DNA of 64,000 bases. Source: Pseudomonas farsensis (GTDB taxonomy: Bacteria > Pseudomonadota > Gammaproteobacteria > Pseudomonadales > Pseudomonadaceae). The stretch lies in contig NZ_JABWRF020000001.1 in assembly GCF_014268805.2 (NCBI RefSeq), forward strand, positions 248,001-312,000, read 5' to 3'. Positions 1 through 64,000 of the stretch are shown here, piece by piece. The notes under the pieces were generated by a model, which saw nothing but the letters and a program-made list of their open reading frames with translations, was not told the origin of the DNA and searched no databases. How positions within the stretch are numbered: the first letter of the stretch is position 1; every line of letters starts with the position of its first letter. The translations under genes and the position numbers were made by a program.

Positions 1-1
1 C

Positions 2-1615
2 GTTGCCTTCCCGTTCCTGAACTCCCTGAGCTTCTACCTGCTGCTGGCAGGCGTGCTGCTGGTCAACATCTCGCTGGGTGTTGGTGAATTCGCCAAGACC
101 GGCTGGGTTGCCTATCCGCCGCTTGCGGGTATCCAGTACAGCCCTGGGGTAGGTGTCGACTACTATATCTGGGCGCTACAGCTATCCGGATTGGGTACGA
201 CACTGACCGGCGTGAACTTCCTCGTCACTGTGATGAAGATGCGCGCCCCTGGCATGAAACTGATGGACATGCCGATCTTCACCTGGACCTGCACCTGGGC
301 CAACGTGCTGATCGTCGCTTCCTTCCCGATCCTGACCGCCGCACTCGCCCTGCTGACTGTTGACCGTTATCTGGACTTCCACATCTTCACCAACGAGCTT
401 GGTGGGAACCCGATGATGTACGTCAACCTGTTCTGGGCATGGGGTCACCCTGAGGTTTACATCCTGATCCTGCCGGCCTTCGGCGTGTTCTCGGAAGTGA
501 CTTCGACGTTCTCCAGCAAACGCCTGTTCGGCCACCACGCGATGATCTACGCATCGGGTGCCATTGCGATCCTGGGCTTTGCGGTATGGCTGCACCACTT
601 CTTCACCATGGGTGCCGGCGCCAGCGTCAACACCTTCTTCGGCCTGGCGACGATGCTGATCTCCATCCCGACCGGTGTGAAGCTGTTCAACTGGCTGTTC
701 ACCATGTACCAAGGCCGTGTGCGCTTCACCGCACCGATGATGTGGACCCTGGGCTTCATGGTCACCTTCTCCATTGGTGGCATGACCGGCGTACTGCTGG
801 CCGTTCCGGGTGCTGACTTCGTGCTGCACAACAGCCTGTTCGTTATCGCTCACTTCCACAACGTGATCATCGGTGGTGCGGTATTCGGCTACATTGCCGG
901 CTTCGCCTTCTGGTTCCCGAAAGCCTTCGGCTTCACCCTGAACGAGAAGTGGGGCAAAGCTGCCTTCTGGTTCTGGCTGTCGGGCTTCTACGTTGCGTTC
1001 ATGCCGCTGTACGCCCTGGGCTTCATGGGCATGACCCGTCGTCTGAACCACTCCGACAACCCACTGTGGGAACCCTACCTGTACGTAGCCGTTGTCGGCG
1101 CCGTGCTGATCCTGTTCGGTATCGCTTGCCAGCTGATCCAGATCGTCGTTTCGGTTCGCGATCGCAACCAGAACCTCGACGTGACCGGCGACCCATGGGG
1201 CGGCCGTACTCTGGAATGGTCCACTTCGTCGCCACCTCCGTTCTACAACTTCGCTCACATGCCTGAGAAAGTTGGCCTGGACGCCTGGCACGAAGCCAAG
1301 GAAGCCGGTGTTGCGTACAAGGCTCCGGCCAAGTACGAAGCGATCCACATGCCGAGCAACACCTCCACCGGTCTGTTCATGGGTCTGTTCCTGACCGTGT
1401 TCGGCTTCGCCTTCATCTGGCACATCTGGTGGCTGGTGGGCGCAAGCCTGGTGGCAACCATCGCAGTCTTCGTTCGCCACGCTGCACGTGACGACCAGGG
1501 CTTCATGGTTCCGGCCGAAGAAGTGGCGCGCATCGAAGGCGAGCGCATGAAAGCGCTGGCCCAAGCAGGTGCTCTGCCTGCCGGCGCACGTGTCGAATCG
1601 TTTGAGCGGGTGTAA
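2..1615 (+). CDS. cyoB: Cytochrome bo3 ubiquinol oxidase subunit I, 5'-truncated by the window
   Basis: This is the heme-copper catalytic subunit of the proton-pumping quinol oxidase in the inner membrane. The reading frame is open from base 2, so the start lies before the window; 537 residues are visible and roughly the first 130 of a usual 660-670 are missing. Visible hallmarks are WGHPEVYI (copper ligand His and the cross-linked Tyr), HHFFTMG (two further copper ligands) and HFHNVI (heme ligands), spread over many hydrophobic segments. It is followed 3 bp later by cyoC and is part of the cyoABCDE operon. Family and role are certain; only the N-terminus is unseen. Confidence 0.97.
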
Positions 1616-1618
1616 TCA

Positions 1619-2242
1619 ATGTCCAGTCAAGTAATGCACGGTGATGCACATGGTCACGACCATGGGCACGATGATCACCACCACGACTCGGGCCAGATGA
1701 CCGTACTGGGTTTCTGGCTGTACCTGATGACCGACTGCATCCTGTTTGCGTCGCTCTTCGCCACCTACGCGGTGCTGTCCGGCAGTTTTGCCGGCGGCCC
1801 GTCGGGTCACGACATCTTCCAGCTCGATTTCGTGCTGGTTGAAACCGCGTTCCTGCTGCTGTCCTCGATCACCTTCGGCTTCGCCATGCTGAAGATGTTC
1901 GCCGGCAACAAGGCAGGTGTACTGGGCTGGTTGGCTGTGACCTTCCTGTTCGGTGCCGGCTTCATCGCGATGGAAATCTATGAATTCCATCACCTGATCG
2001 CCGAGGGCTTCGGCCCGCAGCGCAGTGGCTTCCTGTCGGCGTTCTTCGCCTTGGTAGGTACCCACGGTCTGCACGTGACTGCCGGTCTGATCTGGATGGC
2101 TATCATGATGTATCAGATCAACAAGCACGGCATCACGCCGACCGCCAAGACCCGCATGAGCTGCCTGAGCCTGTTCTGGCACTTCCTGGACGTGGTCTGG
2201 ATCTGCGTATTCACCGTCGTTTACCTGTTGGGAGTTATCTAA
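1619..2242 (+). CDS. cyoC: Cytochrome bo3 ubiquinol oxidase subunit III
   Basis: A 207-residue subunit III with five hydrophobic segments, the normal length for CyoC. It packs against subunit I and is needed for a stable oxidase, not for the redox chemistry. Residues 7-22 are very rich in His and Asp (a cytoplasmic-looking tail before the first membrane segment), which is longer than in the enteric protein as I remember it. The ATG lies 3 bp after the cyoB stop, and the stop overlaps the cyoD start by one base (TAATG), so translation is probably coupled. Confidence 0.96.
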
Positions 2243-2574
2243 TGGCTAACGCACACGACGTCCATCACGAAGGCAGCCACGGCAGCGTCAAGTCGTACAT
2301 GATCGGTTTCGTACTGTCGATCATCCTGACCGCTATCCCGTTTGGCCTGGTGATGTACCCGAGCCTGCCGAAGAACCTGACCGTCCTGATCGTGGTGGCC
2401 ATGGCCGTCATTCAGGTGGTAGTACACCTCGTGTACTTCCTGCACATGGACCGCTCGAAAGAGCAACGCTCCAATGTGTCGACGTTCCTGTTCACCGTCA
2501 TGGTTATCGCTCTGCTGGTCGGCCTGTCGCTGTGGATCATGTTCAGCATCCACTTCGAAATGATGGCCAAGTGA
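2242..2574 (+). CDS. cyoD: Cytochrome bo3 ubiquinol oxidase subunit IV
   Basis: A 110-residue small subunit with three membrane spans (around residues 18-37, 44-65 and 79-100), matching CyoD in size and position. It assists assembly of the copper site region in subunit I. Its start codon shares one base with the cyoC stop. The segment around residues 53-66 (VVHLVYFLHMD) is typical of the family. Followed after 11 bp by cyoE. Confidence 0.95.
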   Translation: MANAHDVHHEGSHGSVKSYMIGFVLSIILTAIPFGLVMYPSLPKNLTVLIVVAMAVIQVVVHLVYFLHMDRSKEQRSNVSTFLFTVMVIALLVGLSLWIMFSIHFEMMAK

Positions 2575-2585
2575 GGTAAGACTGC

Positions 2586-3473
2586 ATGTCCGTAAAGCAC
2601 TTTATCCAAATCACCAAACCGGGGATCATTTTCGGTAACGTGCTTTCCGTGGCAGGCGGCTTCTTCCTTGCCTCGAAGGGCCAAGTGGACTTCGCCCTGT
2701 TCCTGGCGGTGGTAATCGGTACTTCCCTGGTGGTTGCCTCGGGATGCGTGTTCAACAACTGCATCGACCGTGACATCGACCACAAGATGGAACGCACCAA
2801 GAACCGCGTCATGGTGCAGGGCGGCATGTCGCTGCCCCTCGCGCTGGCTTACGCCACCCTGCTTGGGGTGGTCGGCTTTGGCATGCTGTATGTCCAGGCC
2901 AACCCGCTGGCGGCGTTCTGCGCCCTGGTCGGCTTTGTGGTCTACGTTGGCTTCTACAGCCTGTGGCTCAAACGCAAATCGGTGCACGGCACCTTGGTCG
3001 GCAGCCTGTCCGGTGCCATGCCTCCGGTGATCGGCTACTGCGCCGTCAGCAACAGCTTCGACCTGGCTGCGGTGACCCTGCTGGTGATGTTCAGCCTGTG
3101 GCAGATGCCGCACAGCTTCGCCATCGCGATCTTCCGCTTCAAGGACTACAGCGCTGCCAACATCCCGGTTCTGCCGGTGCAGCGCGGTATCCTGGCTGCG
3201 AAAAAGCAGATCGTGCTGTACGTGCTGGCGTTCGTCCTGGCCACCTTGATGCTGACCCTTGGCGGTTACGCAGGCCTGGGTTACCTGGCCGTCGCGGCTG
3301 CCATGGGCCTGTACTGGCTGTACATGGCCTGGGGCGGCTACAAGGCTGAGGACGACAGCAAGTGGGCGCGCAAAGTGTTTGGCTTCTCCATCCTTCTCGT
3401 GACCGCCTTGAGCGTAATGATGGGGGTGGACAGCCAGACTGCCGCCGATGTGCTGATGACCTACGCGCGCTGA
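2586..3473 (+). CDS. cyoE: Protoheme IX farnesyltransferase (heme O synthase)
   Basis: A 295-residue polytopic prenyltransferase of the UbiA superfamily. It transfers a farnesyl group to the 2-vinyl of protoheme IX, giving the heme O used at the active site of the oxidase encoded just upstream. The first Asp-rich motif is visible as [15 protein letters not shown] (about residues 55-69), followed by the usual basic KNR. A second conserved stretch, [16 protein letters not shown], is near residue 185. It is the last gene of the cyo operon and a strong terminator follows. P. putida strains often carry two cyoE paralogues; this is the one linked to cyo. Confidence 0.96.
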
Positions 3474-3491
3474 TCGAGCAAGCGCTTCATT

Positions 3492-3524
3492 AAAAAACCC
3501 GGCCTTGAGTGCCGGGTTTTTTTT
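3492..3524 (+). terminator. Rho-independent terminator of the cyo operon
   Basis: The arms AAAAAACCCGGC and GCCGGGTTTTTTTT pair around the loop CTTGAGT, giving a GC-rich stem flanked by A and T runs. It begins 18 bp after the cyoE stop. The flanking A-run means it could also work in the other direction, although the next gene is also on the + strand. Confidence 0.93.
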
Positions 3525-3575
3525 CCCTGGTGGGTCAGTATTCCTGCTGATATGAGCCCCGTGCCCAACCCTATT

Positions 3576-3606
3576 TTCGCACCTCGACAACATGACGAGG
3601 TGCGAA
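3576..3606 (+). promoter_or_regulatory. Perfect 11-bp inverted repeat covering the Shine-Dalgarno of the next gene
   Basis: TTCGCACCTCG (3576-3586) is followed by a 9-nt loop and its exact complement CGAGGTGCGAA (3596-3606). The right arm contains GAGG (3597-3600), the only good ribosome-binding sequence before the ATG at 3610. In mRNA this would form a stem that hides the ribosome binding site; as DNA it could equally be an operator for a dimeric repressor. The pairing is seen directly; the function is inferred. Confidence 0.6.
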
Positions 3607-3609
3607 GTG

Positions 3610-4737
3610 ATGGGCGTTTTTACCGTGTATTTTTCGGGGACTGGATCGAACCGGGCAGATGATCACAACCCGCTGTACTGGGAGGGCGAACTGATCGCCA
3701 CCTTGGCCGATAGCGACCAGGGCAAGCGTTTCATCGACTGGATCGCGATCGACGGGCCAGGCTCTGGCAATCATCAGCATGAGCGTCTTTTCGTGCAGGA
3801 CCAAGACCACTACGAAGTGTTCGGTACCGCGTTCGGATCGGGGTGGGACGAGAACGTGCAGCATGCGCTCAACGTGATCAAGGGGCACAGTGACTGGCGA
3901 GGGGACTTGAGTGCCGAGGGTGAATTCGAACGGATCGAGGGCGAGCCTGCGGGCGTTGATGGGCAGCGCGCACGCAACTCCTGGATGTGGCAGCGCTTCG
4001 ATCACAGCAATCGAAAGATCACGCTGCAGGAGTTGGAGGAGCAACTGATCAAGGAGAACCGTAAGCCGCTGATTCCGGACACGGTCAATTTGGTCGGCTG
4101 GAGCCGGGGCGCGATCTGCTGTCATATGCTGGCCAACGCCATGGCAAAAGACCCACTGCTCAGTGCCGTCAAAGTGAATATATTCGCGGTCGATCCGGTC
4201 CCCGGGCCTTTCAATCTCTCGCCGGAACGCTACAAACTGCAGAGCAACGTGGCAGAGTACGTAGGGTTTTATGCCCGCGACGAGCGCTCGATGGGGTTCG
4301 CTGCGGTGATCCCGTTCACCGAACCAGGCACCCAGATCAGCGTCTGGCCACTGCCGGGGCGCCATGCCACGCTGGTCGGCAATGCTTCGCTCGATGGCGT
4401 TAGCGAGCCCGGTACTCTCAAAGAGCCGGGGCGCATCGTAAGGTTTCATGCAGCGGATTTCCTGGGGCGCTGGGGGACGGTGCTGGACCCCGCCTTGAAG
4501 CTGGATCAGGAACTGCTCGATGGCTGGTATGTGAAGGTGGCAGAGGACGACGCCCAGTACCTGGCCATGCGTAAGCACTCCTACACAGTGTTCACCGAGG
4601 AAAAAGACGGCCAACGGTGGGTTTACCACGGCGATCAGGCGGTGGCCTATGACACGGTCAATGGAGAACCTTTCAACCCGTCGGAAGGGTTGAACCTGAA
4701 ACTCTGGAAAAAACACGCCGAGGCTGATGAGGCCTGA
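3610..4737 (+). CDS. Orphan alpha/beta-hydrolase (lipase-like) protein with GWSRG nucleophile motif
   Basis: A 375-residue soluble protein with no signal peptide or membrane segment. The stretch VNLVGWSRGAI puts a candidate nucleophile at Ser165 in a G-x-S-x-G elbow. Asp195 (FAVDPVPGP) and His252 (PLPGRHATLVG) are in the right order for a triad. The GWSRGA motif resembles the GFSRGA of DUF2235/Tle1-type phospholipases, some of which are type VI secretion effectors. No VgrG, PAAR or immunity gene is next to it, so an effector role is only a guess. I chose ATG 3610 over the in-frame ATG at 3592 because GAGG sits 9 bp before it and the 3592 codon lies inside the hairpin loop. It stands alone between the cyo terminator and alaC. 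Confidence 0.7.
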   Translation: MGVFTVYFSGTGSNRADDHNPLYWEGELIATLADSDQGKRFIDWIAIDGPGSGNHQHERLFVQDQDHYEVFGTAFGSGWDENVQHALNVIKGHSDWRGDLSAEGEFERIEGEPAGVDGQRARNSWMWQRFDHSNRKITLQELEEQLIKENRKPLIPDTVNLVGWSRGAICCHMLANAMAKDPLLSAVKVNIFAVDPVPGPFNLSPERYKLQSNVAEYVGFYARDERSMGFAAVIPFTEPGTQISVWPLPGRHATLVGNASLDGVSEPGTLKEPGRIVRFHAADFLGRWGTVLDPALKLDQELLDGWYVKVAEDDAQYLAMRKHSYTVFTEEKDGQRWVYHGDQAVAYDTVNGEPFNPSEGLNLKLWKKHAEADEA

Positions 4738-4863
4738 CCCGCCACGGCCTGGTGAACCCAGGCCTTTACACTGGGCGGCCGATGAGATTATCTTCGTCGT
4801 CGGCCGCCGCAGCGGCCAGCGTCGCTCGGACGGTTCCGGGCGCTTACGTCTTCAGAGGAAACC

Positions 4864-6072
4864 ATGGCCAACCCTGGTTCGCCGCGCCGTTTCGCGCGCA
4901 TTGATCGTCTCCCGCCTTACGTCTTCAACATCACTGCCGAACTCAAGATGGCTGCCCGCCGCCGTGGCGAGGACATCATCGACCTGAGCATGGGTAACCC
5001 CGACGGCGCCACGCCGCCGCACATCGTCGAGAAGCTGGTGCAAGTGGCCCAGCGCGAAGACACCCATGGCTATTCCACCTCTCGCGGCATCCCGCGCCTG
5101 CGCCGTGCCATCTCGCGCTGGTACCAGGAACGCTACGAGGTCGATATCGACCCGGAAAGCGAAGCCATCGTGACCATTGGCTCGAAGGAAGGCCTGGCGC
5201 ACCTGATGCTCGCCACCCTCGACCAGGGCGACACGGTGCTGGTGCCCAACCCCAGCTACCCCATTCACATCTACGGTGCAGTAATTGCCGGTGCCCAGGT
5301 GCGCTCGGTGCCGCTGGTGCCGGGCGTGGACTTTTTCAACGAGTTGGAACGGGCCATACGCGAGTCCATCCCCAAGCCGAAGATGATGATCCTGGGCTTC
5401 CCTTCCAACCCTACCGCCCAGTGCGTCGAGCTGGATTTCTTCGAGCGCGTGGTGGCGCTTGCCAAGCAGTACGATGTGCTGGTGGTGCACGACCTGGCCT
5501 ATGCCGACATTGTCTACGATGGCTGGAAAGCACCGTCGATTCTGCAGGTGCCGGGGGCCAAGGACATTGCGGTTGAGTTCTTCACCCTGTCCAAGAGCTA
5601 CAACATGGCCGGCTGGCGCATCGGCTTTATGGTCGGTAACCCCGAGCTGGTCAATGCTCTGGCGCGCATCAAGAGCTACCACGACTACGGCACCTTCACC
5701 CCGTTGCAGGTGGCGGCCATCGCGGCGCTGGAAGGTGATCAGCAGTGTGTGCGTGATATCGCCGAGCAGTACCGCCAGCGCCGCAACGTGCTGGTTAAAG
5801 GTTTGCACGAACTGGGCTGGATGGTCGAGAACCCCAAGGCGTCGATGTATGTCTGGGCGAAAATCCCCGAGGCCTACGCCCACCTGGGGTCGCTGGAGTT
5901 TGCCAAGAAGCTGCTGGCCGAGGCCAAGGTTTGCGTGTCGCCGGGCATTGGCTTTGGTGAATATGGCGATGACCATGTGCGTTTTGCCCTGATCGAGAAC
6001 CAGGACCGCATCCGCCAGGCCATTCGCGGCATTCGCCAGATGTTCCGCGCAGACGCAAACCGCGAGGGGTAA
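4864..6072 (+). CDS. alaC: Alanine-type (glutamate-pyruvate) aminotransferase, AlaC family
   Basis: A 402-residue class I/II PLP aminotransferase. AlaC enzymes move an amino group between glutamate and pyruvate to make alanine. The N-terminal stretch [16 protein letters not shown] and the segment [11 protein letters not shown] are characteristic of the AlaC/YfdZ branch. The PLP lysine is Lys244 in [17 protein letters not shown]. The ATG is preceded by AGAGGAAACC (ribosome site GAGG). The gene appears monocistronic, with 126 bp to the gene before and a REP-containing gap after. Substrate preference is inferred from the family. Confidence 0.88.
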
Positions 6073-6130
6073 GCGGCAAGCAGTAGAGAACTAGGTCTGT
6101 ACCTGGCTTCCAAGCGCAGACAAATCTCCT

Positions 6131-6160
6131 GGTGGCGAGCGGGGCAAGCCCGCTCACCAC
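6131..6160. repeat. REP-like palindrome
   Basis: GGTGGCGAGCGGG and CCCGCTCACCAC pair around the loop GCAAG. The core (GAGCGGGCTTGCCCCGC on the other strand) also occurs at 33556-33586 and 62155-62182. It lies in the gap after the aminotransferase gene and may double as a transcript-end hairpin. Confidence 0.7.
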
Positions 6161-6307
6161 AAACCTAGGCAGGGAAGGGAGGTGGATACCCACTTGCCGC
6201 TTGCTGCTCCAAGCTCAAGGCCGCGACCAGCGGCCGTCTTTTTTTCATCATCCCTCTGTTCAGCCGGCCGCGGCTGGATTACAAATAGCGGCGCGGGCGC
6301 TAGCCCC

Positions 6308-6318
6308 AATAACAACAA
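6308..6318 (+). promoter_or_regulatory. A-rich CA motif, possible Hfq/Crc binding site
   Basis: The sequence AATAACAACAA fits the AAnAAnAA motif that Hfq and Crc bind during catabolite repression in Pseudomonas. It ends 20 bp before the ATG of the YkgJ-type gene, where it could block translation. No Shine-Dalgarno is visible between it and the ATG. The motif is seen; regulation by Crc is inferred. Confidence 0.45.
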
Positions 6319-6338
6319 CCTCCCCCTCCCTGGTCATC

Positions 6339-6722
6339 ATGTCCGAACAGAACCCTTGCCTTACCTGCGGCGCCTGCTGCGGCTACTTTCGTGTGTCTTT
6401 CTTCTGGGGTGAATGCCAGTCGGCGGGTGGCGTTGTGCCTGACGACCTGGTGGTGCAGATCAACCCGACACGGGTCGCGATGATCGGTACCGACGCCAAG
6501 CCTTGCCGTTGCGTAAGCCTGGGCGGCGAAATCGGCACGCAGGTGGCGTGCACCATCTATGAACAGCGCTCAAGCCCGTGCCGCGAGTTCGAAGCCTCCT
6601 GGGAGCATGGCCAGCACAACCCAAGCTGTGACGACGCCCGGGCCGCCTATGGGCTGCCGCCGCTGACCCCGCCGGGGGCCAACGAGCCGCACTGGCCGGA
6701 TGACGGCGCCCAGGTGGCGTGA
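6339..6722 (+). CDS. YkgJ-family cysteine-cluster protein
   Basis: A 127-residue protein opening with [17 protein letters not shown], the CxxCxxCC arrangement of YkgJ-type proteins (UPF0153), which are thought to bind zinc or an Fe-S cluster. More cysteines follow at 26, in AKPCRC, in [16 protein letters not shown] and in NPSC, consistent with the family. The biochemical role is unknown. A longer in-frame start at 6132 is rejected because the extra residues do not look like coding sequence and the cysteine motif normally sits at the very N-terminus. There is no clear ribosome binding site, and an Hfq/Crc-like motif lies just upstream. Confidence 0.85.
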
Positions 6723-7028
6723 GCGCACGGCGCACCAACTATTGGTGGGCCAATTAACGGCGGCAAATGCGTCAGGTTCTGGCGTATTGCCATGACCGCT
6801 CGTCGGCTCAAAAACCGGCGCTTCTGCCTTGTAACCCATGAACCACGTGGTACTTCGAGAAAGTATTAACACCATTTGACCGGCCCCTTCTGCGTGCTGC
6901 GCGCCAAGTAGCAGCTACAAATTTCTTCAAAGGAATTTGTTGGTTGGGTCAGGTATTCAGTCGTCGCCCATGCAGCCGCTGCACCGGTCACACAGACTGC
7001 CGCCTGATCCACGAAGAAGGAGCTTGCC
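6723..7028 (+). other. Upstream region of the giant autotransporter gene
   Basis: About 300 bp without a convincing gene. It holds a small hairpin, ACAAATT (6917-6923) with AATTTGT (6934-6940), and the ribosome site AAGGAG at 7017-7022 just before the GTG at 7029. The promoter must lie here, but I cannot single out -35/-10 boxes with confidence. Confidence 0.5.
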
Positions 7029-10000
7029 GTGGATCGTCTTGTCGCCGCCCGTTTGCCTGTGCGCCTCTCTCGCTTGTCGTTCGCCGTGAGCCTGGCGACC
7101 GGGGCCTTGTTTGCAAGCCTTGCAATCGAGCACGCCGAAGCGGCCTGTACGCCCGCATTCCCAGGCGCTGGGGCTTCTGTGTCCTGCAGCGGCCAGGCCT
7201 CGCTGCTGGGCGGCACCAACAGCTTTTCCAGCAGCGCCAACAACCTCAACGTCACCGTGGTCGGCGGCACCACCATGGGCGCGCCGCTGCTGGGTGCGGG
7301 CATGAGCCTGACTGGCAACAACATCACCTTCACCAACAACGGCCTGATCGACCCCTCGGTGCTGGGCCTGATCGGTGGGCTGACCACCGGCACCATCATC
7401 GGCAACACCAGCAACGCCAGCACGGTAGTAATCAACAACAACGCCAGTGGCGTGCTCAAGGGCACCGGCGGGCTGCTCAGTGCCAACCTGCTCAACCTCA
7501 ACGGCATGGCCCTGGATGTGCGTAACGGCGCAGGCGGCACCACGGTCATCAACAACGCCGGCACCATCGGCTCTGACGCGCTGGCCAGCGCCAGTGTACT
7601 GACCCAGGATATTCCAGTGATCGCCGTGCAAGGTGGCGGCTCGGTCAACATGACCAACACTGGCAGCATTGTCGGGCGGGCAGCCTTCCAGGCGGCAAAC
7701 AGTGGTGGCAACACCTTCACCAACGCCGGCAGCATCACTGGCAGCCTGTCGATGGGCGCCAACAGCGCCAACCGCTTCAACGCCATCACGGGTTCCAGTG
7801 TCAGCGCTGGGGGCGGTGTCGGCGTGGAACTGCTGGTCACCAGCAACCCCAACCTGGCCTTCGCAGCGGCCGGCGTAATCGACGGCGGCGCCGGTGGTAC
7901 CAATACCCTGGCCCTGCAAAATGCGATTGGCGGCGGCAGTGGTACCACCGGCACCGGCAGCATCAACGCCGCCAACTACATCAACTTCAACCGGCTGATC
8001 GTCGACAGCGGCACCTGGAGCCTGATTGGCCAGGTGCTCGGCAGCAACAGCCAGACCACCCTCAACGGCGGCGTGCTCAACTTCGACAACGCCGCAGCCT
8101 TCGGTAGCGGCAGCATCATCGCCAACGGCGGCAGCCTGTTGGCCAGTGCTGCCAACCTGTCCCTGGCCAACGCCATTACCTTGGGCGGTGCGCTGACCAC
8201 AGGCGGCGCCAACGCCATGGCGCTCAATGGCGTGGTGTCTGGCACCGGCTCGCTGATCAAGACCGGCATCGGTGTGCTCAACCTCGGCGCCAGCAATACC
8301 TACAGCGGCGGCACCACCCTCGCTGGCGGCGGCCTCAACCTGGGCAGTGCGACTTCGCTGGGCAGCGGTGCCCTGAACGTGACCGGCGCCGCTACGCTGC
8401 AAGGCAGCATGCCACTGGTGCTGAGCAATGCCGTCAGCCTTAACGCAGCGCTGACCTTGCCTGGCAGCAACGCGCTGGGCCTGGGTGGGGTGGTTAGCGG
8501 CACTGGCTCGCTGATCAAGAGCGGCAGCGGCAACCTGACCCTCAGTGGCGCCAACACTTACACCGGTGGTACCAGCCTGAATGCCGGCACGCTGATCGTC
8601 GGCAATAATGCGGCACTGGGCACCGGGGCGCTGAGCCTGGGCGCCAACGCAAGCCTGGATGCCAGCACCGCCGTAAGCCTGGCCAACGCCATCAGCCTGG
8701 CCGGCAACACGTTGACCCTCCCAGGCACCAGCGCCATGACCCTGGGTGGGGTGATCAGTGGCGCCGGCGGCCTGGTCAAGAATGGCGCTGCCGGCCTGAC
8801 GCTGAACGCCAGCAATACCTTCAGCGGCGGCACCTTGCTCAACGCCGGCACACTTACCGTGGGCAGCAGTGCAGCGCTGGGCACGGGCGCGCTGACCCTG
8901 GGTGGCAACGCCAGCCTCGATGCCAACACCACCGTCAACCTGGGCAACGCGGTCAGCCTTGGCAGCAACACCCTGACCCTGCCAGGCAGCGCCGCTACCA
9001 CCTTGAGCGGTGTGATCAGCGGCACGGGCGCGCTGACCAAGAACGGCGGCAGCACCCTGACCCTGAGCGGCGCCAACACCTTCAGTGGTGGCTTGAACCT
9101 CAATGCCGGCACCCTGACCCTGGCCAGCGCTGCGGCCCTCGGCACCGGGGCGCTGAATGTCGGGGGCGCCGCGACCCTAGGCAACAGCGCAGCGATGACC
9201 CTGACCAACGCGGTCAACCTCAACGCCAACCTGACCCTGCCCGGTGCCAATGGTATGGTCCTGGCCGGCAACATCAGCGGCACCGGCGGGCTGATCAAGA
9301 ACGGCAGCGGCGCCCTGACCCTGAGCGGCAACAACACCCAGACCGGCGCCACCGCGCTGAACGTCGGCACGTTGATCATCGGCAGCAATACCGGCCTTGG
9401 CAGCGGTGCCCTGAACGCCGCCGCCGGCACCACCCTGGACACCAGCGCAGCCAACCTCAACCTGGCCAACCAGCTCAACCTCGCCGGCAGCCTGATCCTG
9501 CCCGGCAGCAACAACCTCACCCTAAGCGGCGTGGTTGCCGGCGCGGGCGGCCTGACCAAGAACGGCAACACCACCTTGACCTTGACCGCTGCCAACACCA
9601 ATACCGGCGCCACCAACCTCAACGCCGGCAGCTTGGTGCTGGGCAACAATGCAGCCCTGGGCAGCGGCGCGCTGATTGCAGCCGGCGGCACCAGCCTTGA
9701 CGCCAGCACGGCGGTCAACGTGGGCAATGCGCTGACCCTTGGCGGTGCACTGACACTCGGCGGCAGCGCCAACCTTGGCCTGGGCGGGGTGATCGGCGGC
9801 AGCGGCTCGCTGATCAAGAACGGCAGCGCCGGGCTCAGCCTCAGCGGCAACAACACCTACAGCGGCGGTACCACCCTCAACGCTGGCACCGTGACAGTGG
9901 GCAGCAACACCGCCTTGGGCAGCGGCGCGCTGACCCTCGGTGGCAGCGCCAGCCTCGATGCCAGCACCGCCGTAGCCCTGGGCAACGCCGTCAACCTTGG

Positions 10001-10274
10001 CGCCAACAGCCTCAACCTGCTCGGCAGCAACGCCACCACCCTCGCTGGCGTGATCAGCGGCACAGGTGGCCTGGTCAAGAGCGGCAGTGCCGGCCTGACC
10101 CTGAGCGGCAACAATACCTACAGCGGCGGCACCAGCCTCAATGCAGGCACCCTCACCGTCGGCAGCAACACCGCCTTGGGCACCGGCGCGCTGGCCCTGG
10201 CGGCAACGCCAACCTGGATGCCAGTGCTGTGGTCAGCCTGGCCAACGCCGTCAACCTCGCCAGCAACACCCTGA
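7029..10274 (+). CDS. N-terminal part of the giant autotransporter (signal peptide and first repeats)
   Basis: The GTG at 7029 has AAGGAG 6 bp before it. The first 38 or so residues form a signal peptide (MDRLVAARLPVRLSRLSF followed by a hydrophobic stretch). About eight NTYSGG-type repeats follow from about 8290. After ...GTGALAL the frame changes and the last 25 or so residues are nonsense before the stop. As it stands this fragment would be exported but has no barrel to anchor it. Confidence 0.75.
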   Translation: MDRLVAARLPVRLSRLSFAVSLATGALFASLAIEHAEAACTPAFPGAGASVSCSGQASLLGGTNSFSSSANNLNVTVVGGTTMGAPLLGAGMSLTGNNITFTNNGLIDPSVLGLIGGLTTGTIIGNTSNASTVVINNNASGVLKGTGGLLSANLLNLNGMALDVRNGAGGTTVINNAGTIGSDALASASVLTQDIPVIAVQGGGSVNMTNTGSIVGRAAFQAANSGGNTFTNAGSITGSLSMGANSANRFNAITGSSVSAGGGVGVELLVTSNPNLAFAAAGVIDGGAGGTNTLALQNAIGGGSGTTGTGSINAANYINFNRLIVDSGTWSLIGQVLGSNSQTTLNGGVLNFDNAAAFGSGSIIANGGSLLASAANLSLANAITLGGALTTGGANAMALNGVVSGTGSLIKTGIGVLNLGASNTYSGGTTLAGGGLNLGSATSLGSGALNVTGAATLQGSMPLVLSNAVSLNAALTLPGSNALGLGGVVSGTGSLIKSGSGNLTLSGANTYTGGTSLNAGTLIVGNNAALGTGALSLGANASLDASTAVSLANAISLAGNTLTLPGTSAMTLGGVISGAGGLVKNGAAGLTLNASNTFSGGTLLNAGTLTVGSSAALGTGALTLGGNASLDANTTVNLGNAVSLGSNTLTLPGSAATTLSGVISGTGALTKNGGSTLTLSGANTFSGGLNLNAGTLTLASAAALGTGALNVGGAATLGNSAAMTLTNAVNLNANLTLPGANGMVLAGNISGTGGLIKNGSGALTLSGNNTQTGATALNVGTLIIGSNTGLGSGALNAAAGTTLDTSAANLNLANQLNLAGSLILPGSNNLTLSGVVAGAGGLTKNGNTTLTLTAANTNTGATNLNAGSLVLGNNAALGSGALIAAGGTSLDASTAVNVGNALTLGGALTLGGSANLGLGGVIGGSGSLIKNGSAGLSLSGNNTYSGGTTLNAGTVTVGSNTALGSGALTLGGSASLDASTAVALGNAVNLGANSLNLLGSNATTLAGVISGTGGLVKSGSAGLTLSGNNTYSGGTSLNAGTLTVGSNTALGTGALALAATPTWMPVLWSAWPTPSTSPATP

Positions 10275-13200
10275 CCCTGCTGGGCAGCAGCGCCACGACC
10301 CTGGCCGGTGTGATCAGCGGCAGCGGTGGCCTGGTCAAGAACGGCAGCGCCAGCCTGACGCTGAACGGCACCAACACCTACAGCGGTGGTACTACGCTGA
10401 ATGCCGGCACGCTGATCGTTGGCAACAACGGCGCTTTAGGTACCGGTGCGCTGGCACTGGGCGGCAACGCCAGCCTGGATGCGAGCAGTGCAGTCACCCT
10501 GGCCAACCTCGTCGACCTCGGTGCCAACACCCTCAATGTGCTCGGCACCAGCGCCACCACGCTGGGCGGCGTAATCAGCGGTAGCGGCGGGTTGATCAAA
10601 AGCGGCAGCGCCAGCCTGACCCTGAACGGCAACAACACTTACAGCGGCGGTACCACGCTCAATGCGGGCACGCTGCTCGTTGGCAACAACGCCGCCTTGG
10701 GCACGGGCGCGCTGGCCTTGGGCGGCAACGCCAACCTGGATGCCAGCACGGCGGTCAACCTGGCCAACGCGGTCAACCTCGGCGCCAACAGCCTCAACCT
10801 GCTCGGCAGCAACGCCACCACCCTGGCGGGTGTAATCACTGGCAGCGGGACCTTGGTCAAGAACGGCAGCGCCAGCCTGGCGCTGAACGGCGCCAACACC
10901 TACAGCGGTGGTACCACGCTCAATGCCGGCACCCTGATCGTCGGCAATAACGCTGCGTTGGGCAGCGGCGCGCTGACCCTGGGCGGCAACGCCAGCCTGG
11001 ATGCCAGCACGGCGGTCACCCTGGCCAATGCCGTCAACCTCGGCAGCAATACGCTGACCTTGCCAGGCAGTTCGGCAACCACCTTGGGCGGCGTGATCAG
11101 CGGCAGCGGGGGCCTGGTCAAGAACGGCAGCAGCAACCTGACCCTCGGCGCCAGCAACACCTACAGCGGCGGCCTGACCCTGAACGCCGGCACCCTGACC
11201 TTGGCCAATGCCGCAGCCCTGGGCACCGGTGCGTTGACTGTCGGCGGTGCCTCGACCCTGGCCAACAGCGCTGCGATGAGCGTCGCCAATGCTGTGAACC
11301 TTGGCGCCAACCTGACCCTCGCCGGCGCCAACGACCTGACCCTTGCCGGCAACCTCAGCGGCACTGGCGAGCTGATCAAGAACGGCAGCGCCGCGCTCAC
11401 CCTCAGCGGCGCCAACACCCAAAGCGGCAGCACCACGTTGAATGCCGGCACGCTGATCCTGGGTAGCAACACTGCGCTGGGAAGCGGCGTTTTGAACGCT
11501 GGCGCCAACACCCGCCTGGACAGCAGCATCGCCGGTCTGAACATCGCCAACAACCTCAACCTGGGCGGCACCCTGAACCTGGTGGGCAGCAACGACCTGG
11601 CGCTGAGCGGGGTGATTGCGGGCGTAGGCGGGCTGAGCAAGGACGGCAATGCCACCTTGACCCTCAACGGTGCCAACACCTACTTCGGTAACACCAACCT
11701 CAACGCCGGCACCCTGGTGCTCGGCAATGCCGCAGCCCTCGGTGCGGGCGCACTGAACGCCGCCGCCGGCACCCACCTGGACGCCAACACCGCGCTCACG
11801 GTGGGCAATGCGCTGAACCTGGCCGGCGTGGTGACCGTCGATGGCAGTGCCGATCTCGGCCTGAGCGGCTTGGTCGCAGGCGCAGGCAGCCTTATCAAGA
11901 ATGGCGCCAGCACCCTTACTTTGAGCAATGCCAATACCTACCTGGGCGGCACCACCCTCAACGCCGGGGCGCTGGTGCTCGGCAACGCAGGCTCGCTCGG
12001 CAGCGGCAAACTCACCGTGGCCGGCGCCGGTAGCCTGGACACCACCACTGCGCTCAATCTGGGCAACGCCATCACTCTCAACGATGACCTGACCCTGGCC
12101 GGCAGCCAGGCCCTGACCCTTGGCGGCCTGATCGACGGCAGCGGCGGCCTGGTCAAGAACGGCAACAGCACCCTCACGCTCACCAACAACAACACCTACA
12201 GCGGCGGCACCACGCTCAACGGCGGCGGGCTGATACTGGGCAACGGCAGCGCAATCGGCAGCGGCGCGCTGAATGTAGCCGCCAACGCGAGCCTGGACAC
12301 CAGCGATGTGTTCGGCCTGGGCAACGCGATCAACCTGGGCGCCGACCTGACCTTGGTGGGCAGCAGCAACCTGGCCCTGAATGGCACCATCAGCGGCGCC
12401 GGGCAGTTGATCAAGAACGGCGCGGCCACCGTCACAATCAATGGCACCAACAGCTACAGCGGCGGCACCACGGTCAACGCCGGCGGGCTGGTTGTCGGCA
12501 ACGACAGCGCTCTGGGCAGCGGCGCCCTGACCATTGCCGGTGCCGCCAGCCTGGACAACAGCGCAGTCGTCGACCTGGGCAACGCGGTAGTGCTGGGCAA
12601 TGACCTGACCCTCGGCGGCAGCAACGACCTGACCCTGAGCGGGTCCATCAGCGGCGCCGGCGGGCTGATCAAGAACGGCCTGGCCGACCTCACCCTGAGC
12701 GGCAACAACAGCTTCACCGGGGCGATTGACCTGGCCAGCGGCAGCCTGACCACCATTGGCAGCAACGCCTTGGGCAATGCCTCATCGCTGAATGTCGGCG
12801 CAGGCGCCAGCCTGAACCTGGGCAATAGCGCCAGCGTCGGCGGCCTGAGCGGCGGCGGGGGTGTCAACCTGGGGGCGGGCAGCAACCTCAGTGTGGGCAG
12901 TAACAACCTCGACAGCCTGTTCAGCGGTGTATTGGCCGGCAGCGGCGGGTTGATCAAAAACGGCAGCGGCAGCCTTGAGCTGTCTGGCACCAGCGCAATC
13001 GGCGGCGCAACCACGGTCAACGCCGGCCAGCTCAACGTCAGCGGCGCCCTCGCCACCAGCGGCGTGCAGGTCAACAGCGGCGCGACCCTGACCGGTGTCG
13101 GCAGCGTGCTCGGCGCGGTGGACATCGCCAATGGCGGGCATCTGGCGGCTAACAGCGGGGCCACCCTCAACACCGGCAGCCTCACCCTGCACAGCGGCTC

Positions 13201-16200
13201 GGTCTTCGATGTCGGCCTGGGCAGCCCGGCCACCGGCGGCACCGCGCTGGTCAGCGTCAACGGCAATCTCACCCTCGATGGCACGCTCAATGTGCGTGAT
13301 ATCGGCGGCTTTGGCGTAGGCGTGTATCGCCTGATCGACTACACCGGCACCCTGGTCGACAACGGCCTGAACATCGGCAGCGTGCCCGGCAGCGTCTTGC
13401 CTGGTGACCTGCAACTGCAAACCTCGATCGGCACCCAGCTCAACCTGCTGGTGGGCGGTGCAGCGGGCGGTGTGCAGTTCTGGGATGGCAACAACACCAT
13501 CGCCAACGGCGCCATCAATGGCGGCGTCGGCACCTGGAGCACCGGCAGCACCAACTGGACCAACGTCGGCGGCACCCTCAACAGCGCTTGGGGCGATACC
13601 TTCGCGGTGTTCCAGAATACCGGCGGCGATGTGACCGTGGTCGGCACCCAGGCGGCCACCGGCCTGCAATTCATGAACAATGGCTACCGCCTGGTGGGCA
13701 GCGGCGGTCTGACGCTGATGAACGGCAGCAACGGCGCCTTCGCCGTGCGCGTCGACCCGAACGTTACCGCCACCATTGACGTCGGCCTGTCTGGCGCCGG
13801 TACCCTTGGCAAGCTCGACACCGGTACGCTGATCCTCAACGGCGCCAATACCTACACCGGCGGCACCGCGCTGCAAGGCGGCACCTTGATCGTGGGCAGC
13901 AATACCGCCCTCGGCACCGGCCAGGTGAATGCGGCGGCCAACACCACCCTGGACAGCAACACCGCCGTCACCTTGGGCAATACCTTTGCCCTGGCCGGCC
14001 CGCTGACCATTGGCGGCACTGCCGACCTGGGCCTGAGCGGCATCGTTGCGGGCGCCGGCAGCCTTATCAAGAACGGCGCGGCCAACCTGACCTTGAGCAA
14101 TGCCAACACCTACGCAGGTGGCACCGTGCTCAACGCCGGCACCATCACCCTGGGCAACGCGCAGGCACTGGGCAGCGGCGCGCTGACCGTCAATGGCGGC
14201 AACCTCGGCAGCACCGGCAATTTCACCCTGGCCAACGCCATCGCGCTCAACGCCGACCTGGGCGTGAACGGCAGCAACAACCTCACGTTCAACGGCGTAC
14301 TCAGTGGCAACGGTGGCCTGGACAAGGCCGGCAGCGGTACCCTGACCCTCAACGGCACCAATACCTACCAAGGCGCAACCACCCTCAGCGGCGGCACGCT
14401 GATTCTGGGCAGCAACGCAGCGCTCGGCACCGGCACCCTGCAAGCGCAGGGCGGCACATTGGGCAGCAGCGTTAACCTGACGTTGGGCAACCAGATCGAC
14501 CTGCTCGGCAGCCTGACCCTGGCTGGCGCCCAGAACATGGTGCTCAACGGTGCCATTGGCGGCAGCGGCGAGCTGGTCAAGAGCGGCCCCGGCGTGCTGG
14601 CGCTCAACGGCAACAACACCTACCAGGGCGATACCCGGCTCAATGCCGGCACTCTGCTGCTGGGTAGCGACACCGCGCTGGGTACCAGCATCCTCAGCGC
14701 AGCGGCTGGCACCACGCTGGACAGCAGCGCTGACGTGAGCCTGGCCAATGCCGTGAACATCACCGGCAGCGTGACCGTCGCCGGCAGCAATGGCCTGAAC
14801 CTGGGCGGCGTGGCCAGTGGTGCAGGCGCGCTGGTCAAAAATGGCACCAGCAACCTCACCCTGGCCGGCGCCAACACCTACGCAGGCGGCACCGTGCTCA
14901 ATGCCGGCACGCTGACCCTTGGCAACAACCTTGCACTGGGTACGGGCGCGCTGACCGTCGCCAACGCGGCGAACCTTGCCACCAGCACCACGCTGAACAA
15001 CGTCACCAACCAGTTGTTGCTGAACGGCGACCTGACCCTGGCGGGTAATAACGATCTCGCCCTCAACGGCGTGATCAGCGGCCCGGAAGGGCTGATCAAG
15101 ACCGGCACCGGCAACCTGACCCTGGGCGCCGCCAACAGCTATGCCGGCGGCACGACCCTCGCTGCCGGCACGCTCACCTTGGGCAATGACAGCGCCCTTG
15201 GCAGCGGCAGCCTTGCGGTCACCGGCAACAGTACCTTGGGCAGCCTGGGCGTGTTGCAGGTGGGCAATGCCATCACCCTCGGCAACGCCGCCACGCTGGG
15301 CGTCGGAAATGCCCAGAGCCTCACCCTCAATGGCGTGATCAGTGGGCTTGGCGCGTTGGACAAACGGGGCACTGGCGAGCTGATCCTCAACGCTGGCAAC
15401 AGCTACAGCGGCGGTACCACGCTGCAGGCCGGCAGCCTGCTGCTGGGTAACGCCAGTGCGCTTGGCAGCGGCGCGCTCACTGTCACCGGCGCTGGCGCCC
15501 TTGACGCAAGCCAGGCGATGACCTTGGGCAATGCCATCAACCTGAGCGGCGCCGACCTTACCCTTGGCAACAGCTACGCGCTGACCCTCAACGGGGCGAT
15601 CGCCGGCACTGGCGGCCTGCTCAAGGATGGCAACGCCACGCTGACCCTCGGCGCGGCCAACACCTACAGCGGCGGCACCACCCTCAACGCCGGCACCCTA
15701 CTGGTCGGCAACAATGCCGCATTGGGGCAGGGCGGGCTGACCGTCGCTGGCGCCTCCACCCTTGGCAGCAGCGGCGCAACCGCACTGGCCAACGATGTCG
15801 TGCTCAACGCCGGGCTGACCGTCGCAGGCAGCAACGACCTGACCCTGGCCGGCACCCTCGCCGGCACTGGCAGCCTGAGCAAAACCGGCAACGCCACCCT
15901 GACCCTGAACGGCAGCAACACCTATCAGGGCGGCACCGAGCTTGCCGCCGGCACCCTGGTGCTGGGCAACAGCGCCGCACTGGGCGGCGCGGGCCTGAGT
16001 GTCACGGGCGATGCAACGCTGCGTAACAGCGTGGCAATGGTGCTGGCCAATAGCGTGGATGTGGCCGCCGGCACCCGCCTGACGTTGAACACCCTCAACG
16101 CCCTGACCCTCGCTGGCGATATCAGTGGCAGCGGCAGCTTGATCAAGACCGGCACTGCCGATGCGCTGCTGATCGGCAGCAAGAGCCTGACCGGTGATGT

Positions 16201-19200
16201 CGATATCGCCGCAGGTTCGCTGACCCTGCAAGGCGCCGGGGTGCTGGACAACGTCTCCGGGGTGAACGTCGGCAGCGCCGGCACCCTGAACCTCAATGGC
16301 GATGCGAACCTGGCCAGCCTCACCGGCAGCGGCAGCACCGTAATCGGCAACAGTGCCACCTTGAGCGTTGGCAGCAACGGCGCCGACAGCCTCTTCGCGG
16401 GCGCCTTCAGCGGCGCGGGCAACCTGGCCAAGGTCGGCACCGGCACCCTGACCCTGAGCGGCATCAGCAGCCTGCTGGGTAACAGCCAGGTCAACGCCGG
16501 CACGCTCAAAGTCGATGGCAGCCTGACCAGTGCCGGCCTCACGGTCGGCAATAGCGCCAGCCTCAGCGGCAGCGGTTACGTCGGTGGCCCGGTGATCATC
16601 GGCAGCGGTGGCCATCTGGTGGGCACCAGCAACAACACCCTTGGCCTCGGTGCGCTGGTGCTCGACAGCGGCGCCATCGTCGATGTCGGCCTGGCCGCGC
16701 CCTCCACCGGGGGCAACGCGCTGTTCCGCGTCGATGGCAACCTCACCCTCGACGGCACTCTCAACGTCAGCGATATCGGCGGCTTCGGCAACGGCGTGTA
16801 TCGGCTGTTTGACTACGGCGGTGCGCTGACCGACAACACCCTGGAATTCGGCAGCCTGCCGGGTGGATTGAACCTGGGCGACCTCAGCCTGCAAACCGCG
16901 ATTGCCCACCAGATCAACCTGCTGGTCGGCGCCAGCAGCCAGAGCATCCTGTTCTGGGACGGCAGCCAGACCACCGGCAACGGCCAGGTCAATGGCGGCA
17001 GCGGCACCTGGAATGCCGGCAACAGCAACTGGACCGACGTCAACGGCACCACCAATGGCACCTGGGACAGCAGCTTCGCGGTGTTCCAGGGCAGCGCCGG
17101 CAACGTCACGGTGGTCGGTGCGCAGAGCGTCAATGGCCTGCAATTCATGACTGACGGCTACCACCTGCTCGGCGGCGCGGGGGGAGCACTCAACCTGGTC
17201 AACGGCAGCACTGGCGACACCGCCGTGCGCGTCGACCCAGGCGCCACTGCCACCCTCGATGTGGCCGTCATCGGCACTGGCACCCTGGATAAACTCGACA
17301 CCGGCACCTTGGTACTCAACGGCAATAACAGCTACACCGGCGGCACCCTGCTCAGCGGCGGTACCTTGGTGGTGGGCAGCAATACCGCGCTGGGCACTGG
17401 CACGCTGAGCACCAGCGCCGCGACTACCCTGGACAGCAACAAGGCGGTCACCCTAGGCAACGAACTGGTGCTCGGCGGCCTGCTGAATATCGCAGGCAGC
17501 CATAACCTGACCCTCGACGGCGACATCAGCGGCAGCGGCGGCTTGGTCAAGGCCGGCACCGCCAGCCTGGAACTGGCCGGCAACAACAGCTACAGCGGCA
17601 ATACCGCGCTCAACGCCGGCAGCCTGATCGTAGGTTCCGACACCGCGCTTGGCAGCGGCACGCTGAATGCGGCGGCCAATACCAGCCTGCTCGGCAGCCA
17701 GGCCGTGACCTTGGCCAACAACGTCAGCATCGCTGGGCCATTCAACGTGCTCGGCAGCCATGACATCACCCTGGCCGGCACCTTGTCCGGCGCCGGCAGC
17801 CTGACCAAAAGTGGCAGTGGCAGCCTGGAACTCGACGGCGCCAACACCTACAGCGGCGGCACTGTGCTGCAGGCCGGCACCCTTGTGGTTGGCAATGACG
17901 CAGCGCTGGGCACTGGCAGCCTGAGCGTCACCGGCACCGGCAACCTCGATGCCAGCACCGCTACCACTCTGGGCAACGCCATCGCGGTCAGTGGCGTGCT
18001 CAACGTGCTCGGCAGCGAAGACCTGACCCTGGCTGGTGCGCTCAGTGGCGCCGGCACGCTCAACAAAAGCGGCCTGGCCGACCTGACGCTGTCGGGCAAC
18101 AACAGTTTCAGCGGCATCTTCAACCTCAACGCCGGCAGCCTGAGCACCCTGGGCACCACCAGCCTGGATACCCTCAGCGCACTCAACGTGGCCAGCGGCG
18201 CGGCCCTGAACCTTGCCGGCAACACCACCCTTGGCACCCTCGGTGGCAACGGCAGCGTGCAGATTGGCGCCGGCAACAGCCTGGGCGTGCAAGGCGGCAC
18301 CTTCGGCGGTGATATCGCAGGCACCGGCACCTTGATCAAACAAGGCACCGGCACCTTGACCCTGACCGGCAACAACAGCCTCACCGGCGTTACCAACGTG
18401 GATGGCGGCACCCTGCAAGTGAACGGCAGCCTGGCCAGCAGCACCGTCAATGTCGGCAGTGGCGCAAGCCTTGGCGGCAGCGGCAGCCTGGCGGGCACCG
18501 TGCTGGTCGGCAGTGGCGGTGCCCTGGCCGGCAGCAGCGGCAGCACGCTGAACGTCGGCAGCCTGAACCTGGGCAGCGGCTCGGTGTTCAACGCAGCCCT
18601 TGGCGCGCCCAACGCCAGCCCCGCGCTGGTCAACGTCACCGACAACCTGACCCTTGGCGGCACCCTCAACGTGACCGACATCGGCGGCTTCGGTGCTGGC
18701 GTCTACCGCCTGTTCGACTACGGCGGGGCGCTGACCAACAACGGCATGCAGATCGGCAGCTCACCCGTGCCACTCAGCGACCTGACCTTGCAGACCGCGG
18801 TGGCCAACCAGGTCAACCTGGTCGTGGGCGGCAGCAACAACGTGCTGTTCTGGGACGGCAGCCAGACCCTCGCCAACGGCGTGGTGAATGGCGGCAATGG
18901 CGTATGGAACGCCACTGACAGCAACTGGACCGACGCCAACGGCCTGGTCAACAGCGAGTGGAACGATACCTTCGCGGTGTTCCAGGGGGCGGCGGGCACG
19001 GTCACCGTCGATGGCAGCCACAACCTCAGCGGCATGCAGTTCGTCACCGACGGCTATGTGCTGCAAGGCGGTATCGATGGCGAACTGCTGAGCACCGGCA
19101 GCACCTATGTGCGGGTCGACCCCAGCAAGACAGCCACCCTCAACGTTGCCATCAACGGCACCGGTAGCCTGGTCAAGAACGACACCGGCACCTTGGTGCT

Positions 19201-20770
19201 CAACGCTGCCAATGGCTACAGCGGCGGCACCAGCCTTAATGGTGGCACCCTGGTGGTCGGCAACGACAGCGCGCTGGGCAGCGGCACCCTGACCGCCGCC
19301 GGCAATACCACGCTGGACAGCAACAGCGCGGTCACCCTGGCCAACGACGCTGTGCTGAACGGCGCCCTGAACATCGCCGGCAGCAACACGCTGGGGCTGG
19401 CTGGCGATATCAGCGGCAGCGGCGGCCTGGTCAAGAACGGCGCTGGCGAACTGACCTTGAGTGGCAGCAACAGCTACACCGGCGGCACCCGCATCAACGC
19501 CGGCAGCCTGGTGGGCGACAGCAGCAGCCTGCAAGGGGCGATCCTCAACAATGCCGCGCTGACCTTCGCCCAGGCGGGCAACGGCACCTACGCCGGCAAC
19601 CTCAGTGGCAGCGGCACCCTGGCCAAGACCGGCACCGGCGAGCTGCTGCTGACCGGCAACAACACCCTCACCGGCAACACCACCGTCAGTGCCGGCACGC
19701 TGTTGGTCAACGGCCGCCTGAACAGCGCCACTGTGCAGGTTGCCAGCGGCGCCACCCTGGGCGGCAATGGCACCCTCGCAGGTAACGTGCAGGTTGCCAA
19801 CGGCGGCACCTTGAGCGCCGGGCAGAGCGCCACGCCGCTGTCGCTCGGCAGCCTCAGCCTGGCCTCGGGCAGCACCCTGGACTTCGCCCTCGGCGCGGCC
19901 AGCGCCGCCACCACCGTGGTCAATGTGGCCGGCAACCTGACCCTCGACGGCACCCTGGACATTACCGATGCCGGCGGTTTCGGCCCGGGCGTGTACCGCC
20001 TGTTCAGCTATGGCGGCGCGCTGACCGACAACACCCTGGTATTCGGCGCCATCCCCGGCAGCGTCGCCTTGGGCGACCTCAGCCTGCAGACCGCCATCGC
20101 CAACCAGGTCAACCTGGTGGTGCAAGGGGCGGCGGGCGCGCTGCAATTCTGGAACGGCACCCAGACCACCCCTGACGGCAGCATCGTTGGCGGCAATGGC
20201 ACATGGGGCAGCGCCAGCAACTGGACCAACGCCACCGGCACCACCAGTGAAACCTCCGGGGGGCAGTTCGCCGTATTTGCCGGGCAGGCCGGGACCGTCA
20301 CCGTCCAGGGCAGCCAGGCGTTCACCGGCATGCAGTTCCTCACCAGCGGCTACCAGCTGGTGGCCGGCAACGCTGGCAGCCTGACCGCCGTCAACGCAAG
20401 CGACGGCAGCCAGGCCGTGGTGCGGGTAGACAGCGGCGCCACTGCGCTGATCAGCGCCCCCATCGTCGGCAGCGGCGGCATCGAAAAACTCGACGCCGGG
20501 TTGCTGCTGTTGTCCGGTGCCAACACCTACAGCGGCGGCACCACCGTCAGCGGCGGCACGCTGGCAGGCGACACCACCAGCCTGCAGGGCAGCATCGCCA
20601 ACAACGCAAGCCTGGTGTTCATGCAGGCCAGCAACGGCACCTTCAATGGCACCCTGAGCGGCAGCGGCACCACCGTCAAACAGGGCAACGGCACCTTGCT
20701 GCTGACCGGCAACCAGGCCAGCGGCGCCTTCAACGTCAACCAAGGCGTGCTGCAAGTGGGTAACACTGCC
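8290..20770 (+). repeat. Array of about 35-38 coding PATR-type repeats, period about 255-261 bp
   Basis: Successive units of 84-87 codons share the plan: strand motif NTYSGGTTLNAGTL, then VGNNAALGTGAL, then LDASTAV-LANAVNLG, then LTLPGS-ATTL-GVISG-GGLVKNGS. Adjacent units between 8290 and 11160 are the most alike, in places nearly identical at the DNA level, which points to recent unequal crossing-over or conversion. Spacing is interrupted by the FWDG modules. Confidence 0.85.
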
Positions 20771-22315
20771 AACCCCGGCGCTAACCTGGCCGCCGCCGTG
20801 AACGTGGCCAATGGCGCGATGCTCACTGGCACCGGCAGTGTCGCCAGCCTTAACAACCTCGGCACGGTGATGCCGGGGCAGGGCGGCAACCTCACGGTGG
20901 CCGGCAACTTCACCAACGGTGCCACCGGCACCCTGGCCATCGACATTACCAGCAACCCGGTGAGCTACCTGGCCGTCGGCGGCACCGCCAACCTGGGCGG
21001 CAGCCTGCAGGTGCTCAACCTCAGCGGTTTCACGGGCAGTGGGCAGTACACCGTGGTCAGTGCAACGGGCGGCATCAACGGTACCTTCGCCGGCACCAAC
21101 CTGAGCAATTCGGCGTTCCTCAGCACCTCGCTGGACTACAGCGCCAACCAGGTGACCCTGTCGGTAACGCGCAATGGTGCGAGCATGGGCAGCGTTGCCG
21201 GCACCCCCAACCAAGGTGGTGTCGCGGGCGCACTGACCGGCCCTGGCGCACCGCCCATGCTGGTTGACAATATCCTGCCGATGGCCACGGCGCAGGCGCA
21301 GGCCGCGTTCGACAGCCTGTCCGGTGAAATCCACGCCAGCACCGCTACCGTGCTGCTTGAGGATTCGCGCTACCTGCGCGACGCCGTCAACGACCGCATG
21401 CGCCAGGCCGATTGCAGCGCCGTCAACGACCCGCGCCGCACCCTGGCCCCCACCGCCAACCAGCAACTTACCGGCGAAGGCTGCCAAGGCCAGGCCGTGG
21501 GCTGGATGCGCGCCATCGGCGGCTGGGGCAGCTATGACGCCCGTGGCGGCGCGGCGTCTGTCGACCGGCAGTTGCAGGGCTTCATGCTGGGCGTGGACAA
21601 AGCGCTGGATGAGCAGTGGAAGCTGGGTATCGCGGCCGGCTACACCAATGCCAGCATCGACGCCAACCGCCGCGGCTCCGACGCGTCGGTGGACAGTTAT
21701 CACCTGGCCACCTACCTCAACTACCAGCTCGACGCCTTTGCCGCCCGGCTGGGTGCCGGTTACAGCTGGCACGACATCGAGACCAAGCGTGATGTCACCG
21801 TGGGCGCCTACAACGACCGCATCAAAGGCAAGTACAAGGCACGCACCGCCCAGGTGTTCGGCGAAGTGGGTTATGCCTTCGATGCCGGCGGCATTGCGGT
21901 TGAGCCGTTCGCGGGGCTTGCGTATGTCAACTATGACAGCGAGCACCTGCACGAGAAGGGCGATGCCGGGCGCCTGCATGGCAGCGTCGAGGAGGATGTC
22001 ACGTATTCCACCTTGGGTGTGCGCGTAGGCAAGCGCATCGAACTGAGCAAGGGCACCAGCGTGACGCCACGGTTGTCGGTGGGCTGGCGGCATGCGTTTG
22101 GCGACACCCAGGCGCAGACGGATGTGCGGTTTGTGGACGGCGGCGGCAGTTTCTCTACCTCAGGTGTACCGATTGCTCGTGACGCGGCCGTGGTCGAGGC
22201 AGGGTTGGATATGTCGGTGGGGCAGAACGGCAAGTTGGGGGTGGGGTATTCCGGGCAGGTGTCTAGCGGGGCGCGGGATCATGGAGTGGTGGTGAGCTTC
22301 AGTATGGGGTTCTGA
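10202..22315 (+). CDS. C-terminal part of the giant autotransporter (repeats, FWDG modules, beta-barrel)
   Basis: From base 10202 this frame continues the repeat exactly where the first part leaves it (GNANLDAS...). It runs for about 4,037 codons through about 29 more repeats, four FWDG modules, the linker around QAQAAFDSLSGEIHASTATV and the beta-barrel that starts near MRAIGGWGSYDARGG. The first possible initiator is GTG 10229, which has no ribosome site and no signal peptide, so independent production is unlikely. The barrel ends VVVSFSMGF. Confidence 0.75.
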   Translation, partial: GNANLDASAVVSLANAVNLASNTLTLLGSSATTLAGVISGSGGLVKNGSASLTLNGTNTYSGGTTLNAGTLIVGNNGALGTGALALGGNASLDASSAVTLANLVDLGANTLNVLGTSATTLGGVISGSGGLIKSGSASLTLNGNNTYSGGTTLNAGTLLVGNNAALGTGALALGGNANLDASTAVNLANAVNLGANSLNLLGSNATTLAGVITGSGTLVKNGSASLALNGANTYSGGTTLNAGTLIVGNNAALGSGALTLGGNASLDASTAVTLANAVNLGSNTLTLPGSSATTLGGVISGSGGLVKNGSSNLTLGASNTYSGGLTLNAGTLTLANAAALGTGALTVGGASTLANSAAMSVANAVNLGANLTLAGANDLTLAGNLSGTGELIKNGSAALTLSGANTQSGSTTLNAGTLILGSNTALGSGVLNAGANTRLDSSIAGLNIANNLNLGGTLNLVGSNDLALSGVIAGVGGLSKDGNATLTLNGANTYFGNTNLNAGTLVLGNAAALGAGALNAAAGTHLDANTALTVGNALNLAGVVTVDGSADLGLSGLVAGAGSLIKNGASTLTLSNANTYLGGTTLNAGALVLGNAGSLGSGKLTVAGAGSLDTTTALNLGNAITLNDDLTLAGSQALTLGGLIDGSGGLVKNGNSTLTLTNNNTYSGGTTLNGGGLILGNGSAIGSGALNVAANASLDTSDVFGLGNAINLGADLTLVGSSNLALNGTISGAGQLIKNGAATVTINGTNSYSGGTTVNAGGLVVGNDSALGSGALTIAGAASLDNSAVVDLGNAVVLGNDLTLGGSNDLTLSGSISGAGGLIKNGLADLTLSGNNSFTGAIDLASGSLTTIGSNALGNASSLNVGAGASLNLGNSASVGGLSGGGGVNLGAGSNLSVGSNNLDSLFSGVLAGSGGLIKNGSGSLELSGTSAIGGATTVNAGQLNVSGALATSGVQVNSGATLTGVGSVLGAVDIANGGHLAANSGATLNTGSLTLHSGSVFDVGLGSPATGGTALVSVNGNLTLDGTLNVRDIGGFGVGVYRLIDYTGTLVDNGLNIGSVPGSVLPGDLQLQTSIGTQLNLLVGGAAGGVQFWDGNNTIANGAINGGVGTWSTGSTNWTNVGGTLNSAWGDTFAVFQNTGGDVTVVGTQAATGLQFMNNGYRLVGSGGLTLMNGSNGAFAVRVDPNVTATIDVGLSGAGTLGKLDTGTLILNGANTYTGGTALQGGTLIVGSNTALGTGQVNAAANTTLDSNTAVTLGNTFALAGPLTIGGTADLGLSGIVAGAGSLIKNGAANLTLSNANTYAGGTVLNAGTITLGNAQALGSGALTVNGGNLGSTGNFTLANAIALNADLGVNGSNNLTFNGVLSGNGGLDKAGSGTLTLNGTNTYQGATTLSGGTLILGSNAALGTGTLQAQGGTLGSSVNLTLGNQIDLLGSLTLAGAQNMVLNGAIGGSGELVKSGPGVLALNGNNTYQGDTRLNAGTLLLGSDTALGTSILSAAAGTTLDSSADVSLANAVNITGSVTVAGSNGLNLGGVASGAGALVKNGTSNLTLAGANTYAGGTVLNAGTLTLGNNLALGTGALTVANAANLATSTTLNNVTNQLLLNGDLTLAGNNDLALNGVISGPEGLIKTGTGNLTLGAANSYAGGTTLAAGTLTLGNDSALGSGSLAVTGNSTLGSLGVLQVGNAITLGNAATLGVGNAQSLTLNGVISGLGALDKRGTGELILNAGNSYSGGTTLQAGSLLLGNASALGSGALTVTGAGALDASQAMTLGNAINLSGADLTLGNSYALTLNGAIAGTGGLLKDGNATLTLGAANTYSGGTTLNAGTLLVGNNAALGQGGLTVAGASTLGSSGATALANDVVLNAGLTVAGSNDLTLAGTLAGTGSLSKTGNATLTLNGSNTYQGGTELAAGTLVLGNSAALGGAGLSVTGDATLRNSVAMVLANSVDVAAGTRLTLNTLNALTLAGDISGSGSLIKTGTADALLIGSKSLTGDVDIAAGSLTLQGAGVLDNVSGVNVGSAGTLNLNGDANLASLTGSGSTVIGNSATLSVGSNGADSLFAGAFSGAGNLAKVGTGTLTLSGISSLLGNSQVNAGTLKVDGSLTSAGLTVGNSASLSGSGYVGGPVIIGSGGHLVGTSNNTLGLGALVLDSGAIVDVGLAAPSTGGNALFRVDGNLTLDGTLNVSDIGGFGNGVYRLFDYGGALTDNTLEFGSLPGGLNLGDLSLQTAIAHQINLLVGASSQSILFWDGSQTTGNGQVNGGSGTWNAGNSNWTDVNGTTNGTWDSSFAVFQGSAGNVTVVGAQSVNGLQFMTDGYHLLGGAGGALNLVNGSTGDTAVRVDPGATATLDVAVIGTGTLDKLDTGTLVLNGNNSYTGGTLLSGGTLVVGSNTALGTGTLSTSAATTLDSNKAVTLGNELVLGGLLNIAGSHNLTLDGDISGSGGLVKAGTASLELAGNNSYSGNTALNAGSLIVGSDTALGSGTLNAAANTSLLGSQAVTLANNVSIAGPFNVLGSHDITLAGTLSGAGSLTKSGSGSLELDGANTYSGGTVLQAGTLVVGNDAALGTGSLSVTGTGNLDASTATTLGNAIAVSGVLNVLGSEDLTLAGALSGAGTLNKSGLADLTLSGNNSFSGIFNLNAGSLSTLGTTSLDTLSALNVASGAALNLAGNTTLGTLGGNGSVQIGAGNSLGVQGGTFGGDIAGTGTLIKQGTGTLTLTGNNSLTGVTNVDGGTLQVNGSLASSTVNVGSGASLGGSGSLAGTVLVGSGGALAGSSGSTLNVGSLNLGSGSVFNAALGAPNASPALVNVTDNLTLGGTLNVTDIGGFGAGVYRLFDYGGALTNNGMQIGSSPVPLSDLTLQTAVANQVNLVVGGSNNVLFWDGSQTLANGVVNGGNGVWNATDSNWTDANGLVNSEWNDTFAVFQGAAGTVTVDGSHNLSGMQFVTDGYVLQGGIDGELLSTGSTYVRVDPSKTATLNVAINGTGSLVKNDTGTLVLNAANGYSGGTSLNGGTLVVGNDSALGSGTLTAAGNTTLDSNSAVTLANDAVLNGALNIAGSNTLGLAGDISGSGGLVKNGAGELTLSGSNSYTGGTRINAGSLVGDSSSLQGAILNNAALTFAQAGNGTYAGNLSGSGTLAKTGTGELLLTGNNTLTGNTTVSAGTLLVNGRLNSATVQVASGATLGGNGTLAGNVQVANGGTLSAGQSATPLSLGSLSLASGSTLDFALGAASAATTVVNVAGNLTLDGTLDITDAGGFGPGVYRLFSYGGALTDNTLVFGAIPGSVALGDLSLQTAIANQVNLVVQGAAGALQFWNGTQTTPDGSIVGGNGTWGSASNWTNATGTTSETSGGQFAVFAGQAGTVTVQGSQAFTGMQFLTSGYQLVAGNAGSLTAVNASDGSQAVVRVDSGATALISAPIVGSGGIEKLDAGLLLLSGANTYSGGTTVSGGTLAGDTTSLQGSIANNASLVFMQASNGTFNGTLSGSGTTVKQGNGTLLLTGNQASGAFNVNQGVLQVGNTANPGANLAAAVNVANGAMLTGTGSVASLNNLGTVMPGQGGNLTVAGNFTNGATGTLAIDITSNPVSYLAVGGTANLGGSLQVLNLSGFTGSGQYTVVSATGGINGTFAGTNLSNSAFLSTSLDYSANQVTLSVTRNGASMGSVAGTPNQGGVAGALTGPGAPPMLVDNILPMATAQAQAAFDSLSGEIHASTATVLLEDSRYLRDAVNDRMRQADCSAVNDPRRTLAPTANQQLTGEGCQGQAVGWMRAIGGWGSYDARGGAASVDRQLQGFMLGVDKALDEQWKLGIAAGYTNASIDANRRGSDASVDSYHLATYLNYQLDAFAARLGAGYSWHDIETKRDVTVGAYNDRIKGKYKARTAQVFGEVGYAFDAGGIAVEPFAGLAYVNYDSEHLHEKGDAGRLHGSVEEDVTYSTLGVRVGKRIELSKGTSVTPRLSVGWRHAFGDTQAQTDVRFVDGGGSFSTSGVPIARDAAVVEAGLDMSVGQNGKLGVGYSGQVSSGARDHGVVVSFSMGF
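13262..20500 (+). repeat. Four copies of a larger 'IGGFG-VYRLFDY ... FWDG' module within the autotransporter
   Basis: Copies begin near 13262, 16737, 18643 and 19930. Each has a beta-rich opening (LDGTLNV-DIGGFG-GVYRLFDY), a loop with LQTAIANQVNLLVG, then FWDG, GTW, SNWT, FAVFQG, VTVVG and GLQF--DGY-L, ending with VRVDP-ATA. They are the only parts of the passenger with several Trp residues, so they probably form a distinct fold punctuating the beta-helix. They are separated by PATR-type repeats. Confidence 0.8.
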
Positions 22316-22367
22316 GGGGTGCGCGTTGGGCATGCAGGTGCATGGCAGTGGGCTTTCAGCGCCTGTG

Positions 22368-22418
22368 AGATCTGGCGCCGCTCGCGCGGCGCATCGCAGG
22401 CTATCGCCAGCTCCTACA
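22368..22418. repeat. REP-like element, left member of an inverted pair
   Basis: The reverse complement reads TGTAGGAGCTGGCGATAGCC followed by TGCGATGCGCCGCGCG, and this is repeated in forward orientation at 22758-22800. The pair brackets the REP palindrome at 22601-22715, giving a nested arrangement downstream of the autotransporter. Confidence 0.75.
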
Positions 22419-22600
22419 GAGACCGCGTCGCTGTTGATGCATGTGCAAGCTAGCGAGAGCCTGCTATGACGCCGAAAGAGTCTGGCGCCCACGCTGAAAC
22501 CGCGCCCTGCAAACAAGGCGGACCAGGCAATGGCACAGGCGATATTGGCCCGAAACAAATGTGGGAGATTCTATGGTTTCGGGCAAGTCGCTTTTGATTG

Positions 22601-22715
22601 TGTAGGAGCGGCCTTGTGTCGCGAAAGGGCTGCGAAGCAGCCCCTGGATATGTGCACCCACCAGAATCGCTGGGGCTGCTCCGCAGCCCTTTCGCGACAC
22701 AAGGCCGCTCCTACA
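22601..22715. repeat. REP inverted pair (REPIN), copy A
   Basis: Arms 22601-22644 and 22672-22715 are 44 bp each with a single mismatch, facing each other across 27 bp. The outer ends read TGTAGGAGCGGCCTTGTGTC. This is the abundant P. putida REP type; similar pairs are at 23709-23821 and 31100-31214. Confidence 0.9.
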
Positions 22716-22757
22716 CTGACCGCGTAGACGGCATCGATATGGGATGGGCGAGCTCTG

Positions 22758-22800
22758 TGTAAGATAGCCTGCGATGCGCCGCGCGGGCGGCGCTCGATCT
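22758..22800. repeat. REP-like element, right member of an inverted pair
   Basis: A forward copy of the element at 22368-22418, sharing GATAGCCTGCGATGCGCCGC followed by GCGGGCGGCGCTCGATCT. A few bases are missing near its left end (TGTAA-GATAGCC). Confidence 0.7.
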
Positions 22801-23028
22801 GATAGGCGCTGAAAGGCCCATGGCGGACACCTGTAAGCCCTGACGCCACCTCAAACCGAACATCCCGCCGCCACCCCGCCCCCTCTGTAAGACATTTCCC
22901 AAACTGAAACCAAATCCTTCAGTCCCAAACCCATTCGGACCTATCCTACGCCCCTGTCGGAAATCGCCGAATTGGCGGGGAAATACACCGGGGTTAACTT
23001 CGCGGGGTCGTCACATTTGGCGACCGGG
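22801..23028 (+). other. Gene-free stretch before the DUF6124-like gene
   Basis: No open frame here looks like a real protein, and no RNA gene is recognisable. Together with the REP zone before it, about 890 bp between the autotransporter and the next gene carry only repeats and the leader described next. Confidence 0.5.
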
Positions 23029-23210
23029 TGTGAGAAGCCCGTTGTAACCCACCATCTGGCTTTCCATTTTATGGCAGTCGTGCGCGTGCGGGCTTTCGCC
23101 CGGCCGTGGCTTGATGGTGTCTACACGGTCTTCTCACCATGCGTACGACTGCCACCCTTGTCTGTGAGAAGGATGGAGGTGGTTGTTTCCATTAGTTACT
23201 AGGAGACACC
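23029..23210 (+). promoter_or_regulatory. Structured 5' leader of the DUF6124/DUF3077-like gene pair (candidate cis-regulatory RNA)
   Basis: A 10-bp perfect stem, TGGCAGTCGT (23072-23081) with ACGACTGCCA (23145-23154), encloses a second hairpin CGGGC-TTTC-GCCCG (23089-23102). The 3' arm of the outer stem overlaps another possible hairpin, CCACC (23152-23156) with GGTGG (23178-23182) and an inner CCTT/AAGG, so two alternative folds compete just before the ribosome site AGGAG (23201-23205). TGTGAGAAG occurs twice, at 23029 and 23163. I recall leaders with this look before similar small genes in other Pseudomonas, but know no named RNA family for it. Confidence 0.55.
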
Positions 23211-23456
23211 ATGAAAAAATTAGTACCAGATCCCCCTTGCCCAACCCACTACCTGAAAATCATCAACGCCCTCCCACCCGCCGAAGCCATGGCCCAAGCC
23301 GCCACGCTGATGGACACCCTGGCAACCACCGTCCACGACTATGCCCAATGCCCCCCAGAGCACCGCTCGCAAAGCACGCTCGACACCGCCATCGTTCTTT
23401 CACAGTTGGTCATCGTGTTGGTAGACCATGCCGTCGCCGAGCAGGCATCCATATGA
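23211..23456 (+). CDS. Small DUF6124-like protein
   Basis: An 81-residue acidic-to-neutral protein starting MKKLVPDPP, the usual opening of the Pseudomonas DUF6124 family. It then has a helical part with APAEAMAQAATLMDTLATTVHDYA, of the kind found in these proteins. No function is known to me. The ATG has TAGGAGACACC before it, a strong ribosome site. The stop overlaps the next start by four bases (ATGA), so the two are translated together. A structured leader precedes it. Confidence 0.75.
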   Translation: MKKLVPDPPCPTHYLKIINALPPAEAMAQAATLMDTLATTVHDYAQCPPEHRSQSTLDTAIVLSQLVIVLVDHAVAEQASI

Positions 23457-23713
23457 ACGAGCCCCGGTCCTGTGGGACCGCAGGTGCCGAAACCTTCCTT
23501 GACCTGTTCTGCATCAAGCCGGGCATCCCGTTCGAGCGCGCGTTCGACGAGCTGTCGGTGTTACTGGGCTGCATCCGTCACCTGACCGCCGAGGCCGAAC
23601 TGGAAAGCGACCTGCTGGCCGGCAGCGCTGCGCGCATTCTGAGCGCAATGGCCAAGGCATTGATCAATGACCTGGAACGCGGCATGCGGCGCAATCGACG
23701 CGATCCCGTGTAG
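23453..23713 (+). CDS. Small DUF3077-like protein
   Basis: An 86-residue protein containing FLDLFCIKPGIPFERAFDELSVLLGC, the pattern of the Pseudomonas DUF3077 family, followed by two helices and a basic tail (GMRRNRRDPV). Function unknown. The start at 23453 is inside the stop of the preceding gene (ATGA). The stop codon TAG at 23711-23713 is the TAG of TGTAGGAGCGG, that is, it is supplied by the REP element that begins at 23709, so the C-terminus may have been reshaped by that insertion. Confidence 0.75.
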   Translation: MNEPRSCGTAGAETFLDLFCIKPGIPFERAFDELSVLLGCIRHLTAEAELESDLLAGSAARILSAMAKALINDLERGMRRNRRDPV

Positions 23714-23821
23714 GAGCGGCCTTGTGCCGCGAAGGGCTGCAAAGCAGCCCCCGCCACTCTGCATGATGCGAAGATCCTGGGGCTGCTCCGCAGCCCTTCG
23801 CGGCACAAGGCCGCTCCTACA
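23709..23821. repeat. REP inverted pair (REPIN), copy B, overlapping the upstream stop codon
   Basis: Arms 23709-23751 and 23779-23821 (43 bp each) are nearly perfect inverted copies of the TGTAGGAGCGGCCTTGTGCC family. The left end overlaps the last codons of the DUF3077-like gene. Confidence 0.9.
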
Positions 23822-23956
23822 CGCAACCGCGTAAGACCGCATCGATATAGCGCACGCCCGAAGCCCTTCTCCATACCCTCCGTCTTTCGACGGGTACCTG
23901 CAAACCGCCGCTGACGCTAGACTGTCATCTTTCCCACATCGGACAGGAGTCCCGGC

Positions 23957-24520
23957 GTGCCCGAACCCCGCAGTTTCTCCAGCGACTTGTGCCTCGAAAG
24001 CCCCCGCCTGCAACTGCGCCCCATGCGCCATGGCGATGCGCAGCAATGGTTGACCATCATGGCTGACCCGGAAGTGATGCGTTACTGGTATCACGCCCCG
24101 TGGCAAACCCTGGCCGAGGCCGAAAGCGCCCTGGCCGCCGACCGCGAAGCCTACGCCAGTGGCCAACTGCTCAAACTCGGCATGTACCGCCGCGATAATG
24201 ACGAGCTGATCGGCATGGTCCAGCTGTTCAACCTCGAAGACGCCTCGCGCCGCGGCGAGATCGGCTACTGCCTGGCCCGCGTTGCGCAAGGCCGCGGCTA
24301 CATGGACGAAGCGCTGACCTGCTTCATCGACTACCTGCACAACACCCTGCATCTGCGCCGCCTGGAGGCCGAAATCGACCCTCGCAACCAGGGTTCGGCG
24401 CGTACCTTGGAGCGCCAGGGCTTCGTCCTCGAAGGCACTTTGCGCGCACGCTGGTGCGTGGCCGGCGAACTGTCTGACTCGGGCATGTACGGGCTGCTGC
24501 TGGAGCCGCCGGTTGCGTGA
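23957..24520 (+). CDS. GNAT acetyltransferase, RimJ/RimL type
   Basis: A 187-residue member of the RimJ/RimL-like GNAT family (Acetyltransf_3). The N-terminal part reads LESPRLQLRPMRHGDAQQW and the middle has the acetyl-CoA region GEIGYCLARVAQGRGYMDEA. The C-terminal part, EIDPRNQGSARTLERQGFVLEG, is diagnostic. Such enzymes acetylate protein N-termini, amino acids or small-molecule amines; the substrate cannot be told. The start is GTG with AGGAG 7 bp upstream. It is flanked by a REP pair and a small membrane-protein gene and seems to stand alone. Confidence 0.85.
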   Translation: MPEPRSFSSDLCLESPRLQLRPMRHGDAQQWLTIMADPEVMRYWYHAPWQTLAEAESALAADREAYASGQLLKLGMYRRDNDELIGMVQLFNLEDASRRGEIGYCLARVAQGRGYMDEALTCFIDYLHNTLHLRRLEAEIDPRNQGSARTLERQGFVLEGTLRARWCVAGELSDSGMYGLLLEPPVA

Positions 24521-24577
24521 AGGTTTGGAGGCGGGGCAGGGGCTGGGTTAAGGTCGCAGCCTGTCCCGTTCGCTCTG

Positions 24578-25126
24578 GTGTGTCCCTTGCCCGCTTTCTA
24601 CCTGACCCTAAGCCTCTGCATCTACCTGCTGAGCCTGGGCTTCGACGCCGTGTTGATGGCCAGTGGGCGGCACATGCCCGCGTTGCAGATCCTTATCTAT
24701 GGCCCCTGGGGGATCACCCTGGGTGAGTACCAGTGGTTCGCCAACCCCCTGCTGGCGCTGGCCATACTGGCCCACCGCAAATTTCGAAAGCTGGCGCTGG
24801 TGTGCGGCCTGGCGGCGTTGTACCTGGCAGTAAGCAGCCTTGGCGTGGAACGGTTGCCGGACAACCAGAGCTATGACTTCCAGAATGTGGTCGGCTTTGG
24901 TGTGGGCTTTTACCTGTGGCTGGCGGCCATCGTGGCGTTTTGCGCGGGGCAGCTGTGGTGGTGCTACAAGGCCAGGCACGCCAATGAAGTGCCCGGCTGG
25001 CGCTGGCTGGATGTGGCGCTGATGGCGGCTATCGGGCTGGCATTCTATGCGGCCACCGAAATGCCGTCGCTGCGTTTCGAGCCGAACAAGGTGATGCGCC
25101 CGCCTGCGCCGCAGCAGGCGTTGTGA
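24578..25126 (+). CDS. Small polytopic inner-membrane protein of unknown function
   Basis: About 182 residues with four to five hydrophobic segments (roughly residues 7-29, 52-66, 70-88, 103-129 and 144-162) separated by short loops. I do not recognise the family. The first segment begins almost at the start, so it may act as an uncleaved signal anchor. The proposed start is GTG 24578 with no clear ribosome site, so the true start may differ. It lies 57 bp after the GNAT gene on the same strand. Confidence 0.65.
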   Translation: MCPLPAFYLTLSLCIYLLSLGFDAVLMASGRHMPALQILIYGPWGITLGEYQWFANPLLALAILAHRKFRKLALVCGLAALYLAVSSLGVERLPDNQSYDFQNVVGFGVGFYLWLAAIVAFCAGQLWWCYKARHANEVPGWRWLDVALMAAIGLAFYAATEMPSLRFEPNKVMRPPAPQQAL

Positions 25127-25166
25127 TGCTAGGCTGCATGGCTATTGCCCTGGAAAAGGATTCGTC

Positions 25167-25553
25167 ATGCTGCCCCGTAATCTGATTGGCGCCATTGCGC
25201 TGTTTGGCCTGGCCAGCGCCCAGGCCGACGACTACTCGTCGACCTACACCCAATGCATGGACACCGCTTCCAGCACTACAGCCATGGGTGCCTGTATCCA
25301 GGCCGAGACCAAATTGCAGGATGAGCGCCTGAACCGGGTGTACAAACAATTGCTGGCCAAGCTTGCCCCTGGCCAACAAAAAGCCCTGCGCGAGGTGCAG
25401 CGCAAATGGATTGCCTACCGCGATGGCAACTGCGCGTTCCACCGCAACCTCAGTGACGGCAGCCTGTATCGGATCGAGGGGGCGATGTGCGTGATGGACA
25501 TGAGCAAAACACGCGCTGCCGAGCTTGAGCGGGTGCTTAGCCCGGGGCAGTAG
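25167..25553 (+). CDS. LprI-like secreted protein (DUF1311, lysozyme-inhibitor LprI family)
   Basis: A 128-residue protein with a signal peptide (MLPRNLIGAIALFGLASAQA, cleavage near residue 20). The rest is a Cys-containing helical domain with QAETKLQDERLNRVYKQLL and REVQRKWIAYRDGNCAFH, the hallmarks of the DUF1311/LprI family. In mycobacteria LprI inhibits lysozyme; in Gram-negatives the role is mostly untested. The ATG is preceded by GGAAAAGGA. Periplasmic location is expected. Confidence 0.82.
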   Translation: MLPRNLIGAIALFGLASAQADDYSSTYTQCMDTASSTTAMGACIQAETKLQDERLNRVYKQLLAKLAPGQQKALREVQRKWIAYRDGNCAFHRNLSDGSLYRIEGAMCVMDMSKTRAAELERVLSPGQ

Positions 25554-25586
25554 TGGCCTTGCTACCATTCCTACACGAGCCCGGTA

Positions 25587-26690
25587 TCAAGGTCGCGGTT
25601 CGGCCCGCGCCTTCAGGTACTCGCGAACCTGCAGCGCATCGCCGGCAAACTCGATGCGGCTGGCCTTGGCCTCGCGCTGATAGGCGTACATCGGGTCGTA
25701 ATACTCATTGAGCAGCCCTTCGATCCAGCCCCGATGCAGGCCCACGTCGCCGCTGCGCAGTTGCTCGTCCAGCGCCTGTTCCAGCAACCCGTACAAGCGC
25801 TGGAAGCGCTCGCCGCCCAGGCGCTTGTGGATATTGGCCATGCTCTGGCGCATGCGCTCGGCAAACAGCTGCGGCCCGCTCTCTTCGCCATGCAGCGCGA
25901 CAAATTCGCCGCACAGGTTGATCACATAGTCGCGCAGGATGCGCTGCACGCGGTTGTCGAAACTGTCCTCAAGCCACACCAGGCGGTACTGCTGCATGCC
26001 CTTGTACAGCTCCAGCGGCACTGCGCAACTGCCGACGATGCGGCCTTCGTCCTCAAGCACGAACTGCTCGATGCCGCGCTGGCGCTTTTTCAGCACATCG
26101 ATGGCCAGGGCATTTTCAAAGTCGATCTGCGCCGGCTGCGCGGTGGCCCGCTTGCCGAAGCTGGAGCCGCGGTGGTTGGCATGGCCTTCGAGGTCGAGCA
26201 CGTTGTCGAGCTTGAGCAGCACATCGGTCTTGCCGGTGCCGGTCAGCCCGCCCAGCAGCACGAAATCGCACTGTGCCACGGCCTGCTGGGTGGTTTCCAG
26301 CAGCAGGGTGCGCATGGCTTTGTAGCCGCCGACCACTTTCGGGTAATGAATGCCGGCTTCCTTCAGCCAGCCTTGGACGATCTGCGAGCGCAGCCCGCCG
26401 CGAAAGCAATACAGGTAACCGTCGGGGTGGGCCTTGGCGAACGCCGCCCAGGCCTCCAGGCGTTGTTGCTTGACCGCACCGTTGACCAACTGGTGGCCAA
26501 GGGCGATGGCCGCCGCCTGGCCTTGCTGCTTGAAACAGGTGCCGACCTTGTGGCGCTCGTCATCGGTCATCAGCGGCAGGTTGACTACGCCGGGGAAGGC
26601 GCCCTTGGCGAATTCAACCGGGGCGCGCATGTCCATCAGCGGCACATCGTCGACGAACAATCGGTGCAACTCGGTGCAGTCGGGGCGCAT
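25587..26690 (-). CDS. selU: tRNA 2-selenouridine synthase
   Basis: A 367-residue enzyme (also called MnmH or YbbB) that turns 2-thiouridine at the wobble position of some tRNAs into 2-selenouridine via a geranylated intermediate, using selenophosphate. The N-terminal rhodanese-like domain has its active cysteine in [11 protein letters not shown] (Cys95). The C-terminal part has a P-loop, GLTGTGKTD. The ATG at 26690 shares one base with the selD stop (TGATG on the minus strand), so the two form an operon and the selenium donor is made by the gene just upstream. Length is normal for the family. Confidence 0.94.
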
Positions 26691-27724
26691 CAAATCACCT
26701 CGACTGCGTGGGTCTGTCGTTCCACCAAGGTGCCGATGGGCGCAAGCTCAAGGCCCAGCTCGCGGGCTACGGCGAGGAACTCGGCTTCACCTTCGGCGCT
26801 GACCGCCACCAGCAGGCCACCGCTGGTCTGCGGGTCGCACAGCAGGTGTTTCTGCGAGTCGCTCAGTGCGGCGATCTTGTGGCCATAGCTTTCGAAGTTG
26901 CGCAAGGTGCCGCCGGGGATGCAGCCCTCGGCCAGGTAATAGTCGACGCTTGGCAGGCGCGGCACTGCCGCGAAGTCCAGGCGTGCGGTCACGCCGCTGC
27001 CTTCGGCGACTTCCACCAGGTGGCCGAGCAGGCCGAAGCCGGTGACGTCGGTCATGGCCTGCACCCCGGCCAGCTTGCCGAAGCGGCTGCCGGGGGTGTT
27101 GAGGGTGCACATCCAGTCGCGGGCCAGGCCCTGGTCCTGCTCGCGCAGCTTGGCCTTTTTCTCGGCGGTGGTGAGGATGCCGATGCCCAGTGGTTTGGTC
27201 AGGTATAGGGTGCTGCCGGCGCGGGCAGTGTCGTTGCGCTTGAGGTGGCGCTTGCTCACCACACCGGTGACGGCCAGGCCGAAGATCGGCTCGGGGGCGT
27301 CGATGGAGTGCCCGCCCGCCAGCGGAATACCGGCTTCTGCGCACACCGCACGGCCGCCGCGAATCACTTCGCGGGCCACTTCAGGCGGCAGCACATTGAC
27401 TGGCCAGCCGAGAATGGCGATGGCCATCAGCGGGTCGCCGCCCATGGCATAGATGTCACTGATGGCGTTGGTAGCGGCGATGCGGCCGAAGTCGTAAGGG
27501 TCATCGACGATGGGCATGAAGAAGTCGGTGGTCGACACCACGCCGCGCTCGTCATCCAGGGCATAGACCGCGGCGTCGTCACGCGAGGCGTTGCCCACCC
27601 ACAGGTTTGGGTCCACGGCCTGGGTGCCGCTTTCGGCCAGGATCACGTCCAGCACCTTGGGGGAAATCTTGCACCCGCAACCGGCACCGTGGCTGTATTG
27701 GGTCAGACGAATCGGCTCGCTCAT
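26690..27724 (-). CDS. selD: Selenophosphate synthase (selenide, water dikinase)
   Basis: A 344-residue AIR-synthase-like enzyme that makes selenophosphate from selenide and ATP, used for selenocysteine and for tRNA selenouridine. The catalytic N-terminal segment [15 protein letters not shown] places Cys16 and Lys19 in the active-site positions; this is the Cys form, with no in-frame TGA selenocysteine codon. I chose ATG 27724, which has GAGG five bases upstream, over the GTG six bases earlier. It is the first gene of selD-selU and is divergent from an ABC transporter with a shared 117-bp intergenic region. Confidence 0.95.
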
Positions 27725-27841
27725 ACGCACCTCTACCTACAATGATTGGCGCGATTGTAGCAAAGCTGGCCTTTGTGCCCGTGGCTCTTATACTTCCCCG
27801 ATTACGCGCTAAAGCCCTTGTTCCAGAATCGGAGAACTCCC

Positions 27842-28696
27842 ATGCTCAAACGCCCTCTGGCGCTCGCCGCCGGCCTTGCTCTGTCCTGCTGCGCATTTGT
27901 CGCCCAGGCAGCCGATGTGCTGCGGGTCAGCGCCATCCCCGACGAGGCGCCGACGGAGCTGTTGCGCAAGTTCAAGCCGCTGGGTGAATACCTGGAGCAG
28001 AAACTGGGCATGAAGGTGCAGTTCGTGCCGGTGGCCGACTACCCCGCCGTGGTCGAGTCGCTGGCCAGCAACCGCCTGGACCTGGCCTGGCTGGGTGGTT
28101 TCACCTTTGTTCAGGTGCACCTCAAAGACCCGACCGCCACGCCTTTGGTGCAGCGTGAGCAGGATGCGCAGTTCACCTCCAAGTTCATCACCGCCAACCC
28201 GGATGTGAAGAGCCTGGCCGACCTCAAGGGCAAAACGTTCGCCTTCGGCTCGATCTCGTCGACCTCGGGCAGCCTGATGCCGCGTTACTTCATGTTGAAA
28301 GAAGACAACATCAAGCCCGAGAGCTATTTCAGCCGCGTCGCCTATTCCGGCGCCCACGACGCTACCGTGGCCTGGGTGGCGGCGGGCAAGGTGGATGCCG
28401 GGGTGCTCAACGCCAGCGTCTGGCAAAAACTGGTGGATGCCGGCAAGGTCGATACCAGCAAGGTCAAGGTGTTTGCCACCACGCCCACCTACTACGACTA
28501 CAACTGGACCGTGCGCGGCAACATGGACCCGGCGCTCAAGGACAAGATCAAGCAGGCGTTCCTGGCCCTCGACCCGGCCAAGCCTGCCGACAAAGCCATC
28601 CTCGACCTGCAGGCGGCCAGCCGCTTCATCGAGACCAAGCCTGAAAACTACCAGGGCACCGAACAGGCAGCGCGCGAGGCCGGCCTGCTCAAGTGA
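27842..28696 (+). CDS. PhnD-type periplasmic binding protein, probably for a selenium oxyanion
   Basis: A 284-residue substrate-binding protein with a signal peptide (MLKRPLALAAGLALSCCAF, cleavage near AQAADV). The phosphonate/phosphite-binding fold is seen in the pattern PLGEYLEQKLGMKV, LASNRLDLAWLGGFTFV and FAFGSISSTSGSLMPRYFM. The family includes binders of phosphonate, phosphite and, by annotation habit in Pseudomonas, selenate. Its position divergent from selD-selU suggests a selenium compound rather than a phosphonate; no C-P lyase or phosphonatase genes are nearby. The ATG follows CGGAGAACTCCC. The next gene starts inside its stop (GTGA). Confidence 0.85.
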   Translation: MLKRPLALAAGLALSCCAFVAQAADVLRVSAIPDEAPTELLRKFKPLGEYLEQKLGMKVQFVPVADYPAVVESLASNRLDLAWLGGFTFVQVHLKDPTATPLVQREQDAQFTSKFITANPDVKSLADLKGKTFAFGSISSTSGSLMPRYFMLKEDNIKPESYFSRVAYSGAHDATVAWVAAGKVDAGVLNASVWQKLVDAGKVDTSKVKVFATTPTYYDYNWTVRGNMDPALKDKIKQAFLALDPAKPADKAILDLQAASRFIETKPENYQGTEQAAREAGLLK

Positions 28697-29487
28697 GTAT
28701 CTGTCTGCAAGCGGCAAGCCTGCGCCATGGCCAGGTGCAGGCGCTCAGTGCCGTCGACCTGCGCATCGAAACAGGCGAGCGGGTGGCGATCATCGGGCCG
28801 TCCGGGGCGGGCAAGTCCAGCTTGCTGCACTTGATGGCAACTGCCGTGCAGCCCAGTGCCGGCCAGCTTGAACTGCTTGGCGCGCAGCCTTGGGCGCTGC
28901 CTGCCGGCGCCCGCCAGCGCCTGCGCGCGCGGGTGGCGCTGGTGCATCAGGCGCCGCCGCTGCCGCCGCGGCAACGGGTGGTGACGGCGGTGCTCGCCGG
29001 GCGGCTGGGGCAGTGGGGCACGCTGCGCGGTCTGCTCAACCTGCTGCACCCAGGCGATGTGCCGGGTGCGCGCCAGGCGCTGGCCGAGCTTGGGCTGGCG
29101 GACAAACTATTCGCCCAATGCGGGCAGCTGTCGGGTGGCCAGTTGCAGCGGGTCGGCATCGCCCGTGCGCTGTATCAACGCCCTGAGCTGCTGCTGGCCG
29201 ATGAGCCGGTGTCGGCCATGGACCCGGTATTGGCCGTGCACAGCCTGGCGCTGCTCAACCGCCATGCCCAGCAACGGGGCCTGACGCTGGTCGCCAGCCT
29301 GCACGCGGTGGAGCTGGCGCTTGCGCATTTCCCTCGGGTGATCGGCCTGCGTGAAGGGCAGGTGATGTTCGATTGCCCGGCGCACGCGGTCGGTGACGAT
29401 TTGTTGCAGGCGCTGTATGCCAACGAGCATCTGGCAGCGCCGGTGGTTAGCGCCCCAGCGTTGACGGTGCAGATTCCGCGATGCTGA
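28693..29487 (+). CDS. ABC transporter ATP-binding protein, PhnC-like
   Basis: A 264-residue ATPase with Walker A GPSGAGKSS, signature LSGGQLQRVGIARAL, and Walker B LLLADEPVSAMDP, in that order. It would power the importer made with the two permeases downstream. The GTG start overlaps the binding-protein stop by four bases, and its end overlaps the first permease by seven. Substrate assignment follows the neighbours: probably a selenium oxyanion. Confidence 0.88.
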   Translation: MSICLQAASLRHGQVQALSAVDLRIETGERVAIIGPSGAGKSSLLHLMATAVQPSAGQLELLGAQPWALPAGARQRLRARVALVHQAPPLPPRQRVVTAVLAGRLGQWGTLRGLLNLLHPGDVPGARQALAELGLADKLFAQCGQLSGGQLQRVGIARALYQRPELLLADEPVSAMDPVLAVHSLALLNRHAQQRGLTLVASLHAVELALAHFPRVIGLREGQVMFDCPAHAVGDDLLQALYANEHLAAPVVSAPALTVQIPRC

Positions 29488-30308
29488 TTGCCGCTGACCG
29501 CGACCCGGCAGCGCTGCCCCGCGTGCTGTTGACTGTGGTGTGCCTGGCGCTGCTATGGCCGGGGCTGCACCTGAGCGAGCTGAACCCCGGTGTGCTGCTG
29601 CAAGCCGAAAACCGTCAGCAGATGGGCAGCTTCGTCAGCGGCTTCTGGCCACCGGCGCACGACCGCGACTTCCTTGCCCTGTTATGGCAGGCAACCTTGC
29701 AGACCCTGGCGGTGGCCACGGCCGGCATGAGCCTGGCGCTGCTGCTGGCGGTGCCGACCAGCCTGCTGGCCAGCCGCGCACTGTCGTTGCGGGCGGCGTC
29801 GCGTGGCGGCAGGCCGGGCTGGGCCTCGCGGGTGCTGCGCATGCCGGTGCGCGGCGTGCTGGTGTTTCTGCGCAGCGTGCCGGAGATCGTCTGGGCGCTG
29901 CTGTTCGTACGCGCAGTAGGCCTGGGCCCGACGGCCGGGGTGCTGGCCATTGCCATCACCTACAGCGGCATGCTCGGCAAGGTCTACGCCGAAATCTTCG
30001 AGTCGGTCGACCAGCGCCCGGCCCATGCGTTGTTGCAGGCGGGCAGTGGGCGGTTGCTGGCGTTCTGTTACGGCGTTCTGCCCAATGCCGCAGCCGAAGT
30101 GGTGTCATATACCGTGTACCGCTGGGAATGCGCGGTGCGCGCCTCGGTGGTGATGGGCTTTGTCGGCGCAGGCGGCCTGGGCCAGCAGATCGACCTGTCG
30201 ATGCGCATGTTCGCAGGGGCGGAGGTGGCGAGTATGTTGCTGGCATTTTTGCTGCTGGTAATGCTCGCTGATCTGTTCAGCCGTCTGCTGCGCGGCAGGC
30301 TGGCATGA
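29481..30308 (+). CDS. ABC transporter permease, PhnE-like (first)
   Basis: A 275-residue permease with about six hydrophobic segments. The coupling region is readable as SVPEIVWALLFVRAVGLGPTAGVLA and the C-terminal part as GFVGAGGLGQQIDLSMRMF, both typical of PhnE. It overlaps the ATPase gene by seven bases and the second permease by four, so all four genes form one tight operon. Confidence 0.87.
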   Translation: MLIAADRDPAALPRVLLTVVCLALLWPGLHLSELNPGVLLQAENRQQMGSFVSGFWPPAHDRDFLALLWQATLQTLAVATAGMSLALLLAVPTSLLASRALSLRAASRGGRPGWASRVLRMPVRGVLVFLRSVPEIVWALLFVRAVGLGPTAGVLAIAITYSGMLGKVYAEIFESVDQRPAHALLQAGSGRLLAFCYGVLPNAAAEVVSYTVYRWECAVRASVVMGFVGAGGLGQQIDLSMRMFAGAEVASMLLAFLLLVMLADLFSRLLRGRLA

Positions 30309-31072
30309 GCCGGCTGATCAACCGGCTGGTGCTGCTGGGTATTGCCTTGGCGGTAGCGGCATCGTTCGCCTTTCTGGAGCTGGACTTGCAGGCGCTGGTC
30401 GGCAACGGCGGCCTGGCGCAAATGGGCGAGTACGCCGGGCGCTTCATGCACCCAGACCTGTCGCCCGAGCATTTGCGCGCAGTGGGGCGCGGCGCGCTGG
30501 AAACCCTGGCGATGTCCGGCATGGGCACGTTGCTGGCGATGGTCCTCGGCATGTTGCTGGCACTGCCTGCGGCTGGGCGTTTCGGCTGGCCGTTGCAAGG
30601 CGCCGCGCGGCTGCTGCTCAATGCGCTGCGGGCGATCCCGGAGTTGGTGTGGGCGGCGCTCACAGTGCTGGCTGCAGGCCTTGGGCCGAATGCCGGCACC
30701 CTGGCGTTGGCGCTGCACACCGCAGGCGTGCTCGGGCGGTTGTTTGCCGAAGCGCTGGAAAACGCCCCACCCGAGCCGGCTGCGGCCATTCGCTTGCAGG
30801 GCGCCAGCCAGGTGGCTGCGTTCTGCTTTGGCACGTTGCCCAACCTCTGGCCGCAGCTGCTGGCCTACAGTTTGTATCGCTGGGAAAACAACATTCGCAT
30901 GGCCAGTGTGCTTGGGTTTGTCGGCGCGGGTGGCTTGGGGCAGATGCTCTACACCACCCTCAGCCTGTTCCAGGAGGCACAGGCCAGCACGGTGATCATC
31001 GCCATGCTGGTGCTGGTGTTGTTGGTGGATGCATTCAGTGACGTATTGCGCCAGCGGTATGTGCGGGCCTGA
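30305..31072 (+). CDS. ABC transporter permease, PhnE-like (second)
   Basis: A 255-residue permease, homologous to the one before it (AIPELVWAALTVLAAGLGPNAG and GFVGAGGLGQMLYTTLSLF). Two different PhnE-like permeases imply a heterodimeric channel, seen also in some phosphonate/phosphite systems. It ends the operon; a REP pair follows 28 bp later and may stabilise the transcript end. Confidence 0.87.
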   Translation: MSRLINRLVLLGIALAVAASFAFLELDLQALVGNGGLAQMGEYAGRFMHPDLSPEHLRAVGRGALETLAMSGMGTLLAMVLGMLLALPAAGRFGWPLQGAARLLLNALRAIPELVWAALTVLAAGLGPNAGTLALALHTAGVLGRLFAEALENAPPEPAAAIRLQGASQVAAFCFGTLPNLWPQLLAYSLYRWENNIRMASVLGFVGAGGLGQMLYTTLSLFQEAQASTVIIAMLVLVLLVDAFSDVLRQRYVRA

Positions 31073-31099
31073 GCGCTGGTTTAGGCCGGCACGGTCTTG

Positions 31100-31214
31100 T
31101 GTAGGAGCGGCCTTGCGTCGCGAAAGGAGGGCGTAGCGCCCCAGATTTATAGTTCAAGCTGATATCGCCGGGGCCGCTTTTGCGGCCCTTTCGCGACGCA
31201 AGGCCGCTCCTACA
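31100..31214. repeat. REP inverted pair (REPIN), copy C
   Basis: The outer 25 bases of each end (TGTAGGAGCGGCCTTGCGTC at the left) are perfect inverted copies; the inner parts are more diverged than in copies A and B. It lies between the convergent ABC-transporter and bestrophin genes. Confidence 0.88.
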
Positions 31215-31246
31215 CAAGATCGAGTGAGGCCCGCACCGTTGACCGC

Positions 31247-32140
31247 CTACTTGACCATCTGCTCCTCGCACTGCGATTCACGCTGCATCGAATCCAGGTT
31301 GCGCTCGATCGTCTCGCAGATGGTGTCCATGGGGATTTGATGCTCGCTGGAGCGGAACGGGCTCTGCAGGTCGGTGCCGATGCGCTCGATCGCCAGCAGC
31401 ATGAAGCCCACCACGGTCGAGGCCAGCGGGGTGAACCAGCCCAGCGATTCCACCAGCCCCACCGGCACGATCAGGCAGAACAGGGTGATGAACAGCCGCG
31501 GAAAATACACGTAAGGGTAGGGCAGCGGCGTATTGGCGATGCGCTCCATGCCGCCTTGTGCGTTCGACAGGTCCACCAGCGTCGACTCCAGCCGCGCCAG
31601 GCGAATGCTGTCCAGCCGCCCGGCCTGATACTCCCGCGCAAGCAAGGCCGCCGAGCCGCCGAGAATGTCATTGGCAAAGTTGTTGGAGCGGTTACGCCGC
31701 TCGAATTCCTGCGGCGGAATGAACGCGATCAACTCGTCCGGGCATTTTTCGTTCTTCAAGTGCGCCGCCAGGCAGTTCACATAGGCGATATGCCGGCGTA
31801 GCAGCGTCGCCTTTACCGGGTTCAGCCCATCGTCCGGGTCGTCGACCAGCGTTAGCACCTGGCGCGCAAAGCTGCGCGAACTGTTCACCAGCGCTCCCCA
31901 CAAGGTGCGCGCTTCCCACCAACGGTTGTAGGCGCTGCTGTTACGGAAGCTCACCAGCACCACCAGCGCCGAGCCCAGCAAAGTCAATGGGATCAGCGGC
32001 AGGCTGAACTTGCTGTTGAAGAACAGCATGAAGTCGATGGTGACCAGCACGTCCCAGATCAGCAGCCAGAACAGTGACCAGCCGATGTAGCTGATGGTCT
32101 TGTGGGCCAGGCGGAAATTGCGGATGAGGAGGTTTTTCAC
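31247..32140 (-). CDS. Bestrophin-like channel protein
   Basis: About 297 residues with four or more membrane segments. Segments ISYIGWSLFWLLIWDVLVT, LLGSALVVLVSFRNSSAYNRWWEAR and the later SLGWFTPLASTVVGFMLLAIERIG match the bacterial bestrophin (YneE, UPF0187) family. The FRNSSAYNRWWEAR motif is diagnostic. Bacterial bestrophins form pentameric ion channels, cation-selective in the best studied case. No ATG fits the N-terminus; GTG at 32140 starts the conserved part (KNLLIRNFRLAHKT). A TTG at 32215 would add 25 basic residues. It is monocistronic and convergent with the ABC operon. Confidence 0.82.
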   Translation of the reverse strand: MKNLLIRNFRLAHKTISYIGWSLFWLLIWDVLVTIDFMLFFNSKFSLPLIPLTLLGSALVVLVSFRNSSAYNRWWEARTLWGALVNSSRSFARQVLTLVDDPDDGLNPVKATLLRRHIAYVNCLAAHLKNEKCPDELIAFIPPQEFERRNRSNNFANDILGGSAALLAREYQAGRLDSIRLARLESTLVDLSNAQGGMERIANTPLPYPYVYFPRLFITLFCLIVPVGLVESLGWFTPLASTVVGFMLLAIERIGTDLQSPFRSSEHQIPMDTICETIERNLDSMQRESQCEEQMVK

Positions 32141-32350
32141 AAGGGGTGTCTCGAAGCGGTGGTGCTTTATCCGACGCCACGGACGCGGTTGGGGTTCACG
32201 GCGGGGGTGTAACAAGAAATGGGGGACGGGGAATAGGGAAATAGACCACGTGAGACTGGGAAGCGGCTGGATGCCTCTGTTTGCGTGATCAAGGCAGTGT
32301 TCCGGGTTGGTGGGGATCTGCTGTACAGCGATCCTGAACGTTGATTGTTT

Positions 32351-32366
32351 GTATTCGTTAGGATAC
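32351..32366 (+). promoter_or_regulatory. Candidate operator of the toxin-antitoxin pair
   Basis: GTATTCGTTAGGATAC is an imperfect palindrome (GTATnC....GnATAC) that ends 16 bp before the toxin start codon. Antitoxins of this type often repress their own promoter through such a site. Seen as sequence; binding is inferred. Confidence 0.45.
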
Positions 32367-32381
32367 AGTCTGGGAGGTCCG

Positions 32382-32678
32382 GTGAGCTATGAAATTGAAC
32401 AAACGGAGAGCTTTTCCCTATGGTTGGCCCAACTGCGTGATCTGCGCGCACGGCTTTCGATAGGCCGGAGGATCGAGCGTCTCTCGTTGGGCAATGCAGG
32501 CGATTGCAAACCGGTCGGCGGGGGGATCAGCGAACTGCGTATCGATGTCTCCGGCGGCTACAGGGTTTACTTCATCACCCGGAACAACAGGTTGGTCCTG
32601 CTCCTGGTGGGCGGGGACAAGTCTTCACAAGCTGGCGACATCCTCAAGGCAAGGGCGCTGGCCAAGGAGTTGATATGA
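32382..32678 (+). CDS. RelE/ParE-superfamily toxin, HigB-like (Gp49 type)
   Basis: A 98-residue protein with SFSLWLAQLRDLRARLSIGRRIERLSLGNAG, then GISELRIDVSGGYRVYF and LLVGGDKSSQAGDILKAR. This is the pattern of the phage Gp49-like/HigB toxin family, which cleaves mRNA at the ribosome. The GTG start has GGGAGG 6 bp upstream; the longer upstream frame is not credible. It precedes and overlaps its antitoxin by four bases (ATGA), the toxin-first order typical of HigBA-type modules. Confidence 0.88.
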   Translation: MSYEIEQTESFSLWLAQLRDLRARLSIGRRIERLSLGNAGDCKPVGGGISELRIDVSGGYRVYFITRNNRLVLLLVGGDKSSQAGDILKARALAKELI

Positions 32679-32971
32679 GCGAGAAACTCATCCCGTTCGA
32701 CATGGCGCAGTTGCTCGATAGTGATGCAGCGATCAGTGAATACCTGAGCCAGGTGCTTGCCGATGGCGATACTGACGAGATACTCCGCGCGCTGGGCCAC
32801 ATCGCTCGGGCGCGGGGGATGTCGCAAATCGCGAAGGAGACAGGCCTGGGCCGCGAAAGCCTCTACAAGGCGTTCGGCCCTGGCGCAAAGCCTCGCTTTG
32901 ACACAGTGCTCAAAGTCATTCGTGCATTGGGCCTTGATCTCTCGGCACAGCCGCACGCCTTGGGTGGTTGA
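32675..32971 (+). CDS. HigA-like antitoxin with helix-turn-helix
   Basis: A 98-residue antidote protein. Residues 50-90 hold an Xre-type helix-turn-helix, read as GMSQIAKETGLGRESLYKAF and then FDTVLKVIRALGLDLSAQ, matching the addiction-module antidote family that pairs with Gp49-like toxins. It neutralises the toxin and probably represses the operon through the palindrome at 32351. It is translationally coupled to the toxin gene. Confidence 0.88.
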   Translation: MSEKLIPFDMAQLLDSDAAISEYLSQVLADGDTDEILRALGHIARARGMSQIAKETGLGRESLYKAFGPGAKPRFDTVLKVIRALGLDLSAQPHALGG

Positions 32972-32981
32972 GCAAAGGCGG

Positions 32982-33461
32982 TCAGGCTGAGCCCATCTTC
33001 ATCTGTACCAGTGCAACCCTGCTGCCATCTGGCGCCTGCCGCTCTTCAATGGCGAACGGCACGAACCCCAGCTGTGGATAAAGCAGCAAGCCGGCCGTGT
33101 TGTGGTTGAAGCATGAAACCCAAATCTCACGCGCGGCGAATTCTTCACGGGCCAGTTCGATCATGACCTGCACCAGATAGCGCGCCACCCCTCGGCCCCT
33201 GGCAGCTGGGGCCACGACCACATTGCCCAGCGCGCAAACGCCATCGCATTCGGCCTTGTAGAAGTTCGCAAAGCCCAGCACCACCCCGTCACCTTCCACA
33301 ACCGTGGAGCAACTGCGTTGCGCTATTGCCTCGCTCAGTTGCGCGGGGGTAAGCGGGTAGGTGGCCCTTGGGAACATGTAGAACAGCTCATCCGCGCCCT
33401 GCGGGAAGCAGCAGATGGCGGGGATGTCGGCAGTCCTTGCCGGGCGGTGACTCAGATTCAT
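32982..33461 (-). CDS. GNAT family N-acetyltransferase
   Basis: A 159-residue GNAT protein. The acetyl-CoA site is readable as LGNVVVAPAARGRGVARYLVQVMI, followed by VSCFNHNTAGLLLYPQLGFVPF, typical of single-domain amine acetylases. I start at the ATG at 33461 (MNLSHRPARTADIP); the upstream extension to 33674 crosses a REP element and is not protein-like. Substrate unknown. It is convergent with the toxin-antitoxin pair, 10 bp from the antitoxin stop. Confidence 0.85.
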   Translation of the reverse strand: MNLSHRPARTADIPAICCFPQGADELFYMFPRATYPLTPAQLSEAIAQRSCSTVVEGDGVVLGFANFYKAECDGVCALGNVVVAPAARGRGVARYLVQVMIELAREEFAAREIWVSCFNHNTAGLLLYPQLGFVPFAIEERQAPDGSRVALVQMKMGSA

Positions 33462-33555
33462 GGGCGGGCTCGCGCAGGTGGTGAAGGGCCAGCTTAGTCC
33501 ATGGGCAGTTTTTTGGATGCAGGCGCTCAGGTGTGAGCGCGCGCGTGGGAGATTC

Positions 33556-33586
33556 GGCGTGGGAGCGGGCTTGCCCCGCGATGGCC
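33556..33586. repeat. REP-like element (second type)
   Basis: GGCGTGGGAGCGGGCTTGCC followed by CCGCGATGGCC. It has the same core as the elements at 6131-6160 and 62155-62182. The remaining ~290 bp between the GNAT and ion-channel genes shows nothing else I can name. Confidence 0.72.
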
Positions 33587-33782
33587 AGCACGGCGAGTGG
33601 ATCTGCCCGACCTGACACTGTCCGGCGTCAGCCCACGGTGAAATCAACGATAAGGTCAAGATGGCTCTACACAAAGTTGCATTTTGTGTAACTTACTGTG
33701 CATCACTGCGCCGGATATGCGCGCACTCCGCGATGAAGGGGCCTCGGGGCAGACTGTTCATACAGTGGCTGAGGCGCATTCG

Positions 33783-34577
33783 TTAATGAAGTTGCCAGCT
33801 AACAAAGATGATCGTCAACATCGCGAGCAACCCCCACGTTATCCACAACGCATATTTCAAGTGTTTCAGCTTGATGGCCGTTTCCATGAGGTGAGTTGCA
33901 AATTGTTCGCGCAGGTTGGCAAGGTCGTGGCTCTGGGCGGCCACTGCACCCACTAGGGAAATCAATTGTGGATCTGCCGAGCGGCAAGGGGACGCGGCTG
34001 GAGAAGCCTGCTTGTCATCGGCGCTACCCTGGGCATTAAGCCACGAATGACGCCCCAAAAAGGTAATGACGGCAGTCACGCCGTATGCCATTCCAAGGAG
34101 GGCTTCCACAGAGGTCACGACCTTGCCGGCAAACAGCGTTGGGGTAACATCGCCGAAGCCAAGCGTGGTGAAAACGACAGTCGAATAGTAGTACCAGTCC
34201 CACGCCTCGGTGTTCGCTGTGCATTCCTGAACACCGTTTTCTAATGCGCTGCAGTGTTCGAAAACGATGAGAGTTCCTGTTTTATAAACAAAGCCAAACA
34301 AAGCAATGAAAAGCACCGCGGCCATGATAAAGGTGAGGAAAAGGATGCTTCCTTCCCAGCCACGTGGGCGGGAGGTGCAAAAAATCACAAACGTGAAAGC
34401 AGCATAGAAAACGACGATGGTGACGAGTGCCCAGTACCATGGGGCACAATGTACAACCCCGAAAGTGGCAGCGATACATAGCATGAGCACCGCCACAGCC
34501 CGCCACGGATGGTCCTTGGTCCGCTCAGCCCAACGATCCATGAATACTTTTTTTTCTGGGTCCGATGCTGTGTTCAA
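33783..34577 (-). CDS. Two-TM-type potassium-channel-like protein with GFGD filter
   Basis: A 264-residue membrane protein of the Ion_trans_2 type. Two hydrophobic segments (about 28-45 and 48-68) are followed by a third (77-101). The pore stretch YYSTVVFTTLGFGDVTP carries the selectivity filter TLGFGD instead of the usual TVGYGD, and the inner helix TSVEALLGMAYGVTAVITFLG follows. A last hydrophobic segment sits at the very C-terminus (ALWITWGLLAMLTIIFVSW), unusual for this family. It lacks a recognisable RCK domain, and ion preference cannot be deduced. Base composition looks less GC-rich than the neighbours, hinting at acquisition. Confidence 0.78.
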   Translation of the reverse strand: MNTASDPEKKVFMDRWAERTKDHPWRAVAVLMLCIAATFGVVHCAPWYWALVTIVVFYAAFTFVIFCTSRPRGWEGSILFLTFIMAAVLFIALFGFVYKTGTLIVFEHCSALENGVQECTANTEAWDWYYYSTVVFTTLGFGDVTPTLFAGKVVTSVEALLGMAYGVTAVITFLGRHSWLNAQGSADDKQASPAASPCRSADPQLISLVGAVAAQSHDLANLREQFATHLMETAIKLKHLKYALWITWGLLAMLTIIFVSWQLH

Positions 34578-34629
34578 GCGTCATCATCCTTGAGATCAAA
34601 GGCCAGGCCATTGAGGCTTTTTTTCGAGC

Positions 34630-34662
34630 AAAAAAAAACCTTGCTTGAGCAAGGTTTTTTTT
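34630..34662 (-). terminator. Terminator downstream of tRNA-Leu
   Basis: CCTTGCTTGAGCAAGG forms a hairpin flanked by an A-run on one side and a T-run on the other. On the minus strand it follows the tRNA by six bases. It could also act as a barrier in the plus direction. Confidence 0.9.
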
Positions 34663-34668
34663 CAGATT

Positions 34669-34753
34669 TGGTGCCCCGAGGGAGACTCGAACTCCCACTC
34701 CTTTCGAAAACGGATTTTGAATCCGCCGCGTCTACCAATTCCGCCATCAGGGC
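34669..34753 (-). tRNA. tRNA-Leu, anticodon CAA
   Basis: An 85-nt tRNA with encoded CCA. The acceptor GCCCTGA pairs with TCGGGGC. The anticodon stem-loop GCGGA-TTCAAAA-TCCGT shows the CAA anticodon after a conserved T. There is a long variable arm, as expected for a class II tRNA, and the T-arm is GGGAGTTCGAGTCTCCC. It reads UUG codons. It is followed by its own terminator and is divergent from queA. Confidence 0.96.
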
Positions 34754-34861
34754 TTGTGGCGCCGCAGTATAGAGAGGGTCGTGCAACCGGTCAATCGGCT
34801 TTCATGGTCAATTTTCGTCCGTTGGGCTAAACTTCCCGGCCCTGTCGAACCGAACATCATC

Positions 34862-37041
<2,180 letters not shown>

Positions 37042-37086
37042 CTGTTCGCATCCATTATTAAAATATTTGCATTAGGAGTGCACCCC

Positions 37087-37422
37087 ATGAGCTTCTTGAT
37101 TCCCGCCGCCTACGCGGACGCCGCAGCCCCTGCAGCCGGCCCAGCCGGTACCGGCTTCGAGTGGATCTTCCTGGTCGGTTTTCTGGTCATCTTCTACCTG
37201 ATGATCTGGCGCCCACAGGCCAAGCGCGCCAAAGAGCAGAAAAACCTGCTGGGCAACTTGCAGAAAGGTGACGAAGTCGTCACCAACGGCGGCATCGCCG
37301 GCAAAATTGTCAAAGTCTCTGACGACTTTGTTGTTCTGGAAGTGTCCGATACCGTCGAACTGAAGTTCCAGAAGGGTGCCATTGCGGCGACCCTGCCAAA
37401 AGGTACGCTCAAGGCTATCTGA
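37087..37422 (+). CDS. yajC: Preprotein translocase accessory subunit YajC
   Basis: A 111-residue single-span inner-membrane protein that associates with SecDF. The membrane segment is WIFLVGFLVIFYLMIWRPQ (about residues 23-41), followed by the cytoplasmic KGDEVVTNGGIAGKI domain. The ATG at 37087 has GGAG about 9 bases upstream. It starts 45 bp after tgt and precedes secD, the common order in gammaproteobacteria. Confidence 0.95.
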   Translation: MSFLIPAAYADAAAPAAGPAGTGFEWIFLVGFLVIFYLMIWRPQAKRAKEQKNLLGNLQKGDEVVTNGGIAGKIVKVSDDFVVLEVSDTVELKFQKGAIAATLPKGTLKAI

Positions 37423-37485
37423 GTTACCGGTTTTATTTTCCAGTCGGGGCGCGCAAAGCGTCCCGCGTCTTGAACGGGCGGCGTG

Positions 37486-39348
37486 ATGCTGAACAAATAC
37501 CCTCTGTGGAAATACCTGCTGATCGTGCTGGTCCTGGCGATCGGCTTCATTTATTCCGCACCCAACCTCTACCCGGATGATCCGGCGGTGCAGATCAGCG
37601 GTGCCAGCTCCGCCCTGCATGTCAGCCAGGCCGACCTCGATCGCGTCACCAAGGCGCTGACCGATGCCGGTATCGTCGTCAAAGGCGGCAGCCTGGGCGA
37701 GAAGGGCAGTGCGTTGGTGCGCCTGACCAACCAGGAAGACCAGCTTCCAGCCAAAGACGTGGCGCGCAAGGCCCTCGGTGACGACTATGTCGTGGCCCTG
37801 AACCTGGCCCAGACCACCCCACAATGGCTGCGCAACCTGGGTGCAAGCCCGATGAAACTCGGCCTGGACCTGTCCGGTGGTGTGCACTTCCTGCTGGAAG
37901 TGGACATGGACAAGGCCATGACCGCACGCATGAAAGTCTACGAAGGTGAGGTCAAGACCCTCCTGCGCAAAGAGCGCATCCGCTACCGCAGCCTGCCGCA
38001 GCAGGATGGCGGGATCATGCTGGGCTTCTCTGACGATGCCACCCGCGAGCAGGCACGTAGCCTGATCCGCAAGAATTTCAGTGATTTCGACCTGACCACC
38101 ACCGAGCGCAACGAGCTCGCCGTGCTGCGTCTGGCGCTGACCCAGGCCAAGGTTGCCGAAATCCGCGAATACTCGATCAAGCAGAACCTGACCACGGTGC
38201 GTAACCGGGTCAACGAACTGGGCGTTGCCGAACCACTGGTTCAGCGCCAGGGCGCCAACCGGATCGTGGTCGAGCTGCCAGGCGTGCAGGACACTGCCGA
38301 AGCCAAGCGTATTCTCGGCAAGACCGCCAACCTTGAGTTCCGCTTCGGTGCCGAGCCGGGTGCCTCCAAGGCCACCACCGAGGTGTTCGAGTTTCGCGAA
38401 GGCGGCCGTTCGGCGCCGGTCGAGCGTGGCCTGATCATCACCGGTGACCAGGTGACCGATGCCCAGGCAAGCTTCGACGAGCACGGCCGTCCGCAGGTGA
38501 ATATCCGCCTTGACGGCCATGGTGGCGAGCTGATGAGCCGTGCCACCCGCACCAACGTCGGGCGCAGCATGGCGGTGATCTTCATCGAGCAGAAGCCGGT
38601 GACCCGCTATGAGAAGCAGACCGTCGGTGGCGTCGAGAAAGACGTAGCCGTACAGAGCTTCAAGGAAGAGAAAAAGATCATCAGCCTGGCGACTATCCAG
38701 TCGCCGCTGGGCAGCCAGTTCCGCATTACCGGCCTGAACGGCCAGGGCGAATCGTCTGAACTTGCCCTGCTGCTGCGTGCCGGTGGTCTGGCTGCGCCGA
38801 TGTACTTCGCCGAAGAACGTACCATTGGCCCAAGCCTGGGTGCTGACAACATCACCAAGGGTATCGATGCATCCCTGTGGGGCATGCTGTTCGTGTCGCT
38901 GTTCATCATTGCCATCTATCGCGGCTTCGGCGTCATCGCCACCGTCGCGCTGGCGGGCAACATGGTGCTGCTGCTGGCCCTGATGTCGCTGCTCGGCGCT
39001 ACCCTGACTCTGCCAGGTATCGCCGGTATCGTACTGACCATGGGTATGGCGGTGGACGCCAACGTGCTGATCTTCTCGCGTATCCGCGAGGAGCTGAAAG
39101 CCGGCATGTCGGTGCAGCGCGCCATCCACGAAGGCTTCAACCGTGCCTATACCGCGATCATCGACGCCAACCTGACCAGTTTGCTGGTGGGCGGCATCCT
39201 GTTCGCCATGGGTACCGGCCCGGTCAAGGGCTTCGCGGTCACCATGTCCCTCGGGATTTTCACCTCGATGTTCACCGCCGTCATGGTGACCCGCGCAATG
39301 GTCAACCTGACCTGCGGCGGGCGTGACATCAAGAAGCTGTGGGTTTGA
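37486..39348 (+). CDS. secD: Protein translocase subunit SecD
   Basis: A 620-residue RND-family membrane protein that uses the proton gradient to help pull exported proteins across the membrane. One N-terminal span, a large periplasmic part with LGLDLSGGVHFLLEVDMD, and five C-terminal spans with ITLPGIAGIVLTMGMAVDANVLIFSRIREEL-type motifs are visible in order. The start may be ATG 37486 or the GTG just before it. It lies 63 bp after yajC and 10 bp before secF. Confidence 0.97.
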   Translation: MLNKYPLWKYLLIVLVLAIGFIYSAPNLYPDDPAVQISGASSALHVSQADLDRVTKALTDAGIVVKGGSLGEKGSALVRLTNQEDQLPAKDVARKALGDDYVVALNLAQTTPQWLRNLGASPMKLGLDLSGGVHFLLEVDMDKAMTARMKVYEGEVKTLLRKERIRYRSLPQQDGGIMLGFSDDATREQARSLIRKNFSDFDLTTTERNELAVLRLALTQAKVAEIREYSIKQNLTTVRNRVNELGVAEPLVQRQGANRIVVELPGVQDTAEAKRILGKTANLEFRFGAEPGASKATTEVFEFREGGRSAPVERGLIITGDQVTDAQASFDEHGRPQVNIRLDGHGGELMSRATRTNVGRSMAVIFIEQKPVTRYEKQTVGGVEKDVAVQSFKEEKKIISLATIQSPLGSQFRITGLNGQGESSELALLLRAGGLAAPMYFAEERTIGPSLGADNITKGIDASLWGMLFVSLFIIAIYRGFGVIATVALAGNMVLLLALMSLLGATLTLPGIAGIVLTMGMAVDANVLIFSRIREELKAGMSVQRAIHEGFNRAYTAIIDANLTSLLVGGILFAMGTGPVKGFAVTMSLGIFTSMFTAVMVTRAMVNLTCGGRDIKKLWV

Positions 39349-39358
39349 GGGAGCTGCG

Positions 39359-40267
39359 ATGAAAACCATCAATTTCATGGGCGTGCGCAATGTCGCGTTC
39401 GCCATTACCGTGCTCCTCACCGTGCTGGCGCTGTTCAGCTGGTGGCAGAAAGGGCTGAACTTCGGCCTGGACTTCACCGGCGGCACGCTGATCGAGCTGA
39501 CTTACGAACGCCCTGCCGACCTTAAGGCCGTGCGTGCGGAGCTGGCCGATTCGGGCTTCCACGAGGCCGTGGTGCAGAGCTTCGGCGCTACCACCGACCT
39601 GCTGGTGCGTATGCCGGGCGATGACCCGCAACTGGGCAACAAGGTTGCGGCTGCGCTGCAGAAGGCCGGTGGCGACAACCCTGCAACCCTCAAGCGCGTC
39701 GAGTTCGTCGGCCCGCAGGTGGGTGAAGAACTGCGCGACCAGGGCGGCATGGGCATGCTGCTGGCGCTCGGCGGCATCCTCATCTACCTGGCGTTCCGCT
39801 TCCAGTGGAAGTTCGCCGTCGGCGCGATCATCTCGCTGATCCACGACGTGGTGGTGACCCTGGGTATCCTGTCGTTCTTCCAGATCACCTTCGACCTGAC
39901 GGTGCTGGCGGCGGTGCTGGCGATCATCGGCTACTCGCTCAACGACACCATCGTGGTGTTCGACCGGGTGCGTGAGAACTTCCGGGTAATGCGCAAGGCT
40001 TCGCTGATCGAGAACATCAACGTCTCGACCACCCAGACCCTGCTGCGCACCATCGCGACCTCGGTATCGACCTTGCTAGCCATTGCCGCACTGCTGATCT
40101 TCGGTGGCGACAACCTGTTCGGTTTCTCGCTGGCGCTGTTCATCGGTGTCATGGCGGGTACCTACTCGTCGATCTACATCGCCAACGTGGTGCTGATCTG
40201 GCTGAACCTGAACAGCGAAGACCTGATTCCACCGGTGAAAACCGAGGGTGTGGACGAGCGTCCATAA
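39359..40267 (+). CDS. secF: Protein translocase subunit SecF
   Basis: A 302-residue partner of SecD. The N-terminal span is followed by GLNFGLDFTGGTLIEL and the C-terminal spans contain IGYSLNDTIVVFDRVRENFR, the SecF signature. The ATG at 39359 has GAGG just upstream (GAGGGAGCTGCG). It is last in the queA-tgt-yajC-secDF set; a terminator begins 30 bp after the stop. Confidence 0.97.
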   Translation: MKTINFMGVRNVAFAITVLLTVLALFSWWQKGLNFGLDFTGGTLIELTYERPADLKAVRAELADSGFHEAVVQSFGATTDLLVRMPGDDPQLGNKVAAALQKAGGDNPATLKRVEFVGPQVGEELRDQGGMGMLLALGGILIYLAFRFQWKFAVGAIISLIHDVVVTLGILSFFQITFDLTVLAAVLAIIGYSLNDTIVVFDRVRENFRVMRKASLIENINVSTTQTLLRTIATSVSTLLAIAALLIFGGDNLFGFSLALFIGVMAGTYSSIYIANVVLIWLNLNSEDLIPPVKTEGVDERP

Positions 40268-40296
40268 CGGTTATTCCTACACCGTTTGGCGTAAAG

Positions 40297-40331
40297 AAAG
40301 ACGCGAGTGTTGAACTCGCGTCTTTTTTTTT
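40297..40331 (+). terminator. Rho-independent terminator after secF
   Basis: AAAGACGCGAGT and ACTCGCGTCTTT form a 12-bp stem around the loop GTTGA, followed by a long T-run. Confidence 0.93.
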
Positions 40332-40387
40332 GCTCCAAGGCTGGGAGAAAGCGGGGCAGGACCCGTACGTATGGTCAGGAGGTTCAC

Positions 40388-40936
40388 GTGAACAAATCAA
40401 TGCTGGTGGGTGCGGTACTGGGTGCAGTCGGTGTCACCGCCGGGGGTGCTGTGGCGACCTACAGCTTGGTGAACAAGGGGCCAGAATACGCCCAGGTCAC
40501 CGACGTGCAGCCGATCAAGCAGCAGATCAAGACGCCGCGCCAGGTGTGCAAGGACGTGGCGGTGACTCGTCAGGCGCCGGTCAAGGACCAGCACCAGATC
40601 GCAGGTACTGTGGTCGGTGCGCTGGCCGGTGGCTTGCTGGGTAACCAGGTGGGTGGCGGTACCGGCAAGAAGATCGCCACTGTGGCGGGCGCCGTCGGTG
40701 GCGGTTATGCCGGTAACAAGGCGCAGGAATACATGCAGGAGCGCGACACCTATACCACCACGCAAACCCGCTGCAACACGGTCAACGACATCAGCGACAA
40801 GGTGGTTGGCTACAACGTCACCTATTCGATTGGTGACCAGGTGGGCAAGGTGAAGATGGACCACGAGCCAGGCTCGACCATCCCGCTGGACAAAAACGGC
40901 AAGCTGGTGCTGAGCCAGAATCAGCCGGGCCAGTAA
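40388..40936 (+). CDS. Glycine-zipper 2TM-domain envelope protein
   Basis: A 182-residue protein with an N-terminal hydrophobic segment (MLVGAVLGAVGVTAGGAVA) and a glycine-zipper region, AGTVVGALAGGLLGNQVGGG followed by KKIATVAGAVGGGYAGNKAQE. This matches the SlyB/PcpY-like 2TM family of outer-membrane or envelope proteins. There is no lipobox, so it is probably anchored by the N-terminal segment. The start is GTG with AGGAGG seven bases upstream. It is single and convergent with suhB across a shared terminator. Function unknown beyond envelope integrity in relatives. Confidence 0.83.
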   Translation: MNKSMLVGAVLGAVGVTAGGAVATYSLVNKGPEYAQVTDVQPIKQQIKTPRQVCKDVAVTRQAPVKDQHQIAGTVVGALAGGLLGNQVGGGTGKKIATVAGAVGGGYAGNKAQEYMQERDTYTTTQTRCNTVNDISDKVVGYNVTYSIGDQVGKVKMDHEPGSTIPLDKNGKLVLSQNQPGQ

Positions 40937-40947
40937 CTGCATTGCCC

Positions 40948-40958
40948 TGTAGGAGCGG
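40948..40958. repeat. Partial REP element
   Basis: TGTAGGAGCGG, the outer end of the REP family seen at 22601, 23709 and 31100, without the rest of the palindrome. Confidence 0.55.
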
Positions 40959-40978
40959 TTTCTGGGCAAAAAATGGAC

Positions 40979-41009
40979 ATAAAAAAAGCACCCCGAGGGG
41001 TGCTTTTTT
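40979..41009. terminator. Bidirectional terminator between the glycine-zipper gene and suhB
   Basis: AAAAAAGCACCCC and GGGGTGCTTTTTT pair around a short GA-containing loop. A-run and T-run flanks allow termination from both converging genes. Confidence 0.92.
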
Positions 41010-41022
41010 GTGCGCGATGCAA

Positions 41023-41841
41023 TCAGCGCTTCAGCGATTCTGGCAGGTGCGGCTGAATAGCAGTCAGCACGGCCTTGAAGCACTTGATGTTGCCCGCAAC
41101 GATATGGCCCTTCTCGAGGAAGTCGTGGCCACCGTTGAAGTCGCTGACCAGGCCGCCGGCCTCTTGAACCAGCAGCACGCCTGCAGCCATGTCCCACTCG
41201 GACAGGCCCGACTCCCAGAACGCATCGAAACGCCCGGCGGCGACGTAGGCGAGGTCAAGGCTGGCGGAGCCGGCGCGGCGAATGCCGGCGGTCTGGCCGG
41301 TCAAGGCGCGGAACATGCCCAGGTAGTTGTCCAGGTCGGCCATCTGGTTGTCGCGGAACGGGAAACCAGTGCCCAGCAGGGCGCCTTCGAGGCTGGTGCG
41401 CGAGCTGACGCGCAGGCGGCGGCCATTGAGCTGGGCGCCACGGCCACGGCTGGCGGTGAATTCTTCCTGGCGAACCGGGTCGACGATCACGGCGTGCTCA
41501 AGGCGGCCACGGTATTTGCAGGCGATGCTGACAGCAAAGTGAGGAACGCCACGCAGGAAGTTGGTGGTGCCATCGAGCGGGTCGATGACCCACAGGTAGT
41601 CCTTGCCTTCTTCACCGGTGCCAGCATGCAGGCCGGTCTCTTCACCTTGGATGGAGTGGTTCGGGTAGGCTTTGCGCAGAGCGTTAACGATGGTCTGCTC
41701 GGCGGCGCGATCAACCTCGGACACGTAGTCCTTGGCGCCTTTCTCGTCGACTTTGATGGTGTCCAGGCGTTCGATGGAGCGGAAAATCAGTTCACTGGCG
41801 CTGCGAGCGGCGCGCAAGGCGATATTCAGCATAGGCTGCAT
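41023..41841 (-). CDS. suhB: Inositol-1-monophosphatase / Nus-complex factor SuhB
   Basis: A 272-residue Mg-dependent phosphatase. Metal-site motifs are GEE (in HSIQGEETG), IDPLDGTTNF and the later WDMAAGVLLVQEAGG. SuhB hydrolyses inositol-1-phosphate in vitro and also supports rRNA antitermination and ribosome maturation. The normal length and start (MQPMLNIALRAARSASELI) agree with the Pseudomonas protein. It is divergent from trmJ with about 150 bp between them. Confidence 0.95.
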   Translation of the reverse strand: MQPMLNIALRAARSASELIFRSIERLDTIKVDEKGAKDYVSEVDRAAEQTIVNALRKAYPNHSIQGEETGLHAGTGEEGKDYLWVIDPLDGTTNFLRGVPHFAVSIACKYRGRLEHAVIVDPVRQEEFTASRGRGAQLNGRRLRVSSRTSLEGALLGTGFPFRDNQMADLDNYLGMFRALTGQTAGIRRAGSASLDLAYVAAGRFDAFWESGLSEWDMAAGVLLVQEAGGLVSDFNGGHDFLEKGHIVAGNIKCFKAVLTAIQPHLPESLKR

Positions 41842-41995
41842 GGGCGTTTCACCTGGAGATGTTAAAGAGGAAAGCCGGCTAGTCTATCAGAAATCTGCCC
41901 GCGCAGAAGGGTCACATTCGCTTTCGTGGCGTTACGTCCGTCGGTTCTGTAAGATCATTTGCCCCTTCCCACCTATCCGTGAGCTCAACACCTTG

Positions 41996-42763
41996 TTGCA
42001 GAATATTCGTGTTGTTCTGGTCAATACCAGCCACCCCGGCAATATCGGCGGCGCTGCTCGTGCCATGAAAAACATGGGCCTGTCGCGCCTGGTGCTGGTT
42101 CAGCCACTGGATTTCCCCGCCGCTGACGCTTCGGCGCGTGCTTCAGGTGCCGACGATGTGCTGAGCAACGCCATCGTCGTCGACAGCCTGGAGCAGGCGC
42201 TGGTTGGCTGCAGCATGGCGATTGGCACCAGTGCCCGTGAGCGCAGCATCCCCTGGCCGCTGCTCGACCCGCGTGAATGCGCAAGCAAGACCGTCGAGCG
42301 CGCCGCAGCAGGCGACGAAATCGCCCTGGTGTTCGGTCGCGAGCACGCCGGCCTGACCAACGACGAGCTGCAGCGATGTCACTTCCATGTGCACATTCCT
42401 TCCAACCCCGATTTCAGCTCGCTGAACCTGGCTGCTGCCGTGCAGGTGCTCTCCTATGAGGTGCGCATGGCCTGGCTGGCAGCTCTGGGTGAGGCGGGTG
42501 GGGAACAGAAGCAGGACGTCGCGGCGTCGCGTAACGGCGAGCTGGCGACCCTGGACGAAATGGAGCTGTTCTATGACCACCTGGAAAAAACCCTGGTGGA
42601 CATCGGCTTCCTCGACCCCGAAAAGCCCCGTCACCTGATGCCGCGTCTGCGCAGGTTGTATGGGCGCAGCGAGGTCGATCGTACCGAAATGAGCATTTTG
42701 CGCGGCATCCTCACCGAGACCCAGAAGGTCGCTCGGGGCGAGCCGTATAAAAGGAAGGGTTGA
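41996..42763 (+). CDS. trmJ: tRNA (cytidine/uridine-2'-O-)-methyltransferase TrmJ
   Basis: A 255-residue SPOUT methyltransferase that modifies the ribose at tRNA position 32. The N-terminal RVVLVNTSHPGNIGGAARAM and the knot region LVFGREHAGLTNDEL with IPSNPDFSSLNLAAAVQV are diagnostic. No ATG fits; TTG at 41996 gives MLQNIRVV, matching relatives, but no good ribosome site is visible, so the start is the weakest part. It is followed 3 bp later by cysE. Confidence 0.92.
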   Translation: MQNIRVVLVNTSHPGNIGGAARAMKNMGLSRLVLVQPLDFPAADASARASGADDVLSNAIVVDSLEQALVGCSMAIGTSARERSIPWPLLDPRECASKTVERAAAGDEIALVFGREHAGLTNDELQRCHFHVHIPSNPDFSSLNLAAAVQVLSYEVRMAWLAALGEAGGEQKQDVAASRNGELATLDEMELFYDHLEKTLVDIGFLDPEKPRHLMPRLRRLYGRSEVDRTEMSILRGILTETQKVARGEPYKRKG

Positions 42764-42766
42764 ACG

Positions 42767-43543
42767 ATGTTCGAGCGTCTGCGTGAAGATATCCAGAGCG
42801 TGTTCCACCGTGACCCGGCGGCGCGCAACGCCTTCGAGGTGCTGACCTGCTACCCGGGCATGCATGCCATCTGGCTGCATCGGTTGGGCAACGCGCTGTG
42901 GCGGCGCGATTTCAAGTGGCTGGCGCGCCTGGTGTCCAACTTCGGTCGATGGATGACCGGCATCGAAATCCACCCCGGCGCCACCATTGGCCGGCGCTTC
43001 TTCATTGACCACGGCATGGGCATCGTCATTGGCGAGACCGCCGAGATCGGTGACGACGTCACGCTGTACCAGGGTGTCACCCTGGGCGGCACCAGCTGGA
43101 ACAAGGGCAAGCGTCACCCAACCCTTGAGGACGGCGTGGTGGTGGGGGCGGGCGCCAAGGTGCTGGGGCCTTTCACGGTTGGCGCCGGGGCCAAGATCGG
43201 CTCCAACGCCGTGGTCACCAAGGCGGTGCCGGCGGGTGCCACTGCGGTGGGTATCCCTGGGCGCATCATCGTCAAGAGCGACGACGATGCCCTGGAAGCC
43301 AAGCGCAAGGCCATGGCTGAGAAGATCGGCTTCGATGCCTATGGCGTTAGTGGCGATATGCCGGACCCGGTGGCGCGCGCCATCGGCCAGATGCTCGACC
43401 ACCTGCAAGCGGTAGATGAGCGCCTCGAAGGCATGTGCGGCGCACTGACCAAAATGGGCAGTGACTACTGCGCCAAAGAGTTGCCGGCGCTGCCTGCCGA
43501 CGACTTCGCCGAAGTGAAACAGAGCGACCCTCAGCCGCACTGA
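42767..43543 (+). CDS. cysE: Serine O-acetyltransferase
   Basis: A 258-residue enzyme that makes O-acetylserine for cysteine synthesis. The N-terminal helical part is followed by a left-handed beta-helix of hexapeptide repeats ([40 protein letters not shown]). The catalytic His lies in [12 protein letters not shown]. It follows trmJ by three bases and precedes the isc operon by about 170 bp, so cysteine supply sits beside the cysteine-consuming Fe-S machinery. Confidence 0.94.
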
Positions 43544-43616
43544 TTCCGCCTGCCCGACACATGGGGCGTGTGCTCACGCCCCTGCTCTGCTACACTCGCG
43601 CCCGCCTCCCGCATGC

Positions 43617-43641
43617 ATACCCGACTAAAGCACTAGGTCTA
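43617..43641 (+). promoter_or_regulatory. IscR type-1-like binding site (upstream)
   Basis: ATACCCGACTAAAGCACTAG begins a 25-bp site whose left half fits the type 1 consensus very well and whose right half is weaker. It is adjacent to the better site downstream. Confidence 0.5.
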
Positions 43642-43674
43642 ATAGTTGACTTAAATGCTCGGGAATCGCATACT
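43642..43674 (+). promoter_or_regulatory. iscR promoter with overlapping IscR type-1-like site
   Basis: The box ATAGTTGACTTAAATGCTCG (43642 onward, to GGGAAT) fits the IscR type 1 motif. It contains the -35 TTGACT (43646-43651), which is 17 bp from the -10 CATACT (43669-43674). Cluster-bound IscR would therefore block RNA polymerase, the classic negative feedback. The iscR ATG lies 38 bp past the -10. Confidence 0.75.
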
Positions 43675-43711
43675 CGCTCACATCCTGTAACTCCCGTGGT
43701 AACCATACGCC

Positions 43712-44203
43712 ATGCGACTGACTACCAAAGGCCGATACGCCGTGACTGCCATGCTCGACCTGGCGTTGCACGCGCAGCATGGGCCGGTGTCACTGGCCGA
43801 TATTTCCGAGCGCCAGGGCATCTCCCTCTCTTATCTGGAGCAGCTGTTCGCCAAGCTGCGCCGCAGCAGCCTGGTTTCCAGTGTGCGCGGCCCGGGTGGC
43901 GGCTACCAGCTGTCGCGCGGCATGGAAACCATCCAGGTGGCCCAGGTCATCGATGCGGTCAACGAATCGGTCGATGCTACCCGCTGTCAGGGCCTGGGGG
44001 ATTGCCATGCCGGTGATACCTGCCTGACCCACCACCTGTGGTGCGATCTGAGCCAGCAGATCCACGAATTCCTCAGTGGCATCAGCCTGGCCGACCTCGT
44101 CATGCGCCGTGAAGTGCAGGAAGTCGCCCAGCGTCAGGACCTGCGCCGCGTCGCAGGCCGTACCGCCCAGCTGGACAAGATTGAGACGTCCGCCGTCGAC
44201 TGA
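43712..44203 (+). CDS. iscR: Fe-S cluster-sensing transcription factor IscR
   Basis: A 163-residue Rrf2-family regulator. The winged helix-turn-helix is at residues 1-70 ([19 protein letters not shown]). The cluster ligands are Cys92, Cys98 and Cys104 with His107. Holo-IscR represses the isc operon when Fe-S supply is sufficient. It is the first gene of iscRSUA-hscBA-fdx-iscX, with two IscR-type boxes upstream. Confidence 0.97.
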
Positions 44204-44245
44204 TTGCAGCGACGAGCGACGCCACCGCCTGATAGGAGATACTCA

Positions 44246-45460
44246 ATGAAGTTGCCGATCTACCTCGATTACTCCGCGACCACCCCGGTCGACCCGCGCG
44301 TTGCCCAGAAAATGGCCGACTGCCTGCTGGTTGACGGTAACTTCGGTAACCCGGCGTCGCGTTCCCACGTGTTCGGCTGGAAGGCCGAAGAAGCCGTCGA
44401 GAACGGCCGCCGCCAGGTTGCCGAACTGATCAACGCCGACCCGCGCGAAATCGTCTGGACCAGCGGTGCTACCGAGTCCGACAACCTCGCACTCAAAGGC
44501 GTGGCGCACTTCTATCAGACCAAGGGCAAGCACATCATCACCTCCAAGATCGAGCACAAAGCCGTGCTCGACACCGCGCGTCAGCTGGAGCGTGAAGGTT
44601 TTGAAGTGACCTACCTCGAGCCCGGTGAAGACGGCATCGTCACCCCGGCCATGGTCGAGGCTGTGCTGCGCGACGACACCATCCTGGTCTCGCTGATGCA
44701 CGTGAACAACGAAGTCGGCTCGATCAACGACATCGCCGCCATCGGCGAACTGACCCGCTCGCGTGGCGTCATGTTCCACGTCGATGCTGCGCAGTCGGCT
44801 GGCAAGGTCGAAATCGACGTGCAAAAACTCAAGGTCGACCTGATGTCGTTCTCGGCACACAAGGTCTACGGCCCTAAAGGTATCGGCGCGCTGTACGTCA
44901 GCCGCAAGCCACGGGTTCGCCTTGAAGCCATGATGCACGGCGGTGGCCATGAGCGCGGCATGCGTTCGGGCACCCTGCCTACCCACCAGATCGTCGGCAT
45001 GGGCGAGGCTTTCGCCATTGCCAAGCAGGAAATGGCCGCTGAAAACGTCCGCATCAAGGCCCTTAGCGACCGCTTCTTCAAGCAGGTTTCCAACCTTGAA
45101 GAGCTGTACGTCAACGGCAGCCAGACCGCTCGCGTGCCGCACAACCTGAACCTGAGCTTCAACTACGTTGAAGGCGAGTCGCTGCTGATGTCGCTCAAGG
45201 ACATCGCGGTGTCGTCGGGCTCGGCCTGCACCTCCGCCTCGCTCGAGCCGTCGTATGTACTGCGCGCGCTGGGCCGTAACGATGAGCTGGCGCACAGCTC
45301 GATCCGCTTCTCCTTCGGCCGCTTCACCAGCGAAGAAGAAGTCGACTACGCGGCGCAGAAAGTCTGCGAAGCGGTCAACAAACTGCGTGAGTTGTCGCCT
45401 CTTTGGGACATGTACAAAGACGGCGTCGACATCTCCAAGATCGAGTGGGCCGCCCACTAA
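44246..45460 (+). CDS. iscS: Cysteine desulfurase IscS
   Basis: A 404-residue PLP enzyme, exactly the length of the E. coli protein, that takes sulfur from cysteine and passes it to IscU, thiolation enzymes and others. The PLP lysine is in [12 protein letters not shown] (Lys206 by equivalence) and the persulfide cysteine in [13 protein letters not shown] (Cys328). The start ATG 44246 has TAGGAG upstream. It lies 42 bp after iscR. Confidence 0.97.
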
Positions 45461-45506
45461 GCAGTCGCCGGCAAGAGCGGCTCCCTGATGAGGAAGGAAT
45501 TGCACC

Positions 45507-45893
45507 ATGGCATACAGTGAAAAGGTCATCGACCACTACGAAAACCCACGTAACGTCGGCAAGATGAACGCCGAGGACCCGGATGTCGGTACCGGCATGG
45601 TCGGCGCTCCAGCGTGCGGTGACGTGATGCGTCTGCAGATCAAGGTCAACGAGCAAGGCATCATCGAAGACGCCAAGTTCAAGACCTACGGCTGCGGTTC
45701 GGCCATCGCTTCCAGCTCCCTCGCCACCGAGTGGATGAAGGGCAAGACCCTGGACGAAGCCGAAACCATCAAGAACACCCAGCTGGCTGAAGAGTTGGCG
45801 TTGCCGCCGGTCAAGATCCACTGCTCGGTACTCGCCGAAGATGCCATCAAGGCAGCTGTTCGCGACTACAAGCAGAAGAAAGGCTTGATCTAA
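45507..45893 (+). CDS. iscU: Fe-S cluster assembly scaffold IscU
   Basis: A 128-residue scaffold on which new [2Fe-2S] and [4Fe-4S] clusters form. Ligand cysteines are Cys37 (GAPACGDVM), Cys63 (YGCGSA) and Cys106 (HCSVL); the HscA-recognition LPPVK is just before Cys106. A good ribosome site (AGGAAGG) precedes the ATG. It is the third gene of the operon. Confidence 0.97.
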   Translation: MAYSEKVIDHYENPRNVGKMNAEDPDVGTGMVGAPACGDVMRLQIKVNEQGIIEDAKFKTYGCGSAIASSSLATEWMKGKTLDEAETIKNTQLAEELALPPVKIHCSVLAEDAIKAAVRDYKQKKGLI

Positions 45894-45914
45894 CTGCAAG
45901 GTAAGGAGTTCCCG

Positions 45915-46238
45915 ATGGCTATCAGCATGACAGAAGCCGCCGCCAACCACATTCGCCGCTCCCTCGACGGGCGCGGCAAAGGTGAGGGCATTCGCCTCGG
46001 CGTGCGCACCACCGGCTGCTCGGGCCTGGCCTACGTGCTGGAGTTCGTCGACGACGTGGCCGGCGAAGACAAGGTGTTCGAAAACCATGGCGTGAAGATC
46101 ATCATCGATCCGAAAAGCCTGGTTTACCTGGACGGCACCGAGCTGGACTTCGTCAAGGAAGGGTTGAACGAAGGCTTCAAGTTCAACAACCCCAACGTGC
46201 GCGGTGAGTGTGGCTGCGGCGAAAGCTTCAACGTTTGA
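45915..46238 (+). CDS. iscA: A-type Fe-S carrier protein IscA
   Basis: A 107-residue carrier that passes clusters to target proteins. The three conserved cysteines are Cys35 (TTGCSG), Cys99 and Cys101 (GECGCGESF). A ribosome site AAGGAG lies upstream. The spacing within the isc operon is 21 bp. Confidence 0.96.
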
Positions 46239-46246
46239 GGCTGGCC

Positions 46247-46768
46247 GTGGGTACTCCTTGTCATTTTGCACTGTTCGACCTGCAGCCCGGCTTTTGCCTG
46301 GACCTCGACAAACTGGCCACGCGTTACCGCGAACTGGCCCGTGAGGTCCATCCGGACCGCTTTGCCGACGCTTCCGAGCGCGAGCAGCGCGTGGCCCTGG
46401 AAAAGTCTGCCGCCCTCAACGATGCCTACCAGACGCTGCGCAGTGCGCCGCGTCGCGCCCGTTATCTGCTGGCCATAGGCGGCCACGAAGTGCCCCAGGA
46501 AGTCACCGTGCATGACCCGGACTTCCTGCTGCAGCAGATGCAGTGGCGCGAAGAGCTCGAAGACCTGCAGGACGAAACCGACCTCGACGGCGTTGCCGTG
46601 TTCAAAAAGCGCCTGAAGGCTGCCCAGGACACGCTCAACGACGATTTTGCCAGCTGTTGGGACAACCCCGCCGAGCGCGAGCAGGCCGAGCGCCTGATGC
46701 GCCGCATGCAGTTCCTCGACAAGCTCGCCCAAGAAGTGCGCCAACTCGAAGAGCGCCTCGACGATTAA
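46247..46768 (+). CDS. hscB: J-domain co-chaperone HscB
   Basis: A 173-residue J-protein that delivers IscU to HscA and stimulates its ATPase. The J-domain has the HPD triad in [10 protein letters not shown] (about residues 35-45); the C-terminal helical IscU-binding domain follows ([11 protein letters not shown]). I use GTG 46247, 8 bp after iscA, giving the usual start [11 protein letters not shown]. Confidence 0.94.
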
Positions 46769-46810
46769 CCCGGCGTTGCCCGTGATGACGCCTAAGGTAT
46801 TCAGATAAGC

Positions 46811-48673
46811 ATGGCCCTACTGCAGATCGCCGAACCCGGTCAGACCCCGCAACCGCACCAGCGCCGCCTGGCGGTGGGGATCGACCTGGGCACCACCAAT
46901 TCTCTCGTCGCAGCTGTACGCAGCGGGCGCAGCGAACCGCTGCCCGATGCCGACGGTAATGTCATTCTGCCCTCGGCGGTGCGTTACCTGGACGCTGGCA
47001 TCGAGGTTGGCCTGGCTGCGCGCATCGCTGCGCCAAGCGACCCGTTGAACACCATTCTTTCGGTCAAGCGCCTGATGGGGCGCGGCCTTGCCGACGTCAA
47101 GCAATTGGGTGAGCAACTGCCTTACCGCTTTGTCGGCGGCGAGTCGCACATGCCGTTCATCACCACGGTGCAGGGCGCCAAAAGCCCGGTCGAGGTGTCT
47201 GCCGACATTCTCAAGGTGCTGCGCCAGCGCGCCGAAGAAACCCTCGGCGGCGAGCTGGTCGGTGCGGTGATCACCGTGCCTGCCTACTTCGACGATGCCC
47301 AGCGCCAGGCCACCAAGGATGCTGCCAGGCTCGCCGGCCTGAACGTGCTGCGCCTGCTCAACGAGCCTACCGCGGCTGCCGTGGCCTACGGCCTGGACCA
47401 GAACGCCGAAGGCGTGGTGGCGATCTTCGACCTTGGCGGTGGCACGTTCGATATTTCCATCCTGCGCCTGACCGCCGGGGTGTTCGAGGTGCTGGCCACC
47501 GGTGGCGATACCGCGCTGGGCGGCGATGATTTCGACCACGCCGTCGCAGGTTGGATCATCGAGCAGGCGGGGCTGTCTGCCGACCTCGACCCCGCCACCC
47601 AGCGCCTGCTGCTGCAGACCGCCTGCGCCGCCAAGCAAGCCCTGACCGACAGCGACACCGTCACTGTTCGTCACGGCGCTTGGCAGGGTGAGCTGAGCCG
47701 CGCCACCTTTGAAACCATGATCGAGCCGATGATCGCGCGCAGCCTCAAGGCTTGCCGCCGCGCCGTGCGCGACAGTGGTGTCGAGCTGGACGAAGTCGGC
47801 GCGGTGGTAATGGTGGGTGGCTCCACCCGCGTACCGCGCGTGCGTGAAGCCGTCGGCACGTTGTTTGGCCGCGCGCCGCTGACCTCCATCGACCCGGACC
47901 AGGTGGTCGCCATCGGTGCTGCCATCCAGGCTGACACGCTGGCCGGTAACCGTCGTGAAGGCGGCGAGCTGTTGCTGCTCGATGTCATTCCACTGTCGCT
48001 CGGCCTTGAAACCATGGGCGGGCTGATGGAAAAGGTGATCCCGCGCAATACCACCATCCCGGTGGCCCGCGCCCAGGAGTTCACCACCTACAAAGACGGC
48101 CAGTCGGCCATGATGATCCACGTCCTGCAGGGCGAGCGTGAGCTGATCAGCGATTGCCGTTCACTGGCGCGCTTCGAGCTGCGCGGTATTCCGGCCATGG
48201 TTGCAGGTGCGGCGAAAATTCGCGTCACCTTCCAGGTCGATGCCGATGGCCTGCTCAGCGTTGCCGCCCGCGAACTGGGTTCGGGCGTGGAGTCGAGCAT
48301 CCAGGTCAAACCATCCTATGGGCTGACCGACGGGGAAATCGCCCGCATGCTCAAGGATTCGTTCGAGCACGCCAGCACCGACAAGACCGCCCGCCAGTTG
48401 CGCGAGCATCAGGTCGACGCCGAGCGTCTGCTCGAAGCGGTACAAGGCGCCCTGGACGCCGATGGCGAGCGTCTGCTCAGCACTGACGAGCGCGACGCCA
48501 TCGCATTCCAGATGCAGGAACTACGTGATTTGCTTACCGGCACCGATGGCCCAGCCATCGAGCAGCAGACTCGCCGTCTGTCGCAGGTGACCGATGCATT
48601 TGCCGCCCGTCGCCTTGATTCGACGGTCAAAGCCGCACTGGCCGGGCGCAACCTGAATGAGATCGAGGAGTAA
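46811..48673 (+). CDS. hscA: Specialised Hsp70 chaperone HscA
   Basis: A 620-residue Hsp70 dedicated to cluster release from IscU. The ATPase domain has [39 protein letters not shown] and [10 protein letters not shown] in order; the peptide-binding domain follows after about residue 390. The normal length and its place between hscB and fdx leave no doubt. Confidence 0.96.
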
Positions 48674-48676
48674 CCG

Positions 48677-49018
48677 ATGCCGCTGGTGACATTCCTGCCG
48701 CATGAAAAATTCTGCCCCGAAGGGCTGACCGTGGAAGTGGCCACCGGGACCAACATCCTGGAGCTGGCCCACGATCACCACATCGAGATGGAAAGCGCCT
48801 GTGGCGGCGTCAAGGCCTGCACCACATGCCACTGCATCGTGCGCAAGGGTTTCGACTCGCTTGCAGAAGCCGATGAGCTCGAAGAAGACATGCTGGACAA
48901 GGCCTGGGGCCTGGAGGCGCAGTCGCGCCTGGGTTGCCAGGTGGTGGTGGCCGACCAGGACATCACCATCGAGATCCCCAAGTACTCGCTCAACCACGCC
49001 GCCGAAGCGCCGCACTGA
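48677..49018 (+). CDS. fdx: ISC-type [2Fe-2S] ferredoxin
   Basis: A 113-residue adrenodoxin-like ferredoxin. The ligand pattern is Cys42, Cys48 and Cys51 in ACGGVKACTTC, and a fourth in SRLGCQVVV. It gives electrons for cluster assembly on IscU. It starts 3 bp after hscA. Confidence 0.96.
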   Translation: MPLVTFLPHEKFCPEGLTVEVATGTNILELAHDHHIEMESACGGVKACTTCHCIVRKGFDSLAEADELEEDMLDKAWGLEAQSRLGCQVVVADQDITIEIPKYSLNHAAEAPH

Positions 49019-49029
49019 GGGCTGTCTGC

Positions 49030-49230
49030 ATGAGTCTGAAATGGGTTGATGTACTTGAGATCGCCATTGAGCTTGCAGAAAGCAAGCCGGAAGTCGATCC
49101 TCGTTATGTGAATTTCGTCGATCTGCACCGTTGGGTGCTGGCGTTGCCAGCATTCAGCGACGATCCGTCCCGCGGCGGCGAAAAAGTACTCGAGGCCATC
49201 CAGGCGGCCTGGATTGACGAAGCCGACTAA
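49030..49230 (+). CDS. iscX: Fe-S assembly modulator IscX
   Basis: A 66-residue acidic protein (YfhJ) with MSLKWVDVLEIAIELAE and DLHRWVLALPAF, binding IscS and iron. It is the last gene of the isc operon, 11 bp after fdx and just before a terminator. Confidence 0.95.
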   Translation: MSLKWVDVLEIAIELAESKPEVDPRYVNFVDLHRWVLALPAFSDDPSRGGEKVLEAIQAAWIDEAD

Positions 49231-49260
49231 GCGCACGCTGCAGGTTAGGCAATCCCCTGG

Positions 49261-49291
49261 AACCCGCGTATAATTCGCGGGTTTAATTTTT
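49261..49291 (+). terminator. isc operon terminator whose loop is TATAAT, possibly also the ndk promoter
   Basis: AACCCGCG (49261-49268) pairs with CGCGGGTT (49276-49283) across the loop TATAATT, then TTAATTTTT follows. The loop contains a perfect -10 hexamer (49269-49274). A weak -35-like TTAGGC is 18 bp upstream of it. The ndk ATG is 46 bp after the hexamer. The terminator is well supported; the promoter is inferred. Confidence 0.78.
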
Positions 49292-49319
49292 CGTAACACT
49301 AATATTTCTGGAGTTTTCC

Positions 49320-49745
49320 ATGGCTGTTCAACGTACTTTCTCGATCATCAAGCCTGACGCAGTTGCCAAAAACGTCATCGGCAAGATCACTTCCCGCTTT
49401 GAAGAAGCCGGCCTGAAAATCGTTGCTTCGAAAATGAAGCAACTGTCCAAAGCCGAAGCCGAAGGCTTCTACGCCGAGCACAGCGCTCGTGGCTTCTTCG
49501 GTGAGCTGGTTGCCTTCATGACTTCCGGTCCGGTTGTCGTTCAGGTTCTGGAAGGCGAGAACGCCATTGCCCGCAACCGCGAGCTGATGGGCGCTACCAA
49601 CCCTAAAGAAGCTGCTGCCGGCACCATCCGTGCTGACTTCGCCGAGTCCATCGACGCCAACGCCGTTCACGGTTCGGACTCCGAAGCCGCTGCTGCTCGC
49701 GAAATCGCTTACTTCTTCGCAGCTACCGAGGTAACCACTCGCTAA
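49320..49745 (+). CDS. ndk: Nucleoside diphosphate kinase
   Basis: A 141-residue enzyme that balances nucleoside triphosphates through a phosphohistidine. It starts [19 protein letters not shown]; the catalytic His lies in [16 protein letters not shown]. The ribosome site GGAG is 7 bases before the ATG. It follows the isc terminator and precedes rlmN by 28 bp. Confidence 0.96.
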
Positions 49746-49773
49746 GCGAAAGCTTACGGGTGAGGGTGAATCC

Positions 49774-50916
49774 ATGACGACATCTACTGGCAAAATCAAC
49801 CTGTTGGGCCTGACCCAGCCGGAAATGGAACAGTTCTTCGACTCGATCGGGGAGAAACGCTTCCGTGCCGGCCAGGTGATGAAATGGATTCACCATTTTG
49901 GCGTGTCAGATTTCTCTGCCATGACCAACGTAGGCAAGGTCTTGCGCGAAAAGCTCGAGGCCGTTGCCGAGATTCGCCCCCCGGAAGTGGTCAGCGAAGA
50001 CATTTCCGCAGACGGTACCCGTAAATGGGTCATCCGCGTTGCCTCCGGCAGCTGCGTCGAAACCGTCTACATCCCCACCGACGACCGCGGTACGCTCTGC
50101 GTCTCGTCGCAAGCCGGCTGCGCCCTGGACTGCAGTTTCTGCTCCACCGGCAAGCAAGGCTTCAACAGCAACCTCACCGCCGCTGAAGTCATCGGCCAGG
50201 TGTGGCTTGCCAACAAATCCTTCGGGACCGTCCCTGCCAAAGTCGACCGCGCTATTACCAACGTGGTCATGATGGGTATGGGCGAGCCTCTGCTGAACTT
50301 CGATAACGTCATCGCCGCCATGAAAATCATGATGGATGACCTCGGGTACGGCATTTCCAAACGTCGCGTCACGCTCTCCACCTCGGGTGTAGTGCCAATG
50401 ATCGACGAACTGGCCAAGCATATCGACGTGTCCCTGGCACTGTCGCTGCACGCACCCAACGACGAACTGCGCAACCAGCTGGTACCGATCAACAAGAAGT
50501 ACCCGCTCAAGGTGCTGCTCGAGTCGTGCATGGGCTATATGGCAACCCTCGGCGGCAAGCGCGTCCTGACCGTCGAGTACACCCTGCTCAAGGACGTCAA
50601 CGACCAGCCTGAGCATGCTGCGCAAATGATCGAGTTGCTGCGCGATGTCCCGTGCAAGATCAACCTGATCCCGTTCAACCCGTTCCCGCATTCGGGCTAC
50701 GAGCGGCCGAGCAACAACGCCATTCGTCGCTTCCAGGACCTGCTGCACCACGGTGGCTTCAACGTCACCACCCGCACCACCCGTGGCGAAGACATCGACG
50801 CCGCCTGTGGCCAGCTGGTCGGGCAGGTCAATGACCGCACCCGCCGCAGCGAGCGCTATATCGCCGTGCGTCAGCTTGCCAGCGACGAGCCGCAAGACAG
50901 CGCACCGCGCCTCTGA
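49774..50916 (+). CDS. rlmN: Dual-specificity 23S rRNA / tRNA adenine-C2 methyltransferase
   Basis: A 380-residue radical-SAM enzyme methylating A2503 of 23S rRNA and A37 of several tRNAs. The CxxxCxxC cluster motif is [28 protein letters not shown] and the C-terminal [17 protein letters not shown] with its catalytic Cys are present. Usual length. Probably co-transcribed with ndk and pilF. Confidence 0.96.
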
Positions 50917-50930
50917 CGAGCCCTGTAGCC

Positions 50931-51692
50931 ATGACCCTGCGCGCCGCGCTGTCGATCCTCATGCTTGCGTTGCTGGCCGGCTGCGTTTCGGGCGGTGCGG
51001 GCGATCCGCTTGCCACTCGGCAAGGGCGTGAAGAGGCGGGCAGGGCGTATGTGCAGTTGGGGCTGGGCTATTTGCAGCAGGGTCTGGCCGGGCAAGCCAA
51101 GGCACCGTTGAGCCAGGCGCTGGCCCTGAACAGCAGCGATGCCGATGCCCACGCGGCGTTGGCCCTGGTGTTCCAGGCCGAGGGCGAGCCGCAATTGGCG
51201 CTGCAGCACTTCGAAAAAGCCCTGGCGGTGCTGCCTGCCGATACGCGAATCCGCAACAACTTCGGCAGTTTCCTATATGCTCAAGGCCGTTTTGCCGATG
51301 CCCAGGCAATGTTTCGTCAGGCAGCGGCCGATACCCTGTATCCTGAGCGCTCCCGGGTCTACGAGAACCTTGGCCTGACGGCACGCAGGCTTGGTGAGGC
51401 CGAACAGGCCCATGCGTATCTTGAAAAGGCGCTTCGGCTCAATCAGCGGCAACCCCGTGCGTTGCTTGAAATGGCTGAGTTGTCCTACGAAAACAGGCAT
51501 TATGTGCCGGCGCGGGATTACTACGATCGTTTCAGCCAGCTGAGCGACCAGAATGCCCGTAGCCTGCTGCTGGGCGTTCGCCTGGCCAGCGCCCTTGACC
51601 AGCAGGGCACCGCTGCCCAATTGGGCCAGCAATTACAACGACTTTATCCCGGTACGCCGGAATATCAGCAATACCTGTCGGAGCAACGATGA
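50931..51692 (+). CDS. pilF: Type IV pilus pilotin lipoprotein PilF
   Basis: A 253-residue TPR lipoprotein that carries the secretin PilQ to the outer membrane. The signal peptide ends in LLAGC with Cys18 as the lipidated residue; then six or so TPR helices follow (for example AYVQLGLGYLQQGL, ADAHAALALVFQAEG). It overlaps rodZ by four bases (ATGA). The order rlmN-pilF-rodZ-ispG-hisS is the standard Pseudomonas arrangement. Confidence 0.93.
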   Translation: MTLRAALSILMLALLAGCVSGGAGDPLATRQGREEAGRAYVQLGLGYLQQGLAGQAKAPLSQALALNSSDADAHAALALVFQAEGEPQLALQHFEKALAVLPADTRIRNNFGSFLYAQGRFADAQAMFRQAAADTLYPERSRVYENLGLTARRLGEAEQAHAYLEKALRLNQRQPRALLEMAELSYENRHYVPARDYYDRFSQLSDQNARSLLLGVRLASALDQQGTAAQLGQQLQRLYPGTPEYQQYLSEQR

Positions 51693-52672
51693 AAGCCGCG
51701 CACACCGAAGTAGCAGCAGCGCCTCGCCACAACCCCGGTGACGTCTTGCGTCAGGCCCGCGAACAGCGGGACTGGAGCCAGGCTGAGGTCGCAAAACGGC
51801 TCAACCTTACGGTTTCTTCGCTGAATAACCTTGAAACCGGTGCCTTCGACAAACTGCCGGGGCACACCTTTGCCCGTGGTTATATCCGTGCCTACGCCAA
51901 ACTGATGGATATGGACCAGGCGCCGCTCGTGGCCGCTTTCGACCAGTTCACCGGCAGCCACGCCCAGGGCAGCGATGTACATGCCCTTGGCCGTATCGAA
52001 GAACCGGTGCGCATGTCGCATAACATCCTGCGGGTGGTCAGCCTGCTGCTGCTGGTTGCAGTGGTCGGCGGGGGCTTCGTCTGGTGGCAGGACCAGGGCA
52101 GCCTGCGCGGCAAGGACCTGGCCAAGATTGCCCTGGAGCACGTCGAAGTCGAAAGCGCCGACGGCACTACCCAGATTCACCCGCTGGACGAGCCTGAAGA
52201 CCAGGCCGTCAGCGAGGCGCAACAACCTCAAACCCAGGTGTTGCCGCTGGAGCCTGCCACCAGCGAGGCTGCGCCCGCTGCCACCGAGCAAGCCCCGGCT
52301 GCCGAAAGCACCCCGGCCCAGCCTGTGGTCGTTACCCCGCCAGTCACCGCGCCTACACCCGCTGCTCCCGCTGCGGCGCCTGCCGTTGCAGCCACCGCAC
52401 CGGCCGTTGAGCCTGCTGCAGCCGCTGCAGGCAGCGCCAAGGTGCACATCCAGTATGTTGCCGACTGCTGGACGCAAGTTTCCGATGGCAACGGCAAGGT
52501 GCTGTTCAGTGCCATCAAGCGCAAGGGCGACAGCCTGGAGTTGACCGGCCAGCCACCGTTCGCGGTACGCCTGGGCTTCGCCCGTGGCGCCCAGGTGAGC
52601 TATAACGGCCAGGCGGTCGATGTCGCCCCGTTCACCAGTGGCGAGACCGCTCGCCTGAAGTTGGGACAGTAA
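51689..52672 (+). CDS. rodZ: Cell-shape protein RodZ
   Basis: A 327-residue bitopic membrane protein. The N-terminal helix-turn-helix (VLRQAREQRDWSQAEVAKRL) binds MreB. One membrane span, RVVSLLLLVAVVGGGFVWW (about residues 111-129), is followed by a long Ala/Pro/Thr-rich linker and a C-terminal DUF4115 domain. It links MreB to the elongation machinery. It overlaps pilF and is followed 3 bp later by ispG. Confidence 0.93.
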   Translation: MKAAHTEVAAAPRHNPGDVLRQAREQRDWSQAEVAKRLNLTVSSLNNLETGAFDKLPGHTFARGYIRAYAKLMDMDQAPLVAAFDQFTGSHAQGSDVHALGRIEEPVRMSHNILRVVSLLLLVAVVGGGFVWWQDQGSLRGKDLAKIALEHVEVESADGTTQIHPLDEPEDQAVSEAQQPQTQVLPLEPATSEAAPAATEQAPAAESTPAQPVVVTPPVTAPTPAAPAAAPAVAATAPAVEPAAAAAGSAKVHIQYVADCWTQVSDGNGKVLFSAIKRKGDSLELTGQPPFAVRLGFARGAQVSYNGQAVDVAPFTSGETARLKLGQ

Positions 52673-52675
52673 GTC

Positions 52676-53785
52676 ATGCACGGCGAATCTCCGATCAAAC
52701 GGCGCGAATCCCGCAAAATCTGGGTCGGCAATGTGCCGGTGGGCGGCGATGCCCCCATCGCGGTGCAGAGCATGACCAACACCGATACCAACGATGTGGC
52801 GGCCACGGTCGGGCAGATCCAGCGCCTGGTCGATGCCGGTGTCGATATCGTGCGGGTTTCGGTGCCCGACATGGACGCCGCCGAAGCCTTCGGCAAGATC
52901 AAGCAACTGGTCAGCGTGCCGCTGGTCGCTGATATTCACTTCGACTACAAGATCGCCCTGCGTGTGGCTGAGCTTGGCGTCGATTGCCTGCGCATCAACC
53001 CCGGCAACATTGGCCGTGAAGACCGTGTGCGCGCGGTGGTCGATGCTGCCCGCGACCGTGGTATCCCGATCCGTATCGGGGTCAACGCAGGCTCGCTGGA
53101 AAAGGACCTGCAGAAGAAGTACGGCGAGCCTACGCCCCAGGCGCTGGTCGAATCGGCGCTGCGTCACGTCGAGCACCTCGACCGCCTGGATTTCCAGGAT
53201 TTCAAGGTCAGCGTCAAGGCCTCGGATGTGTTCATGGCCGTCGAAGCCTACCGTCTGTTGGCCCGCCAGATCGTCCAACCGCTGCACCTGGGCATCACCG
53301 AAGCCGGCGGCCTGCGCTCAGGCACGGTGAAATCTGCCGTGGGCCTCGGTATGCTGCTGGCCGAAGGTATCGGTGACACCATCCGTATTTCCCTGGCCGC
53401 AGACCCTGTCGAAGAAGTGAAAGTCGGTTACGACATCCTCAAATCGCTGCGCCTGCGCTCGCGGGGCATCAACTTTATCGCCTGCCCGAGCTGCTCGCGG
53501 CAGAACTTCGATGTGGTCAAGACCATGAACGACCTCGAAGGGCGTCTGGAAGACCTGTTGGTGCCGCTGGACGTGGCGGTGATCGGGTGTGTGGTCAATG
53601 GCCCCGGCGAGGCCAAGGAAGCCCATGTCGGGCTGACTGGCGGTACGCCGAACCTGGTGTACATCGATGGCAAACCTGCGCAAAAACTGAACAACGACAA
53701 CCTGGTGGATGAGCTGGAAAAGCTGATTCGCCAGAAAGCGGCCGAGAAGGTCGAGGCCGACGCGGCACTGATCGCCCGCGGCTGA
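52676..53785 (+). CDS. ispG: 4-hydroxy-3-methylbut-2-enyl diphosphate synthase (flavodoxin)
   Basis: A 369-residue [4Fe-4S] enzyme of the MEP isoprenoid pathway. The N-terminal TIM barrel begins [16 protein letters not shown]; cluster cysteines are in IACPSCSRQ and [15 protein letters not shown]. It depends on Fe-S assembly encoded 4 kb upstream. Usual length. Confidence 0.96.
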
Positions 53786-53809
53786 CACACAGATTCGTAA
53801 GGACTTTTC

Positions 53810-55096
53810 GTGAGCAAATCGCTGCAAGCCATTCGTGGCATGAACGACATCCTGCCCGAGCAGTCGCCGCTGTGGCGCTACTTCGAGGGCACCGTGGCCG
53901 GCCTGCTGGACAGCTACGGCTACAGCCAGATCCGCACGCCGATCGTCGAGTTCACCGAGCTGTTCAAGCGCTCCATCGGTGAAGTGACCGACATCGTCGA
54001 AAAAGAGATGTACACCTTCCAGGACAACAAGGACTCGCTGACCTTGCGCCCTGAAGGCACCGCTGCGTGCGTGCGCGCTGTGCTCGAGCACGGCATCATC
54101 GGTAATGGCCAGGTACAGAAGCTCTGGTACGTCGGCCCGATGTTCCGCCACGAGCGCCCGCAGCTGGGGCGCTATCGCCAGTTCCACCAGATCGGTGTCG
54201 AGGTGTTCAACCTGGCAGGCCCCGATATCGATGCCGAACTGATCATGCTCACTTGGCGCCTGTGGGCGTCGCTGGGTATCCAGGACGCTGTGACCCTGGA
54301 GCTCAACAGCCTGGGCACCAGCGAAGCCCGCGCGCGCTACCGTGAGGCGCTGGTCGAGTTCCTGTCCGGGCGTATCGATCAGTTGGACGAAGACAGCAAG
54401 CGCCGCTTGCAGAGCAACCCGCTGCGCATTCTCGACAGCAAGAACGAAGCCACCCAGGCCGCCCTGGTGGGCGCGCCCAAGCTTGAAGAGTACCTGGACG
54501 AAGAGTCCCGCGTGCACTTCGACGGCTTGAAGGCCCGCCTGGATGCAGCCGGCATTCCGTTCGTGATCAACACCAAGCTGGTGCGTGGCCTGGACTACTA
54601 CAGCAAGACCGTATTCGAATGGGTCACCGACAGGCTCGGCGCCCAGGGCACGGTCTGCGCCGGTGGCCGCTACGATGGCCTGGTCGAGCAGATGGGCGGC
54701 AAGCCGACCACCGGCGTTGGCTTTGCCATGGGTATCGAACGCCTGCTGCTGCTGATCGAAACCCTGGGCAAAGTGCCTGAGTCGATCAGCCGGACCCTCG
54801 ACGTTTACCTGTGCGCCTTTGGCGAGCAGGCAGAGCTGGCTGGCCTGAAGCTCAGCGAGCAACTGCGTGATCGTCTGCCGCACCTGCGCCTGGCGGTCAA
54901 CGCCGGCGGCGGCAACTTCAAGAACCAGTTCAAGAAAGCCGACAAGAGCGGCGCGCTGTTCGCGCTGATTTTGGGCGACGACGAGCTCGCTAAGCAGCAA
55001 ATCGGCGTCAAGCCCCTGCGCGGCCAGGGCGAACAACAGAACATTGCCTGGGATGCTCTTGCCGAGCACCTGGAAACCGCGATCGCCCAGGCGTAA
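53810..55096 (+). CDS. hisS: Histidyl-tRNA synthetase
   Basis: A 428-residue class II synthetase. Motif 1 region [10 protein letters not shown], motif 2 [18 protein letters not shown], the histidine-specific [15 protein letters not shown], and the anticodon-binding C-terminal domain are all present. The start is GTG with AAGGAC upstream. It follows ispG by 24 bp. Confidence 0.97.
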
Positions 55097-55134
55097 CGCG
55101 GTTCAACAACGAATAGGCGAAAAGGAGTATTGGG

Positions 55135-55776
55135 GTGTCGAGTACCGATGATGATGATCTGGCAGGCGTAAAGGACTGGTGGAACCGCAACGGCAAGCCG
55201 TTGCTGACCGGTGCCTTGCTGGCTGGCGTGGTAGTGATGGGCTGGCAGACCTGGCACAAGTACCAGAACAACCAGTCCCAGGGCGCCTCCGCGCTGTACC
55301 AGGCGCTGCTGGAAACCTCGCTGACCCCAAGTGGCGAGCCGGACGCCGGCAAGGTTGCAGAACTGTCGGGCAAGCTCAAGAGCGAGTTCGGCGGCACCGC
55401 CTATGCCCAATACGGCAGCCTGTTCGTGGCCAAGGTCGCGGTCGACAGCGGCAAGCTCGATGACGCCGCTGCCGAGCTCAAGTCGGTGCTGGACAAACCC
55501 GCCGATGCGACCCTCGGCGAAATTTCGCGCCAGCGCCTGGCCCGTGTGCTCGCCGCGCAGGACAAGGCCGAGGACGCGCTGAAACTGCTTGATGGCGACA
55601 CCGACAAGGCGTTCCAGGCCAGCCGCGAGGAGCTCAAGGGCGATTTGCTGGTACAACTGGGCCGTGCCGATGACGCACACAGTGCCTACGAGAAAGCCAA
55701 GGCCGCACTGTCTGACGACGCCGCGATCGGTGGCCTGCAACTGAAGCTGGATGACCTGGCCAAAGGGGACGCCTGA
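55135..55776 (+). CDS. yfgM: YfgM-family ancillary SecYEG / periplasmic chaperone protein
   Basis: A 213-residue protein with one N-terminal span (LLTGALLAGVVVMGWQTW, about residues 23-40) and a periplasmic TPR-like domain (TPR_21/DUF2133). In E. coli YfgM interacts with SecYEG and PpiD and links to the Rcs system. The GTG start follows AAAAGGAG. It lies directly before bamB, with only one base between. Confidence 0.9.
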   Translation: MSSTDDDDLAGVKDWWNRNGKPLLTGALLAGVVVMGWQTWHKYQNNQSQGASALYQALLETSLTPSGEPDAGKVAELSGKLKSEFGGTAYAQYGSLFVAKVAVDSGKLDDAAAELKSVLDKPADATLGEISRQRLARVLAAQDKAEDALKLLDGDTDKAFQASREELKGDLLVQLGRADDAHSAYEKAKAALSDDAAIGGLQLKLDDLAKGDA

Positions 55777-55777
55777 A

Positions 55778-56920
55778 GTGAAGGGTTGGAAACAAGCAGC
55801 TGTGCTCACCCTCGCCGTACTGGCCGCAGGTTGCAGCAGCAACAGCAAGAAGGAACTGCCCCCGGCCGAACTGACCAAGTTCACCGAGGAAGTGGTGCTG
55901 AAGAAGCAGTGGAGCCGTTCGATCGGTGACGGCCAGGGTGAGACGTACAACACCCTGGTGCCCGCCATCGAAAACGACCGCATCTACGCCGCTGACGTCA
56001 ACGGCAAGGTGTTCGCCCTCGACCGTAACAACGGCGACGTGGCCTGGAAGAAGGACCTCGATCTGCCAGTATCCGGCGCCGTCGGCGTAGGTTACGGCCT
56101 GGTCATGGTCGGCACCCTCAAAGGTGAAGTGGTCGCCCTCGACTCCAGCACCGGTGAAGAGCGCTGGCGTTCGCGGGTGACCAGCGAAGTGCTGGCACCG
56201 CCTGCCAACAACGGCGACGTGGTGGTCGTGCAGACCCAGGACGACCGTCTGATCGGCCTGGACGCTGCAACTGGCGACCGTCGCTGGATCTACGAAAGCA
56301 CCCCTGCGGTGCTGACCCTGCGTGGTACCGGTGCCCCCATCGTGACCAACCAGCTGGCCGTTGCCGGCCTGTCCACCGGTAAAGTGGTGGCTGTGGATAT
56401 CAGCAACGGCGTGCCGGTGTGGGAAAGCCGCGTGGCCATTCCACAGGGCCGTTCGGAGCTGGACCGCGTGGTCGATATCGACGGTGGCTTGCTGCTGTCG
56501 GGCGGTACCTTGTACGTCAGCACCTATCAGGGCCGCGTAGCGGGCCTGGAGCTGGAAAGCGGGCGTGTGCTGTGGCAGCGCGATGCCTCCAGCTATGTCG
56601 GTGTCGCACAGGGCTTTGGCAACGTCTACGTGAGCCTGGCTTCGGGCACCGTGGAAGGTGTCGATGAGCGTTCTTCCAGCGCGCTGTGGAGCAACGACAG
56701 CATGGCGCGCCGCCAGCTGACCGCGCCGGAAGTGTTCTCAAGCTACGTAGCGGTGGGTGACTTCGAGGGTTACCTGCACCTGCTGAGCCAAGTCGATGGC
56801 CGCTTTGTCGGCCGTGAGCGTATCGACAGCGATGGCCTGCGCGCCCGCCCACTTGTGGTCGGCGACACCATCTATGTCTATGGCAACAGCGGCAAGCTCG
56901 AGGCGCTGACCATCCGCTGA
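55778..56920 (+). CDS. bamB: Outer membrane assembly lipoprotein BamB
   Basis: A 380-residue lipoprotein of the BAM complex. The signal peptide ends LAAGC. The rest is an eight-bladed PQQ-like propeller with repeated units such as KVFALDRNNGDVAWKKDL and VVALDSSTGEERWRSRV. It helps insert beta-barrel proteins, which would include the giant autotransporter in this window. The start is GTG 55778, just after yfgM. Confidence 0.95.
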   Translation: MKGWKQAAVLTLAVLAAGCSSNSKKELPPAELTKFTEEVVLKKQWSRSIGDGQGETYNTLVPAIENDRIYAADVNGKVFALDRNNGDVAWKKDLDLPVSGAVGVGYGLVMVGTLKGEVVALDSSTGEERWRSRVTSEVLAPPANNGDVVVVQTQDDRLIGLDAATGDRRWIYESTPAVLTLRGTGAPIVTNQLAVAGLSTGKVVAVDISNGVPVWESRVAIPQGRSELDRVVDIDGGLLLSGGTLYVSTYQGRVAGLELESGRVLWQRDASSYVGVAQGFGNVYVSLASGTVEGVDERSSSALWSNDSMARRQLTAPEVFSSYVAVGDFEGYLHLLSQVDGRFVGRERIDSDGLRARPLVVGDTIYVYGNSGKLEALTIR

Positions 56921-57037
56921 AGCTATGCTTGAGCTCGCTTGCGGGCTTGAGCCGCGGTGCATGATGCGCCGCCCGAACTCCGGCCGCTGCTTTGCAGCGG
57001 CCTTTGCATTTTCAAGAATTCAAGAGTGGAGAGCCGC

Positions 57038-58501
57038 ATGGTTCCCGTAATCGCCCTGGTGGGCCGGCCCAATGTCGGCAAATCCACCATGTTCAACCGC
57101 CTGACCAAGACCCGCGATGCCATCGTCGGTGACCTGTCGGGTTTGACCCGTGACCGCCAGTACGGCGATGCCAGTTGGCAGGGTCGTTCGTTCATCCTGG
57201 TCGACACCGGTGGTATCACCGGTGACGAAGTGGGCATGGACGAGAAGATGGCCGAGCAATCGCTGATGGCCATCGAAGAAGCCGACTATGTGCTATTTCT
57301 GGTCGATGCCCGTGCCGGCATGACCGCTGCTGACCAGATGATTGCCGACCACCTGCGCAAGCGCAACAAGTCGGCCATTCTGGTTGCCAACAAAATCGAC
57401 AACATCGACCCGGACATCGCCCGCGCCGAGTTCTCGCCGCTGGGCATGGGCAACGCCATTCCGGTGGCCGGCTCCCAAGGCCGTGGCATCAACGCCCTGA
57501 TGGAATCGGTGCTCGGCCATATCCCGCGTGACGCCGAAGACGACGCGCTGGCCATGGAAGTCGCCGAAGGCGAAGAAGCTGTTCGTATTCCTGGCCCAAG
57601 CGAAAAAGATGGCATCAAGATCGCCATCATCGGCCGCCCGAACGTGGGCAAGTCGACGCTGGTCAACCGCATGCTGGGTGAAGAGCGCGTGGTGGTCTAC
57701 GACGAGCCGGGGACGACCCGCGACAGTATCTACATCCCGTTCGAGCGTGATGGTGACAAGTACACCTTCATCGACACCGCAGGCGTGCGCAAGCGCGGCA
57801 AGATCCACGAGGAAGTCGAAAAGTTCTCGGTGGTGAAGACCCTGCAGGCGATCAAAGACGCCAACGTGGTGATCTTCGTGATGGACGCCCGCGAAGGCGT
57901 GGTCGACCACGACCTCAACCTGCTGGGCTTTGCCCTGGAGGCGGGGCGCGCCATCGTGATCGCGCTGAACAAGTGGGACGGCATGGAGTCGGGCGAGCGC
58001 GACTACGTCAAGACCGAGCTTGAGCGCCGGCTGTTCTTCGTCGACTTTGCCGACATCCACTTCATTTCGGCCTTGCACGGCACCGGCGTGGGCAACCTGT
58101 ACAAGTCGGTGCAGGCTGCGTTCAAGTCGGCGGTTACCCGCTGGCCGACCAGCCGCCTGACGCAGATCCTCGAAGACGCCGTCAGCGAGCACCAGCCGCC
58201 GCTGGTGAACGGCCGTCGCATCAAGCTGCGCTACGCTCACCTGGGTGGCGCCAACCCGCCGCTGATCGTGATTCACGGCAACCAGACCGAGAAAGTGCCG
58301 AAGTCGTACTCGCGTTACCTGGAAAACACCTACCGCCGCGTACTCAAGCTGGTCGGTACGCCGATCCGCATCGAATACAAAGGCGGTGAGAACCCGTACG
58401 AGGGCAACAAGAACACCCTCACCGACCGCCAGGTCAACAAGAAGCGCCGTTTGATGTCGCACCACAAGAAAGCCGAGAAGAAGCGCCGCGACAAGCGCTG
58501 A
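57038..58501 (+). CDS. der: Ribosome assembly GTPase Der (EngA)
   Basis: A 487-residue protein with two GTPase domains in tandem: the first P-loop is [12 protein letters not shown] at residue 8 and the second [12 protein letters not shown] near residue 202. A C-terminal KH-like domain and basic tail follow. It is needed for 50S subunit maturation. The ATG at 57038 follows GGAGAGCC. The gap to bamB is 117 bp. Confidence 0.97.
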
Positions 58502-58502
58502 G

Positions 58503-58563
58503 GCTGCAAGCTGCAAGCTGCAAGAAAGAGCCGACGCTCATCCCGAGCGCTTTTTCTTGTAGC
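58503..58563 (+). terminator. der transcript end with GCTGCAA triplet repeat
   Basis: Three direct copies of GCTGCAA (58503-58523) are followed by CAAGAAA, an inner CGCT/AGCG hairpin and TTTTTCTTG, which can pair with the CAAGAAA. Positions 58543-58563 (CCGAGCGCTTTTTCTTGTAG plus C) recur exactly at 60015-60035. Confidence 0.7.
58543..58563 (+). repeat. 21-bp direct repeat, left copy, bounding the RHS segment
   Basis: CCGAGCGCTTTTTCTTGTAG plus C. It is identical to 60015-60035, and the bases just before are also similar. The two copies enclose the RHS-core gene and about 1.45 kb of lower-GC DNA. Confidence 0.85.
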
Positions 58564-58779
58564 TTGCCTCCATGATCGTGCAGCACGATGCCAGAGCCGG
58601 TGCCATCGCCGAGCAAGGGTGCCTCTGCTAGCCCAAGCCCCTACCTAGTAAAACTGTTAGTTGCGCCCTCCCTCTTTCAAGGTACATCTTGTGGCTGCCT
58701 GACCAACGTCAACATCGTCTTGATCTTGGATGTTGGTTAAGAACGATCACTCGTTTTCTGCTCACTGGCGGGGTCACAG
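58564..58779 (+). other. Upstream region of the RHS-core gene
   Basis: No gene. ACCAAC (58702-58707) and GTTGGT (58732-58737), with an inner CATC/GATG, can form a hairpin about 45 bp before the start codon. Base composition is lower in GC than the flanking core genes. Confidence 0.4.
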
Positions 58780-59808
58780 GTGATGGCAGCTAAATGCTCG
58801 ACAGTTTTTTTCTATCTGGGGAATCAGCTAGCCAATTTGCTGGCGCCTGGTAAAGGCATCTCCTACATGCGTTCAAACGCAAGCGCGATTTCCGAGCATC
58901 GAGAAGACCTTGCAGCGCCGTTATTACTTGCTTGTGAAGAAGGTGGGACGGTTGCCGCGAGTGTCGCAGCCTTAGAGGCTGCGCCGGGCGTCGCAGCTGC
59001 AAGCTATACGCCTTATGGGCATCGGTTCTTCGACTCGCTCCCTGCCGCCTCGCTAGGGTTCAATGGTGAGTTATTGATGGGTGGGCTTGAGGCGTACTTG
59101 TTGGGTAACGGCAATCGGGTTTACAGCCCTTCGCTGATGCGCTTTATTTCACCTGATAGCTATGGTGCATTTGTAGTGGGGAACGTGTATGGCTATTGTG
59201 ATGGAGACCCTGTAAACAGGCTTGATCCTACTGGCCATACACCCTTATCAAGGTATATCCATCGTCATCAGATGCAAACCATTATTTCTAAGGGTGGCAA
59301 TCTTCCTGGTCCGACTCTTCAAGCAGCCCGTGCCATTGCGAAGATCCCTGAATACGTTCAAGGGAATTTGAATGTCTTGAGTGGTGCGATTAAAGAAACA
59401 AGTTCAATTAAGGCAGGGCTGGGGGGGGTATTAAAATCGAAAGGCTTGACGCTTGACCTACTTAAGGGGCACGCCGATCAATATACAGAGGCGTTACAGA
59501 GTGTACGGGCTAGCGCGCGGCCAAAGCTAACATTCATCGCGGAGCTAAATAGTATCGAAATGAGCGGTGGCGGGTTGAGTCCGCAGGGGACTGCTGGAGC
59601 TAACTTACTGGATGAATATATGCGCGAAGAGACTATGGCTATAGGCCGGCTTCAAGATTTGAGAGCCAAGATTTCTTCCCAAGAGGGGATGGCTAGAGCC
59701 GTGCAATCAAAGCCCCCGGACGTTGCCACGCGCGCAGCGTCAATGAGGTCCAGCGGAAATTTTTATACACGGCTACGTAAGAAAAACAAGAAAAGCGAGA
59801 AAAAGTAG
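58780..59808 (+). CDS. Orphan RHS-core protein with an unrecognised C-terminal domain
   Basis: About 342 residues. The N-terminal half is the conserved end of an RHS protein (YTPYGHRFFDSLPAASLGFN, ERY-like YLLGNGNRVYSPSLMRFISP, and YGYCDGDPVNRLDPTGH), but the long YD-repeat shell that should precede it is absent. After DPTGH near residue 155, about 187 residues of unknown, lysine-rich sequence follow, ending RLRKKNKKSEKK. In full RHS proteins this is where a toxin tip begins after self-cleavage. No immunity gene is evident downstream. GC is lower than the neighbours. The start (GTG 58780 or ATG 58783) has no strong ribosome site. Flanking direct repeats suggest insertion. Confidence 0.78.
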   Translation: MMAAKCSTVFFYLGNQLANLLAPGKGISYMRSNASAISEHREDLAAPLLLACEEGGTVAASVAALEAAPGVAAASYTPYGHRFFDSLPAASLGFNGELLMGGLEAYLLGNGNRVYSPSLMRFISPDSYGAFVVGNVYGYCDGDPVNRLDPTGHTPLSRYIHRHQMQTIISKGGNLPGPTLQAARAIAKIPEYVQGNLNVLSGAIKETSSIKAGLGGVLKSKGLTLDLLKGHADQYTEALQSVRASARPKLTFIAELNSIEMSGGGLSPQGTAGANLLDEYMREETMAIGRLQDLRAKISSQEGMARAVQSKPPDVATRAASMRSSGNFYTRLRKKNKKSEKK

Positions 59809-60014
59809 TGGCGTGCTATTGCATCGTATTGCCAGTATTCCGGTCGAAGCAGCATCTTTGATGAGGACTATCAAATTAGATAGCGGTCAATCGCCTGGCC
59901 AGATCGGCATTTTCGCATCGCGGTTGCCTCAGCCGGCTTAAGCGATGATGCCAAGCACTTTGGTATTGACTACGCGCAATGCCGACGACGTGCAGGGCAA
60001 ATCAGGCGCTAATT
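59809..60014 (+). other. Gene-free remainder of the RHS insertion
   Basis: Only very short open frames occur (for example 26 codons from ATG 59861). Nothing resembles an immunity protein; the stretch may be a decayed gene end. Confidence 0.4.
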
Positions 60015-60035
60015 CCGAGCGCTTTTTCTTGTAGC
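60004..60035 (+). terminator. Terminator-like hairpin and right copy of the 21-bp direct repeat
   Basis: GCGCT (60007-60011) pairs with AGCGC (60018-60022) and is followed by TTTTTCTT. Positions 60015-60035 repeat 58543-58563 exactly, so the insertion carries or duplicated the der transcript end. Confidence 0.7.
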
Positions 60036-60089
60036 CAGAAGCGCCAAGCGAGTAGCTTATACCCCTCAATCCCCGGGAAAGAGGGCCCC

Positions 60090-61238
60090 ATGATCCGCAG
60101 CAAACTGCCGAACGTCGGCACGACCATCTTCACCACCATGTCGCAACTGGCTGTGCAGACCGGTGCGCTCAACCTTTCCCAAGGCTTCCCCGATTTCAAC
60201 GGCCCCCAGGCGTTACTGGATGCGGTCGGCCGGCACGTGGCGGCCGGGCACAACCAATACGCCCCCATGACCGGGCTGCCGGCCCTGCGTCAGCAGGTAG
60301 CGGCCAAGGTTGCGCGGCTGTACGGGGTTGGCGTTGATGCCGACCACGAGGTAACTATCACCCCAGGCGCTACCGAAGCGATCTTCTGCGCCATTCAGGC
60401 GGTGATCCACCCAGGCGATGAGGTGATTGTCTTCGACCCTTGCTACGACAGCTACGAACCGGCGGTGGAACTGGCCGGTGGGCGCTGCGTGCATGTGCCG
60501 TTGGCGGACGGCAGCTTCGGTATCGACTGGCAGAGGTTCAGCGACGCACTCAGCCCGCGTACGCGCATGGTCGTGCTTAACTCGCCGCACAACCCCAGCG
60601 GTGCGCTGGTCAGCCGGGCCGACCTCGACCAACTGGCCGCGCTGATTGCTGAGCGTGATATTTACCTGCTCAGCGACGAGGTTTACGAGCACCTGATTTA
60701 CGACGGCGTACGCCATGCCAGCGTGCTGGCTCACCCGCAGTTGTACCGGAAGGCGTTCGTGATCAGTTCGTTTGGCAAGACCTACCACGTGACCGGCTGG
60801 AAAACCGGCTACGTGATTGCGCCGCCTGCGCTGAGCGCAGAACTGCGCAAGGTGCACCAGTACGTCAACTTCTGCTGCGTTACGCCGTTGCAGTGCGCCC
60901 TGGCCGATTTCATGGCCGAGCACCCTGAGCACATCGACGAGTTGCCGGGCTTCTATCAGGCCAAACGCGATCTGTTCTGCAACCTGCTGCAGGGCTCGCG
61001 TTTCAGCTTCACGCCGACACCGGGCACGTATTTCCAGCTGGTGGACTATTCGCATATTCGGCCCGACCTGAACGACGTCGATATGGCCGTGTGGCTGACC
61101 CGCGAGCATGGCGTTGCGAGCATTCCGGTGTCGGTGTTCTACCAGCAACCCATCCCCGAACAGCGCCTGGTGCGCCTGTGCTTTGCCAAACGTGAGGAGA
61201 CGCTGCAACAGGCAGCGCAACGACTATGCGCGATCTGA
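60090..61238 (+). CDS. ybdL: Methionine-type aminotransferase, YbdL family
   Basis: A 382-residue class I/II PLP aminotransferase. The N-terminal SKLPNVGTTIFTTMSQLA, the region ALNLSQGFPDFNGP and the PLP lysine in ISSFGKTYHVTGWKTGYV match YbdL, which transaminates methionine and aromatic amino acids or their keto acids with glutamine. The ATG at 60090 has AAAGAGGG upstream; the longer frame from 59979 runs across the direct repeat and is not used. It overlaps the following omega-amidase gene by 13 bp, supporting glutamine as amino donor. Confidence 0.88.
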   Translation: MIRSKLPNVGTTIFTTMSQLAVQTGALNLSQGFPDFNGPQALLDAVGRHVAAGHNQYAPMTGLPALRQQVAAKVARLYGVGVDADHEVTITPGATEAIFCAIQAVIHPGDEVIVFDPCYDSYEPAVELAGGRCVHVPLADGSFGIDWQRFSDALSPRTRMVVLNSPHNPSGALVSRADLDQLAALIAERDIYLLSDEVYEHLIYDGVRHASVLAHPQLYRKAFVISSFGKTYHVTGWKTGYVIAPPALSAELRKVHQYVNFCCVTPLQCALADFMAEHPEHIDELPGFYQAKRDLFCNLLQGSRFSFTPTPGTYFQLVDYSHIRPDLNDVDMAVWLTREHGVASIPVSVFYQQPIPEQRLVRLCFAKREETLQQAAQRLCAI

Positions 61239-62017
61239 GTACATTGCCTGACCTCAAAGTCGCGCTGGTGCAGACCAGCCTGGCCTGGCAGGACCGCGAG
61301 GCCAACTACGCCCACTTCGAAGAACTGATCGGCCAGGCGGGCGACGTGGACCTGGTGGTGCTGCCGGAGATGTTCACCACCGGTTTTTCGATGGAGTCCG
61401 AACGCCTCGCCGAGCCGGAAAACGGCCCCACCTACAAATGGCTCAAGGCCCAGGCGAAGAAGGCCGGGGCGGTGATTACCGGCAGCGTGATCATCCAAGC
61501 CGCAGATGGCAGCCACCGCAACCGCCTGCTCTGGGCGCGCCCGGACGGCGAGATTCTGCATTACGACAAGCGCCACCTGTTCCGCATGGCCGGTGAGCAC
61601 AAGCACTACACCCCCGGTGAGCGTCAGATGCAGTTCGAGCTCAAGGGGTGGCGGGTTCGCCCGCTGATCTGCTACGACCTGCGCTTCCCGGTGTGGAGCC
61701 GTGATGCCCAGGACACCGACCTGCTGCTGTACACCGCCAACTGGCCGGCAGCGCGGCGCCTGCACTGGAACCGCCTGCTACCGGCGCGGGGCATCGAAAA
61801 CCTGTGCTATGTGGCAGCGGTCAATCGGGTGGGTACGGACGGCAAGGGGTTTGCCTATTCTGGCGACAGCCAGGTGCTGGACTTCCAGGGCGAGAGCCTG
61901 CTGAGCGCGGGGGAGGCCGATGGGGTGTTCACCGTGGTGTTGAGTGCCGCAGAGCTTGCCAGCTACCGCACCCGGTTCCCGGCACACATGGACGCAGATA
62001 GTTTCGAGTTGCACTGA
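61226..62017 (+). CDS. yafV: Omega-amidase of the nitrilase superfamily (YafV type)
   Basis: A 263-residue nitrilase-fold amidase. The catalytic Glu-Lys-Cys set is visible: VVLPEMFTTGF, HYDKRHLF and PLICYDLRFPVW. YafV enzymes hydrolyse 2-oxoglutaramate, the keto acid of glutamine. This pulls forward the glutamine-dependent transamination done by the upstream enzyme, for example in salvage of the methionine keto acid. Overlap with that gene implies one transcript. Confidence 0.9.
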   Translation: MRDLSTLPDLKVALVQTSLAWQDREANYAHFEELIGQAGDVDLVVLPEMFTTGFSMESERLAEPENGPTYKWLKAQAKKAGAVITGSVIIQAADGSHRNRLLWARPDGEILHYDKRHLFRMAGEHKHYTPGERQMQFELKGWRVRPLICYDLRFPVWSRDAQDTDLLLYTANWPAARRLHWNRLLPARGIENLCYVAAVNRVGTDGKGFAYSGDSQVLDFQGESLLSAGEADGVFTVVLSAAELASYRTRFPAHMDADSFELH

Positions 62018-62018
62018 G

Positions 62019-62048
62019 GGCCAATCGCGGGGCAAGCCAGCTCTCACG
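62019..62048. repeat. REP-like element, inverse orientation
   Basis: The reverse complement begins CGTGAGAGCTGGCTTGCCCC and runs on to GCGATTGG, matching the core of 62155-62182 in the opposite orientation. It directly follows the amidase stop. Confidence 0.72.
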
Positions 62049-62081
62049 TTTGGTCGCTTCGGTTCTGCGCAGAACCAGAAT

Positions 62082-62109
62082 CTCCCACGCCAGGCCCGGC
62101 GTGGGAGAT
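62082..62109. repeat. Hairpin within the REP pair
   Basis: TCTCCCACGCC and GGCGTGGGAGA pair perfectly around a short loop. It lies between the two REP-like ends and may help end transcription from both convergent genes. Confidence 0.7.
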
Positions 62110-62154
62110 CACCCAGCCCTTCCGGGCTGCGCTTTCGCGCAGAGAACTGGGCAG

Positions 62155-62182
62155 CGTGGGAGCGGGCTTGCCCCGCGATGCC
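62155..62182. repeat. REP-like element, forward orientation
   Basis: CGTGGGAGCGGGCTTGCCCC followed by GCGATGCC. It pairs with the inverse copy at 62019-62048 and shares its core with the element at 33556. Confidence 0.75.
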
Positions 62183-62190
62183 CTCGACGG

Positions 62191-64000
62191 TCAGTACACA
62201 TCCCGCCGATAACGCCCGTCCTCGATCAACTGCTGCACCTGCATCTCGCCAAGCATGCCATGCAGGGCTGCGTCGACGCCGGCGGCCATGCCGTGCAGGC
62301 TGCCGCAGACGTAGATGAATGCACCCTCATCGACCCAACGCTTGAGTTCTGCTGCCTGCTGCAACAGTACATCCTGTACATAGACTTTTTCAGCCTGGTC
62401 CCGCGAGAACGCAAGGTCCAGGCGTGCCAGTTCGCCCTTGGCCAGCCAGTGCTGCAGCTCCTCGCCGCACAGCAGGTCGTGGGCGCGGTTGCGTTCACCG
62501 AACAACAGCCAGTTGCGCTGCTCGCCCGCAGCGACCCGCGCCTTTATCAGGCTGCGCAGGCCGGCAAGCCCGGTGCCGTTGCCAATCAGTACCAGCGGCG
62601 CGCTGCCTTGTGGCAAGTGGAAACCGCTGTTGCGGCGCAGGCGCAGGCTGACGCTGGCTTCGACTGGCAAGTAGGCCGTCAGCCAACCCGAACCCAGGCC
62701 AAGGCTGCCATCAGGATGGCGCTCCTGGCGCACAATCAGCTCCAGCACACCGTCGCTTGCGATGGAGGCGATGGAGTATTCGCGGGTGCCCAGGGGGATA
62801 AGCGCATCTACCAGCGCCTGGGCGTGCAAGCCGACCAGGTGCTCGCGGCTGGCCGGTAGCTGGCGGCTAGCCAAGGCTTGACCGAGGGTTTCGTTCAGGC
62901 CGTCGAGTTGCACCTGGGCCTGCGCATCCAGCCCCAAGCCATTGAGCAACGCCTCGACCCGGGCCTGGCTATTACGCGGCAGGATCTCCACCAGATCACC
63001 GGCCTCCCAACTGGCGGCAACCTCGGGTTCAAGCCCCAGCAAATAAACCGGCGCGCCCTGGCTGCCCGGGTTCAGCAGCGTCCGGCGTACCAGGCGCCAG
63101 TTGCCAAAACTGGGTGGCTGCCAGGCGCTGACCGGCTGCGCGCCGGTCAATTGCGCCAGCGCTTGCTGCCAGCGTTGCAGCGCGGCGGGGTCGGCGTTGT
63201 CGACCTCCACCGGGCTGAACGCGCTGCTGGCACCGCGCTCGCCGAGCCAGGCCTGCAAACGGCGGGCGAAGCCGCAGAAGTGCGGGTACTGGCGGTCGCC
63301 CAGGGCCAGTACGGCGTAGTTCAGATGGGCCAGGGCCCAAGGCTGGCCGATGACCTTGCGCTCGAAGGCGCGGGCGCTGTCGGGCGCCTCGCCATCGCCG
63401 AAGGTACTGACCACAAACAGCGCACGCCTTGCCTGGCGCAGCTCGGGCTCGCCCAGTTCGCCAAGCGCGCGCACCTGTACCGGCAGCCCTGCGGCCTGGA
63501 GCTGGCCGGCGCTCTGCCAGGCCAGTTGCTCGGCAAAGCCGCTTTGGCTGGCAAAACCGATCAGCCAGCTGTCGCCGCTGTCGCAGGCTTTGTCCACCGC
63601 ACCCCGGGCAACGCGGACCTGGCGTTTTTTGCGGCGGCGGTCGAGGTACAGCAGCCAGCCGGTGACGAAGAACAACGGCATGGTCAGGCTTGCGGCAGTG
63701 AGGATGATCCGCCCCGGCAGGCCGAAGTAAGAGCCCACGTGCAAGGCATAGATGCTTTGCAGCAACTGCGCCTTGAATGATTTTTCGGTGTAACGCTGGT
63801 GGCTTTTGACCTGGCCGGTGGCCGGGTCGAGCACCAAGGTATTGAAGGCGCGTGGGTGCGCGGCGTCTTCCTGCAGGTAGAACAGGTTGGCTGTTTGCCC
63901 ACCTGCCGGCGGCAGGCGCAGGTTGTACATGGCAAGCTTGGGGCCTGCCGCTTGCTTGAGGTTGGCCCAGATGGCGTCGTAATCGACCTGCAGCGGCGGC
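62191..64000 (-). CDS. PepSY-flavodoxin-FNR fusion reductase, 5' end beyond the window
   Basis: The frame stays open to the window edge, so the N-terminus is missing; about 603 residues are visible. In order: the end of a PepSY-type periplasmic part (FNTLVLDPATGQVKSHQRYT), a membrane span (LTMPLFFVTGWLLYL), a flavodoxin domain (IGFASQSGFAEQLA; FVVSTFGDGEAPDSA), and an FAD/NADPH reductase domain of sulfite-reductase flavoprotein type (PLVLIGNGTGLAGLRSLI; IYVCGSLHGMAAGVDAAL). Such proteins carry electrons from NADPH across or to the membrane and often sit beside siderophore receptors, suggesting ferric-siderophore reduction. That neighbour would lie outside this window. Confidence 0.88.
   Translation of the reverse strand, partial: PPLQVDYDAIWANLKQAAGPKLAMYNLRLPPAGGQTANLFYLQEDAAHPRAFNTLVLDPATGQVKSHQRYTEKSFKAQLLQSIYALHVGSYFGLPGRIILTAASLTMPLFFVTGWLLYLDRRRKKRQVRVARGAVDKACDSGDSWLIGFASQSGFAEQLAWQSAGQLQAAGLPVQVRALGELGEPELRQARRALFVVSTFGDGEAPDSARAFERKVIGQPWALAHLNYAVLALGDRQYPHFCGFARRLQAWLGERGASSAFSPVEVDNADPAALQRWQQALAQLTGAQPVSAWQPPSFGNWRLVRRTLLNPGSQGAPVYLLGLEPEVAASWEAGDLVEILPRNSQARVEALLNGLGLDAQAQVQLDGLNETLGQALASRQLPASREHLVGLHAQALVDALIPLGTREYSIASIASDGVLELIVRQERHPDGSLGLGSGWLTAYLPVEASVSLRLRRNSGFHLPQGSAPLVLIGNGTGLAGLRSLIKARVAAGEQRNWLLFGERNRAHDLLCGEELQHWLAKGELARLDLAFSRDQAEKVYVQDVLLQQAAELKRWVDEGAFIYVCGSLHGMAAGVDAALHGMLGEMQVQQLIEDGRYRRDVY

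Follow-up and report, generated by a model that had tools for sequence, protein, structure and literature searches.

The leader in front of two small overlapping genes of Pseudomonas farsensis is a C4 antisense RNA, a known Rfam class, in what is apparently a new variant on a host chromosome. C4 is a textbook example of a phage RNA, with P1 and P7 as its main sources. The Pseudomonas leader has the family membership, anatomy, complementarity, covariation and distribution of this class, and it very probably encodes a C4 like that of the phage P1/P7 immI operon, holding down translation of the two downstream genes. A sequence-only reading of positions 23029-23210 of the window (the whole stretch of 64,000 nucleotides analysed) had seen a riboswitch or attenuator design at this site. 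What is conserved is antisense pairing with the ribosome site and not ligand sensing, and the C4 assignment corrects this plausible riboswitch call.

Identity and fold of the leader

A cmscan search matches the C4 model (RF01695) over its full length at 23067-23159 (+), with 61.1 bits against a gathering score of 45 (E 2.3e-9), and a whole-genome search recovers the same C4. It is one of two Rfam hits over threshold in the whole window, the other being a tRNA elsewhere. A permissive Rfam scan of 22900-23300, up to E 1, returns nothing besides C4 and c4-a1b1, and no ligand-binding core of any described riboswitch class. The leader had been put forward as a candidate for an undescribed system, of no class known by name, with an Rfam search proposed for it; that search supplies the name, together with a part upstream that resembles c4-a1b1 (RF03163) and falls below threshold. 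The functional unit exceeds 23029-23210, starting near 22994 and ending at the gene 1 start codon (Table 1).

Folding the 182-nt stretch yields -73.9 kcal/mol, whereas its shuffles average -57.8 (sd 4.3, z -3.7), and none of the 200 shuffles equals it. The perfect 10-bp outer stem reported before (23072-23081 with 23145-23154) is present inside the 17-bp stem P1, and the inner CGGGC-TTTC-GCCCG hairpin is stem P2. The earlier reading overlooked stem P3 with its antisense loop, the 9-bp and 8-bp matches in the leader, and the leader before 23029, with the a1/b1 region from 22994.

Table 1. Features of the C4 leader and the genes behind it (positions in the window)
Feature	Position	Strand	Remarks
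Putative promoter TTGGCG-N17-TAACTT	22972-22977 and 22995-23000	+	prediction, read by eye
c4-a1b1-like leader hairpins (RF03163)	22994-23045	+	28.0 bits, gathering 46.7, E 3.4e-5 in a 401-base search
a1 site GTGAGAAG	23030-23037	+	loop of a CGGG/CCCG hairpin; complementary to a'
b1 site CACCATC	23050-23056	+	7 bp, complementary to part of the P3 loop (b')
C4 stem P1	23072-23088 / 23138-23154	+	17 bp; outer 10 bp perfect, continued by G-U pairs
C4 stem P2	23089-23102	+	CGGGC-TTTC-GCCCG
C4 stem P3	23104-23108 / 23124-23128	+	loop 23109-23123 holds b'
b' antisense element ATGGTGTCT	23114-23122	+	9-bp perfect complement of b2
a' antisense element CTTCTCAC	23130-23137	+	junction strand; 8-bp perfect complement of a2 and a1
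Alternative hairpin CCACC/GGTGG	23152-23182	+	present, weakly conserved
a2 target site GTGAGAAG	23164-23171	+	just 3' of C4; complementary to a'
b2 target site AGACACCAT	23204-23212	+	complementary to b'
Gene 1	23211-23456	+	81 aa, N-terminus MKKLVPDPP; divergent DUF6124/DUF3077 superfamily member; predicted helical hairpin
Pro-Asp-Pro-Pro, gene 1 codons 6-9	23226-23237	+	[DN]PP motif
Gene 2	23453-23713	+	86 aa, DUF3077 (PF11275); ATGA overlap with gene 1; predicted helical hairpin

The expectation that a structured leader recurs before small Pseudomonas genes of these families is borne out, and covarying pairs are found among the homologous leaders. In 56 C4s from 12 genomes, hand-chosen out of 103 non-redundant ones, 96.7% of the cells of the 28-pair structure are paired and 20 of the 28 pairs have two-sided changes. 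The stem covariation score is 0.480, compared with 0.243 for shuffled alignments and 0.046-0.134 with slid partners. P3 is the weakest of the three stems, with 90.3% and 80.7% of cells paired. The conservation of the C4 region and the promoter-like box picked out by eye speak against a putative mRNA start after 23154.

The competing hairpin that shares bases with the outer stem (CCACC 23152-23156 with GGTGG 23178-23182) is there as described. As a covarying switch it is unsupported, with no convincing co-variation. The 3' strand of P1 pairs with its own leader at -15.3 kcal/mol and with shuffled leaders at -11.9, and beats all 20 shuffles in 39 of 154 loci; its own leader is barely better than the leaders of other loci (p 0.036).

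Antisense elements and their target sites

The elements carry the names used for phage P1. There a', the strand that joins P3 to P1, pairs with a2 immediately downstream of C4, and b' (the P3 loop) pairs with b2 over the ribosome site. In the window, b2 covers the end of the SD (AGGAG, 23201-23205) and the AT of the gene 1 start codon (23211-23213). With loop and leader shuffled, a 9-bp b'-b2 match arises by chance in a fraction 0.0004 of 5,000 trials, and with the junction strand shuffled an 8-bp a' match arises in 0.016. Accessibility of the SD region across 135 loci is below that of shuffled sequences (0.36 vs 0.47 unpaired).

The a'-a2 helix was compared in 18 leaders, comprising the window and 17 of 20 named near loci (three near-duplicates were left out). 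Here 143 of 144 cells are paired, and the score of 0.203 (0.100 in shuffles) is reached by none of 500 shuffles; only two of the eight pairs change on both sides (with U-A, C-G and G-C states), 50 of the 500 shuffles match this number of two-sided pairs and 223 the number of pair types, and a +1 slide scores 0.188. For b'-b2 in the 18 nearest loci, the own pairing averages -13.7 kcal/mol and the non-cognate -8.8, with the own site best in 8 of 18 and one locus (L295) showing no good b'-b2 pairing (-5.5).

A larger set of 154 loci combines the best 150 of 181 matches (down to ~63 bits) with four of the own genome, near-duplicates included. The P3 loop pairs with its own leader at -14.3 kcal/mol and with the leaders of other loci at -9.1 (p 4e-58), and the reversed-loop control gives -9.0 vs -8.3 (p 0.011); these p-values overstate independence, because the loci are related. 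The own leader is the best within its genome for the P3 loop of 92 of 154 loci. For a' the values are -12.2 (own) and -9.8 (others), and the own leader is best in the genome for only 30 of 154. Orthogonality is only partial, since a' alone discriminates poorly and, in the richest genome (G005), no more than 13 of 34 P3 loops have their own leader as top partner. Duplexes of <= -11 kcal/mol reaching into positions -13 to -5 relative to the start codon are formed by 110 of 153 own pairs and 113 of 765 non-cognate draws. Pairing with the upstream copies is locus-specific as well (a'-a1, -19.2 vs -14.4; b'-b1, -13.2 vs -11.2). Across these comparisons b' tends to follow its own b2.

The upstream a1 and b1 sites of the window are complementary to the antisense elements, and their RF03163 score is under the gathering value. 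The -10-like TAACTT box of the putative promoter coincides with the CUAguCU start of the RF03163 consensus; a consensus scanner reports no promoter at the window leader. No terminator-like site lies between a1b1 and C4 in the window, and by a crude test such a site is present at 20 of 116 DUF loci and 14 of 38 other loci. The motif TATCCTACG at 22942-22950, upstream of the putative promoter, is shared with three other loci (L002, L065 and L102) and occurs in 15 of 136 non-redundant C4 upstream regions and in one shuffled region; it is possibly a common operator. Long REP-like palindromes (GTAGGAGCGGCC...GGGGCTGC) at ~22602-22716 and 23710-23822 lie on both sides of the C4-gene 1-gene 2 unit. 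The same strand carries, further upstream, an open frame of 4,028 aa (10229-22315) whose sequence is highly repeated and looks autotransporter-like by eye.

Downstream genes and distribution

The two genes had been read as a DUF6124/DUF3077 pair. Gene 2 is indeed a DUF3077 protein by Pfam (E 2.4e-9, 37.7 bits, cut-off 21). The other half of the claim holds only at a wider level, as gene 1 stays short of the Pfam gathering score for DUF6124 (PF19619), with no match up to E 10, and only iterated profiles place it in the DUF6124/DUF3077 superfamily. These profiles, started from the window's genes, were built and counted on one and the same library of 468 ORFs, taken from behind the C4s, and their controls give 0 of 468 reversed hits and at most 1 of 2,340 shuffled ones. 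The models of gene 1 and gene 2 are two-helix hairpins; fold searches with gene 2 (PDB, BFVD) and gene 1 (PDB) return no match at E <= 0.001, and the listed fold hits are uninformative. In the literature searched, DUF3077/DUF6124 turns up in one paper, a furfural-tolerance study.

A DUF3077/DUF6124 gene lies downstream of 101 of the 154 C4s, with 0.2 expected by chance; iterated profiles place a superfamily gene behind 116 and none behind the other 38. There are 142 distinct DUF3077/DUF6124 loci in 13 genomes, and for 101 of them the matches listed include a same-strand C4 no more than 1 kb upstream. Thirteen of the remaining 41 loci were scanned: two have a C4, two have c4-a1b1 alone, seven have a PrrF sRNA, and two have none of these. 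The seven are DUF6124 genes that lie shortly before PrrF (RF00444) on the same strand, the sRNA following ~100-220 nt past the Pfam match (L237, L239, L241, L242, L243, L244 and L245, of which L239 is in the own genome at G000:C4:230413-230589, - strand). Gene 1 has 25 matches, counting the window's own, spread over 12 of 149 genomes, and 23 have a C4 upstream; of the other two, one lies at a contig end and one contains an internal stop. The named genomes with gene-1 matches are all Pseudomonas, presumably mostly species of the P. putida group, and there 20 of 20 matches have a C4, this set overlapping the 25 in part (some contigs are identical). Other C4s precede small proteins of different kinds, and Bro-N domain proteins also occupy the slot behind C4 (L023, L196).

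The N-terminal motif recurs across these proteins. [DN]PP occurs within the first 14 residues of 92 of 153 first ORFs behind C4, with D or N at residue 7 in 89 of 153, when ORFs are chosen without a bonus for the motif; an earlier choice that favoured the PDPP pattern gave 84 of 154 by a stricter pattern and 94 of 153 in a later count. The controls, which are ORFs and not verified genes, have it in 0 of 59 and 0 of 107 control ORFs, in 0 of 326 other mechanical ORFs and in 3 of 402 long ORFs. Selection acts on the protein, because 55 codon spellings of the motif occur among 94 loci. It is also found at the head of the Bro-N protein L196 (by Pfam) and of L117, a protein of another small family (by sequence only). 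A link to EF-P pausing is possible and counter-evidence exists; the available part of PMC4176338 does not settle the case of DPP or NPP.

C4 is present in 185 of 199 sampled Pseudomonas genomes, the own genome included, and in 183 it is over the Rfam cut-off, with at most 20 candidates scored per genome. Outside Pseudomonas, 17 of 273 other genomes of the class have C4, all over threshold at a stricter E-value. In 12 genomes hand-chosen mainly for few contigs, the matches range from 2 to 42 per genome and total 181. Of 99 Pseudomonas genomes, 90 have the upstream c4-a1b1, 79 of them over threshold. The own genome has four C4s, one of which (L002) heads a paralogous gene 1/DUF3077 pair. Two others (L001 and L004, C2:1501235-1501798) are tandem C4 RNAs ~390 nt apart, and the frame picked behind the second is only 46 aa. 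Four loci of genome G185 (L005, L069, L080 and L085) form a C4 subgroup with a different layout, in which the small protein picked ~133 nt past C4 seems to have a further short frame ahead of it.

Among 50,697 phage records there is no match to gene 1 or to one DUF3077 protein, and a pattern search of IMG/VR finds no close gene-1 relatives. One DUF6124 protein has a single phage match, near the end of a 22.7-kb record, and neither this protein nor window DNA 23029-23725 has a match among 72,556 plasmids. The RNA itself is on phages, since 32 Pseudomonas phage records contain a C4 by similarity to one Pseudomonas C4; in the three inspected, other genes follow it. Most simply read, the C4 RNA would have arisen in phages and been put to use by the host later. 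A comparison of the insertion site finds the GNAT gene in 3 of 29 genomes, the own included. The two relatives at this site have no C4 there and a different upstream sequence, and no empty site was obtained.

Proposed silencing, alternatives and related systems

Phage P1 immI (AF234172) and the window share the order a1, b1, C4, a2, b2, small gene and second gene, and a three-stem C4 with the SD-side loop in P3. The distance from the C4 end to the first gene start is 50 nt for icd and 51 nt for gene 1, and icd/ant1 overlap by ATGA as gene 1 and gene 2 do. In P1 a c4-a1b1 hairpin pair upstream of C4 presents the a1 site, and a c4-a1b1-like pair, below the RF03163 threshold (28.0 vs 46.7 bits), appears to do so in the window. 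Unlike immI of P1/P7, which is on phage, the window unit is on a host chromosome, and its b2 reaches the start codon, whereas that of P1 ends 10 nt before it. DUF6124/DUF3077-type proteins stand where P1 has Icd and Ant, the classic antirepressor target is absent, and Icd and Ant1 are unmatched by profiles of these proteins.

By this likeness, one transcript would bear a1/b1, C4, a2/b2 and both genes. C4 would fold into its three stems and probably be excised by RNase P as an RNA of ~77 nt, by analogy with phage P1. The a' strand and b' loop may then pair with a2 and b2 on the own or other transcript copies, blocking ribosome loading on gene 1, and gene 2 would also be shut down via translational coupling through the ATGA overlap. 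Translational silencing by C4 is described for phage P1 (PMC8198154 and PMC12197685, in the parts available).

Other explanations share some of this evidence. C4 could stay in the transcript as a cis-only attenuator, with a' and b' folding back onto their own a2 and b2 to form a pseudoknot that masks the ribosome site. Antisense and target are indeed less than 100 nt apart on one strand, and the SD region has the low accessibility given above. This is improbable, however, as the P1/P7 C4 undergoes processing and binds to target mRNAs, the C4-like sRNAs of A. baumannii look processed in RNA-seq (both from the available part of PMC5320573), and the cloverleaf is maintained with b' displayed in a hairpin loop. 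A role of C4 as RNA antitoxin for a growth-inhibiting small protein, similar to phage P1 Icd, would be compatible with C4 silencing, which leaves the role of the protein open. Gene 1 sits in the operon slot of icd, annotated as an inhibitor of cell division in the phage P1 record, and the copies per genome are many. Type I toxins are typically small membrane peptides. The predicted two-helix hairpins are unlike these, the profiles do not match Icd and Ant1, and one DUF6124 protein and the window DNA have no plasmid match, making such a toxin-antitoxin-like module rather unlikely.

That the unit is a functionless, decaying remnant of a prophage is very unlikely. Phages do have C4, with a relative of one Pseudomonas C4 in the 32 phage records; the stems and target sites nevertheless co-vary, the N-terminal motif is kept as protein through its 55 codon spellings, gene 1 is unmatched in the phage records and, by pattern search for close relatives, in IMG/VR, and nearly all sampled Pseudomonas genomes (185 of 199) have C4. 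A metabolite riboswitch or transcription attenuator is least probable of all, to the point of being nearly discounted. It would account for an alternative hairpin that uses outer-stem bases, but this hairpin has no convincing co-variation, the leader belongs to a named antisense family, the target-matching P3 loop is the most variable part of the alignment, and no terminator-like site is found at the window leader.

Beyond silencing by C4 at the window, Pseudomonas chromosomes might, as a tentative and rather speculative extension, run a domesticated phage-immunity circuit of up to dozens of P1-type C4s per genome, each largely specific to its own DUF6124/DUF3077 operon. A resident unit would then silence itself along with any newcomer that shares its specificity, in the manner of C4 in P1/P7 heteroimmunity. 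The P[DN]PP motif that the proteins have in common, fixed at residue 7, might modulate early elongation and in this way make the mRNA more sensitive to C4, and the proteins, which occupy the slot where phages keep antirepressors, may be anti-phage or bind phage regulators. A link of C4 to DUF6124/DUF3077, the multiplicity of C4 and the [DN]PP motif were not found in the literature searched, which did not extend to subscription papers and supplements, and a prior description is possible.

On Pseudomonas, C4 is a host-chromosome family of a large genus, with up to 42 matches per genome; a chromosome can hold dozens of copies, mostly before small genes of unknown function. As the specificity of the short loop tends to follow its own target, these loci are a natural set of antisense pairs for studying how RNA-RNA specificity diversifies. 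Deletion of C4 or expression of the proteins offers a regulatory handle on DUF6124 and DUF3077, both families of unknown function.

Related RNAs are described elsewhere. Pseudomonadales are among the bacteria with predicted C4, and the Group 1 C4-like sRNAs of A. baumannii (21 copies in the group) resemble those of Pseudomonas in their many chromosomal copies per genome and variable antisense loop (PMC5320573, available part). No own target gene is described for Group 1 in that part of the paper, whereas most copies here face a gene ~51 nt downstream. The c4-a1b1 motif is listed by Weinberg et al. 2010 (PMC2864571, available part). The isrK-orf45-anrP locus of Gifsy-1 is similar to the window in having a small RNA leader, a coupled small ORF and a second gene (PMC4825925 and PMC12197685, as far as available); unlike it, most chromosomal DUF loci have no terminator-like site between a1b1 and C4 by the crude test. 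In Pseudomonas phage PAJU2 (L276, 1918-1990), an Rfam isrK match upstream of C4 takes in the a1b1 region together with the T-run that follows, which suggests that the two models, isrK and c4-a1b1, capture one kind of leader.
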